Below, piece after piece: positions 1 through 64,000 of a DNA stretch of 64,000 bases. The notes under the pieces were generated by a model. It made no database searches. It saw only the letters and a list, made by a program, of their open reading frames with translations, and was not told the DNA's origin. Within the stretch, counting starts at the first letter, position 1. Each line of letters opens with the position of its first letter. The position numbers and the translations under genes were made by a program. The stretch is from Nymphaea colorata (Eukaryota; Streptophyta; Magnoliopsida; Nymphaeales; Nymphaeaceae), in the NCBI RefSeq assembly GCF_008831285.2, contig NC_045145.1, positions 16,322,040 through 16,386,039 on the forward strand, read 5' to 3'.

Positions 1-224
1 GTTGTCAGTTTACAGATAGGCTCACCCACAAGGTTACTAAAACTAGTATGTATAGAAAAATTGCGAGTCACATGAACTACGCATCTTCCCTGCTTATACA
101 AACAAAGATAATCCATCATGAAGAATATGTTGAGTGTGATAGCACAATCTTTCTTAACGGTGCATATCACTGAGAATTTATTACGCTGTTATTAGGTAGC
201 AGCACAGTATCTCCCTTTCTAAGA

Positions 225-3200
225 CTACCCAGACGTCCTGTCACCGCCAAAAGCATTTCCAAGATATCCAACGCCATCCAGGTGGCTAACATCTCCCCAG
301 CTTTTGATGCTCCACTCCATTTTGTCAGATATGCGAAGGACGTTGACAGACACATTGAGTATCTTCCCTCGCCTGGATCCCCTGGGGGCGGCACGATTGA
401 AGAATTCTCTTATCACACCACCATGGGTCACAACTACTATCCGCTGCCCTGAAAGATGACAATCGGCACAATTTTGAGGAATTGAGAATGGAGACACAAG
501 CGCCCTACGAATTTTGAAGAACACATCTAAAAAGGTTTGACAATAATAAAGAACAAACCTAACATTTCGATATTGTAAAAGACACCCCTAATAACCGTCA
601 AATAAACCTTAGCCTATAAAGTATAAACAACTTACCAGTAAAAGGACTAAAATGCACTTGATATAAACAGATTCCGATGATGATTAGTTTGCGATAGTTT
701 CTTTAGCTATACCAAATAATATTAAAATTTTATGCTTCATTAATATCCAAATCAGTTGTTTGCAATAATATCAAAGTCAGTTGGTGAATATTGTTCCCAT
801 GAATGCTGAAGAGTTGTGCGAGAAAATTTAGGTGCATTTGCAAATTTGTATATTTCTCTTGTTTTTTATGGGCAAAACAGTAACTCTTAAACACGATGAT
901 CTTCAGATCTATGTTGATTTATGTTTTTTCCAACCCATAATATGAATAATATAGAAACAGATCGTCAAGAGGCCAAAATTTACGTTGGACAATGACATCA
1001 TTGAGAAAGCAGAGTCCTGATTGACATGGTTTCGATACATCATTTGTGATATTCCATGAAGCCACTGTGAAAAAGAGAATCAAGGCCACAGAGTAAACTC
1101 CTAGGAATTTTGGTGGTGATGTATTTGACATGCAGGCTCTTCCAAATACAATTGTTATAGCTATTTGCATGGACAAGCTTTCAGAAAGGCAGCACAAAGT
1201 ATAGGGATGAGGGAGAAGCTCAGAAAAAGGATGACCTTGAAAGCATGAAACTAATTTAGATTGACAATGAGATGAATTTTAGGAGCCGTAGGAATTGTCT
1301 TGCAGTGAAAAATACATTATAACTCACATCCACCAAAAAGAAATGTATAATCAGGAAACACTTTTATATACAATACAAGTTATTGAAGGAGATAAATTTT
1401 ACTAGTATGTTTTGTGGGGCATTCTTACCTAAGTGACCACTTGCAATCCTTTCCAGGGCAGATATACATCGGTCATGGAATTGTTCAACACTTTCACCTC
1501 CACCCTAAATAAGAAGAAAGAACCTTTGGATTAAGCCAAATGTTTAAAACCTAGTCGACTTCCTATTCCTGCACAGCATACATATTAAGAAAGCACATAG
1601 ACTTCAATCATAAAATATTATTGAACTTTTTTGGAGAACTTATCCATTCAGAGAACTCATGTGCATTTTAAAGTGTAGATCCCTCTAAATCAGGCGTGCA
1701 TGGGCTCAATCCGTATTCAAATGGCTGACAAGGTCGTCCCCACCTTCTGTGACTGGAAATACACTCTGCACTCAATAGCCACTCCTGCACTCGTGAATGT
1801 TTTTGCTCATATCCTACCTTTCTCAAATAACTAGTTTCAGGATTTGTTTCTGGCAGACTCACCACCATTTAACTCACTGAAGGTGATAACAAGAGGCAGC
1901 ATATTAAACAGGTAAACAGATTTGTACTATATTTTGGTCTTGGAAGAAGGAGGCATTTCATAGTATATGCTCAGCATCGTTAAAGACTTGGTCGTACATG
2001 ATATAGGCTATGATCACCTTTCCTATTCTGCTGCAGCTATAAATCGACGACATAACTATACTAGATTAGCTACATGCACAACAATAAACATCCAAATTTT
2101 GTATTTCTCATGTGCATGGAAGGCAGTGAAAAACATTAAGCATAACACAGAAATATAAAAAACTTGTCATAATCACTGTAAAACCATTTGCAGTCTATGT
2201 CAAATGGCTGGTGCGAAAAGTCCTTTCATTATTTTCACCCTAAAAACACATTAAAGCTATTCCTAGATATTCATTGTCATTGAATAGAACAATTCCCATA
2301 ATTCAAAGAACCCAAGAATTGGCAAAAGAATTGGATGGAAGTAGCTTATAAATTTTTTTTGTTCTTGTAATGGCATCTAAAAAATAAAAATTCGATTTTT
2401 CAGGGAAGTAAAATCTGTCCTTTTACATGCTTGTCTTGAAACATGATTAGTCATCACTATATGGCAGACTTTCAAATAAAAGTCATGGCCAAATAGCAGA
2501 AGGTCGCTGTGCGTCTAAAAACAGAACACATAATCTGCGTTACATTGAAGTTGGTAATTCTGTTCATGGTCATTCTTTCCCATGGAAACCTCGACATTAC
2601 AATTAAATGTATAACTCTAAAATACGCATAGCATGTGAAAGAATGTGCTTCAGCAATCATATTCATGGATGAAGCTAAATTACAAAACTTACAGGAATCT
2701 CAAGATCAGTCCTCGATGAAACAAATGTTTCATACGCTTCTGGAGCAATTTTGCAAGCATCACGGAGCACTACACCTTGTAGGTCTCCCAAATGCCTTTC
2801 CTTGAGTCCTGGATCTAGTATAACCTACAATAAAAATTTACTCATTAGTATATGCATGATTTTGACCTTTTCCAACATATAGGTTTGCCATGCATGGGTT
2901 GGTATATACATTTTTGGCAGTAAAAGTTGCTTCATTATGCGTTGCATGCAAATGTGAATCCTTAGTACTTGTGGAAGCTCATTAAGATAGTCATGACATC
3001 TCCAGCATACTAAGTTCACCTGTATGCGACTCAGATAAGTTACAGGCCGCACATTTTTTTGTCAATCTTACAGTATTAGCAAACAAGTTTTAGAATATTG
3101 AATTTTACAGTACCTCAACTGACTCACACTTTTTTGATATCAAGTTGGCAGTCTCTGCAGCACGCTTCAAATCAGATGCGTATATTGCTGCAATCATGGG

Positions 3201-4794
3201 ATCTTTCGATAGTCTTTCACTGAGCTGCATAAGAATATGAAAAGATGCATTAGACAATAAGCATAACAACCATTCCCACTTACTGGAACTCATACTCACA
3301 GCCATTGCTTGTCTTCTTCCAAGATCATTCAATTCTGAATCCAGATGTCCCTAGAATGACATTGCCAGAAACCATTATTTGCTAATGAAAAAAATGAGCT
3401 ACAAAAGAGTCTAATGAAACAATAGAAACAACTAATCAGGAAAATATCGATAGAGAAACAGCAATTTTGAAGCGAAGGAAAAAAAAAGAAGTATATTTGA
3501 TTTGGAAAAACACATCTAACATGGCAGGAGCAAGTTTGGAAAAGGACCCTGGAGTTTCTAGAATTGAAACCTCAATTTTAACAATAAATTGCATAATCAA
3601 GTTAAATCTGCATCACTATTGTATGCTGCGCAGGATTGAGTAAGCATGTGTACAACATGTTAATTATCGGTTGTCCTTAATACTTTATGTCAAAAAAGGA
3701 AATTATGTTGATTGTCCGTTGTCCTTAATACTTTGTGGCACAGGAAAGGAATGGTAAGTTGCAAATTTTTAATATTGCGGGTGAGGTTTAAGTTATATTG
3801 TTGCTTGCTTAGCAGAAAAATATGCTCCAAATCCAACTCCTTCAATGAGAAAATGTAAAACTCATATGTAAACTTCGTAAGCAAAGTCCATTGATTGACA
3901 TTACATTTTTAAACATGCACAAGCGAATTTTGTTTAACCAAATAACCGGTGTTCACAAAATAAACGTTGCAATCACAATTTATATTTCAGATCTGCAAGT
4001 CATACAGTACAGCATTGATAATTAAAATCTTTCATTCCTTCTCCTGTTAAAAGAAGCGCATCCTCACTCTCTCTTGCCAAAAGGTGTGTAGTGTAGCTTC
4101 TCCCTGTCGCTCTCTCTTATATGTATATGTATACGTGTGTGTGTGTGTGTGTACAAGCGCTAGAATCCTTATGCGAGAAACTTCGTTTTATTGGTTATAA
4201 GGAACAGGGTAATCGTAGAGTGAAATATGTAAAAAGGGTTTATGCAACACATCGGGGTTGAGCCTCATAATTTTGCGAGAAACATTGTTTTATTGGATAT
4301 CACAACGATAGTAGTCATCTGGCATTCACAGAAAGGATCCGAATAGTATAAGAAAGCAGGAATCACCTGAATTCTCCCACAAGCATTCCACGTTGTCTCT
4401 CCATGGCGGATAACCACGATCTCGGTGACATTGGAAGGAATGGCGCCAACTTCGCCGTCCGTTTCGTCGTCGACAGGCGCACACCTGCAGATACCAGAAG
4501 AAAAGGGAATGGTTTCAAACGTAGCACTCCATTCATCACTTGAATGAAGCCAATCCCGGAGGTCCTATTCCGCCTGAACTTTCCACATAATCCACTTGCA
4601 AACAAGAGACCACACCATGAGCATGATCCCCAAGAAAAAGAAAAGCCACAAAAGTCGTAAACGTCCTAGAAAGCAACTCGACAAAAAGACGACAAAAAAG
4701 AAGCCAATACCGACGATTCAACAGGTAGCGTAAATAGGAAGGACAGGAGGTCTGACCTCGAGCCAGAGAGAGCTTCATTGGTCGAACCGGCCAT
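225..4794 (-). CDS. Phosphoglycerate mutase-like protein 4 type histidine phosphatase (7 exons, 249 aa)
   Basis: Member of the histidine phosphatase (phosphoglycerate mutase-like) superfamily, which removes phosphate from small metabolites or phosphoproteins through a phospho-histidine intermediate; the substrate cannot be read from sequence. Exons on the minus strand: 4794-4757, 4484-4367, 3350-3300, 3224-3114, 2824-2693, 1504-1429 and 448-225. All junctions are GT-AG and keep frame, giving 249 residues. The catalytic RHGET motif is at residues 39-43 (His40 nucleophile), the acid/second-site segment ERHLGD at 115-120, and the second histidine in VVVTHGG at His184. The C-terminal SVNV...WGDVSHL...GFGGDRTSG-like ending matches the Arabidopsis PGM-like protein 4 family as I remember it, which begins at a similar point. 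The reading frame stays open for 90 more codons upstream, to an ATG at 5064, so a longer form is possible. It looks like a functional gene. Confidence 0.9.
4123..4153. repeat. Microsatellite TATG/GT tract
   Basis: A TATG-like run passes into a (GT)n run inside the second intron of the PGM-like gene (minus strand). Confidence 0.8.
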
Positions 4795-5064
4795 CTTGAC
4801 GACAGGAGGAAGAGGCGGTTGAAGGGTGGTTACGCTTACCGGCCACCGGCGGGAGGCGAGCGTCGCTTCGGAGGAGAAGCGGAAGTGGCCGAGCAAGCGA
4901 AACAGGGGAGCTTCTTCCGGGGCGACGCCGGCGTTTAACACGAAGAAACAGGCGGAACTTGTAGGCGATACACGTGGTAAAGTCGAAGAAAATGGACAAG
5001 ATGCTTGCGTTGGTGAGACGCGAGAATAGTAGGAGCTGCGCACCACATAACCCACGTCCGCCAT
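4795..5064 (-). other. In-frame 90-codon N-terminal extension of the PGM-like gene
   Basis: From the ATG at 5064 the frame runs without a stop into the conventional start at 4794. The 90 residues are rich in Ser, Arg, Pro, Ala and Val, with only four acidic residues (MADVG, then APEEAP and SSEAT). That composition resembles an organelle transit peptide. It could equally be a GC-rich 5' leader that happens to be open. Known plant relatives that I recall start near the MAGS position and have no such extension. Confidence 0.35.
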
Positions 5065-5779
5065 GGGGACGACTTATCAAAGGCCACGATGTTCCAGATC
5101 TTCTATGGTTTTCTTCGAAGGATTCATTTTAGTTTTGTTCCCTGGTTCTGAGTTCGAAAAACGCAGGCCGCTGATGTTGGAAGGACTCGAATAGCTCGAC
5201 CCAATTTCACTGCGTCAATCACCCCCTTTGGTATCAGTCTTTGAAACCAAATCCAATTCGTTGAAATTGAAATTCCCTTAAATCTCTTTTGCTTTCACCA
5301 GGTCTACACTCATGAGGAGCGTCCTCAAATAGAAGAACACCAGAAATTTCTTCTCTGTAAGTTTCCGTCTCTAGCGTTCTTCTTCCTCTCATCCTTCGTT
5401 TCCTAGACATTTCACGTACCGTGCATCAAAACCATTCTTGTGGACTCGCCATTGGCATTTCACACGATAGAGATACATTATTAATTACTCAGGTCAAGTC
5501 TTCTCCCACCCATCTTTCTACATATATAATGAAAATGAAAATTCTTTCGAAAGCTCGTATTACATTCAAGTCAATCTTCAACAACCCAATGACTAAAAGC
5601 ATCCTAGCTAGGGGATAACCCAGATGTCAAAGCTACCTCTTTCCTCTGTGGGTCTACTTCGGAACCTAAGTAAAACATAAAATGTATCCTTTTCAAAGAA
5701 AAAAGAAAAACCCCTCAACCAGGGAGGAATAGACGATTGAAAAGAGTGGTCAAATCGAGCATGAACTTCACCCTAATTC
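5065..5779. other. Upstream region of the PGM-like gene; no gene seen
   Basis: Intergenic sequence beyond the PGM-like start, carrying its presumed promoter. No convincing TATA box or second gene could be identified. Short open frames here lack plausible coding character. Confidence 0.5.
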
Positions 5780-5965
5780 TAAGTTGCGTTTGATGACACC
5801 TTCAAAAATATTGTTTTGTGACAACAAACTGTTTTGACAACATGGTTTTCATGTTTGGGAAGCAACACGAAAACAATGTTTCAAATTTAAGTAATCCCAA
5901 ATGTGTTTTGACAACTCTTCTTTGGAACATGGTTTCTCTAGGTGCTTAATTCCAAAGGGAAAAAT
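5780..5965. repeat. Candidate MITE-like remnant
   Basis: The segment opens with GCGTTTGATGACACC and contains recurring TTTTGACAACA/GACAAC and ATGGTTTTC/CATGGTTTC words. The GTTTGATG-type start is common in plant MITE termini. No matching inverted end or target duplication was found, so the assignment is tentative. Confidence 0.25.
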
Positions 5966-6763
5966 CCTTTCGCTCAAAACCGGAACGCCATTTTTTTTTT
6001 TTTTGAAAGGAAAGGGAAAACCACCGGCGGCAGATAAATTTAATCGGTGCCGACACCTCTCATGTGATCCAAATTTCTTTACTAATTTGGCCAAAAGAAT
6101 TTGGAGTCGCATTGATATTTGGTTGCTTCCGACCCATGTATGAAATGGCTACCGTGTCGTTGGATAGACTTGAATTCCTTCCTTTACTAATAAAGGAAGA
6201 AAAATAGTTTAGATAGATCTATATAAGTTACAACACGACTAAAGATATCAGGTCCTAAAGTAACAACAAACTTTACACACGATTAAATTAACTTGACCCA
6301 ATTCCACGAGCTAGGTCCACCAAGATGTAAACAAAGGAGAGCCCTAATTCATAACAAATCCGGTATATCATAAAAAAAAAGGCATTTCATACATAGACTT
6401 TTTTATATAGACTTTTTTTTTATTAATTACAATTTTTCATATAGACTTTTTTTACATATCCGGTTTACTAATTCTACTTTTTTTTTATATATAAACTTAC
6501 TAATTCATCTTGTTATTGCAATGGATTAAGTGCATATAAAGCTACAATGCATTAGCCTGGGTCTGGGTCTGGTGTAGGTACCCTATATGGTTATACCTAG
6601 TCAAACAAATGATAAAATAAACACAAGCTAGGGTGGACAGTTGCCCACACCAGCCCCAGGGTAACTCCGCCACTGCCTGTATATAATTTTGTACACAAGT
6701 TTAACTAGACTTCATACTTAGAGATATAGTTTTACAACTGAAAATGACCATGCATCTTAAAGG

Positions 6764-6856
6764 GAGTTGGTGCAATGGATGAGGCAGATGTTGCTAGGCG
6801 ACCAACTTTCATTTCAAACTCCCATGACATCAATTTTCTATGTTGTAAAAAGAGAT
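6764..6856 (+). repeat. tRNA-derived SINE-like copy 1
   Basis: It begins with an A-box-like TTGGTGCAATGG and contains a B-box-like TTCAAACTCC, followed by a body ending ...ATGTTGTAAAAA. The same order of words recurs at 45232-45356, which supports a dispersed SINE family. Not an intact tRNA gene: no cloverleaf can be drawn. Confidence 0.45.
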
Positions 6857-6914
6857 GATAGTACATGCAAATTGAAACATCACATGAATGTCATTTTGAA
6901 ACACCAAAGCAGTC

Positions 6915-6970
6915 TTGATACCACAAGGTAATCAAGAAAAGGTTGATACCACAAGGTAATCAAGAAAAGG
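6915..6970. repeat. Perfect 28-bp tandem duplication
   Basis: Two identical 28-bp units, 6915-6942 and 6943-6970, each starting TTGATACCACAAGG and ending CAAGAAAAGG. They lie in gene-free DNA. Confidence 0.95.
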
Positions 6971-8600
6971 TGGGGGCTTAAGCTTTAAGAGAACTATAAT
7001 GAAATACACATCTTGCTCACCTAAAACTGAAGATAACCATGCAACACTATTAATAACACTACTCTCTTAGTCATCCTAATCATCATATAATCGCCATGGA
7101 AGATCATGTAATAGCCACCTTCCATGAGACATCACCAACATCATCGGACACTGTTCTCGATCTAAGAAGTGCAAATCCGACTAGAAAACCTCCCTCACAA
7201 CTCTTAACAATTTTGACCAATGGTTCAAACAAACCATAAAGAGGCCAGCAAAACCATGATCCTTGTTTATCTTTTCCTAGAAACCCCTTTTTAGAAAGTC
7301 ATTTCCTATAAAAAGAAAGGATTTTGGGTTTCTACGACGATCATCGATATCTTAACCAGGATCTTGTATCGATAATTTCTGACCCTCAAAATATAACTTG
7401 CAATGAGAAAGATACGCTGTATTCTAGGTCAAATGTAGACCGTCCGACGTAAGACATTTTTTTTTTTAAATGTTGAAACTTGATGGCAGTTTTTCTTAAT
7501 TACATACAGGTGTTCCTAAAAATTTAAAATTATCTAACTAGTGCCCTTTAGCCAAAGTTTTCTTACTTTGCACCTGTGAACCATGTTATCAAAATGGGTG
7601 TGAATGGCCCGATTCAAATAGGTGGCCCATTCAAAAGTATCCAATGCCAATTTTATTTTATTTTTAGTTAAGTTATAAATATCTTTCGTTAAAAAAAAAT
7701 TAACATCTATTCTAAATCGTTGTCTGGTTCCATATAAAAACCCATGTTTACAACACTACTCTGTGTTTTGTGTAGATACTTCTTTTTTTGGCAATTAGCA
7801 AATTCGGTTCAACTTACACGCAGGTTGGAACTCCTCATTAGGTTGACTGAACTATAGTTTCAATCATTAAAAAGACGACAAAGTATAATGTTTCAAAATT
7901 TTTATATTAGACTAAATAAAGAAATTTTAAATTACATGTAAATTTTTGTTTTTTGAAAATTTGAAGGGCATGCCCCCCCTGGCCCCTTCTTACACAAATC
8001 AAAATTTGACAGCCCAACATGTGATTGCTTAGAGTTTTAACTATTAAGAATATGGAATCTTTAAGAATAACAAAATTTTTGGGTCAAAAAAAAAGAGATA
8101 TAAAAATGCAACATTAGGACTTTCTAGGAGGTCATTCATCTCAGTACTTTCACCGGAACATGATTAACTTCTGAGTTACTATGCCGGTACAAAGATGATA
8201 TAAATACAAAGATGATATAAAGAGAAAATGGAAAAAAGAAAAGGCGATCGGTCGGATCGAAAGAACTAAAAAACGAGCGCTGTAAAGTTGCACGCGATCA
8301 ACATCAAATATCAAACCCCATGATTTCATTTTTTATTGAAAAGAAGTTCCAACCATAAGAACCAGGGCACCTTCCGCCATCAACTTCTTCTTTATTTGTT
8401 ACTTTTTTGGAAAAGGAGCTTCCTTGCATGTGCGTTCAAGCTTCGATTTCGCCTTCCGAGGTGATTGCTCAAGAAAAAGTATAATTTTTTGGACCGTCAC
8501 CAATCATCAAGTTTCCATTTAACTTCGATCAATCATGAACCCAGCTCATCTCATCAACATAATATATAAAGGTCCTCTTTTTGGCCATTTCAGCTCTAAA
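6971..8600. other. Gene-free AT-rich stretch
   Basis: No coding potential. Around 7965-8000 there is a GGGCATGCCCCCCCTGGCCCC-like phrase. Near 6545-6680 and 62050-62090 there are similar gggg/ccatg/ggcc phrases, typical of decayed dispersed repeats in plant genomes. Nothing further can be supported. Confidence 0.5.
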
Positions 8601-8614
8601 TCTATCACCTTCTT

Positions 8615-8712
8615 TTTTATGCCAAGCTCGAGATTTGAACCCGTGATCCTTCGAGGTGGCGCCTCACCCATCACGTTTGTATTATATATATCACTAAGGC
8701 CAAAGCTTTGTT
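8615..8712 (-). repeat. tRNA-like / SINE-like fragment
   Basis: On the minus strand the sequence reads ...GGATCACGGGTTCAAATCTC, a good RNA polymerase III B box. No matching A box, acceptor stem or anticodon arm could be found, so it is a remnant and not a tRNA gene. Confidence 0.3.
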
Positions 8713-9730
8713 CAAGGACCAGTTGAGAATCGGACTTGCTTCAAGAAAAAGTAGTAAGGCGACAAATTTGGATTGCTGTGGAAATGGATTGAAATAATAT
8801 TTGCGTTTGTTTTCTTTTGTGAATTGGTTTTCATTCTTTCACACCGTTGGTACATGTTGGCAACTTCGGTTTGGTGTTAGATTAACCGTAGTCACGCAAT
8901 AAATGTAAGAATGTGTTAATAATTGGTAAACATTGGTTCTTTTAGTTAGCTGTTGGAGTAAATATAATTAGGTGACAGAAGTAGGAACAGGTTAATAAAT
9001 TGGACACAATACTCATCTGGACCTTTATAATCAGCTAACAAAAGTAGGAACAAGCTAATAAATTGGATTGACTTGAGTATACATTGGATCTTTAATTTGC
9101 ATTTAACTAACGCGGATCATCTAAATCAAGTAAATGGTTGAAAAAAAAACAGAAAAATCTGTAAATAAATATTAGTTGACCAAAATATCTATCACATTTT
9201 TATCTTAACCATTCATCATGTAGGATTAGGGTTGGTTCTTTCTTTTAGAAAGGTCCAAGAGGGCATTTTACCGATCAAGCTGTTGGGGAGACACATCATA
9301 CGCCGGGGTGGAGCTTGAATTTTCAGGAGTAGGCCAAACGGTTCATCAAACTTATCTGGGTAGGACCAAACTAAATCCGAATATAAAAAATACAGTACCT
9401 AACCAAAAATTTTCAATTTTTGTAATGTATTTTTTTTTTCAAGTAGTTGAGGCGGATTAAGCGCGCCCCCTTGCCCTTGATCATACGGCTCCATCTCGGA
9501 ATCCGGACCTCCTTTTTGACCAACGGTGCAGCTCACCCACTACAAAGACTGACTAGACAAAAAATGACAGAGTCCCAGAGGCAGACAGTCTTTTGAAGCT
9601 CTAGAACTAAGCCGAAAACCTCACTTGCCAGCACGACAACAAACACATATTAGCAACAAGGAGTAAACGGGGACCGAAGACAGTACATGTTAGATGGTTG
9701 GGTGACTCTAATTTTTAGGGTCGCCATGCA
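8713..9730. other. Gene-free stretch with imperfect direct repeats
   Basis: Two related words of about 35 bp (AGTAGGAACAGGTTAATAAATTGGA and AGTAGGAACAAGCTAATAAATTGGA types) occur near 8977-9002 and 9041-9066. No gene or recognisable element. Confidence 0.5.
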
Positions 9731-9809
9731 AATTATATATATATATATATAATTAGAAGCATGCTTCGGAAACGCTTAGCTGCCCAGAGGGCAGCTGATC
9801 TGACAGATC
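9731..9809. repeat. Cluster of four consecutive palindromes
   Basis: In 79 bp there are four inverted repeats: an AATT(AT)n AATT palindrome at 9731-9754, the perfect palindrome GAAGCATGCTTC at 9756-9767, an 8-bp-arm hairpin AGCTGCCC-aga-GGGCAGCT at 9778-9796, and a 6-bp-arm hairpin GATCTG-a-CAGATC at 9797-9809. Function unknown. Confidence 0.85.
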
Positions 9810-11490
9810 AAGCGGCCGGAACTTTCCTACCGCTAGTGGGCAATAAAAATCACATCTTTTTCAGGGAGGTTGTATAATTTTTCCCAACATGGAATTGCAA
9901 ACATCCCTTGCGCTTGGATAAGCGACTTTATTTGTAGGCCAGGGCCTATATGACCCTTGCACAAGTGGTTCCTGTAGTAGAGAGGACCCAATGGAGTTGT
10001 CATAAAGGTCCAACCGGCTTCACGACAAATTCAAAATATGGAAAGATGATGGATACGCATCAAAAATTGAGCTGTCCATGGCAAATATCTGTTCCTGGAC
10101 ACACGCGTGGGTGGCAACAAACATGACTAATCAGAAGGCTGCCTTCTCAACTCCGACGCTAAGTCATGAAAGTCAGCAATTATCTACAAAATGCAGAAGA
10201 CTTAAAGAGCAGAAAAAAATTCACATTCAATCTCAGTTTTACACTGCTAAAAACTAGAATTCGTGTTTATGTATGAACAAGAGTCTCTTAACTTAGAACG
10301 AGCAGCTCTTGTACTTTTGATAAACATTTCAGAAAAAAAAAAACAAGTGTTGGGATCTTTACAGTAGTAAGTCACGAAGTCCATCTGCTCTTCTACCAAG
10401 AACAGCAACTTGATTTGTATGGGTCAAGTGCAGCTTGCAAGTTTTCTATGAGATTCATAAGATAATGCAGTAATTAACTTGATGCCCTCATAGAGCTTGC
10501 AAACTAACGTGATTATATTATCAGCAGTCAAACTGCTATTACCAATCACGAGTTCAATTTACTCAGTTTCTGAATCAAAGAAAAGAGTGGTCAGTTTAAG
10601 ACTCCATTACAGAAGAAATTTCACCCTCTCTAATTTGGTAAAAGAGTCGTGCACCCATAATTCTCCAAAGCCTTTAGTTTTAATGGTCTCTTCTAGACAG
10701 TTCTTCAAATGTGAGACCGTCATCATGCTTGGTGGACCCTGCTTTGTGCGTGTTCCTTGCTGTATCTTCATTCTCTTTTGGACTGGCAAACATGGCGACA
10801 GAAAGAAAAGAAGACGCTGCATCAGCAGCAAGGGCTTTTCATCTGATCTACGGAAATGAAAAAAAAAAGCTGGTGATGGGGATGATGCTCATGTGAGAGG
10901 GACAGAGCGAGTGCATGTACATTGATTTATCATGCGTTCCTTTTTTTCTCCTTTTTCTGAAATGTACCCTCATGGACTTTAAGAGATTGATTTTACAGTA
11001 ATCATTGGTCAGATCTAATATCGATCTTACATGGTCATTTGGATCGCTCAAATATGATAAGACTGCCAGAATTTAGCCTCCAAATCATAAATGTTTAATT
11101 AAAAAAGCATGTTTATGTGTGTGAGTATCCACAGTATCGGATCAGAAACAAGTGAATATATTTCCACGACCATGTGTGTGTGCAGTGCTGCAGATATGGG
11201 GATGCAGAGAGAAGAGGGAGACCAGAGTTTCTCATTTGATCCATATAGAGAATCATAGGGCTGGTGATGGAGGTAGTGCTGATGGGGTCAATGATAATCA
11301 GGGAAGCACATGCCAAGCCATAATGCACAGTGCTCTTTGATATATTTTCTTTCACAACCCTTGGTGGTCCATACTCCATACCTTCTCTTTTTCCCATTCA
11401 TACTTGGGCACAGAAACTTTGCCTTTCCCGATTCACAACTTGGGTTGCTTTCTTTCATCCCTTCTCCCCTTACTAATTCAAGGATTCCTT
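9810..11490. other. Gene-free stretch upstream of the MIZ1-like gene
   Basis: No open frame here has coding character. The right part is presumably the distal promoter of the MIZ1-like gene. Around 11230-11330 and 10850-10900 there are similar GGTGATGG words, but no clear repeat. Confidence 0.5.
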
Positions 11491-11505
11491 CAGCCCCATA
11501 CATGT

Positions 11506-11515
11506 TATATATATG
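11506..11515 (+). promoter_or_regulatory. Candidate TATA box of the MIZ1-like gene
   Basis: A TATATATATG run lies about 130-140 bp before the ATG at 11647, a suitable distance for a leader of roughly 100 bp. The run is short and isolated. Confidence 0.45.
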
Positions 11516-11646
11516 CACTCCCACATGCCATATGGACTTGCTGAGTGACCCCTCTAGTGCTCCACTAGGCCCTGCAACTTTCTTACCACCCTAACCAGTT
11601 TGTTTCCCCTGTTTGCTGCCATCCTTCTTTCTCCATACTCCCAAAA

Positions 11647-12312
11647 ATGGAGATTCAATCTCGGTCACCTCAGGCGATGTCGCTGCTGCGCCACAAGACC
11701 GATAAGAGGTCGAGAACAAGCCGGTTCTTCGGCTTGTTCAGCTTCAAGTTGTTGCCCAAGCTAACCACTGGGTGCAAGATGGTCTTCATGCTTGGCCGGC
11801 CTCGAAGTGCTCTGTTTACTGGCAAATTCGCCACCGGAACCCTGTTCGGCTATAGGAGAGGTAAGGTGTGCTTGGCCCTGCAGGAGGATCCCACATGTTT
11901 CCCTATGTTCATGTTAGAGCTGCCCATGTCTACCAGTGCATTGCTTAAGGAAATGGCTTCAGGCCTAGTGAGAATTGCTCTGGAGTGCGAGACTAGGACT
12001 CACAAGAAGAGGCTGCTGGAGGAGATGGTGTGGGCAGTGTACTGCAACGGGCGGAAGACAGGCTACTCGATCAAGAAGAAGCAGATCTCGGAGGAGGAAG
12101 AGACTGTTATGCAGATGTTGCGCGGGGTGTCAATGGGTGCCGGAGTTTTGCCGTGCCAGCAGCAGGAGAAGGAGACCGCCGACGATGAACTTACGTACCT
12201 GAGATCACGATTCGAGAGGGTGATCGGGTCCAAGGACTCGGAAGCCTTTTACATGATGAATCCTGATGGGAACTGCGGTCAGGAGTTGAGCATCTTCTTC
12301 GTTAGGATGTGA
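11647..12312 (+). CDS. MIZU-KUSSEI 1-like protein (DUF617), 221 aa
   Basis: Intronless gene of the plant-specific DUF617/MIZ1 family. MIZ1 itself is needed for root hydrotropism in Arabidopsis; most paralogues have no known role, and the biochemical activity is unknown. The conserved domain covers about residues 50-220. Recognisable blocks are GTLFGYRRGKVCLALQEDP near 64-82, LLKEMASGLVRIALECE near 99-115, a WAVYCNGRKTGYS block, and the family ending ERVIGSKDSEAFYMMNPDG...GQELSIFFVRM. The N-terminus is basic and Ser/Thr-rich (RHKTDKRSRTSRFF), as in relatives. Length and start agree with the family, and no damage is visible. A candidate TATA box lies upstream at 11506. It stands alone between gene-free stretches, so its neighbours say nothing about its function. 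Confidence 0.92.
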   Translation: MEIQSRSPQAMSLLRHKTDKRSRTSRFFGLFSFKLLPKLTTGCKMVFMLGRPRSALFTGKFATGTLFGYRRGKVCLALQEDPTCFPMFMLELPMSTSALLKEMASGLVRIALECETRTHKKRLLEEMVWAVYCNGRKTGYSIKKKQISEEEETVMQMLRGVSMGAGVLPCQQQEKETADDELTYLRSRFERVIGSKDSEAFYMMNPDGNCGQELSIFFVRM

Positions 12313-13098
12313 AATTAAGAAAGATATACTATTCCTTGATGCTTAACCAGTCCTTGATTTGTGTGTACATATGTGAATTGCTCTTCCTTTGATTGAATCA
12401 TAACCAAATGCTTTTGACATTCAATGAAATTCTTGCTTTCAGTATTGCTATTATGGATGATAGTAGTGGACGGAAAGAATTGTAATGACTATAAATTGAA
12501 TTCTGAATCTGTCGGGAACTGCGATCCTCTGTCATGGGAACCTAATTTCACCTGATATGTCGATCAACCCCGATGTCAATATCCCAAAGATTGAACATCG
12601 AAATCATCAGGTTTCTCGATTCTCTTGAAAGGAATCCTTCCTTTCTTGCTTTGTTGAATGCCTTGTTTTGTATACCATCTAAGTTTTCTGCTGCTTCCTG
12701 ATGGGTCATTTGTTTGCAGGCGCAAAAATCTTACCGACAACGAGATTTCCAGGGGGAAAAAATAATCATGGGCTCTAGACATCTTGATCTCGTCAACCGA
12801 ACGTCTCAAAAAATTTTTAAGTGGACAGCTCATGGACAGATCCCATGCGATTTCTTGTGCTGTTCTCACTTGACTGCATCCGTTACTAGATGGGTTTCCA
12901 TTCTCTACTGCCTATCACCTTGGTAAGATGAGTTCCACACAGAGCGACTACCAGTGGGAGGACATGCCAATATTTAATATTTTTTGTTTGTAATCTTCGT
13001 ATCGTTTTCATATATATCCATAAACTGGTATCCTGTCTTGCATATGAAAAGAAAAAGAAAAAAAAAAGGATAAATTAAAAGTAGATCGCTCATACTAG
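12313..13098. other. 3' flank of the MIZ1-like gene; no further gene
   Basis: Contains the presumed 3' UTR, with AATGAA-type words near 12423, and then AT-rich filler. Open frames in 12576-12926 overlap on both strands and resemble nothing. Confidence 0.5.
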
Positions 13099-13323
13099 GC
13101 GCAATTTGATAACTGATAACCTCGGATTTTAGATTCTCATGATTTAAGAACTGTAGATTTAAGATCAAGACTCTCTCCCTCTGATATGAAATCTTTTTTC
13201 AATCTTTAGTTTGATGGACCATAGATTTTACAATGGATTTTTTATCGAATCAACAAAAACGTGTCACGTCTTATTCACATCAGATCCGTGGATTTTAAAT
13301 CGGGAGCGATCAAACATGCCTTT
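13099..13323. mobile_element. Candidate short inverted-repeat element (MITE)
   Basis: The left end reads GGCGCAATTTGATAACTGATAA and the right end, on the opposite strand, reads GGCATGTTTGATCGCTCCCG. Both then continue into GATTTTA/GATTTAA words, so the ends form imperfect terminal inverted repeats about 225 bp apart. No clear target duplication. Family unassigned (PIF/Harbinger- or hAT-like). Confidence 0.4.
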
Positions 13324-14099
13324 AATGATTTTTGGTGCTGGTAGAATGTCAGATCAAATCTAACCCCATATAGGTGTAATTTGCAAGGTTTATTTGGTAA
13401 CAGTTTAATCCTTGTATTAGGTAGAGTTGTAGTTTATTTGAGACGAATGATGTGATGTCCAGTGGGTTGTCTAAACGTCAACTTCAATATTGTTCAATTG
13501 TTCTCTAAAAGTGAAGAAAGTATTTGCATCAACTTCCACATAGCCTTTTAAAGTGTTTACAAATCATGGCCATTGTATAATTAGAAAAGACCAACTAGCC
13601 AAGTAAATATCTTACCAATTCTATACCACAATTCGCAAGATATCCAAAGTTATTCTTTTCCTAAGTTTGATGCTTTACCTTGCCTGGTGTTTGTATAAAT
13701 GGAGCTTCTGGAGTAGGGTCTTAATTATTCAAAGAAAAAGAAAAATTACAAAATATAGTAGAAAAAAATAAAACTAAAACGTGATTCCCATTCTCCAGAT
13801 AAACAAGCAAAAGAGCAAGCTACGAAGAATTGTTGTGAAAGCATACTAAATCGACTCAACTGAATTGAATCAATGATCTACCATGGGTACCATAGGTCAT
13901 GCTTTATCTATTAACCTTAATTAATTAAAATTCTTTTCACCTTCTTCAAAAATATATAAATATATAGTAATATTTTCTAATTTGATTTAAGGCCGGCCAA
14001 TTCAAATAGCCACTGAATCCATAGCCTAACCAATTGGTTCAATTTAGATAAGAAAAGAAAGAACTTCGAAGAACCAAGTTCCCCAATCACTTGAGTTGG
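13324..14099. other. Gene-free AT-rich stretch
   Basis: I see no coding frame, RNA gene or clear repeat in this interval. Confidence 0.5.
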
Positions 14100-14291
14100 T
14101 TTAACACATCAGAAGTTTAGTCCCGTATCGAAGATTGTGAATGATCTTCAATGGCTTATAAAAGGAGGCCATTAATGAGATGATCGTCCTGGTTCCTAAC
14201 CTTTTTAAGGTTGAAGCCAAAATTGCTAGGAGGTAGGTTGGGATCTGTCGAACCAGGGGCCCGAGCCCAAGAGTGGGTCGGGTTGTTATAG
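14100..14291 (+). mobile_element. Solo LTR of a TRIM-type retroelement (fossil)
   Basis: About 190 bp that aligns with the LTRs at 46008-46437: it has the shared AGTCCCGTATCGAAGATTGT, GAGGCCATTAATGAGATGAT and GGTTCCTAACCTTTTT-type words and ends GGGTTGTTATA. No primer-binding site follows, so it is a solo or truncated LTR. The clear divergence between copies suggests an old insertion. Confidence 0.65.
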
Positions 14292-14949
14292 TTGGCCTCT
14301 AGGCTCTATTTAGGAGCTGAAAGTGTTAGTCCTTAAGCGTAGGACTGCATGTGTCATTAGCAAATTTATACATTGCAGGTTGTCTGAGAGATAAGCCCGT
14401 AATTGTGATCAATTGGGTTGAGTTTAATTGTCATTTTTTAAATATGAGTAATTAAATATGTGTGGATGCCATATATGGATTTTTAGGTCCATAATGAGTT
14501 GGATATAAGAATTCACTATAGATATACTACTGCAGTGGTGCTTATAGCCATATGTTTTTTTAGATTAGTTCCTCTTCTTTCCATAAGAGACTGTTATTTA
14601 TCTTGCATAAAGGCTGTGGAAGAGTTTGCTATGAATCAATGTCTTTGCTCTGATGTAAAACGCAATCAAGATTTTGAAATCCATTGAAAACAGTAAGGGA
14701 TTTGGCGTCACCTTTAGAATTCTTGTCTTCCGAACAGCCACCGAAGTTGACTAAGATGACCCAACATGCCAAGCTTTAGCATGTAAAACTCATGGAAATT
14801 GTCCACTAAATTTTGGAAGGCAGAAAGGAATCTGTGCCTGTGTTAACCAGATTCCAATCTAAGAAATAAAAATTTCCTCTACTAATAAGTCAAAATGGGA
14901 CATTTCTCTTATCTTTTTGATGAAACAAAGGTGCACCAAGGAAGTGATA

Positions 14950-15425
14950 TTAGGGGTGAACACGAGCTGAGTCGAGCCTGAGTTCAGCCAGCTCAACCAA
15001 TGAAACCTCAAGTTCGAGCTCTAGAATAGCTCGACAGAAGTAGTTCAAGCTCGACTTGGTAGTTATGTGTACAGCTTGAGTTCGTCCCAATTAAGGCTCG
15101 ACCAACTCGTTTGAATATATGGATCATTACTTTGCCATAAATAGAGCTTTACTCGATTAAGGCTCCACAAACTTGAAGAAGCCTTTGTAAAAACTTACAT
15201 ACTTAATTAATGTCAATATACTGGTTTTTTAATTAAAAAATGAGTAGGATATTTAAAAAATCGCTACACATCATTTTTTAGCCAAGTCGAGATTTAAAAG
15301 TTCGAGTTCAGTGAACTCGAATTCAACTCATTATTTGAACGACTCATTAAGCAAATAACTCGGCTCGAACTCGTTCACGAGCCAAGCTTTAACGAGTCAA
15401 GCTCATCTCATTGTTCACTCTTAGG
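14950..15425. mobile_element. TIR element with GAACACGAGC / GAGC-rich ends
   Basis: The left end TAGGGGTGAACACGAGCTGAG and the right end (opposite strand) CCTAAGAGTGAACAATGAGAT form imperfect terminal inverted repeats. The interior is a diverged foldback rich in AGCTCGA and TCGAGTT words. The TAGGGGTG-type tip recalls hAT-superfamily elements. No coding capacity and no clear 8-bp target duplication. A related piece lies at 53762-53935. Confidence 0.5.
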
Positions 15426-17850
15426 TAGACATAGAATCTTCAAGACTGATAGCACATGATTACTCTTTTCCAAATGATAGGAACTAAGAAAACTAAAAAC
15501 CAGTTCGGTAGATCAGTTTAACACGGTGATATAAGACCGGCTCCAACGGGGTCAGCCTTGTTGTGCATGCCTTTAAATCCATAAATATTAACAAAGCAAC
15601 ACAAAAATATCAACATTTTTGCTTGTAGTTGAAGCCAATCTCTTCAAAACTGAGTTTTCACATATTTAAATTTCGTGTTGGAAGTAAAAAGACATTTGGC
15701 CTAAAAAATGACATTTAAAAATGTCACTAAGGATGTCAATGGATTTGATTCAAATCGAATGTATACCTTACCATATCCACTTCTTAGGATATCTATGTAT
15801 ATTCGAAATATATACCGTCTCCAAATCCATTGATTGAGCCTCATGAACGCGTCCTTCTCAAGTTTTTTTTTTTTATTGTACTTAGCCCATTCCATCCAAT
15901 TAGGGGTGGATGAAGATGGTTGAGGTTTCCACGGTGTTTTCAAAAGTCTATTATCTAAAACATAATTTACGACAACCTTACTCGGTGTCACTAGTCCCAC
16001 TGTCAATTAAAAATTGTTAACCATATATTTAATGCCATCGTGGAAAAAAAAAAAATTTCTGTGACCAATTGTTGGTGTATTTAGCTGGTTTTATATTTCA
16101 ATTCATTTGCACCTTTTCTTTTTTTATGGGCAGAAATCATGTCGCCACTCGTTTTATCTCTCTATGTTGAAGAGTCTTTATTCGAATTTTCAATGTATTT
16201 AAGTTGCAGTGCGAGCATTTATTTTGTTTCAATATATTTTAAAATGACGGAAAAGTCCGGTCTTTCCGGACCGCCATGCTTTTCTGACGACAACATCAAG
16301 GGAAAACTCAAGTTGACTGCAACTTTGTAAGAAAATGAGCACCTGATTGAGAGTCTCCATCTCCACGGAATTCACACCCGTTGAAGGTCCGTAAGATGTT
16401 CAAAGTTGCATCATTATGAAGGGTCTGTTAGAGAATTAAGATATTACAGATGGTGCGGTCACTCCATTCCAAGCGAGGGCAGTTATAAGTAGAAATGAAT
16501 GCCATTTAAGACATAGCCAGATAGGGGCAGCAAGCTGCAGCCTACATGGGCCCTGTCGAATTATGGCCCTGTGCAGGAGGAAGAGAAGAAGAAGGCCAGT
16601 CTCTGGCCCCAGTATCTTTTCAAGCCAATTCCTCCCTCTCTCTTTTTCTTTTTACCCCAGAACAACTTTACCATGCCTCAGAAATAGTAGACAGGGTAGG
16701 GAGAATACTGCTGGGAAGCGGGGCACCAACACCATTGAGGTGGCTGCTTTGGTGGCAGAGAAGAAGAGTAAGGCTGAGGATCATCGCCATCGCCACTGCC
16801 ACCAACCACCGCCACCACCGCTCCCTCACAATGCCGACACAAACATGCTGTAGAGAAGGCCACTCTATGCCGTTGTACCTTTCAGAGTACGACTAGCAGT
16901 AAAGGCTGTCTGTTTGAAACTTGAAACACGTTACCTTGTCTCCATAGAAGGGATCAGAATCCCCTTCCCTCTCTCTCTTTCTCTCTCTCCCAAACTATTA
17001 GGGCACCCTTCCCTGAAATATATGGCGCATCAGCCACGGTTGGACGATGTCCCTAGACAGAGAAGCAAGGAAGAGTCCTCTTATGAAAATAAAGACAAGC
17101 ATAGAAAAGAGGCTTTCTAGCTTCAAACAGAAAAACCCAATTTGCAAGAACAGAAGAACTCTTGTTTTCTACGGCCCATGGATGCATATCCCAAACTTTG
17201 CGCACAACAAAACACAGAATCATTTTTTTACGCACCACCAACACAGACTCCTAGAAAATTGCCATAGCAGAAAGTATGGTGGATTTCCTGTGAATGTAGT
17301 AAGCCTATCTCGATGAGCTGATATACCGGGACTCACCAGAGTATAGTTAAAAGACGAGGTAAAAATCCCTTCAGGGGTAAGCCTTTGAACAGACCAAGTG
17401 AAATCTTATGAAAAGAAGAGCCAAATAATTAAACAATATGATTGCCAGAAGATATGAAGCTTATGTATAATACTAGTTTATACATATACAGAGAGAAATA
17501 AGAAGCATAGGATTTCTAAGGGAAAAGATTTCATTCGCGTTTAAGCACGGTAAGGAAAACATAAGCTGTTCTAACTTCTAACAAGATATATAGACATATT
17601 TTTTGGTTTCGTTTTCTTTTCCGGTTTCGACTTTGCTTTGCGCCGAGCTTTTCCTTTATTCTCGGCTGCATTCCTGCATATATATTATATATGTAATCCT
17701 TCCAACTTCTTTTCCTTTTCTCCCGTTCCTTCTGATCGTACACAAGTAAAACGAGAAGATGAAAGATCTGGAAATAAGAAGAAGCAGCCCAAAATTTCCC
17801 CTTGCGAAGAACCAGAACCAGAACGAGAAAGAAAGTGAGAGAGAGCCCGT
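15426..17850. other. Gene-free stretch between the TIR element and the MYB gene
   Basis: A GGATGTCAATGGATTTG word near 15731 and its inverted counterpart near 15820-15835 hint at a small decayed MITE. Two overlapping frames at 16546-16896 are low-complexity (Arg/His/Pro-rich) and not convincing. A CT-rich run lies at 16965-16990. No gene is supported. Confidence 0.45.
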
Positions 17851-18540
17851 TCAGTCACGACGCGGCGACAACAAAATGGAGTCCATGTAACTCTTCACCT
17901 CCCTCGCGATCATCTCCCTCAGCACTTCCAGATTCCTTCTCCCAATCGCCTCCTCTGCCGCGCCACCACTACCGCCACCGCTACCACCATTCTCAGGCGA
18001 TGTGCCGCTGCCCGGCGGACATAGGCTCAGCACCGTCGCCGGGTCAGGGACGTACTCCCTAAACGCCGAGAGCCTGACCTTCTTTTTCTCCTCGGCCGCC
18101 ACAACCGCGTACGGACCCTGCCCTTCCCCATCCGCCGCGTCATCCCCCACATCTACACCGCCGCAACCAGCGAGGAAGGCCTTCCTCTTGAGTGTGGAGT
18201 TCCAGTGGTTCTTGACTGCGTTGTCGGTGCGGCCGGGGAGGAGGCGGGCGATGGCTGACCAGCGGTTGCCGTGGAGGGCGTGGGCAGCAATGATGGCGCA
18301 GTCCTCCTCCTCTGAGAAGGGGCGGTGCTCCACTTGGGGGCTCAGCTGGTTGCACCACCTCAGCCTGCAGGACTTCCCCGACCGCCCAGGTATCTCGCGG
18401 CTGATGAGGGACCAGTTCCTGGTGCCCATCCGAGCCACCGCCCTGCTCAGAATCGCGTCCTCCTCAGGGTTCCACGGCCCTCTCACCCTCTCCTCACCCT
18501 CACCGGACGACGTTGACGACGTCGGAGAACCACCACCCAT
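17851..18540 (-). CDS. R2R3-MYB transcription factor, MYB44/70/73/77 (subgroup 22) type, 229 aa
   Basis: Intronless R2R3-MYB DNA-binding protein, expected in the nucleus. R2 spans about residues 20-67 ([11 protein letters not shown]... [21 protein letters not shown]) and R3 about 73-118 ([21 protein letters not shown]... WNSTLKRK); the regularly spaced tryptophans are present, with the usual Phe for the first Trp of R3. The linker [12 protein letters not shown] is typical of subgroup 22, whose members act in stress and abscisic acid or auxin responses. A C-terminal LSLCPPGS stretch resembles the family's EAR-like repression motif, and the tail [16 protein letters not shown] matches the conserved C-terminal helix. 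R3 also has [10 protein letters not shown] and [10 protein letters not shown] features seen in MYB1/25/109, so the exact subgroup is not settled. The coding part is GC-rich relative to its surroundings. Confidence 0.92.
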
Positions 18541-18587
18541 CTCTCCCTCTCTCTTCGAGCTTCAAACAGAGGAGCAACTAACCCCAC

Positions 18588-18588
18588 C

Positions 18589-18619
<31 letters not shown>

Positions 18620-18794
18620 GGGTTCGGATGTTGCCGAAAAATTTAAAATGTGTTGTTAAAAAACAACAGAATAAAGTTAAAAATCCCATAAAACATTTGT
18701 TATGGTCAATCTCAATTGCTCGAATGTTGTTTTTTATTTTCAGATTTTTAATTTTGAGCCATCAGTTTATATGGGTAGGTGACAATGTAAGAGT

Positions 18795-18824
<30 letters not shown>
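18588..18824. repeat. Two (AT)n tracts upstream of the MYB start
   Basis: Pure AT runs at about 18588-18616 and 18795-18824. The first begins only about 48 bp upstream of the MYB ATG at 18540, in the leader or core promoter. Confidence 0.9.
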
Positions 18825-18825
<1 letters not shown>

Positions 18826-21800
18826 CTCGCATGAAAAAGGTAGCAGAAACAGCCTGTGGTAGACAATTGAAGTACGCTTCATATGTATATATTTCAATTA
18901 TGCGTATAATTTCGATGCGGTCTAAACTGTATAACCCAGGGCATGTTTTCGCCTGAGAAACTATTCCGGCAAAGTAGACTGTAGCAAGATAAATGTATTT
19001 TCCTAGATCCACCAGAGGCATTATTCGATGAAAGTGGATTGCACCGGTTGTTAGTTTATCATCTCTCGAGTCACATATAAACCACTGGAAACATGTGAAC
19101 CCATGAACACTTTGGTAACAAGAACTGACCTCTTGGAGCAAAAAAATGTCTAAGAGAAGGGTTACAATTTCTTCATTTCTATTTCATTCATCATACAAGA
19201 GGAACGACGGGAAACCGTGTAACTTGACTTATCGAGTGTAGTCTATCTGGTTGGCGGTAGAAGCAAGTGCAGCCGCTATCCTCTCAGCAGCAAAGAATAG
19301 AATCGGACATGAAATACCTGGGCGGTTTGGTCACACTTATTTTATAATATAGTTAAAGGCCTGGCCAGTTCAAACCCCACCGAGATACCTTGACCGGGCA
19401 ATATAAATTATAATAAGAGAACAAGAAGAAGAAAAGAAAAGGTAGTTTTGAACTGAAAAGAGTGCACACTTATATTGACTGTCGAAGAAAAGGAAGGCAT
19501 GAAGATCTTCTCAAGATTAAGATCCACACATGTTTCACAACAACGATTGTCCAGAAAGACAAAAAGAAAAAAAAGAAGCATCGGGTCCGGCGGGAATTGT
19601 GAACAGTGCCGGGCTGCGAGCTCAAAGCCGTCTGGGGGAAAACTCCAGGAGCGGTGTGAAGGTTAAGTAGGTAAATGTGAGAGGAAGGTTGGGGGGCCCA
19701 TCCTCCTTCCTGGATACAGCTGGACCATAGGACGGGACGCCTGGGGTCCACGCTGCTGCAGATCCGACGGCTGCGATTCGTCGCTTGTCCCCATCGGGAG
19801 AGGGGGGGCGGGCCCCGCGACAGCCTGGACGAATATCGCGTGAAGAAAGAGGGGGGGGGGGGGGTGGGGGGCGTTCGCTTCGTTGACCGCCACGACTCCG
19901 GCGCCGGTGCGTCCTCCGCCCTACGCGTGGCGATCGGACGGCCAGCTCCCCTCTCGAGAAGAAAGAAAATCTAAAAGCCGTTGGGCAGTTAACCGCGTGC
20001 CGTTTTTGTCGTTTTCCCCGTCCTGCCAAAACAGCTGGACTCCACCCACCGGACCTTTCCCCGGCGACGGAATGATGAGGTGGACGCGTGGGGCCCGGCA
20101 GGAGCTAGGTTTTCCGTCGGTGGACCCCTCTGATCTTCCACAACCCCAAATAATTCACGATATTTTCCCGTTTTTAACGCACCACCATCTCAATTAGTCA
20201 TTCCCCGTCGCGTCTTTAAAAAAAAGGGAAAAGGAAAAGGCCATTATTTCCACACAGAGAGCAGGGATATTAAAAAGGAGGCCGTAAAAAGTGGTGTAAT
20301 CTCAGCTACCCTTGTGGCTTACCGTGCATACGATCATTATGAAAACGACCATTTACAGTAAAAAGTAGATTTAAGAAGCGTCAGAAACAATTTTATTTTT
20401 TGAACACGCAATAATAAGATTGGAGTTATTGCGTCCCCTCACTTAAAGACTGAGGGTGGGATCAAACTAGAGGCATGTTTTTTCCATAAACCCCAACACA
20501 AACACAAGACAAAAAATTCAAAATTAAGGGTACCAGTAACCAGACAGATGAGTTACCATTTTATATTACTTGATTTTCTTCGTATTGCACCACTGCAACC
20601 GCAAGTCATCCACATCGGAAAACAGGAACTTGCATGTAGAAAACAATGCACCGATGGCTCGTGGAGGTTCGAATGACAAGGAGAACAAATGCAGGAGCGC
20701 AACGAGGCGGAGGTGAGGCGATGGCCTGCTTGGTTCACCAGGCCCTACCTAGCAGGCAGTAGAAACCATCGAGACAAAGCAATCGATCTCAGACCGACGC
20801 CGAAAGACAGGAGAGGCTTAATGAAAAGGGGAGAAAAACATCGACCGCTGACACTTGAATTTTTTTTTCAATATGAATTCCAACAAATCATTGGCCACAA
20901 GGTTTTTGCAAGCGACTTTCTGAAAAAATGTAAGCAAGAAATCGTGGAAACCAAACAACAGCTTCAAAAACGATATACACCACTCGTATTCTCAAGACTA
21001 CCATCCTTAAGAAGGAAAATTGTATCGAGAATAAGTCAATCGGCCGATTCAGTGATTCAGCTGCAAGTAGGCGAAAGATATTATTATTATTAATGGCTAC
21101 ATAAAAAATGTCGAAAATAATTTAAAATTTTAAAAAACAATTATTATACGACGCAAGGTACCCAAGTACCAGCCAATTAAATCATATCGGTTTGCCACTC
21201 ATCACCGATTCAGATTGGCCAACTCGGGCCGTTTTTACAACATTACACGGCCAACGGCGATGTCTTGGAAAATTGCACACCTGCATGCTTCCGCATCACA
21301 TAAAATTTCTAGACCTGGCTCAATCCCAATGTATAAAGATAGAAATAGCACATTAAGATTGTGCAAATTTTCACTTCCACACGCTCATCCGGTGAATAAA
21401 GACCGATTGCACATGGTGCGTCAAAAACTTTGAGGAACAACAAAATAAATGCTGTGTTGGGACCTTGAGCATAGTTTTGGTTGAGTATATAAAATTAACA
21501 AAGCATTGACCAAACAGACATGTCTCTAAGGATTGATAAGGATGGTCTAATCATACACTTTTTCAGTTGACCAAGCGCATAAAGCATAACCTTACGAACA
21601 GACATCAACATGACATAACAGAAAAAATCCATCCTGCTGAAATGCGACCTCAGTTGACAGCCAGGCCTAGAAGTACAAAAGCCAAATCAAATGGCAAATG
21701 GCCTGGACACACTAGCAAATGAAATGGTGCAAAATCAACAATAACTACAGCATAAACCAGAAAAGCACCAGGGCAAACAGATTGAAGGAACATAAACCAA

Positions 21801-22382
21801 GCACTGGTACTTCAAGGGTAGTTGAGCATTAATAAGTTCGGTACAGTACCCACAAGAACGCAAGCGAAGAAAAGATGGCCGGTCCATTATGCTATACTCT
21901 GGTTGCAACAGAAAAAGAAAAGGATAAAAGCAGAGTGTCCTTTCATTATGTCCCTCCTAAGTTTAACACCATGACAGAATTGGTGAAATTGAACTTCCTG
22001 CATATATGTACGTCCCTCGAGGAATTGGAGAATTATCCATGGTCCTTCAAAAAACAAAGAACCAAATAGTCAACAGACTTGACTGACGTGGGAAAAGCTT
22101 CCAGCATCAAGGAAAGCAAACGTGGAGCTTTCAATTGCCCACCTAGACTTCATGTGGACAGAATTGTATGAAAAAAATTGCCAAGATCTTATGAAAGAAA
22201 CAAAAAGGATCAGACGGATTCTGGATTTGCTGTTGACTCATGTCTTCCCATGAACAATTCAACCACAGCCATGAAGGTGCGAGCTTGTTCTGATACAGAG
22301 TCCACGTGCAACATATCAAGCAGTGGCCAATCTTGTAAAAAAAACCCAAATTTCTACCAACTTGCACATTAGACTTACATGC
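18825..22382. other. MYB upstream region and CYP40 3' flank; no gene
   Basis: Holds the presumed MYB promoter and the CYP40 downstream region. A GC-rich island at 19690-20130 contains a long G run at 19851-19871. A fragment with a B-box-like GGCCAGTTCAAACCCC word lies at 19355-19375. Overlapping frames at 19622-20197 are low-complexity on both strands. The 134-codon frame at 20689-21093 has no recognisable domain and an atypical composition. No gene is supported. Confidence 0.5.
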
Positions 22383-25300
22383 TTATTGGAACATTTTGGC
22401 ATAGGCTCTACGCTCCTGGTCTCGTCTATCAGCAATCTGCAACATATCATGACATTAAGGAATATCATAAAATAATACCTACAATTCCATGTCAAGATTC
22501 ATTCCTACACACCTTCTTCCTTGCAGCAGCGAGTTCCTTCTTAATTCCTCCTACAGAAACAAGAAAAGAAATGAACCCCATGTTGCAGAGTTATGTTGTT
22601 ACATGGACATATTTAATGAAGTTCTACAAGGCCAGGTCAGAGGATGTGGCGTGCCAATTAAGGCGTCTGTGTTACAGAAATAGGCAATAAAATTCCTGAA
22701 TAGTAGAAAGTTCACAAACCATCATTTGGTTCCAACTCTAAAGCCTTCTTAAAGCTTTCAACAGCAGCATCAACATCGTTAAGAGCCATGTAAGCCTGCA
22801 GGATTTTGATCAAAGAAAGATGAACAAATACACATACTCCAAGGCAAAAAAAAATGAAGCTTTTCTTTTTCCAATTCTCCTTTCTTAAAATCATCAAATA
22901 AACCCAATGAGATTCCAACCTAAATGCATATAAGAAAACATGCAGCATTTATTCAAGGAGTTTCCTAATTTGTTGAAAAGATGGTGGGAAAGGACGCCTA
23001 CTTTTCCCACATAACAAAAGAAACCTGAGCTTGAGGAGCTACATTCTAGAACAGGTTCACTCTGCTTCGTTTTGCCCCAATCATGTATTGCAGGCTTACA
23101 GCAGCATGGGCAAGGGATCAAGCTTAGTTCAGGTATCCCAGTATATACCATATTAGACCACATCCAGCAACTGTTAGTGTTAGCTCAAGCTGTCAGTGAC
23201 CCACTGTGGTCATGTACAACTGTTTGGCAACATGCTCGTTCATGTGCACAAGAACATTCCGCAAATGTTTTTTTGTATGTGTTTTTCCAAAATATCACAT
23301 AAAAACAAAGAAATAAGGAAAAACCTGAAAAGGACATGATATTTTCAAAAGTTTTGCCAAAATGAAAAATATCATCTTTTTCTGCACTTTTTTAAAAGGT
23401 ATTTTAAATCTAATTTCGAATTTTCTGGGGGTTTCACTTAACATTTTAATAATGATTTGGAATTTATATCAGTGTTTTGTAACAAAATCATTAGTGGTTG
23501 CATACTTCTCTATTTTTTTTTTTTTTAGAGAAAAGCAAACTTCCTAATTAATACTCGTAAACCGAATAACGATATCTATGACAATGCGTTAAATGCACAG
23601 GGGAGGTAAAGTTTGGTTGCATTTTCACTATATTTCCTTTTGTATAATGTGGAAACTGGAGACAAGATACTTTTCGGGAAAACAAATATAAAACAAGTCA
23701 GCCGCCAAAAGATTAGTTTCCTTCAACTGGAAAGGAAAACAATTTGCAAGCATAAAGAAATATGCATATGTATGTCCACTATATTTCCCTATCCCCTCTT
23801 CAAAACAAAATGAAAACATTTCTAAAATCAAACTTTAAGTAGTAAGAAGATGGAACGTACAAGTAAAGAACCAAACCAACAAAAGATAAATTTTGTCACA
23901 GGAACCATCTATGCACTGTGAGCATGTGACTACCTTGTGACAGTATCTGACATCCTTTGAAAATAGAACATCCAACATCATAACATGTAAACTTACATTA
24001 AACCACTAAACATAGATCTGACATATCCCTGTGACATAGTGTCTCTGCCAGTTCACCATGACCACATTAGTCCTTAGCATGGTAAAATGACATCCAACAA
24101 CTTTCTTTCCTAATGAATCCACAGGTTCATGAATTCTTGTGTAAGGATGAACGCTTTCCAGTTGACAATGCAGAAGCACGCTAGAGAACCTCTGATATAA
24201 AGCTAAACATTTTGCTGACCAGCTAAACCAACAAAATGCTATTGAAGAGAACTTTATGAATGTGATATCCTCAAAAGAAAATAAGCTGCTTTTGCCAGCT
24301 TTCACAAGGCGATAGCAAGAGGAGGGACGCACTAAACATGATGGAGTTCTGCCATCATCAAGGAGACAGATCTGAGGTCTTAGAAGTAGACAAACCTGGC
24401 CCTGGCGGAAAAGAGCTTTCACATTGTCTTCTCCATCACGCATTGCAAAATCAGCATCCAGAAGAGCACCCTTCAGATCACCTAGTTTCAGTTTACATGC
24501 CTAAAAAAAGTAAAGCCAACCAATCAAGTTTCAGAATAAGTTCTCAAGATAAACTGAAAAATAAAGTGAAAGTGTTTCATGAAAATTCTTTTCTGAAGCT
24601 GGAAGGCCTGAGGAACAGGAAGTTAATGAAGCTTAAGCAGTAAAGTATGTTAATGTGATGACCCATCCAAAGATTTGCAATGTGTGTGTGTGTAGGGTGG
24701 TGATGGTTGGGGATTAGGAGCATCTTCCACTTCTCAGTTGGCTATATGAAAGACTTTTCTCTCATCAATATCATGTTAAATTTCTGCAGAACAAACACCA
24801 AAACAACCGTGAAAGGTGCAATGGTTGAGAAGTCTAAAACTCTTAAGTTCATGTCACGTAGAGCTTACTTAGAGTATTTCAAGGGTAATGCCCGTTACAT
24901 ACATTTGACTGCAAAATGGAAGAGGGATGGGTCTTGCCCAAAAAAAAAAAAAAAAAAGGAAAATCCCACATGTACATGCTAGCTGCAGAGTAGGATGCAA
25001 CCAAGAGTCTGTTGGCAGTCCGGAGAACCTACAGAGGAGGAGGGAAAGGGAGATACTAATCTATAAGTGCATAGCCAACTCATGAGCCCCAAAATCTGGC
25101 ATATTCCATACGCATAGTTTTCTGGTTCTGCCACAGTGCCACTGACGGGAGGACAGGATAATTATCTACAAGCACCAAACCAACACAGAGAGCTATTCAC
25201 TATTGTTGCCAAAACTGCAACAGATGCACGCCTTAGATTATATTTCTGCTTCGGCCACTGATGGCATGCAGCTTCAGTTTCTAAAATAGAAACATTAAAA

Positions 25301-27975
25301 CTGACATTTGCTTTTACGTGGCTAGACACATGGTATTATAATGTTAAAGTTAAACACTTCCTAGTTCATACTGCATATATTTAGCATTTAAAATCCATTT
25401 TGCCCATTCACATCTACAGATGTCTAAGACTGGAGCATGACCATGAACACTTGCCCTCCATAACAAATTACTGGAATCAAGCATGTATAATCTATCTCTT
25501 TCTCTGTTCCAAAAAAGATACACAAACCCAGAAGGAAAATATTTGAAACTATATCAGGCAGGGCACTTATTTTTCACATTTTTCTAACTTCCTGTAGGAT
25601 AGACCTGCAACTGTACATTTTTTATTAGTAGGCATGTGTTATGAGTCATGTGCTCCCAATTCCAAACATGAAAGTAAGTTAAATGCCTAATATCGGACTA
25701 ACAACAAGTCAGCAAAATTTGACAATTAATCAAAATTATGTCCTGTCATGAGAAACATAATTCCAAATCAAACAAATCATGAAAAAACCAATCATGTTAG
25801 CAGGTGCATACTGACGCATCCAAGACAAATTAAATTGTTAAGATGACATGATGTCAAGCAAAATGGCACGCAATCCTGTAAGGCAATTTCTATCCATCAG
25901 CACAGCCGAACCAGCAAACATGCAATCATTTCTTAACTCCATAAAAATCTGGGTCCACATGCTAACCAAACACTGATACAAAGTAAAATAGCAAGAGACA
26001 TCAGAAATAGTGCCTAGATATGCAACACTAACCAGATAGGAAGGCAGTAATTTCTCAATCAACTATTAGATTGAAAATATAAGTAAAAATAGGAAAAGAG
26101 TACTAAAAAAAGATGTTTATCCATAACAAAGATGATCAAACATTAATTACACTATTCAAAGCTACAACTCACAGAGCTATTGGTGAAGATCTGTGACTTT
26201 ATCTTCCTCAAAGTTGAGCTCTTCTCTGCAAATTTAACATGGCATGATTCAGCTAGGAAACAAGAATACGGTAGTAGTCAAGACTTCAGCGATGTGGTGA
26301 ACAGAAGACACAAGTAGAAAAGTACACATGCCTTCATCGATGTCTTCTTTTTCCCAACACACATCAAGATAACGCAATGCCTTCCTATATTTTCTGAGAG
26401 CCATTTTGTAATCTTGCTTCTGTTGCAGTGAGGTCTCAATCAGTTAAACAAACATAGCATGATTAAGTAACTTTTCTTGGGTAGCCAAATGAGAGTCGGG
26501 TCCTACACCATGAAAGAAAAAAAACAATTAACTAATTAGAAAAAGCTATGCAATTACACATCCTGGCACTTGAATTAACTTGACCTTATAATGATCGTTT
26601 CCAAAAGCCTTGGCTGAATCAACAGCAGTCATCCACCAAGCAATGCCTGCAGGCTTCTCATCAAGGTCAGCAGGCCAATCTGGATGCATGTCACCATCCT
26701 TGAAGAAATTGGCGATACTATCATCCTGTCCTTCGAGAATCTCTCCACAATCAACAATCTCAACATCCACATTAGGGTGGTCGCGCTCGCCTGTAGGAGT
26801 ATGCTCAATTGCACGGACCACTCCCATACCTTTGACAACCTTGCCAAACACGACATGTTTACCATCAAGATGAGATGTTCTTGTGGTAGTGACAAAGAAT
26901 TGAGAGCCATTGGTATTTGGACCAGAATTAGCCATTGACAACATTCCTTTCCTTTCATGCTTTAACTCGAAATTTTCATCATCAAACTTCAGTCCGTATA
27001 TGGATTCTCCACCAGTACCATCTCCCGCTGATATATCACCACCTTGAATCATAAAACCTTTAATAATCCGATGGAAACGGTTTCCCTGAATCAATGGCCA
27101 TCAACATTTTTACTGGATTTTAGACAAATAAAAATAAGAAAACCAACTAAATGATGGAAAAAAGAAATTCCTACAAAATCGTACCATCTGACACTGAGGG
27201 GTCAAAAGGAAGTTAGTAGTCACGTATCGATTAGTAAGTACAATTTAATCAACGTGGAAAACGCAACAAACGAAAGAAAGTGGAGAGAATTTGAAAACGC
27301 TTTTTAACCACGTGCCTCAGAACGAAGACTGACTACAAGAAGTCGAAAATTAAGAACAAGAATAAAAGATTATTTAAAGAAACCAATAACAAATAAGAGG
27401 AAATGATTCAGAAAGTTGTCTGGACAAAGATGATGGTTAAGAATGAACAGTAGAATGGTAAAAGATTATATCAAAATAAAAAACGAAACCACATGTCACA
27501 GCATGCCCGACATGAAGGCCAAAGTCTACTGAGATTAAACGCATAAAAACGAGGATTGCAGTCATGCAACGTGCGACTTCTTAAAGGATAAAAAAGCAGG
27601 ACGAACTCAGGGAAGACAACCATTAGCAAATTATATGATTATTCAACAACTATCCCAACCTATGGAACAAAACAACCGTGACGAATTCCAGACCCACCCA
27701 CATTCAGCCATTGCCACCAGTAAGGAGAAACAGCAAGAAGGATCCTCCCGATCACTCTGAAAGACTTCCAACAAAACACAAACAACAAGAAAAAGAAAAG
27801 GGACCTTGAAATGCAAGGGGACGCCGGTGTTGGGTCCGATACCCTTCTCCCCTGTACATAGCGCCCTGAAATTCTCCGCCGTGATAGGCACCACGTCGCT
27901 GTACAGCTCCACTACGATCCTCCCTTCGAGCTCTCCCCCGATAGCAATGTCCAGGAAGCACCTCGGATTCACCAT
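22383..27975 (-). CDS. CYP40: Cyclophilin-40 peptidyl-prolyl isomerase, SQUINT orthologue (8 exons, 361 aa)
   Basis: Hsp90 co-chaperone with an N-terminal cyclophilin domain and a C-terminal TPR domain. In Arabidopsis SQUINT supports AGO1 loading and vegetative phase change. Exons: 27975-27805, 27085-26585, 26419-26332, 26225-26173, 24500-24396, 22795-22720, 22550-22513 and 22436-22383. The sum is 1086 nt, exactly the 361 residues I recall for SQUINT. Residues 1-175 are the isomerase (FHR at 61-63, QGG at 71-73). His129 replaces the cyclosporin-contact Trp of cyclophilin A, as in other CyP40s. Three TPRs follow from about residue 212. All five carboxylate-clamp positions that grip the Hsp90 MEEVD tail are present: K216, N220, N269, K299, R303. 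The intron after exon 3 needs a GC donor. The start at 27975 fits the family; a second in-frame ATG-like position upstream is unnecessary. Confidence 0.95.
24660..24958 (+). repeat. Candidate SINE-like insertion with poly-A tail in a CYP40 intron
   Basis: A GTGCAATGGTTGAGAAG word resembles an A box, an AAGTTCATGTCAC word resembles a B box, and the segment ends in about 18 adenines before GGAAAATCCC. A (TG)n run lies at the left side. It is opposite in orientation to the gene. No target duplication was identified. Confidence 0.3.
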
Positions 27976-28010
27976 CTTCTCTCTTTCTCCCTCCCTCAAC
28001 ACGCAGAGCA

Positions 28011-28019
28011 AAACCCTAG
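28011..28019 (-). promoter_or_regulatory. Telo-box in the CYP40 leader
   Basis: AAACCCTAG on the plus strand, so CTAGGGTTT on the gene's strand, about 36 nt before the CYP40 ATG. Telo-boxes near the transcription start are common in plant housekeeping genes. Confidence 0.5.
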
Positions 28020-30700
28020 CGTTCTTCTAGACTCTTCCTCTACCTCTGCGCTTCGGATGACCGCCCGACTACTGGATTCAAAAGTTGCAAACGTTTATTA
28101 AAAGCAGATAGGGAGAGACTCTTTCTCAGCGCTTCTCTTTTCCGCCTATTGGCCAATTATTTTACCGCCAACCTCATCAACTGCAAACCACACCCTATGC
28201 AAACAAACAACACACGGATAAATCTAGTTTCAAGCGAAAAGAGCAGTTCGAATTACTTACCAAAGCAATTGAATTATATTCCAGAAATCCCAAATTAACA
28301 TGCCAACTTCATTTCGTCGATTTCTGGTAAAAAGTGAAAGAAAAAACATCCGCGGTGATCAACAAACTGAAATGATTTTTCTAACAGGCAAAGTTGGGAC
28401 CTAATCAACATCTCCAAATTACATCAAACTTTGAGTTGTGGGTGCTGAGCTCCCGAACTCCGTTTAACTCGGAGGTCATAGATTCAATTGCCGACTCACG
28501 CGGCTTCCTAAAATCTAGTCAAGCGTCGACAAATTATCAACTAGCTTGTTCCCTTTGGGAGACATCATTTACTTTTATATTTAGTTGAGCTCTTGAAAAC
28601 CTCCTTCCTTCTCACCGTACTACATCTTAGGACTGCAACTGGATGAATTCTAAAATGAGGAGACATTAAAAAAATGGAAACCGAATTAAAGCAAAGAACA
28701 AACAACAACTTAGTTGGGTTGCCAAATCCGAACTGATGAAGTGGTCATTGCGCGCCAGCATGTTATATCCACTAAGTGAAGATAAATACAGATGCCACCA
28801 TCCCCCAAATAGATAAAACCAAACAACTAGAGCCCATTTTCTACTGCCCATTCTAGACCTACCCAAGCAGAAAGTTGAAGCTTTGTGGAAAGACCACCCA
28901 AATGTTAGATAAACAGAGACGCCACTATCCTCCAAGTAGACATGCAACAACTAGCGCCCATTTTCCACTGCTCTGCCCATAAGCAGAAAGTAGAAGCACT
29001 GTGAAAAGCCTCCCCAATGTTAAGATTTCATGTGAATTAGAGTGAATTATCAAGTACCATTTTGATCTTTACCGAATGAATTCTTTTAAAGAAAAAAGAG
29101 GGTGCTGTCTGGGGAAGGCAGTGCAGGGGCCAGTACAGGCGACAATGTCAGGCCCCATCTTTTGATTTATAATATATATATATTAATTTAATTTACTATT
29201 TCCGAAATTATAGCTATAAAGTATAAAATTTCAGGGGGGTCGAATCTGTACGTTATCACGGTACGGTCGATTTTGTTAACATACGGAGCATTGAGGCGGA
29301 AAGCGAGGACGGATAGGTCGTAGGGCCACGAGTTTTCCCTCACTACCCCTCGCGAGTTTTCGAGGATAACACTTGCGGTTACGGGTCAGACCCGGATCAG
29401 GACTCCAGCTGTGTCCAGTTAGCTGTCTTTTTCCATGTGATAATGAAATCGAAGTTGGAAAGTCCAAATACGAAGACGATCCGGATCCAATTAGAAGGCG
29501 AGGGCTTCATCGTTATTTTCTGCTGAAGAAGGGGCAGTTGTAGGGAGCGACGAAATATAAATAGGACCCGCCTGAATTTGGGGCTTTCTGGACGCGTCAG
29601 CCCACGACAAGAGTAAGGCTTTGTATTTTATTGTAAAGAGGGATGAACGGGTGGACGCGTCCCCCACCGTACCCGGACCACCACTTGATCTGGGCCGTCC
29701 AAGAACGGGAATCTTCTCGCCGACACGGGTCGGGTTTGAAAGGGAACGAACCCGGGCCCGAGGTTGGTGGAAAAGACCCAGATCCAACTAAGCATCCGGG
29801 TCCGAGTATGTGGATTCGTATCTGATTATCAATCAAATTCAAACTCAAATTCTCTGAGAAGAGGAAGTCGATCCACAAGATGCAAGATCGGGTCGGGGAA
29901 ACAAGGCTATTTTGGTATATCCTATATTAAGAGCGGGTCCAGTCCCGACAACTTTGATAAGGACGGTACAGTCGTCAGATTTTATTACATATATCAAACA
30001 CTAGAGGAACACTGTCTTGGAGTTTGAACTCGTACAGGCGACTCTCTCCTAATGCCTACTGTAGAACTTCAAGGTTCGTCGCCACCACCTGTCACCTCAA
30101 AAGGGTAACCTGAGATACCAAAGAAAGAGGAGACACAGTCAAAGAAAATGTTGAGTGATTCAATCAAGACACCAAAGTCATGTAACATAATCAAAAGTTT
30201 CAGAATTTGAGGAAAATCTTAAAATTTTAGAAACAGAAACATTGCAGAAAGCCGCCCAGTTGCAAGTTTGAAATTTCTTTCTTTCTGAACCGCGAATTTC
30301 GTATGATATATAACTCAAACTCCTATCATTTTGCGACATATACTTGCAACTGCACTGACCAGTGAAGAACCAAAAGATCCAAAGCAAATGCAGACCAGTT
30401 ATCTCTGTCCAATTATAACAAAATGTTATTTTTTACTGTGGCTTCCAGGATACAAAAGAAAGAAACACCACTCAGATTGTCTTTTCAAAATTGAAAATAG
30501 AATAACTGGACGTCCTTGGTTCATTTTTTTAATGTATGGTTATTATTTCACAGGCAAATGCAATCTCAGGTTCGTAGGAATCAGTTTACACATCTTTTTC
30601 AAGCGAGCGAAGAGGCAGACAATAATCATAATTCTAGCTAATGAAGCCCACAGTCACGTACTCAAATTACTTAGAAAAAACAAAACAAATCAAATCAAAG
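28020..30700. other. CYP40 upstream region; no gene
   Basis: The left part is the presumed CYP40 promoter. At 28440-28500 a GGAGGTCATAGATTCAATTGCC word looks like a tRNA-derived B box. Two related CCCACC/TAGA phrases recur at 28785-28830 and 28905-28960. A CG-rich stretch at 29270-29900 holds an AATATAAATAGG TATA-like word near 29555, but no reading frame follows it convincingly. Confidence 0.45.
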
Positions 30701-31670
30701 TTAATTTATTCGAGCAAACCAGTCAATAAAACAAGGGAGACTGTTAGCTCATGCAATTTGCAGAATCTTTTACAGGTACGAGCACAGTAAGAACAGTGTG
30801 AGTATGCGAAACAAAACAACCTGCTTTACTGCACCATTATCGAGACGGAAGCAAATAATTCCAAAAATTTATGTATATTTTAGACACAAGTGTCCAATGT
30901 GTACCAGAAAATTTTTTATAAAACATTAAACCGTTCATGTGTTTATATTTAATCTACAATTAGATTTACATAATCTTTCTGAAACTTGCAATTTCCCGAA
31001 TCCAACTGCATGAGTACGGTGGGTAGGAATATGGCAAAAAAAACTAGAGACAAAAACTCGCCGGTGTCGGCTTAGACAGAGGGGTGGTGCACACAGAAAT
31101 TGGGTAGACAGGTATATTCTACCTGTCGCTGGTCTGACCAGCTATGTCGATCTAGGTTTGGCCACTCAATTTAAGAGGTCACACATTCAATACATTCAAG
31201 CATCCAAGTATCCTAATGTGGTAGGAAGGCCCAAGTATGTAGGATTAATGAAACAAAGTTTAATTGTACAAATGAAATATAATGAAGGATAAAAACAAGA
31301 ATGCGAGGTTTTTTGGTAACATTAATTTGATTTACAAGCTTAAAAATCTTAGGTTCTTTTTTATTTATACATTAAAAATGTTCCAACCACATTTATACTT
31401 TAAAATGCCAATGATTAAACGAGGGAAAATGCCGGACAGTTGCAACACATATATCGGGTTGTCAACCTAATTCTACACAAACACACACGCTATATATATA
31501 TATATATATATATAAAAGAGAAACAGGTAGGTGCTAACACTTAAATGTTAATTGCCCTTTCTCCTCTCGTATTAGTATTTAAGAGAAAAAGTGTGAACTA
31601 ACCTGTAACAAAAAGCCGAAATTGTGTTTTTTATCCATGAAACGTTTGAGTATGTAGAACCTAGCAGTTT

Positions 31671-31746
<76 letters not shown>

Positions 31747-34527
31747 GATACTAACCCCAGCCTAAGAGAGGTATCAGAGCTGTCATAGTAATCTTGAGGA
31801 GGAGGAGGAGGGCAAGCAGCAGCATTAGAAGAACGGTTAGTGGTGACAGAACCGGAAGAAGATGAAAGACGGTCCTCGGAGGCAACATTATCAGGCTCGA
31901 CAACATCCCCATAATAGCTATTGCTGTTATTGGTGCTGCTATTATTGCTGTTATTAGTGTTGTTGTTCAATACAGCAATCTGGAAAAAACAAAAAAGCTG
32001 GTGAAGAGGACAATGAAAAGAAGGAAAGAGATCACGTAAGCACCAAGGTCTCTCTCTCTCCTTTTATATATATATATATGTGTGTGTGTATGTGTGTGTT
32101 CTCCTGATTCTCAACATTTTTATGTAATCTACTGGCAAGATCATAACAAGAAATACGCTTTTTAATGTTTCAACCGAGAAGAATAGATACAATATAAAAA
32201 CTTTTTTTATAATCAAGGAAAACTAAGAGGTTACACTACATCTGGACTCCTAGAACATAATGCTGTATTCTTTACAGCAAATAGTAAAAATTCATAATAG
32301 AAAAGCCTTTCCTCTTCATATAAAAGTAAATGCGTAACATTTATATTCTGCACCTGACCGTCGAAAGAACTATCCGTTTCTCAATCATTTTATTTTAGTT
32401 GTACCTTAGAAAAAATACGGGCACACACGCATAGATATAAACAAATATAAATGAAAGTACGAGCCTATAAATACACATGTAAAAAGAAAACTATATCTTG
32501 AAATGGACCCCTTGATTCTCCCTCGTTTTTCTCAGGATTGAATTATTCCTTCCATGGGAGAGAGAGAGAAAGAAGAATTACAGGGTATTGTTATCTGCAT
32601 TGTGGGGAGGGGGTGGGTTGTGTGGAGAAAGAGGTGTTCAGTGCAATCAGGATCCAATTTCTTCTCCCTTTCCGTGTATATGGTAATCCAGTATCCTCTG
32701 TTTGTGGGAGAGTGTGTGTGTTTGTACGTGAGTGTGTGTATCCCTGAGATAATAAAACTACATACGGACAACAACAGCATGCTGCTGATCAGGGTTCGAA
32801 TCTCACCTGTTGCCGAAGCCGGCTGTTCTCTTCCATCAGCTGCCCCTCCTGTTTCAAGCGGATAAAAAACAAACAAAATATCCACATCAGGACCTATTTG
32901 TGTTCATTTCGTAGAAATAGCAACTTCACATACAAATGAGTGTGTGAATTTCCATCAAGTGAAGCACTTTCTAGTTCAACAGCCTCACTCATATATACTT
33001 GGACGTGGAAGATGGACTCATTCGACGCCTAAACCCGTGGCCAAGAGAAAAACATCATATTGACTTTAACAAGGAAGGCCCAAGATGCATTTATGCATCA
33101 ACGACCACAGCGGGACTGAATTGAATGTCCGTCAACCTCGTAATCTGTAGAGGCTCGCTGACATGCTCTCGGCAGCTTCAGTAACACCTTATTGATTGCT
33201 TAGCATTTCATTAACAGAATTACATCATCACAGAGATATGATCTAATAATTGATCAGAACTTTGTATTGTGTGAAACTCTGCCTCAATGAATAATAGATT
33301 CGGTTCAAGAAACACTAGTATAAACTTACATGTATAAATCAAGGCTACCAACCGCCATCAAGTTCAGACAACGGCAGTTAGTAGTGTGCCTTCCCGTAAG
33401 AACGGTAAAGAGAAAGGGGCCTTTAACACGAGTACACACATGCACAAAAAGCTTTCGTAATTTGAAAGTTGCCTTGCAGAATGTTCGTCCATCAGTTAGT
33501 CTAGATAAAGAGTGTGTGTAACTTACCCTACGTAACGGTACAGTAGAACTTATAAGCCACCATTACGAAGACAAGGTTGGATTCTACTAGAAACACCAAC
33601 AACTATGGCCTTAAGGCAAGATGGCAAGGAATAAATGGGTTTGGCATATACATTATTCCCCAGAAAGGATAACGATATTAATCCAAGAAAATGTTCCCTG
33701 TAATCAAGAGTGAGGTAGTTAAAATTAGACCAGCTTGAAAAGGAAGATCTGGAGTAACTGCTTAGCGTACATGATCTAATAACAAGTACATGATCTAATA
33801 ACAATTCAGTTAACTAATTTTAGAAATTCTAGTATGCATGATCAAGATATAAGAAAGGAACAGATAAATAATCACAGATTTCTATCATATTTTTCCCTTT
33901 GCTTCACACCCTTTCAGAAATCTCATGCAATCATGTGAAAGTACTGTCTTTCAATGCAAGTGGTTTTAACTACTTTATTCAAGCTCTTGGTAATTATTTT
34001 CTCAAGCTTCAATGGCTATATCCCTTTCCTTAAATAACAGATGGGCATTCTCCATCAAGCAAAAGGATCTAACAGACAGAAAAAAGAGATCGTGGTCGAA
34101 TTGAAGGTTGTGGAGTTTTCGTAAAGCAGCATCAGCACAGTCTGTCCAGAAGTTTGAGTACTTGCCTTTCTCTGAAGCTCATCTATCTCATGCATCAGTC
34201 TATCACTCTGCAACATGAACACCCATGACATTTATGTGTGAGCATTACAGTAAGAAAAATCATGGATATATATAGAAGCGCTCTAACCATTTGGGAGAAT
34301 TTACAGTAAGAAGATCATTGATATATAATAGAAGGGCTCAAACCTTTTGGGACAATACACGGCTCAATCCATTTTCGAGAGTTTTCTCCAGTTGTATTAA
34401 TTCATCTATGCTTAATCCTTGAAGTTCTTCTCCCCTCATTTGCCTGATGTATAGAAGTACAACCTTTCAATTATGAATGTTGTCTTTTGCAATAAACACA
34501 CCCAATGCACACTCACACACACACGCC

Positions 34528-34561
<34 letters not shown>

Positions 34562-37384
34562 GAGTACGTATAGGAGCATACCTTAGCAGGTGGCTTGCCT
34601 CTGCTACCTGCTTGCTCACCGTAGAAAGATTGCTGTTCTCTAACTGACATAACAATATGAAGAACGGTTGTTTATTTTATGTATTCAACCAACACAGAGG
34701 CCATCATGAGATAAAAGCTTACAATACCCACCGCATCAGAAATAGTTTGAATCTTAATCAACAAAAGAGTAGTTTGAACTTTGAAACATAATATGCAAAA
34801 GCTCAAGAAAGCAACTTATTCACCGCTAAGATACTTAGTTGCTTGCGGGCATGTAGTTGTGCAAAATTGAATCTCAACCATGCTGTGAAAGGTGATTGCT
34901 TGAGTGCATGGAGTTTGGACTTGGGCTCTCTCTCTAGATCTCCCTCAAAAGAAAACGACTTTCCCCCATCCTTTTACTTCGTCTCTCAAGATCAATGGGT
35001 AATATGAACGTAAAATATTTTGTCCAGCAAGATTACTGGTAAAATACAGGCATTATTTACTTATATTTTGCTGCTTACACTTACTCATACTTCAATTTAT
35101 TAGACAGGGAAACTGCACCTGAGTCCAGCGGCTTGGTTGCTTGTCGAGGTAACCCCAGTCGGCAGCACCCCAATCCCCAGGACCTATACATGCTTCAGCT
35201 TGAATAAAGCTAAAGCTGAAGCCCATAGAACTCAAACTGCAACTATGTACCCATCACACAAACAAGGTCGGACCTCACTACATCAAACCCTCTTGAAGCA
35301 TTAAAATAAAGTACGCTTACTTTAACACATATATATGCATCTGTTTTCTATCAAAATATAAATTTCCCATGTGCACCTCTTTATCAGAAACCTAGCCATA
35401 TGCACGCGCATGTTGCAATGCTGGTAGTCTTACAATAACGAGCAGAAAATGAGAGAAGTTCAAAACAGTTTCAGTTAGTTAATCCTTCCTTAGGGCAAAG
35501 AGAGTGATCTGGGATGAAAAAAGATAACCACAGAGTACAAACCTACGAAGATGGTCCATTAATTCAAAAGTAGATATAGCTAAAAACTACAATCCATCGA
35601 TATAAATGAATCTAAAAAAAAATCTTGGGAATAAGGAAAAAAATTAGAAATGCTAGTAAGAATTAAATCTTAAGTAAAAGTTGTAGAGGTTAAAGAGAAA
35701 ACTAAATATCACAAGGTCAGCTGGTCAAATAACAGAAAGCAGACATAGAAACAGGTGAAATATGGGCATGTGAATCTCTAACCAAGTATACCAGATACAT
35801 ATAACTTGGACAAATTTATTTGTACATTGTTTTTGTGTAAATGAAATATGCACAGGCTCATGTGCTAAAAAAGTGCTGATTTGTCAACAAAGACTAAATT
35901 TAACCTTGAAAAGAATTATCCTAGCAGAAAGCGACTCCTCTATCTAGTAAAGGATGAGTAAATAACTTTAGCTAAGCTTCCAATAAACTTGTAAAAAACT
36001 TACATGCAACTCATGAGATGGCTGAGCTTCTATTTTTTGAAGGGTCTTGGAGTGCATTTTGTACCTTGCAGTGATCTTCTCAATGCTTTAACATTAAACA
36101 AATGCCCACAATCAGACATTTTAATCATAGCTCTGACAACTAGAAAAAAAACAATAGAACCATAATCCTTCCTATTGTCTATGGATGCTTTGAAAGTGAA
36201 TCATCACATTTCTCATTGCAGTTCTCGTGAAATCCACATAACTGATATTTGAGTAACAGCTAAAGGTAATTGATGAAAATGAAACAATAGATTTCACTTA
36301 GAAGCCACGATCAATAGCAAGTAGCGCAATATGAATATACAGAAAAGAAGTTTTAGATTAAGAACAATGTGACCAAAATAAAGGTTGACTTTGTAAAGTT
36401 AATTAGTGAAGTAGGCCACATACATTCATATATACATACACACATATGGCGGCCATGCTGATGCCCACTGCATGGACACGCGGTAATTGGTGCTAAGAGA
36501 AAAATTTTATGTGGCAAATTAAGACTACTTCAACATTTTCATCAAATGGAAAATGTGCTCTGTCACTACAATCTTCGAAGCCTGCTTCATAGCCATGTTG
36601 AGCTAAATCAAGATTCACAAAATCCACCCTCACGCAACACAAATAAAATAAAGTTCCTGCTGCACTTTTTGGTCGGATCTTCCAAGCAAGAAAAGCATGA
36701 GCAACTCTGGAAAAGAAAAGAGAGGCAATTTGTGAACTTAAGGCGTTTGATCTGGTCCACGCCCCAGATCAACAAATCAAAACTTACATATGGGCAACAA
36801 ACATTTTGCATAATTTTTTTATAATCTCGTCTAGAAATCATTTAATATTGCATGGTTCAACTTCTATTAATCACAGCATGATGGCTTCTTTATGCGTCGA
36901 TCTTGATCATTCTTAATTTTCCTTAATAGTGGAGACGGGGGATCCCTTGGATATGAACTCAAACCGAGGCTTGACTACCATGCCTTTCATGGATAATACC
37001 ATGCAAAAGCAATGCAAGGCAACAGAACAACATGAAATACCAAATGAAACGCCATGATATGTGGGGTTCGAGAGAGTTGGTGGAGGTTTAAGCTAAGGCT
37101 CAACCGATGGGTGGTCGAGGCATCGAATCCCATGGGCATCCATATCCCTTTGACCGCCTTTACACATGGCCGCACCTAGCATTCGCGGTGGACAGCGGTG
37201 GGACTCTTACAAGTTTCAGAGCTTTATACGCATGGTCAATTCCATTTTCATCGATCTGTCACCCGACCTCATGCTTATGACTGGATCCTTGACAAGCTGC
37301 AAACCTCAAAAAGGGGAAAAGAAAAAGAGGGAAAGCTTTTGGACGTCCCATGTGAATCAGCTAGCTCTCTCTTGTTTCGATGAG

Positions 37385-37430
<46 letters not shown>

Positions 37431-37855
37431 ATGTTGAGAAACACTAAACCTGCTGAGAAGAAAGAAGGAAGAGGAGGAGAAGGTTAAGAAGAGATGGAAG
37501 ATGCATCCATCCTGCGGTCCGCGCATGAAGGGCCATGTTAAAGGAGCACGTACGATAGAATTAGCTGGCCGCAGAGTCACGGCACCAATTATAAGGAGAC
37601 ATAGATAAAACCACATGCATGCAGCATGAATAAATACGGTTTCTTCTTTTTCTTTATTCTTTACTATTTCTACACCTCCGATGTTTGATCAAGAAAAGGG
37701 GCACCAGGAGATGCATAAGAGAGGGAGGCATCACACACAGAGAGAGAGAGAGAGAGACGAGGAGAAATCCCCAAGGAAGTCATGGAACAGCAAGGAGCAG
37801 GTGAGAATAGAAGAAGGGGAAACGCCATTCGACCAGCAGAAGGTTCCACAGATGG

Positions 37856-37886
<31 letters not shown>

Positions 37887-38018
37887 AATACACAGAGAGA
37901 TTTGCCAGTAGACATAAATGGATGACCAAACAAGGAGCAGAAAGAAGGTAGCATAAGGAAAAACGGTTTTCAACCAGCAAAAGAAAGCAATTCAGACATG
38001 GAAAACGAGCTAGTCTAC

Positions 38019-38066
<48 letters not shown>

Positions 38067-38971
38067 TTTTCCGACCAGTTTGGAAACATTTGAGAATGAA
38101 AAATCATTTCTTCCAGTAAAAACGGATTACCGATTAGTGCCAACAACCAGCTTTTCCACCTCCTTCTTGTTTTTTTCTCTTTCATGATTCTTTCAGAAGA
38201 CAAAATTTTACATTCTTCAGGATCTTCGTAGGCGGGAGAACTTTATAATCATATGCAAAACACTCAAGGAAAGGTAGAGAAGAGTAGGACGGAATAGCAT
38301 GCACCGAAACCTAAGGAACAAGGAGAAGGCATTAAACAAACGTCCACAATGAAACTGAGGAATATTACTTCACGTTCTCAACGAATAATAAAACGATAAA
38401 ACTCCTATCAGCTCCCACTTTTTCTGGACTTTCTAGTTGTCAACCACAAATCAGAAAAGAAAGAAGGGGCATAAAAAACAATAATTACATTAAACTATGT
38501 GACCCCAGTGTCTCGTCTTCGGTATTTTACGAGAGTCCCCAGAAACCCTGCTCAATTAATTAATCGAGATCTTTTCTCGGGATCTCATCGACTCCTTCAA
38601 CTTCAAGGTGGTAAAAGGGAAGAGCTCCGAGCTCCCAATCAACAACAAAATAAAGAAACCAAAGGGAAGAAAAAAAAAAATGAAGATCATGCACGACCAA
38701 CGTGCGTACGACTTCTCCCCAGAGATCCATGATAGCTGAGACAAACATTTTGAAGAAAAACAAAAGAGATATTGGTGAGGGATGGTTACCTGGTGTTAGC
38801 GTACTCAAAGAGCTTCCCTGTGGTAGAGAAGATGATGAGACCAACTTCAGCGTCGCAGAGAATGGAGAGTTCCTGCGCTTTCTTGAACAATCCCCTCCTC
38901 CTCTTTGAAAAGGTCACCTGCCTCGCAGTCACGTTATCGATCTTCTTTATCTGGATTTTCTCGCGCGCCAT
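30701..38971 (-). CDS. SVP: SVP/JOINTLESS-type MIKC MADS-box transcription factor (7 clear exons, tentative 8th)
   Basis: StMADS11-clade MADS protein; Arabidopsis members SVP and AGL24 control flowering time and inflorescence identity by binding CArG boxes. Exons: 38971-38790, 36085-36004, 34643-34582, 34443-34344, 34207-34166, 32848-32807, 31979-31756, and a tentative 30740-30701. Residues 1-60 are the MADS domain ([12 protein letters not shown]...GKLFEYANT), then the I region. The K domain runs through exons 3-6 with the hallmark [17 protein letters not shown] and the two 42-nt exons typical of MIKC genes. The C-terminus is Asn/Ser-rich and ends [10 protein letters not shown], to be completed to the family's LGLP by the last exon. 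The proposed exon 8 gives LGLP plus nine residues; it is plausible but weak. With it the protein has 257 residues. Intron 5 needs a GC donor. A CAG at 38993-38991 may be the acceptor of a 5' UTR intron. Confidence 0.88.
31491..31514. repeat. (TA)n microsatellite
   Basis: A pure TA run in the last presumed intron of the SVP-like gene. Confidence 0.9.
31674..31744. repeat. Compound (TA)n(GA)n microsatellite beside an SVP splice donor
   Basis: About 34 bp of TA followed by about 36 bp of GA. On the gene strand the (CT)n run begins roughly 10 nt past the donor of exon 7 at 31755. If the intron is kept, the frame reads into a Ser/Leu and then Tyr/Ile repeat tail. Confidence 0.9.
32060..32100. repeat. 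(TA)n(TG)n microsatellite in SVP intron 6
   Basis: TA run followed by TG run between exons 6 and 7 of the SVP-like gene. Confidence 0.85.
34510..34562. repeat. (CA)n(TA)n microsatellite in SVP intron 3
   Basis: CA-rich run passing into a TA run, only about 20 nt from exon 3 (34582). Confidence 0.9.
37389..37428. repeat. (TA)n microsatellite in SVP intron 1
   Basis: 40 bp of pure TA in the long first coding intron of the SVP-like gene. Confidence 0.95.
37740..38062 (-). promoter_or_regulatory. Three GA/CT tracts in SVP intron 1
   Basis: Pure GA runs at about 37740-37756, 37858-37886 and 38021-38062. They read as CT on the gene strand and lie 0.7-1 kb downstream of the MADS exon. GA repeats are known targets of plant BPC (GAGA-binding) proteins, which regulate MADS-box genes. 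The runs may also be plain microsatellites. Confidence 0.5.
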
Positions 38972-39204
38972 TTCAGGATCTACCAACTTCCTGAAATAGC
39001 CAAAACAAGAAATCTTTACCGTCTTGCGAACAAAATACCGATAGTAGCTCCGAGATTAAATAGACTGTCTAGAAGAACAGTACTGAAGATGCAAATACCA
39101 AGAACACTAGAGCAGAAAGAAAAGATGGATATGAATATGGAGAAGAAGAACAGGAAGAAAAAAACAGACTGATTATTCCCTTCTTTCCAAATTTGGCAGA
39201 GGCA

Positions 39205-39212
39205 AAACCCTA
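39205..39212 (-). promoter_or_regulatory. Telo-box upstream of the SVP-like start
   Basis: AAACCCTA on the plus strand, about 235 bp upstream of the ATG at 38971, in the presumed 5' leader. Confidence 0.4.
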
Positions 39213-39219
39213 GAGAGGG

Positions 39220-42200
39220 AAGGTCCTTGTTTCCATGTGGGGGGTTTCCTGGAAAAGGGTAGAGGAACTCATAAAGGAGAAGTAGGCCTCAAACCATTTC
39301 AGGAAAAAGATAACAAATGATCAGTGTGGTAAAGAGAAAGGAAAAGCTAAAAAAGAGACTAATCTGGGTAGCCGCTAGCAGCGAGGAGAGGCCATTTGGG
39401 TCTACAGTGGATTTCTTACTTAGATTTGAAGATTCATTAGGTGGTGAATTCCGTACCTCTTCCTTTTTCTTCCTACTCCTACCGACCTTTCTCTCTCAGT
39501 CTCTTGTGAATTTCTGCTTCTTTTCCTCTTTTTGTCCTTAAGAAAGATAATAAACGGTAGAGCGAGGGAGAGAGAGGAATTTCCACTGTGATGCAGACGT
39601 TACAGAAATTACAGTCCGTATTTCCCACAGTGCAGCGTTGGCAGGCATGATATAATTATCAGCGTGAAAAAAAGAAAAAGAGATACTATTATCAACGTAC
39701 TATTCGATTCCTGCATTAATTCAATCGTTGAAGCCTTTAATTTATGTACAAATACATGTACTTCCGGCTACATATACGTGCCGATGAACTGCGTTTTGCT
39801 CGTCTTCCTTCTCTTCAGAACGGTGTCAACGCGCCGGTCGGGATGCAATGAAAATCCGGATTCGCTTTATGTGTCGGATTCTGATCATCCGGAATTCGAG
39901 TAAAGAAAGGCCACATTTCGGATCCCGTTTGGAAGATAAAACGGAACTTCATTGACTCGTAGCCTTCAAATTTTGAGATTTTTCTTTTCTGTTAACTTTA
40001 AGCCATATATTTTTGTACGAGAAGTTTTAGGTTGCCTCCGGATGACGCATCCTTACTTCTTATGAAAACCAGATTTTATGATAAATGATTTTTTAAATTA
40101 GTTTGAAGAAACTAGTTTGCGTGTTTCAGTGATAAGACAGAAACTTTGAAAAAACGGACAAAAACCCAGCTTTGCCAAAACTAATTGGACATGTGAATGA
40201 CAACTGAAAAGCTTGGTTTGGCGGCAAAAATCAACCAGAAAACTTAGGGGGAAGCAGTGAAAACAAGGTTTTCGTCAGAGTTTTAATATCATCCAAACAC
40301 TTTTGAAACGGTGGTGTTTTGGAGCAAAACAAGTTTCCTCTCTCAAAACCTGGTTTTAGTTTGTCATCCAAATACATACTAAATTTTTTGATGAATCCAG
40401 TGTTAATGACACCCAAAGACGTGAAGGATTTTTCAAGTTGTCATCAAAATGTTTTGATGAATCCAGTGTTAATGACACCCAAAGACGCCAACACGTTTTT
40501 CTCTATTTGACGAAAAAAAAACTTAAAAACATTTAAAATTGTTTTGCAAATAGTAGAAAGTTCTACGTTGTGTATACACTCCTGCTTTAGCGACTCTGAT
40601 TGATTGTGGTCAAAATTCAAATTAACATCCCTCAAATCTTTCAGCACTTAAGTCAATCGTTTTTTTTTTTCAATTTGGAAAACAAAAATCATTTGTGCCT
40701 TGAACAAAAGAATAAAACTATTTGTTTCAGCATTAACTTGCATAGTCATCATGATGAGAAGTTAAATTTGGAGACACTATCAAGTATGTTACATTTCACG
40801 TTTCTTTTTTCTGTTTCAACTTTGTTCGGGCCGGTGAAGCCAAGCCAAGCCATCAGCCATGGAGATTGTAGAACGGGGAGAGGCGGGCCGAACAGATCGA
40901 GACCACCTCAAACACGTTACAAACACCTTACACAGGGTGACCTGCTTTAAATTTTTAATGCCATCAGCTTTTACGGTAAGATTACGGGAGGCCGATGGTA
41001 TCTTTGATCGAAAGTAAAGCAAAGCGAGCGAATTTTACATTTAAGGCCTGATCTTTCTGCCACAATCCCAGTTTGGGCCCTCCTTTTGTTGTACGGATCA
41101 CGAATTTTGCTGGAAACTAGTTGTTTGCTTTTACATATGCCCTTAAGCCACGACAAAAGCTTTCTGTGGCTTAAAGATCATGACATAACTCCTCTTTTTT
41201 ATAAAAGTGAAATTGCTTTTTAACCTAAGACGTCAAACGGAAACACTAATTTCCATGTTTGTAAATGTAAAATTCCATATACGAGCCTGCCATTTGCATA
41301 AGTTTGCAATGAGATTATGAATTTCTTACATCGAACTTTTTGTAGTCACCAAAAGAAGTGACACACTCTGCCTTCAGCTTAGAAGATAGAATGGACAATT
41401 TTTTTGTGTCATGTTCTTGTATTAAGAAAATGAAGGTACGTTACTATCTTTTTTTTCCGGATTTTCAAAACAAAGTCAAAAGGGAACACTAAAGGCCGGG
41501 CGCTAGTATGAAAGTCGTGACCATAAGCTCAGCCCTTGATGTGAAACTCACCGCTGCATGGGCCTGTTTTTTGATATTTTGGTAAACTGGTGGGCTTCTA
41601 AAGAAAATCAATTTTGCACTTTCCACATGAAGCACTTTAGGCCGACGTATTCACAGCAAAGTGAAACAAACACTAGGAAATTTAAAAACCTGACGCTTCC
41701 TTTTTAAATTTACAGTCCTAGAAAAGGGTGGCAACGTATGGATTTCATTTGTGCTTTATTGAACTTTGCAGCAAAGTTAAGCTGTTGCATTGAACAACTG
41801 AGAAGAGGCCATGCTAGCTATAACATAAGTTGATGGAGTTAATGTCATATCGTTGATCAGTCGTTGGCTGTGTATCTCTCATTATTTTTCGTTTTGCAAT
41901 TTAGGACTTGCAACGGAAGATGGATGAAATTTTAAGACAAGTACCCCCCCTTTCTTTTTGTTTGGAGAGAGTAAAAATTTATTAACCACTGATACAAGAA
42001 ATAGGGTAGGTGGTAGCAAGAAAATCGAATAGCAGCTAATTTATGTTGATATACACGTACTTGACATTTTCAAAATCTGCTAAAAAACCCGCAACACTTT
42101 TTGGTTTGCATTTGAAATATGGGAAGTTTTCACAATTTTTTTCAAAATATCAAGCTGTTAGACATATAGTTGGCATGACGATGTGTCTGCTTTTCAATTG

Positions 42201-43178
42201 GAAGAGGACAAATTTGCTACTGTATGATTAATTTCCAATCTTGTCTCTTCTAATACATGCATTTTGTTTGTTTATTTTGCCACATACGATGATGGGAGAA
42301 GAACAATAAGAACTTCAATTACTCAATAATTCAATGATTATGATCATAAAACTGTGGCATTAGGCCCGCAAGAGGGCTAGAAACCACTTATAACCAACCC
42401 TGTACCAAGAGAAGGCTTTGGCAGATTTGATATGATTTAGATGTTCCCAGTATAGTTTCTTGCCCCAGATTTGATTTTGAAATCCAAATCGGCTTGCACT
42501 GTGGCCATACTCAACTTTTTCTGTCATGAAATTTGGTAAATAAAAGCATTACTCCTTTTCTCGGCAAGCAAACTGATTGTTGGTCGACTCCTGATAAATT
42601 ATGCTTAGAGATGCATGTAAAAGCATAAACCTGAGCTAAGATGCAGCTTAAGAGTTTCTCAGCATAGAAGATTATGCAAGAAAATACTTGCCTCAGCCAA
42701 GGCAACATAGCCTACTCCCCAAGCAAGTTGTTACATAGGCGGGGCCGGGACATTAAATGTCGGTTTCCATCTCGTAGTGGAAAGTGAAGAATAACCACGG
42801 GCCCTTTGGTTTGAAAGAAAAAATTTAAAATCAAATTAACTTTTTAATAACATATTGGCCTTTATCCACGAATGTGAAACCCGTATATAGCCGATTTAGC
42901 TTCTTGTTGGCTGATTTTGAAGGGATACATATATATCGACTCCTATGCCGCATGAGCAACCTACTGATACAATGCCTATTGACCTATATGGACCGAGGCC
43001 CAATATTTAACAACAATGAACATCAAGCATTGACATCCAATCCAGAGTATGAACTAAACGCACAATTTCTTCTAGATATGGTTGGCGCCGGCCTGGAGCC
43101 AACTACCAGCACCTCCAAGTTCGGCAGAAGTCTGGATTCACCTGAATTTCCTTGCATTGTCCCGCCTACTGCTGCTTA
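39220..43178. other. SVP upstream region and gene-free DNA
   Basis: The first kilobase is probably the SVP-like promoter and leader. Beyond it there is AT-rich sequence with a repeated 36-bp word at 40386 and 40452. GC content rises briefly near 40830-40900. No reading frame has domain content. A short frame at 42874-43245 runs into the 3' end of the PPR pseudogene on the other strand and is not supported. Confidence 0.45.
40386..40487. repeat. Direct repeat, two identical 36-bp copies 66 bp apart
   Basis: 40386-40421 and 40452-40487 are identical, starting TTTTGATGAATCCAG and ending ACCCAAAGACG. The surrounding 40200-40520 carries many AAAC/GTTT words and may be a decayed MITE. Confidence 0.9.
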
Positions 43179-43229
43179 TCAACAGGTACGCTTCTTACAG
43201 ACAGCCTTGACGACCGAGAAGATCAACAA

Positions 43230-44770
43230 TGCAAGCATAATGTAGAGGTGACGGCAAAACCCTTCTTTCAGCCCTGCATCACCGCAAGCAGAGGGTATTT
43301 CAATGAAGGGGATATCGCCTGGCTTGATGCCACTTTCCTCTTTCATCCTATCAAAAAGGGAAATTGCATCCTGACCAAAACCATTCATGCCATAGCCTAC
43401 AACCATGGCAGTCCAAGATGTACAGTCCTTATGCAGCATCCTCTCAAAGATAGACCATGCATCTTCCACAATACCACACTTAGAATACATTGTAATACTA
43501 GCAATTGCCCTAGCGGTATTTCTCAAGAATGCGCTCTTTACTGCATAAGCATGCAATACCATGTTCTAGTCTTCCAGAGATCCTGAATGTGCAATAGCAC
43601 AACAACAGATGCCATCGTGATAAAATCTGGCCGCAATGTGCAACTTTCGTCTGCATTCATTCTATTGAAAAGTGCTAATGCTTCATCCATAAGTCCATTC
43701 TGACAGTATCTTGCAACCATGGCATCTAATGTCGCTGCATCTCGGTTGGGCACCTCTTCGACCCAGTCTCACCACATTTTGCATTCATGTCAACTAGTTT
43801 TTACAAGGAGGCAATGGACCAACACTCCCAATTTCATATTACCACAATGTTTACACGCTGATAACATCCACCAGTGTTATTGAATCCAGACTCACGTCGA
43901 ATTTTAGCATCCTACTCACAATGGAAACCACATCAGTTCGAAGCCCACTTTTAGCTAATCCAGAAACCATCACCAACCACGAACTGAGTTCTTATCTTCC
44001 AACCTGTTGAAAAAGCGGATCGCTCCCTCAACATCCCTACACTTAAACTACATGTCAGCAAACGAAGTGCTCACTAAAAAATGGGATTCCAATCCCAATT
44101 TAACAACCTAGGCATGAAGGCATTCACCATCTCCAAGCCACCGACATGCAGGGACAAAGCTAATCATGGTGACAGAAGTGCCCACTAGAGAATGGGATTC
44201 CAATCTCAAGTTGACAACATTGGCATGAAGGCGCTCACCATCTCCAAGCCACCGACATGCAGGGACCAAGCTAATCATGGCGACAGCATTAGGATCACCA
44301 TACTTTGGCGTAGCATGCTCCTAAACAAAGCAAACACATCCGCAACCCGCCAATCCGTGCTCGACCAAGAGACGACATCTCTTTGAGGCATTTCGTCGAA
44401 CGCTTGGGGGTCTCATCCATGAAACCGCATTCACCGTACAACCGAAGAGTCGTAGAGGCCACGAATGGATCAAGCTCGCATCCGGCCTTGCCAGAGAAGG
44501 CGTGGAAGGTCCAAGTGGAAGAGCTGAGAGCCGATTGCAGGATCGAAGCGGCGAAGGAAAGGTGGAGGCGGTTCGGGTAGACGCCGGCGGAGAGCATGTC
44601 GTGGAAGAGGGACAAGACGGCGGGTAGGTACTTCCTGCAGAAGGGAGTTCCGTAGCAGCACGATCCGTTGAGGGTCGGCAATGCTCGCTTGCCGCCATTG
44701 ACGAGCAAGTGGCGAAGCGTCCCTGTCAGAAGAAGAAAGGAGCATCACAGAGCCCGCTGCAGGCGTGAGG
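43230..44770 (-). pseudogene. PLS-type pentatricopeptide repeat (PPR) pseudogene
   Basis: Degenerate relative of organelle RNA-editing PPR proteins. In order on the minus strand: an N-terminal part (HDMLSAGVYPNRLHLSFAAS, then FVASTTLRLYGECGFMDE) from about 44708; AFDEMPQRDVVSWSS in another frame near 44400-44350; AVAMISLVPACRWLGDGE near 44287-44235; then AATLDAMVARYCQNGLMDEA near 43745-43690; then SITMYSKCGIVEDAWSIFER near 43500-43440, followed by WTAMVVGYGMNGFGQDA. At least three frame changes separate these blocks, two stretches are eroded, and the E/DYW domains are missing at the 3' end. A segment of about 113 bp is tandemly duplicated at 44060-44287. The parental gene should be elsewhere in the genome. 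Confidence 0.85.
44060..44287. repeat. Diverged tandem duplication (about 113 bp) inside the PPR pseudogene
   Basis: Copy 1 at about 44060-44174 and copy 2 at about 44175-44287 share GGGATTCCAATC, CACCATCTCCAAGCCACCG and GCTAATCATGG words. They differ at roughly one base in nine. Confidence 0.9.
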
Positions 44771-45231
44771 ATTCTGCAACTTGTGCTTGTATCAATTTTG
44801 GCTGATCTATATCAAACGGGTTTGATCTCGTAACAGTTCATGATACCTTTTTACCAAATTCGATTTAATAGGACCCCTGTAATCACATTTGAATTCATGC
44901 ACAAGTTTAGCACTATATTTTAAAACCGACTTTCCAATTCAATTATTATATGATCCGGCATTCATATACAATCAGGCCGGGTCTCTGCCTTAGCCATAGC
45001 TACGTGCTGAATCCCAAAAGAACTGATAATGAAATTCAGGTTTTTTTGCTAGATCTAACTAAATGAATCTCCATAGCTGAATCAGTAATTGGACATACCA
45101 GATCCATTTTAGATCCCGTGTTCTCACCTCTCTTGCTTTTGCCTTACCCAGTAATTTTGTCTCGGAAAACTGACGTTAACCATTGTGACACTTCTTCCCC
45201 CTACATTCAAACGGTGTTTCAACCAGTCTTT
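44771..45231. other. Gene-free stretch beyond the PPR pseudogene
   Basis: I see no coding frame or recognisable repeat. Confidence 0.5.
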
Positions 45232-45356
45232 GAAAAGTTGGTGCAACGGTTTGGCTTGAAGCCTAGTAGGTGGTCAGTTTAAGTGTCACCAACATCAGCT
45301 TAGGTGGTCAGTTTAAGTGTCACCAACATCAGCTTTCTCTGCTGTAAAATAGGGGT
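45232..45356 (+). repeat. tRNA-derived SINE-like copy 2
   Basis: AAGTTGGTGCAACGG (A-box-like) opens a segment whose later words (GACC/GGTCAGTTTAAGT, ACCAACATCAGCTTTC, TGCTGTAAAAT) match the order seen at 6764-6856. A perfect 34-bp internal tandem duplication occupies 45267-45300 and 45301-45334. Confidence 0.45.
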
Positions 45357-46007
45357 AATTGATATGTAAGTTGAGGCGCGCAAAAGTGACGACACTCCAA
45401 AACACTGAAAGAAGACCATGTATCTTAGAGAAAAAAAAGATTAGAAGACTACCCGATAGGTCTCCCGCTCACTCAAAAATGATTTTGAAAGACAAGTGTT
45501 CCAATTATAACATGGCAAGTAATTTGGTTTGCTCACTGATATATTATTGACCAATACACATCCATGAACCAATGGTTGTGTTGTTTTATTTTCTCGTTTT
45601 TTAAAGTTAAAAATATTAAAGAATAGTTAACAATATTTTAAAATGTTTTTCGAAAATAAATGTCTGCCCTGTATCATGTTGGCAAAGAATGGTTACCACA
45701 CATAATTGAATTTCAATACCTTGTTTGGATACTTCGGGCCTTTAGATTTTTCTTTTTCCTCTTCTCGTTACGTGCTGGAGAAAAACGTGGAAAAGCGACC
45801 GATTACGGGGATCAATTCATATAAGACTATATGACTTTATAGGAGCGTCAGCTGAAAATCAAGGACTAAACAAGACAAATGTTACCCCGTTTACTAACCG
45901 AGACAGCAATAAATGCAAGGGCCTTCTTAAGTAACAAGAGAAGCAAAGACTTTTAAAACATACATTCTTCTCCTCTCTTACATAATTCATTCGTTGCTTC
46001 AAGTAAC

Positions 46008-46437
46008 TGTAACGTTTCGTATTAAAGATTGTAAGTAATATTTAAAGGTTTATAAAGGTTTCGTATTAAAGATTGTAAGTAATATTTAAAGGTTTATAAA
46101 GGAGGTCATAAAACAGATGATTGTTCTTGTTTCTAACCTTTCTGCGGTTGGAACCAAAACTGTTAAAGGGCGGGTTGAGATTTGTCGAACCATGAGCTCG
46201 TGGAGCAGGTTGTTATAGTGGTATCAGAGCAATTTCAACACTCAAACCTGGGGTCCCACTTAAGGGGGTGGATTGTAACGCCCCAAATGTTTAGTTCCGT
46301 ATTAAAGATTGTGAGGAATCTTCAAGGAGGAGGTCATTAATGAGATGATAGTAGTGGTTCCTAACATTTTTGTAGTTGAAACCGAAATTGTTAGGAGGCG
46401 GATTGGGATCAATGGAACCAATGGCCCGAATTATAAT
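46008..46437 (+). mobile_element. TRIM-type miniature LTR retroelement (fossil)
   Basis: LTR 1 at 46008-46217 begins TGTAACG and ends TTGTTATA. The primer-binding site TGGTATCAGAGC (initiator tRNA-Met type) is at 46219-46230, a polypurine AAGGGGGTGGAT at 46262-46273, and LTR 2 starts TGTAACGCCCC at 46274. The internal part is only about 56 bp and codes for nothing, as expected for TRIMs, which rely on other elements' enzymes. A 43-bp word is tandemly repeated near the start of LTR 1, and LTR 2 is shorter than LTR 1. The divergence of the LTRs points to an old, degraded insertion. The solo LTR at 14100 belongs to the same family. Confidence 0.8.
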
Positions 46438-47550
46438 GTCAATTAAAAAATGACAAGAAAACAATCCTGCAGAGATTTGTTTTGACTTTTATTTCTACAT
46501 TTTTTAGATAATAAGGTCGCTGGATGGATGAGATTTTACTGATTAAAACCTCATCTTATTCCTTTCCCTCGACTAAGCAACGTGTAAATTTTATTTTTGT
46601 GATAAATGATCATTAAAATATATGAAATGATTATGAGATTACTTCTAAGAGATGCACGCCAAGAGTAAGAACATAACTGCAATTCCTAGCCAGATAAATG
46701 GAGCCTTTATTATGGCATGAATGTGACTTTTCTTGTACGAAAAATTTTACGATTTTTTAAGATGACGAAAATTGATGGCATAGATTTTGGAACGACTAAA
46801 AGTTTGCCGACATTTTAGGATGACCAAATTTCAGAATTAAAAAACGAAAGCAAGTGTTTAATCTTTTTGTGCCACAAAACTTTCGAGTAATTCCGTATAG
46901 AGATTTTTTTCTACAATCTAGTAAGTGTAAAGCCTCACGTTGAGAGTGAGAGGATCTCTTGGGGTGATAATGTGAACTGGAGGACAGAGATTGACAGAAT
47001 AAAATCAAGGGTTCAATAAAAAGTGATCAAGAACTAAATTTAGTTTAACTTCAATGGATTCGAGCTTGATCGTGTTAGGAATTTGTTATCTATTACTTCT
47101 TGTTAACCTGTGCAACGTTGATTGAATTGTATGATCACATATAATTGCAGATCTGCTCATAAAGTCACTATGACTCACCAAAGTATTTTCCTCTTCAGGT
47201 GAGCGACATTAGAGCTTCCAAGAAAAGAGGCTGAGCTGAGCATTAGCTTTCGTCAAGCCTCCAACTTCCCACTCTAGATAGTAGATTATAGATTTGTCTT
47301 TCTTTATAGTATGTATTTGCACGACATAGAGACAGAGTGTGCACGTTCCCTCACGAATACAATAAGCTATATGTGTATTTTTGGTTTGTTAATGAGAAAA
47401 TAACCATTATGTTTTAAATGTCTAACTGATGTTATAGTTTTAAATTGAAACTTCATTTTATTGATCAACATTACATTTTAAATTTTATGAAGTAAATACA
47501 GTTTTTCATGACTCCCCAGATCAACTATCAAAGCCGGGTTTCGATCCGCT

Positions 47551-47552
<2 letters not shown>
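46438..47552. other. Gene-free AT-rich stretch
   Basis: No coding frame or identifiable element. It leads up to the long TA microsatellite. Confidence 0.5.

Positions 47553-47635
<83 letters not shown>
47553..47635. repeat. Long pure (TA)n microsatellite, 83 bp
   Basis: Uninterrupted TA dinucleotide run. Its length may be an assembly approximation. Confidence 0.97.
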
Positions 47636-47638
<3 letters not shown>

Positions 47639-48245
47639 CTGTCAAACCTGGTTTGTCTTTATTTTTTACTATTCTGATGCTGGACTGCCCTCGATGGATC
47701 AACATCGGATTGCATCATTCCACCCGGAACTCATATAAAACCTATAAAATAAGCGGGTAGGTTTCAGAAGGGAGTCGCCATCATATTCTTCAATCAACTT
47801 GCTTCACTGGTCATTTAGCCACCGAGCGTTACATATTAATATAATGCATATTTTAAATATAATATATTGCACATTTTCAATGTATGATATAATCTTAAAA
47901 TGATAACAAAAATTAATTTAAAGTTTTGGATATTACTAAAAACGTTAACCCAGTTTTTTTGGAGAAGTAATACTCGCCATTGACCTACTTTATATTATTA
48001 ACAGCTTTAAACCAATATCTTTGGAGAAGAAATCGTAGCTTTTTATGGGCAAATATATATTGGTTGCTTTGAATAACATTAAGGATTTGGGTTCTTGTGA
48101 AAAAATTTTGGTGTGCTAATGAAAAATCTCGTTTGAAGTATTAAATACTCCATCAATCATGGTTGACGTGATCGATCAGAGGGGAGACTGAGATGGAAGA
48201 TCATGATATATTTTGGCATCACAGATAGAGGGCTTTGAAAGAAAA

Positions 48246-51217
48246 ATGGATCGCAGAGGCAGCCAGGGGAATGTGGTGAATCCACCACCATGTATGGGGA
48301 AGGTGGTAACGGTGCTGAGCATTGACGGCGGAGGGGTTAGGGGCATCATCCCGGCCACCATACTCGCCTTCCTGGAGTCCAAACTTCAGGAACTGGACGG
48401 TCCTGATGCGAGGATTGCCGATTACTTCGACGTGATCGCGGGAACGAGCACCGGTGGACTGGTGGCTGCCATGCTTGCCGCCCCCAACGAGCAGAACCGC
48501 CCGCTTTTCGCGGCCAAGGATATCACCGAATTCTACTGCAAGAACTGCCCCAAGATTTTTCCTCAAAACAGGTGATTCTTCACCCTACTGTAATACTGTG
48601 ACGTGTCTCTTGAGACAGATGTTTTTTCCTAATATACCAAGTTACGTTGAAGAAGAAATTATGTCGTAAACTTCTTGAAAATGGATGTATCCCCTGATCA
48701 ACCTGCAGTCAGAGACTCATGTTGGCCACGAACTCAATGTAACTTCTGTAGCTCCCTGCAAAATCATGTAGATTCAGAGGCTCCTGTTGCCAAAGGTGAC
48801 TCTGTGTGTGCATGTCCGTGTCTAGTGTGAGCGTGCACGCATGCACATTCATGTGTGTGTGCGTCGCGGACATATATATATATATATGTTGGTCGTGTAG
48901 CTACCATCACAACTTAATTATGGATGTAAATGTTGATTTATACAGATCAAACTCCAAAGCAACGAGTGATAGTCGTCATTTCTTGTTTTTCATTTCTAAG
49001 ACGAGATTTTTCGCCATCACGATCTTAAGGAAAAGTTACAGTTAGGATCTTACCTGTTGTTCTCTAATCTAAAAGCTGAGCCTTATGTTTATGATGTTGC
49101 ATTAGAACGTTTTTAAGTAGTTTGTCATAATTCACAATCGAAAACCCATGGATCAATCTGACTGTTGAATCTTTCGAAGTTTTAATATGTGCAGCGGAAT
49201 TCTGGGACCGACTGGTAGATACCTGAAGGTGCTCACCGGCCCCAAATATGACGGCAAGTATCTTCATTCCCTTGTCCAAGGAATTCTCAAGGACACCAAG
49301 CTGCACGAGACGCTGACCAACGTCGTCATCCCCACTTTTGATATCAAGCTTCTCCAACCAGTCATCTTCTCTTCGTTTATGGTAATTCTTTCAACTACAG
49401 TTCTTGCTATTATTATTATTATTCGAGAAATTAAACCGAGAGATGTTAGAAACTAGCATCTCATTTTAAAGGCCTAGCCACTTACCTGTCGCTGGATCTA
49501 CCGGCTACAAATCAAATTTCTTCAATATATTATTATTTCTGTTGATTGTTCGATTTTCACAGGCAAAGACAGACAGTGGGATGGATGCTCTCCTTTCGGA
49601 CGTCTGCATCGGCACGTCGGCAGCACCAACTTACTTGCCGGCCCACTGCTTCGAGACAAGAGACTCCCAAGGCGAACCTCACCAGTTCAATCTCATTGAC
49701 GGCGGCGTTGCCGCAAATAATCCCGTAAAAACTACTCGTCTTGTCACCCAATTCCTTCTCATTCTTATGAATTCACGGGCAGAGGCAAAGTCGTCCCTCG
49801 GGAAGAGACAATTTGTCTCGAGCTCATTGGGGTGCACTTGCTCCAAACGTGAAAAAAGTCGCCTCGGTTACAATATTTTAGCTCTTCGATAAAGTAAATG
49901 AATAACAAGGAGAATTTTCAGGAACGTAAGTCAGACTTAAATTTAACAATAATAAAAACTATAACCAAGTCCTCGCTGGAGTGGTCAAAAGAACAAAAGG
50001 TCGGGGAGTTCTTTTCATTTGGAACTTCAGGTCAACCATCAAACTAATGAAAGTTTTACGATTTTCTATCCTTGCTACATAAAAAGGCGTTAAGTGATTA
50101 CTTCTGCTTTTTAACAATATAATATAACAAATTTTATATGTGATATTCAAGTCCCTATGTTTTTGGCAGGCATATAAAATCATGACAATTGACAATATGA
50201 AATGCGAGTCAGATTATTGGTGGGGTCGTATAAGTAATTACTTATGAGGAGTTGAAATTTTCGTATCGTCACAGTCAAGAAGCTGGAACAATGACATGGT
50301 TTGCATCGTGGAAACTTGAAAGTTAATCGTTCTTCCTAATTATGAACGGAAGAAGACAACAAGAAGCAATCACTTAAAAAGCCTTATCGTGGTGGCAACT
50401 ACATGCATTATTAAGTGGATCAACCTTACTTGTATTGGAGAGAAAATAAACAATACAGAAGACAGAAACATTTCTCTTTAATTTCCACGTTCCATGCTAA
50501 TGTGGGCAGCTGATTAAAATATGGGTTTGAGTCTTTGCGATCGATCTTGGAGTTTTAGCTGCAGCGAGTTTCCACAAGGCTCGATCTTTTCCGTGCTGTA
50601 ATTAGACGATCCAAATCAATCTAAACCGTTCGCATATTTCTGCTGTTTCAGACACTAACAGCCATGACTCTGGTGACGAAGGAGATCTTCATGGAAAACC
50701 CGGACTTCTTTCCTATCAAGCCCGTGGACTATGGCAAGTTCCTTGTTCTCTCCCTTGGAACTGGATCGGCAAAACTTGAGAAGAAATACACTGCAGCTGA
50801 AGCAGCAAACTGGGGTGTCATAAGTTGGCTCTACCATGAAGGTGGCTCGCCTCTCATTAGCGCATTTACACAGTCAAGTGCAGACATGGTCGACATCCAT
50901 GCCTCCGTCCTCTTCCAAGCGCTCCACTGTGAAAAGAACTACCTCCGCATACAGGTATAACTAGGAAAGTCTTGAAAAGTATCTGGAGCTCTTTATGTCT
51001 TCCATTTTCTAGGAGCATTTTGAAAGAGCTGAAAAATATTAACTCGAGGTGCACTTGTTGCGTGAAATTTCGCCCGGCGGTACAAAACACGTATAGGTGA
51101 ACTAATTCAATCGTGTTGCTTAATTCACCTGTGTTAGTCGTTTACTAGTGCGCATGCACGAAAGCTTAAATTTCAGGAAAAGCAATTCACCTCGACGAAT
51201 TTAGATGTTTTTATTCT

Positions 51218-51248
<31 letters not shown>

Positions 51249-52905
51249 GAAGAGGGTCGTGACTCGTAACATAGCAGGTCGGCCGAATAAACATGTCCTT
51301 AGTTTGATGCTCATATGTGCCACTCATTTGGATTGCAAATGGCAGTATGTGCCACAATCAAGTTTAAGGATGCGCCTTAGAACCACTCAGTTCCCGAAGC
51401 TGCCCTGAATCTTAGGGGATTTTAGCTTTCTCTAACACCACCTTGGTACTTGAACATTACGGTCATTTTAGCACAAGGTCTGAAGCTGCACTGAACCTTA
51501 GGGGATTTTAGCTTTCGCTAATACCACCTTGGTATGGTACTTGAACATTACAGCCATTTTAACACAAGGGTAGTAAACCGTGTTTCTTTCGTGTGGTAAA
51601 CCCCATCAGGGTACTCTCCCATGTGCTTTGAGTCGTGCTAGGGACTCCCAAGCCATGCATCCTAATGATCCTCATTTCCTATCTTAACAAAGTTTCTCCT
51701 AAAAGTTGGCACACTGTGAATGATTTCTTTCTAATTGTGAATCAATTTTTTATGAATTGAAAAAGATTAGACGGTTAATTCTTCGTCCTCTACAAATGTA
51801 ATTAGATCTATTTTAAAGAAAGACTCACGAGGGAGAGTGATCTTGATCAGCATATATATTGCAACACCTGCTCGTATACCAAAAGATGCATCGTAGGACT
51901 GGACTTATGACGTCCTTAAGCATGAATGCCTTCAAAGAGCAATTTGGTCAAATGTAGACTTAAGAGTCTTGCTGGCGTGTAAGGTATTACTGATCGAAGT
52001 ATGTACATGACACGTACCCCTTGGGAGTGGGCTAAGGGGACACATGTCAGGGTACTAAGGGCTGTGCATGGTACACCCTAGTGCATATAACCACATCTCA
52101 TTGCTAATCCTTCAATATATTGGTACTCTCATAAGGCAGCTTAATTTCATTAGGAAGTTACTGGAATCACCGGAAGATTTGGAGCTAGAATCGAACACAT
52201 ACCCACTCTTCCATATTGCTAAATATACATCTTAATTTGTTATAGTAGAAAGATCAATAGATTAACTTTGAGCTGCCTAGGGAACTGTTTAATTAGTGAA
52301 AATCGCCGTTGTCCCCTTTAGAAAGACATAAAATTTATGTTAGTTTGTGAATTCACCTACACTTTAACAGGAAAAAAAAACATTCTCATAATTTTGGTAT
52401 TGCCAGTAGAAAAACTCATTCTACTTGAGAGTATAACTAAGTACATTTTATCAATGGTTTTGAGTTATAATTAAAGTTAAATAGGACAACACCAAGTATT
52501 AACCGTAAAAATGTTGGTGTTTAAGGCATTTTAGTCATTTGTTCTCTTTCACCCAACGTCCGTGATAATCAATGTCTTAGCAATACCTACTCAACTAAGT
52601 TAGATCTTTCTTTTATTATCACCGACTTTTCTAAGTGCTTTCTTTAAATTCTTCCCCCTTGAAAGGATGATACATTGACAAAAGATGCGGCTTCAGTGGA
52701 TATATCAACACCAGAGAACTTGCAGGATCTGGTGCAGATTGGGAAAGCTCTTCTTAAGAAGAACGTCTCCAGAGTGAATCTGCAGACAGGAGAGTATGAG
52801 GAGGTGCCTGGGGAAGGCACAAATGAAGAAGAACTCATCACCTTTGCCGAGAAGATCTCTCGTGAACGCAAGGCCAGGGAACCCAAAATGGTCATACTCG
52901 CCTGA
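48246..52905 (+). CDS. Patatin-like lipid acyl hydrolase (PLP2-type), 5 exons, 405 aa
   Basis: Plant patatin-like protein that hydrolyses fatty acids from galacto- or phospholipids; relatives act in defence and lipid turnover. Exons: 48246-48571, 49195-49381, 49563-49724, 50652-50954 and 52666-52905. All introns are GT-AG and in frame, giving 405 residues, the usual size. The oxyanion-hole motif DGGGVRG is at residues 27-33. The GxSxG nucleophile elbow GTSTGG is at 66-71, with catalytic Ser68. The catalytic aspartate of the Ser-Asp dyad is in DGGVAANNP, Asp217. [11 protein letters not shown] and [11 protein letters not shown] blocks are also characteristic. No signal peptide is apparent, which fits the cytosolic PLP2 group better than vacuolar patatins. 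The start chosen is the first in-frame ATG; an upstream ATG at 48193 is in another frame and soon stops. Intron 4 (1.7 kb) holds an old tandem duplication. Confidence 0.94.
51395..51570. repeat. Tandem duplication of about 86-90 bp in patatin intron 4
   Basis: Copies at 51395-51480 and 51481-51570 share GAAGCTGC, CTTAGGGGATTTTAGCTTTC and TACTTGAACATTAC words, with scattered differences. Confidence 0.9.
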
Positions 52906-52982
52906 CCTCATGTGAGTGTGTGCATGCATGCACATGTACGCTTCCTTATGGACATGCGTGGTGTGTATGTCCAGATGCGTGT

Positions 52983-53023
<41 letters not shown>

Positions 53024-53761
53024 TAAGGAGAAGCTTCTTTAACTCCTTTCAAATCGTTCTCAATCATGAATAAGGGTTAATACATTTGCTTTCTGCTGTT
53101 GCTTTCTCTCACATATTTGGAAACCTTCTGCTGGAGGTCATCCCTCTCTCATTTATTGAAGAATCAAATAAAAAATGAAATATATACAGTGAGCAACAAG
53201 GGATTACTTGGGCAGACTCTTTGCAACATCAGCAGAAGGGAGAAAGTGAGTAAGAGAGAAAAGGTGCGCAAACTTCTTAATGAGAGGGAAACAATTCCCA
53301 ATCTCAAGCCATTTGTTAATCAGACAACCCAACTCTAACCATATGCCACATTCCAGTCGATCTCTTTACTTCAAGTTGACTGAAAATTTAGTGTTCCACG
53401 CAGGTGATTTCCCGATTTCCTGGTTGTACTTGCATTTATCGTTAGAGAACATGAGTTTGTTTCTAGTTATTCATAGGCACCAGATTATTAGGTTAAAAGA
53501 AATTAGAAATATTGCAAAACCTGTTTAACTGTCCTCTCTTATGACTACAAGAGAACCAATTCTAGAATTCCTGAATAAAACTAGCATGAGAGCTACGAAA
53601 GCGCATGAATTTCCTGACTATAAATGTCCACGTACCCAATTCTAATTTATATTTGAGGAAGAGGATGCGTGTTTTATTTTCCAGTCCTGAAATACCAGCT
53701 GTAATAGACAACCCCGTTTGCATGACTGAAGGGCAGAACCTTGTTTCGGCATCTGGCACAT
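52906..53761. other. 3' flank of the patatin-like gene with a TA microsatellite
   Basis: A (TA)n run lies at 52991-53018, close behind the stop codon and within the likely 3' UTR. The rest holds no supported gene. Confidence 0.5.
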
Positions 53762-53940
53762 ATAACTAGGTCTGAACACGAGCCAAGTCCCAGAGCTTGG
53801 CCAGCTGGAGCTCCAGCTCGACTCACATTTTGCTCAGCTTGAGCTCGAATGGAGCTTCACATTGTTGGCTCGAGCTCGACCTGATTGGTCATGTCCCAAC
53901 TCGCGCTCAGCTCGTCTTACTCATTTGCTCGAATATTCCT
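53762..53940. repeat. GAGCTCGA-rich repeat related to the 14950 element
   Basis: GAACACGAGCCAAGTC followed by many GAGCTCGA words, matching the left part of the element at 14950-15425 in word content and order. It appears partial. Confidence 0.45.
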
Positions 53941-54213
53941 GGTGGTGGGGCAAATTGCGGAGGTGTCGCCTCAACCTTCTGTTCCTCTCCGGCAGCCAAA
54001 TGCAATCGGTGGAGAAAGCCCAGGAGAATCAAAACGGCGGTGGACGTTCTGTCCGGCGGCCGGTGGGCCCTATTGGCTGGTGACATCACGCAAGACCTCA
54101 GACTGCCACCGGCGTCGCAGCTCATTCCCAGCAGTATTCCATCTCCATCCAGCAACGGAGGAGAATTAGATGGCTCAGGCATCGCTGGTGCCCTGCCCGT
54201 CATCCTCTGTTGA
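53941..54213 (+). other. GC-rich open frame of unknown origin
   Basis: The frame is open from 53797 to 54213, but only the part after about 53940 has base composition unlike its surroundings (CGGCGG, CCGGCGTCG). The encoded tail includes KPRRIKTAVDVLSGGRWALL and a Ser/Pro/Gly-rich end. No domain is recognised. It sits between a repeat and a copia fragment and may be a captured or relict gene piece, or chance. Confidence 0.25.
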
Positions 54214-54239
54214 TGGACAACATTTTTTCTTGAAGAAAG

Positions 54240-55900
54240 TTTTGCATCTCTTGCAAGAACTCTATCCCATTGTCACCTTTCAATAATTTAATTCTAGTTT
54301 AAAATTGATTTTTAATAAATGCGACAAAAAATTTTTTAATCACTTCAAAAGCTTCAGATTTGTATCTCATAATCTAATCCATGTAGATTGAAAAAAATCA
54401 TCAACTATAGTTAAAAAAATAATGTGTATTGATGACTTTCCTTTCCATCACAATGAATCGACTTGAAAAGAGCACATGATGAAATAGTCGAGATGAAGAT
54501 ACCATGGGATGGCGTTGGTAGCGACTAGGCTCACGGCGAGATTGGCTTCAACTAGGACATACAATCTATTCCGTAGTCTATAGTCGTCGATTGATGCATC
54601 GCACAAGAGTTTTCATTAAACTTTCCTCACATGTCAAATGAGTACAAAATTTAGGAATAAAGATCTGATTAAACGCAAAATTTGGAACATGAAGGAGATT
54701 TTTTAGCATTACGTTGGGACGCAAATCCACAACACCCATATGGGTGATGTTCGGTTTGGATTCATTTGGCAAGCCAACTGGAGAGTGGCTGATGGAGACA
54801 AGCATATAAAGGTTGGAGAGAAGACTAGTTAATGGTGTGTTGCATCGGTATCAAGGATCTATGACTAGTTAGAACTGAAAAATGCATGAAATAGGTGAAG
54901 AAAGGTTACCTGGAAAGTTAGCTCTAGGTTCATTGGCACCTCCGTTAGAGTTCTCCATAAACTCAAGGAATTTTTTGAAAAGTTGGACATTGGATTGATT
55001 GGTGGATGCAGTTCCTGAGGGATTAGCCGTCGGCTTCGTCAAGGCATTAGAAGAACCAAACTGTGATAGGGAAACCAATAAAAAAGTAAGACTTAGCTTC
55101 GATGTGCTCAATCTTTCGATAATGCTCACAAGTAAGACTTAGCTTCGATGTGCTCAATCTTTCGATAATGCTTACACTTCACTTGAAGCCTTCCTTCTTC
55201 CTTAGTTTGGTTGTTTTTATCTTAATCTTGAGTTTGCAGTGGAATATGTGCTGCTAGGATAGAGGCTTTCTCTTCAACATGCACCACATTGATGTCCCTT
55301 CATTTCTCTTCTTGAACAATAATATAATAAGCCTTGGCTTCTATAGGAAGCAGATCCATTAAGAGTTGGCTTCTCATGATAGCATGTTGTCATTAAGGCC
55401 CATCAAAAACTACACGAGTTGATCTTGTAAGCGATGATCTTCTATAGCCTTCATTGAACCACATGTGCAATTGAGGACATTAACGTATAACGCTGACTCG
55501 TCCTATAATGCTTTTAGTTTCATGTACTAAACTACAATGTATGACTAATTTTGTTTGCAGTTCATTATCTAAAATTGCATTTGGTAAATAAGTAGGTCAT
55601 TCGATTGAAAGAATCTAGCCTCAAAACAGCTAGAGACTTGGGCATCAATTTTAGCATGGATTATGCTTACTGAGAGGTCCTTGTGGATAGATAAAATCGA
55701 GGACTGGACCAAGTTATTACACCTTTACCATTCAGTTTTGAGGAGAAGACTATCTGGCTTGGCAATGGATCCACCAATAGGTCTCAACTTGTTCTTAATA
55801 GGAAGAGCTATTGTCATGGCCTTTTGGAATGATAGACTGGGCTCATTATGTTGACCACGTCTGCAACATTGATTTCCTTCTGAGCAGCACCTCCTCTTTC
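54240..55900 (-). mobile_element. Ty1/copia retroelement fragment (fossil, broken)
   Basis: On the minus strand the order is a gag-like part (about 55100-55860), a Ser/Asn-rich linker (54869-55130), a protease to pre-integrase part carrying a VVDLRPNVMLKNLLHVPNFA-type segment (near 54590-54760), and an integrase beginning (about 54240-54480). Reverse transcriptase, RNase H and both LTRs are absent. The coding parts are broken in several places. A tandem duplication of about 48 bp lies near 55085-55170. Decay suggests an old insertion. Confidence 0.75.
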
Positions 55901-55904
55901 TACC

Positions 55905-55907
<3 letters not shown>

Positions 55908-55936
<29 letters not shown>
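55908..55936. repeat. (GA)n microsatellite
   Basis: Pure GA run at the edge of the copia fragment. More GA words follow at 55950-55960. Confidence 0.9.
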
Positions 55937-55940
<4 letters not shown>

Positions 55941-56520
55941 GTTATTGATAGAGAGAGAGTTCTGAAACCAAGTGGATGAATGGGATGTCAGGGGGTTCGC
56001 TTGGCATGAAGGCGGCTAAAGCGCCGTTCCGTTGCTGAAAAAGTGCTGACAACGCTCATCTCCTTTTAATATAACGGACGTTTCGATTGATAGTCTTCAA
56101 GGGGCCGTTTGATGGCCTGGAAATGTGGAATTGGAAATATATTTTTTGGAAAAAATGAATGGAAAAAATCTTTCTGATTCCAATTTTGGTGTGTGTGTGA
56201 TGACTGAGAAATATATTTCCAGAAATATATTTCTATGTTTGATGAAAAAGAATTATATTTCCACATTTTTAAAAAATTAATTCTTAGTTTGATAATAAGG
56301 AAAGAATGTGTCCATTTCCAATTGTGCTTTGCAGTTCGACCATGTTAAATCAGTTTTAGATTAAGTTGATTTACAGTAAATTTACAGTTTGGTCTTTTGA
56401 GCCATGGTCTTAGTATCTAGACTTATTTATGCATCGTCTGAGTGCTCTGCAGAAATCGATCCATCTCCATTTTCAATCTTGTCACTTAAAAAGTATAGCT
56501 GTCATGAATACACTAACTAT

Positions 56521-57210
56521 TCATACTAAAATTTGTCTGGCACAAAAATGAAAAGGGACTTCATCAAGAACATCATTGTGGACATATATATTGCCAGCCC
56601 TTGAGAACATTCTGTTTACAAGCCTTCTCCAGGTTCCCATTCGAGGAACAAATCCATGCCCTATCATCTCTCTTAGAACCAACTCAGCATCATCTAACAA
56701 TCTTTCAGTACAGAGTCCTTGAATCAACAACTTAAATGATCTAAAACTAGGAGCAGAACCTTCTGATATCATTCGGTACAAGTACACTTTTGCATTTTCT
56801 GAATCGAGCCAAACTTGCAGAAATGAAAATGGAATTTATTGCAGCATTTTCGAAAGACCATCCAATGGGCACCCATTTCTGTATCAAAGCCAGATCATTA
56901 TCAACCCAAAGCAGAAATGGCAAAAATAAGAAACACAGAATTGGAGCGATCTCACAGCGGTTAACAACCATGCCACATCTTTCAAACTAGAAAAATGAAA
57001 GACCAAAACAGAGAAATAAAACTAGTACACTGGAATGCATCAATACGACACCAAGACCACTACCATCACTCGAAGGGCCCAGGTTAAATCGTTGAAGTGC
57101 CTAATGAGAGCAGCTTAAGAAGAGTTTCTGCTCTCTCTCTCCCCGTCTGCCTTGAATATTAGAAAAATACTGCTAGGTGCTAGCCGTAATTTGACACAAA
57201 AAGACTCACC
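56521..57210 (-). pseudogene. PPR gene fragment inside the Pack-type element
   Basis: Two exon-like blocks on the minus strand. The downstream block, 56790-56521, encodes SFRSFKLLIQGLCTERLLDD followed by AELVLREMIGHGFVPRMGTW, a clear PPR helix pair, and ends in a stop at 56521. An acceptor-like TTCAG lies just before it. The upstream block, near 57330-57209, encodes ERPDGVAYLQIIKESHPPTE and is followed by a GTGAGT donor. Near 57385-57370 an AFDEMP-like word appears in another frame. Too little is left for function; it is a captured fragment or chimeric transcript. Confidence 0.6.
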
Positions 57211-57425
57211 GAGACAATTTCAGTTGGTGGGTGGCTCTCTTTTATTATCTGCAGGTAAGCAACCCCATCAGGTCGTTCTGCGCCCCTTTCGACGGAATTT
57301 AGACAAACTGTAAGAAAAAGACGAGCTATATCAGGGTTCACTAGCACACAAAGACTGAAAAGAGTGGGTGAGGCATTTCGTCGAACGTTTGGTCTCCAGA
57401 AGTTCAGCATCCATCAACCCTCCCA

Positions 57426-57556
57426 GACGTCCGAGGGAGAGAAGAGGAAAGCAGAGGAAGAGAGAGAACAAAGGTAAGGAAGGACGCGGGTTAGGGTTTT
57501 ACCTCTATTGCCATCGGCGGAGACGTCCGAGGGAGAGAAGAGGAAAGCAGAGGAAG
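57426..57556. repeat. Direct repeat in the GC-rich part of the Pack element
   Basis: GACGTCCGAGGGAGAGAAGA followed by GGAAAGCAGAGGAAG occurs near 57425-57459 and again near 57523-57557, about 98 bp apart. Confidence 0.85.
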
Positions 57557-57868
57557 GGGGAGACGAAGAGAAACCCTCTCCCGCTACTCCAGAATCCTGC
57601 CGTCCCTTCTTTCTTCCTCTCGCAACAAGACTGAGAGAGCGTGAGAGAAAGAGAGAGTGAGAGATAAGAGCCGAAGAGGGCTCACCGGTGGGCGGCTGGA
57701 GGATGACGGCCGTCCAGCGGAGGAGGGACGGTCTCTGTGATGGGGAGGGACAGGGAATGAGGGAAGGAAGAAAACGCAGCAGCAGCAGCAGGCGATGCAC
57801 GAAAACGAAACCTTGGGAGGAAGACGCGAGCGACGAGCGTGCAACGGTTAAAAAAAAAATTCCAGAAA

Positions 57869-57897
57869 AATGTTTCCACCCCTCGCGGTGGAAACAA
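57869..57897. repeat. Small hairpin near the right TIR
   Basis: TTTCCACC and GGTGGAAA arms flank a short CCTCGC loop inside the right subterminal region of the Pack-type element. Confidence 0.8.
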
Positions 57898-57960
57898 GTT
57901 TCCGAAAATATATTTCCGGCATTGCTATAGGGATTTCCGGCCCGTCAAACGCCCCCCAAA

Positions 57961-58062
57961 AGAGAGAGAGAGGAGAGAGAGTTCTCATTGATAGTCTTCA
58001 ACGGATGACAAAGAGAGAGAGAGTTCTCATTGATAGTCTTCAACGGATGACAAAGAATCCAT
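57961..58062. repeat. 42-bp tandem repeat with GA runs beside the transposon
   Basis: The unit GTTCTCATTGATAGTCTTCA followed by ACGGATGACAAAG and GA words occurs at 57981 and 58023. The left flank of the transposon (56086-56100) ends in the same ATTGATAGTCTTCAA, so the element split an array of this unit. Confidence 0.9.
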
Positions 58063-58401
58063 TTATTAACGATATGCATTTGGAAACCTTTATGCACACC
58101 TAGAAGCAAGGAAGGGCACAACCAGAAGATAGCAATAGAACGACTCTCCAACATCCTCTCATGAAAAGAAAGAACAAGAAACATAACAGCAGCAGTTATT
58201 AATTAAGCACACTCCTTACCCAAGAAAACATTTCATGCAAACATGCACGCACATGAGCTACAGCTAGCTTCCATCTTCCCATTAAAACATGAGTCTACCG
58301 ACACTATGCATTGATTAACAAATTCATCTCCTCTCTCTCCACAGATATTACACACTCGTGCACATAAGCACCTTTGTGTATAACACATATTAATTCGTTC
58401 T
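58063..58401. other. 3' flank of the dioxygenase gene
   Basis: Presumed 3' UTR and downstream sequence of the flavonol-synthase-like gene on the minus strand. No other feature seen. Confidence 0.5.
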
Positions 58402-59830
58402 CTACTGTGGGAGCTTATTGATCTTCCGATACTGGAATTCTTTGTAAGATTTGGTGGTGAAGAGCGGAGGATTGTTTTCATTGATGAGCTGAGGGAGAGG
58501 CCCTATGATTGTTTCCAGAGGCGGTACGCAGAAGACAGCCCATGACATCCGCACGTCGTCCTTGCTCACCAAGCTCCTGTGCAGCACGCTTTTGTATTTC
58601 CCATTGCTCAGCACCTTCAAAGAAACATCACAGGACAAAAGTGCATGATATGTACTTTGAACGCCGTGAGTCTTACGATGGTTGTAATGTTATAACAGGA
58701 CAAAATTGCACGATAGGGAGAAGCTTAAGTTAGTGACAAATTTTGCTAAAAAGAAAATGCTCCATCCCGAGGAATGGAAGAACTTTTCCTTCCAGAAGTG
58801 GCTCTGCCTGACAAATTCTGGCAGAAATTTCCTTCGTTAGAGATGAAGCCAAATTCTTTTAAAGATTACACTCCTAATTTCGAACTTTACCCTGCAACAA
58901 AAAGCTGAAACTGCAGAAAGATATAAAAGAGAAGAGAAGATCCGTGGGCCATGAGAAGAGATGGAAGGGCAACCTCAATCTGATCGCCGACGTGGATAAC
59001 AAGAGAGCCTGGCAATAAGTCTACAGCAACCCAGTTGCCGTCCTTCCACACCTGAAGGCCGCTCCGGCGGTCGGCGACCAGGATGGTGATTGCAGACATG
59101 TCTGTGTGCGCCTCCACTCCTAGCGCCAGTTCTGGCTGTGGGCATCTCGGGTACAAGTTGATCTTCATCTCCATTACGAGCTTATCACCTCCCACTGCTT
59201 CCTTCATCGCTCCTTCTTCCAATCCAAGCCCATTTGACAAAGCAACCAGAATCAGGTCTGACACCCTCGTTAGTTCCTTTCCGTATTCTTCTGTAACTTC
59301 CCTACAAAAGGCCCCCAGTTGACAAGAGATCACAAGCTAATTCGGAACGACAAAAGCTGGAATGTTTTGGTATACCTGTACGAAGGTGGATCCCGAGGCC
59401 ACTTGGTGTAGTCAACATTTGAAGGAGGAGAGAGCATGTGGAAGTAGTAATCTATCCACTCCAACTTCATCGCCTGGTTCTTGACCATCTTGGTCCCGTA
59501 GCCTTCCAAATTCCCATTAGCAGCGTCGTTGGCATACTTCTCCTTCTCCTCCACCGGGAGCTCAAAAAATTGCCTCCCCACATCTTGCAGAGCCTTGATG
59601 GATTCAGGAGGTATGTTGTGGTCGGTTAGAATGAAGATGCCCCACTCTTGACACGCCCTCGCGATCTCCTCCCCTACCTTTTGAAAGGGATGGTTCAGCG
59701 AGATCACAGGCACGTCCTTCCCTTCAATGGCCTTGCTGTTTTCCGGCCGCTCGTGAGCTTCCCTCACGAACTGCTCCGGCAGCCTATCTACGCCCATGGA
59801 GGCAAGGTTCTGCACCCTATCTGCACCCAT
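58402..59830 (-). CDS. Flavonol-synthase-like 2-oxoglutarate/Fe(II) dioxygenase (3 exons, 331 aa)
   Basis: DOXC-class 2-oxoglutarate-dependent dioxygenase, closest in my reading to plant flavonol synthases, which desaturate dihydroflavonols in the cytosol. Exons: 59830-59376, 59301-58974 and 58614-58402. Introns are GT-AG and in frame, giving 331 residues (Arabidopsis FLS1 is 336). The iron ligands are His217, Asp219 (AHTDMS) and His273 (VLHRS). The 2-oxoglutarate-binding RxS is Arg283-Ser285. The N-terminal non-heme domain (EWGIFILTDHNIP, FFELPVEEKEKY) and the ending NKLPQ are family-like. Compared from memory with the FLS1 substrate contacts H132, F134, K202, F293 and E295, this protein has Tyr128, Phe130, Lys198, Phe289 and Val291. 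Two contacts are changed, so it may use another substrate. It looks intact. Confidence 0.92.
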
Positions 59831-59905
59831 GTCTACCCTTTCGCTCCCCGAAAAGTATTGTAGATTTGGTAGAGATTGTGCTTGGTTCCGTCCTGTGCGT
59901 GGTTG

Positions 59906-59913
59906 ATATATAG
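59906..59913 (-). promoter_or_regulatory. Candidate TATA box of the dioxygenase gene
   Basis: The minus strand reads GGCCTATATATCAACC, about 80 bp before the ATG at 59830. Spacing suits a short leader. Confidence 0.5.
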
Positions 59914-63127
<3,214 letters not shown>

Positions 63128-63582
63128 TTGAACCGATCTAAAATATTAAAAAAAAAAAGTTAAAAAGTTAAAACCATAGTCACATGCTAAAAAGGGGAAA
63201 ACTACATATGATGGATTGATGGATGGAGACAACGGCGACGCTGAAAAGAGTAAAACTACAAATGAACAGTCATATGTTAGATGGAGTTGATCTAATAAAC
63301 GTCTGCCGGCGACAGTCAAAGCAGGGGAAACTACATACGATGCTCAAGACAGTCAAATGAAAAAATGAAACAAAATATTACTCTACATGCGACGCTAAAA
63401 GCCGGGCATATATAGAATACGAGAGGAAAAAACAAAAAAAATGTAAAAGCCCTAAAAACAGACAAATCAAAAAATAAAACAAGATAAAAGCTGCCGCCGT
63501 CAGCCGCCGAATCTTTTGCCGGGAGCCGTCTCGGTTAAGTTTTAACTTTTTTAAGTTTTTTTTATACTTTAGATCGGTTCAA
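63128..63582. mobile_element. TIR element with about 50-bp inverted ends
   Basis: The left arm TTGAACCGATCTAAAATATT followed by A-rich AAAGTTAAAACC (63128-63176) matches the reverse complement of the right arm (63533-63582; TTGAACCGATCTAAAGTATA on the opposite strand). The interior repeats GGGGAAACTACATA-type words near 63197 and 63326. It has no coding capacity and no target duplication that I could find. Family unknown. Confidence 0.55.
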
Positions 63583-64000
63583 AGTACTCAACCGTACCCA
63601 TCGGTTCGTGGGTCTCCGCCACGTACCACTGTGACATCGCGTAGAAATAAGAAACACCTCAAACGACAAAAGTACAAGAACAGGGAAACAAGCTTTACGT
63701 GACCGCAGGTCCTTGTCGGTTCAAGCTTCACGTACCAAACCAAAAGATTAGTAGTACATGAACAGTGGCACAAGAAAGTATAATTCATGAAGACCGCACG
63801 AATAAGATGCATCTTATGTTCTTGAGTCCGTTTACCAACGTGATACAGCAAGCTAATTAAGTAACTACTCTACATTTGCAAAGGATAGTGTGATTAATGA
63901 GCCTAACACGCACTTGAATTTAAAATGTGAAAAGCTTTACAGTATAAGCAAGAAGAAAATATCAATAAACTAGTAATTGTCTATAACAATATATATATAT
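63583..64000. other. Gene-free right end of the window
   Basis: No gene seen. The window ends in the beginning of a TA run. Confidence 0.5.

Follow-up and report, generated by a model that had tools for sequence, protein, structure and literature searches.

Genes and features of the locus

The window analysed here, a 64,000-nucleotide stretch of Nymphaea colorata DNA, has plant-nuclear-like content, with MYB, cyclophilin, DUF617, patatin, SRF-type, and 2-oxoglutarate dioxygenase domains; Rfam, searched at its gathering threshold, returned no match in the window. The 2-oxoglutarate dioxygenase gene occupies 58405-59932 on the minus strand (DIOX_N, E = 9.3e-24; 2OG-FeII_Oxy, E = 4.6e-17), and a further ORF with 2OG-FeII_Oxy similarity probably lies at 58405-58689. 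Beyond the 3′ end of this gene, at 56101-57956, is a segment of 1856 bp whose limits are marked by inverted tips, a short direct repeat, clusters of a pentamer motif, and the spacing of a tandem array. We refer to this segment as the element.

Other repeated or decayed sequences lie in the same window. A decayed PLS-class PPR gene is found on the minus strand at 43180-44750, with Pfam PPR matches at 43182-43565 (E = 1.8e-12) and 43541-43768 (E = 3.2e-6) and more PPR-like pieces that lie in several stop-containing frames. Within this relic, at 44070-44290, a sequence of ∼110 bp (tgggattccaatc ... ccaccgacatgcaggga) is seen by eye to occur twice in tandem. To the left of the element, 54581-54850 on the minus strand gives a weak Pol_BBD match (E = 0.0069, below the cut-off) and, judging from that similarity, may be a remnant of a copia-type retrotransposon.

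Terminal inverted repeats and subterminal motifs

The left terminal inverted repeat (TIR) of the element (56101-56124, plus strand; tip GGGGCCGTTTGATGG) and the right one (57933-57956, minus strand; tip GGGGGCGTTTGACGG) read inward as GGGGCCGTTTGATGGCCTGGAAAT and GGGGGCGTTTGACGGGCCGGAAAT, and they are identical at 13 of 15 and 20 of 24 positions. Gapped similarity continues to ∼58 bp by way of a GGAAATATATTTT block that is common to both ends; beyond ∼60 bp the two ends diverge. These values uphold the sequence-only reading that preceded this analysis, which had set the tips at 56101 and 57956, with 13 of 15 bases identical and similarity over about 60 bp.

Inverted matches of this quality also arise elsewhere. 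Of 40 shuffled windows, 7 contained a gapped match that attained the score of the TIRs, 20, and simple repeats account for many of the 21 alignments that do so in the real window. After a low-complexity filter, five ungapped inverted pairs of 25-mers with at least 20 matches were present in the window, the element's pair among them. Because shuffled windows and the real window give equal inverted matches, the TIR alone cannot carry the claim of an element, and as evidence by itself it is borderline. Three pairs in the window combine the PIF form with 13/15 tips, and at least one such pair occurred in 100 of 200 shuffles. When identical 3-bp flanks are added to these two properties, the element is the window's only case, and 4 of 200 shuffles produced one or more.

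Searched at up to 2 mismatches in 15, the window contains no other tips. Two matches with 3 mismatches in 15 were found, against a chance mean of 1.9 for up to 3 mismatches. Inside the element, with as many as 3 mismatches allowed, the tip pattern matched nothing besides the two outer ends. A match of 18 in 25 to the left tip at position 278 (minus strand) was examined and showed nothing further. The exact degenerate tip 24-mer had no match in IMG/VR and GTDB genomes, as plant DNA would predict, and in the literature searched the tip strings turned up just in papers whose titles concern other topics.

The regions just inside the tips are marked by a pentamer, GGAAA/TTTCC. The left subterminal region (56101-56340) carries eight of these pentamers together with GGAAATATATTTCC-like copies, and it is the densest 240-bp stretch of the window in this respect (next best, seven). 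The right subterminal region (57840-57956) carries five and is joint second among the 117-bp stretches of the window (best, six, at 23633), and the 1.5 kb between the two regions contains two. We slid an 1856-bp frame across 62,144 starts and counted the pentamers in its ends. Both end counts were matched by 41 frames, and the 39 of these that were listed all lie at 56079-56117. The two ends of the element together hold 13 pentamers; frames more than 300 bp away reach at most 8. Since the motif was picked post hoc, its clustering is supportive and does not amount to a blind test. Subterminal repeats of this type bind transposase, and the GGAAATATATTTCC-like repeats may be such transposase-binding sites.

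Target site and tandem array

Identical CAA trinucleotides, at 56098-56100 on the left and 57957-57959 on the right (both plus strand), flank the element as a target-site duplication (TSD). On the left, a part-unit of the target site, ATTGATAGTCTTCAA (56086-56100, plus strand), abuts the end of the element, and its last three bases are the TSD. On the right, the remainder of a 42-bp tandem target array occupies 57960-58056 (plus strand), with perfect units at 57973-58014 and 58015-58056. Exact plus-strand copies of ATTGATAGTCTTCAA occur in the window only at 56086, 57987, and 58029, the latter two within the perfect two-unit repeat (57973-58056); the minus strand of the window has none. The distance from 56086 to 57987 is 1901, which equals 1856 + 3 + 42, so that removing the element together with one CAA restores the 42-bp spacing. 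Thus, both boundaries and the size of the 3-bp duplication are supported independently of the TIRs. The target array, with its spacing restored on removal, is the strongest evidence for insertion.

When the flanks are joined, they align with ∼2.4 units of the array, mostly as the right-hand array with itself; what is informative in this alignment is the 15-mer on the left, together with the spacing. At the junction and to its right, the sequence of the restored unit deviates from that of the perfect units; because of this difference, its equal length could partly be due to chance, given that the stretch is GA-rich. A similarity between flanks that equals or exceeds the observed one (score 16) was reached by 12 of 4970 random window pairs and by 30 of 4723 other left flanks compared with the real right flank. 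We also considered a 15-bp target duplication, with ATTGATAGTCTTCAA on both sides, and rejected it. The right copy starts 30 bp past the right tip, at 57987, and it is part of the 42-bp array, so that it is better accounted for if the element inserted into this array and duplicated 3 bp.

Superfamily assignment

As the sequence-only reading had stated, the interior appears free of transposase: all 13 element ORFs of at least 75 aa lacked a match to a transposase family. Across the window there are 174 ORFs of this size, of which 11 low-complexity ones were excluded; among the remaining 163, a scan of 145 found no transposase family. The element shows two properties of a Pack-TYPE element, a transposase-free interior and host gene sequence, here a PPR block, between its ends.

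Both ends carry G(N)5GTT, a motif required of PIF/Harbinger ends in a study of Medicago (PMC2213677), and the TIRs, at 13/15 and 20/24, lie within the limits given for this superfamily (∼14-25 bp, with at most 4 mismatches in 14; PMC2213677). The CAA/CAA direct repeat has the 3-bp length expected of PIF/Harbinger insertions, a length that the array spacing also demands. The tip motif and this repeat together bear out the earlier description of the tip as PIF/Harbinger-like. In its sequence, the repeat deviates from TTA/TAA, which is typical of the superfamily but not universal: TTA or TAA is reported for 52.4% of PIF elements in rice and 81.2% in maize (PMC8903248), percentages that leave 47.6% and 18.8%, respectively, departing from it.

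This deviation speaks for a TIR element of another superfamily, a MULE, hAT, or other type, with the same cargo. Pack-MULEs are the best-known carriers of gene sequence, and they capture G+C-rich leaders such as the one that the interior may contain. However, the TSD is 8 bp in hAT elements (PMC2528002, PMC8903248) and 9 bp in Mutator-like Pack-MULEs, as in grapevine MULEs (PMC2528002), whereas the flanks repeat just 3 bp at the tips and the array spacing demands 3 bp. Moreover, the tips match the PIF rule and do not start CACTA, as those of CACTA elements do, but GGGG. Membership of another superfamily is thus unlikely.

Gene-like sequence between the ends

The clearest cargo is an ORF on the minus strand at 56521-56835 with a PPR block, in which the Pfam families PPR_1 (E = 3.1e-6) and PPR (E = 1.5e-5) score above the cut-off and PPR_2 below it. 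This ORF covers one full P-class motif and parts of the preceding and following motifs, and it then ends at a stop codon. Of the tandem 35-residue motifs that characterize the P class, one exceeds the Pfam cut-off, and the parts of its neighbours appear in PDB alignments only. A PDB search at E up to 1 returned 35 distinct sequences, designed PPR proteins best and chloroplast PPR10 included, with the stronger hits extending at their widest over residues 13-93 (56557-56799). One full motif, partial neighbours, and a stop codon suggest that the piece represents the C terminus of a P-class PPR protein.

The reading frame of the PPR ORF is closed upstream by a stop, and the block is closed on both sides inside the element. 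A PPR gene running past either end of the element, one of the outcomes that the sequence-only reading had named as speaking against it, was sought in the window and not found. Outside the element, the window contains no PPR match at E < 0.1 save the relic at 43.2-44.4 kb, no DNA match to the PPR block, and no near-identical parent gene; IMG/VR contained no relative of the PPR exon. The relic and the cargo of the element differ in PPR class and show no DNA match to each other. The same reading had spoken of PPR blocks in the plural. One block, that at 56521-56835 on the minus strand, is certain, and the plural is unsupported. As a second block we considered 57369-57392, which reads QTFDEMP in one minus frame, and rejected it: tblastn with a PLS consensus matched only 7 residues, at E = 6. 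This segment and 44384-44407 are identical at 23 of 24 bases (E = 2.3e-4) and both read FDEMP, a 24-nt match too short for homology to be distinguished from a shared motif.

Read on the minus strand, the cargo has the order of a G+C-rich leader-like segment, splice-like signals, and the PPR block. The first of these, at 57502-57839 (minus strand), resembles a leader or first exon; its G+C content is 59%, compared with 40% in the window, and it ends at a donor-like GAG/GTAAAA. A 43-bp direct repeat (57425-57563; copies at 57425-57467 and 57521-57563, 95% identical) flanks this donor-like site at 57502. The GC-rich repeat segment described earlier is thereby confirmed. Splice sites were scored with generally known splice-site frequencies, and the score of the donor at 57502 is matched by 40 of the 6604 GTs in the window. 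The GTGAGT previously pointed out as donor-like is indeed present, at 57209 on the minus strand, but it is unremarkable, with a score matched by 621 of these 6604, and the better donor is that at 57502. Splice scores also delimit a putative exon on the minus strand at 57210-57307, from an acceptor-like TTTTTCTTACAG to a donor-like TCG/GTGAGT. It had no match in PDB up to E = 10. A Pfam match of the enclosing ORF to AbbA_antirepres was dismissed as being at chance level (E = 0.28).

Phase 1 is required at the AG sites ahead of the PPR block, with which an exon would start at 56813 (a site outside the list of the 16 best acceptors) or at 56798. In that phase 57210-57307 contains a stop, and starts farther upstream hit an in-frame stop. 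On this reading of the frames, no coding sequence spans both 57210-57307 and the PPR block. The PPR piece is out of frame with the upstream exon-like segment, which argues that it is a gene fragment, and the interior of the element would consist of pieces of one or two host genes, with no working gene among them.

The reading frames also bear on whether the locus is a true small host gene on the minus strand, with a G+C-rich first exon, introns, and a PPR last exon, whose inverted tips are coincidental. Such a gene would account for the gene-like order on a single strand, for the good donor-like signal at 57502, and for the acceptor-like one at 57307; an inverted repeat by itself is not rare. 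The reading of the frames, the 3-bp duplication, the 42-bp spacing on removal, and the motif clusters at both ends weigh against it. We consider a small host gene quite improbable.

Discussion

The tips, the 3-bp repeat, the target spacing, and the enclosed PPR piece make it well supported that 56101-57956 is a non-autonomous PIF/Harbinger-like TIR element with host-gene-like sequence. More specifically, this segment is likely a Pack-TYPE DNA transposon of that superfamily, non-autonomous, which inserted into the 42-bp array and duplicated CAA. Insertion would have proceeded by cut and paste, with transposase supplied in trans. Its target would have been one unit of the 42-bp tandem repeat, with duplication of CAA, downstream of the 2-oxoglutarate dioxygenase gene, at a distance of ∼450 bp if the ORF at 58405-58689 is the last exon.

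The cargo was presumably captured from a parent gene. The PPR piece would correspond to the 3′ terminus of a gene for a P-class PPR protein, and this piece, the G+C-rich leader-like segment, and the splice-like signals would have been copied from one or two host genes. A possible route of capture is the joint mobilisation of two neighbouring insertions, which has been proposed for the formation of Pack-TYPE elements (PMC8903248). Since an in-frame link from the upstream exon-like segment is lacking, a PPR protein is probably not made now. By comparison, the cargo could be imagined as an expressed chimeric gene, in which the P-class PPR tail of one host gene is driven by a promoter and spliced leader captured from a second. 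It would yield a short PPR peptide, or small RNAs acting on the parental PPR gene, and would have spread as a PIF family; we think this very improbable.

Least probable of all is a composite of two adjacent MITE-like insertions of the same family that bracket a resident gene remnant which never moved: the ends do differ beyond ∼60 bp, and Pack-TYPE elements are proposed to start from such bracketing (PMC8903248), but no internal tip is found at up to 3 mismatches, and the whole 1.86 kb splits the target array, which a resident interior leaves unexplained.

It is useful to compare the Pack-TYPE transposon proposed here with systems already described. Pack-TYPE elements of the PIF/Harbinger type are known from rice and maize (Gisby and Catoni 2022, PMC8903248). 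Like the element, these Pack-PIFs have PIF-type TIRs, a 3-bp TSD, no transposase, and host gene sequence inside. Their TSD is usually TTA/TAA, whereas that of the element is CAA; the pipeline that found them discards singletons, whereas the element is a single copy within the window; and the words "pentatricopeptide" and "PPR" are absent from the main text of that paper, whereas the element has PPR cargo. Capture of PPR sequence is documented in grapevine, where two copies of Cactavine-5 contain part of a PPR coding sequence with its 3′ UTR (PMC2528002). Cactavine-5 and the element are thus alike as DNA transposons that hold part of a PPR coding sequence, probably a 3′ part in both. However, Cactavine-5 belongs to the CACTA superfamily and has a transposase ORF, and the element is PIF-like and has none.

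Within the PIF superfamily, Pifvine-3 of grapevine also holds captured genic sequence, in the form of transduplicated exons and introns (PMC2528002). This family was characterized from elements that encode transposase, its captured DNA lies in a long 5′ region, and the passages that describe it mention no PPR cargo. The tip of MtPH-A6 from Medicago, GGGTCCGTTTGGTTC, resembles the element's GGGGCCGTTTGATGG, with G(N)5GTT in both (PMC2213677), and 46 of 54 MtPH-A6 elements are without coding capacity (PMC2213677). For its superfamily the TSD is given as TTA/TAA, and the passages on MtPH-A6 mention no PPR cargo (PMC2213677); the element, in contrast, has CAA and PPR. The open-access literature searched yielded no PIF element carrying PPR cargo, a result that cannot prove absence. 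The element joins two known things, Pack-type PIF elements and the capture of PPR sequence by a CACTA element.

The capture and shuffling of host exons is documented for MULE and CACTA elements and for the Pack elements of rice and maize, and the present locus adds a well-delimited PIF-like case with PPR cargo. Unusually, the locus also bears its own mark of insertion, in the form of a split tandem array whose spacing can be restored. Should there be sister copies that carry different cargo, the family could be used to study the uptake of DNA by PIF elements.

Two more inverted pairs were observed in the window. One, at 1477-2296, is of PIF form, with tips matching at 12 of 15 positions and CAT/CAT flanks. 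The other, at 63126-63584, is 22/25 identical, measures ∼460 bp from end to end, and aligns with gaps over 48 columns at 85%; it is possibly a MITE of another family.
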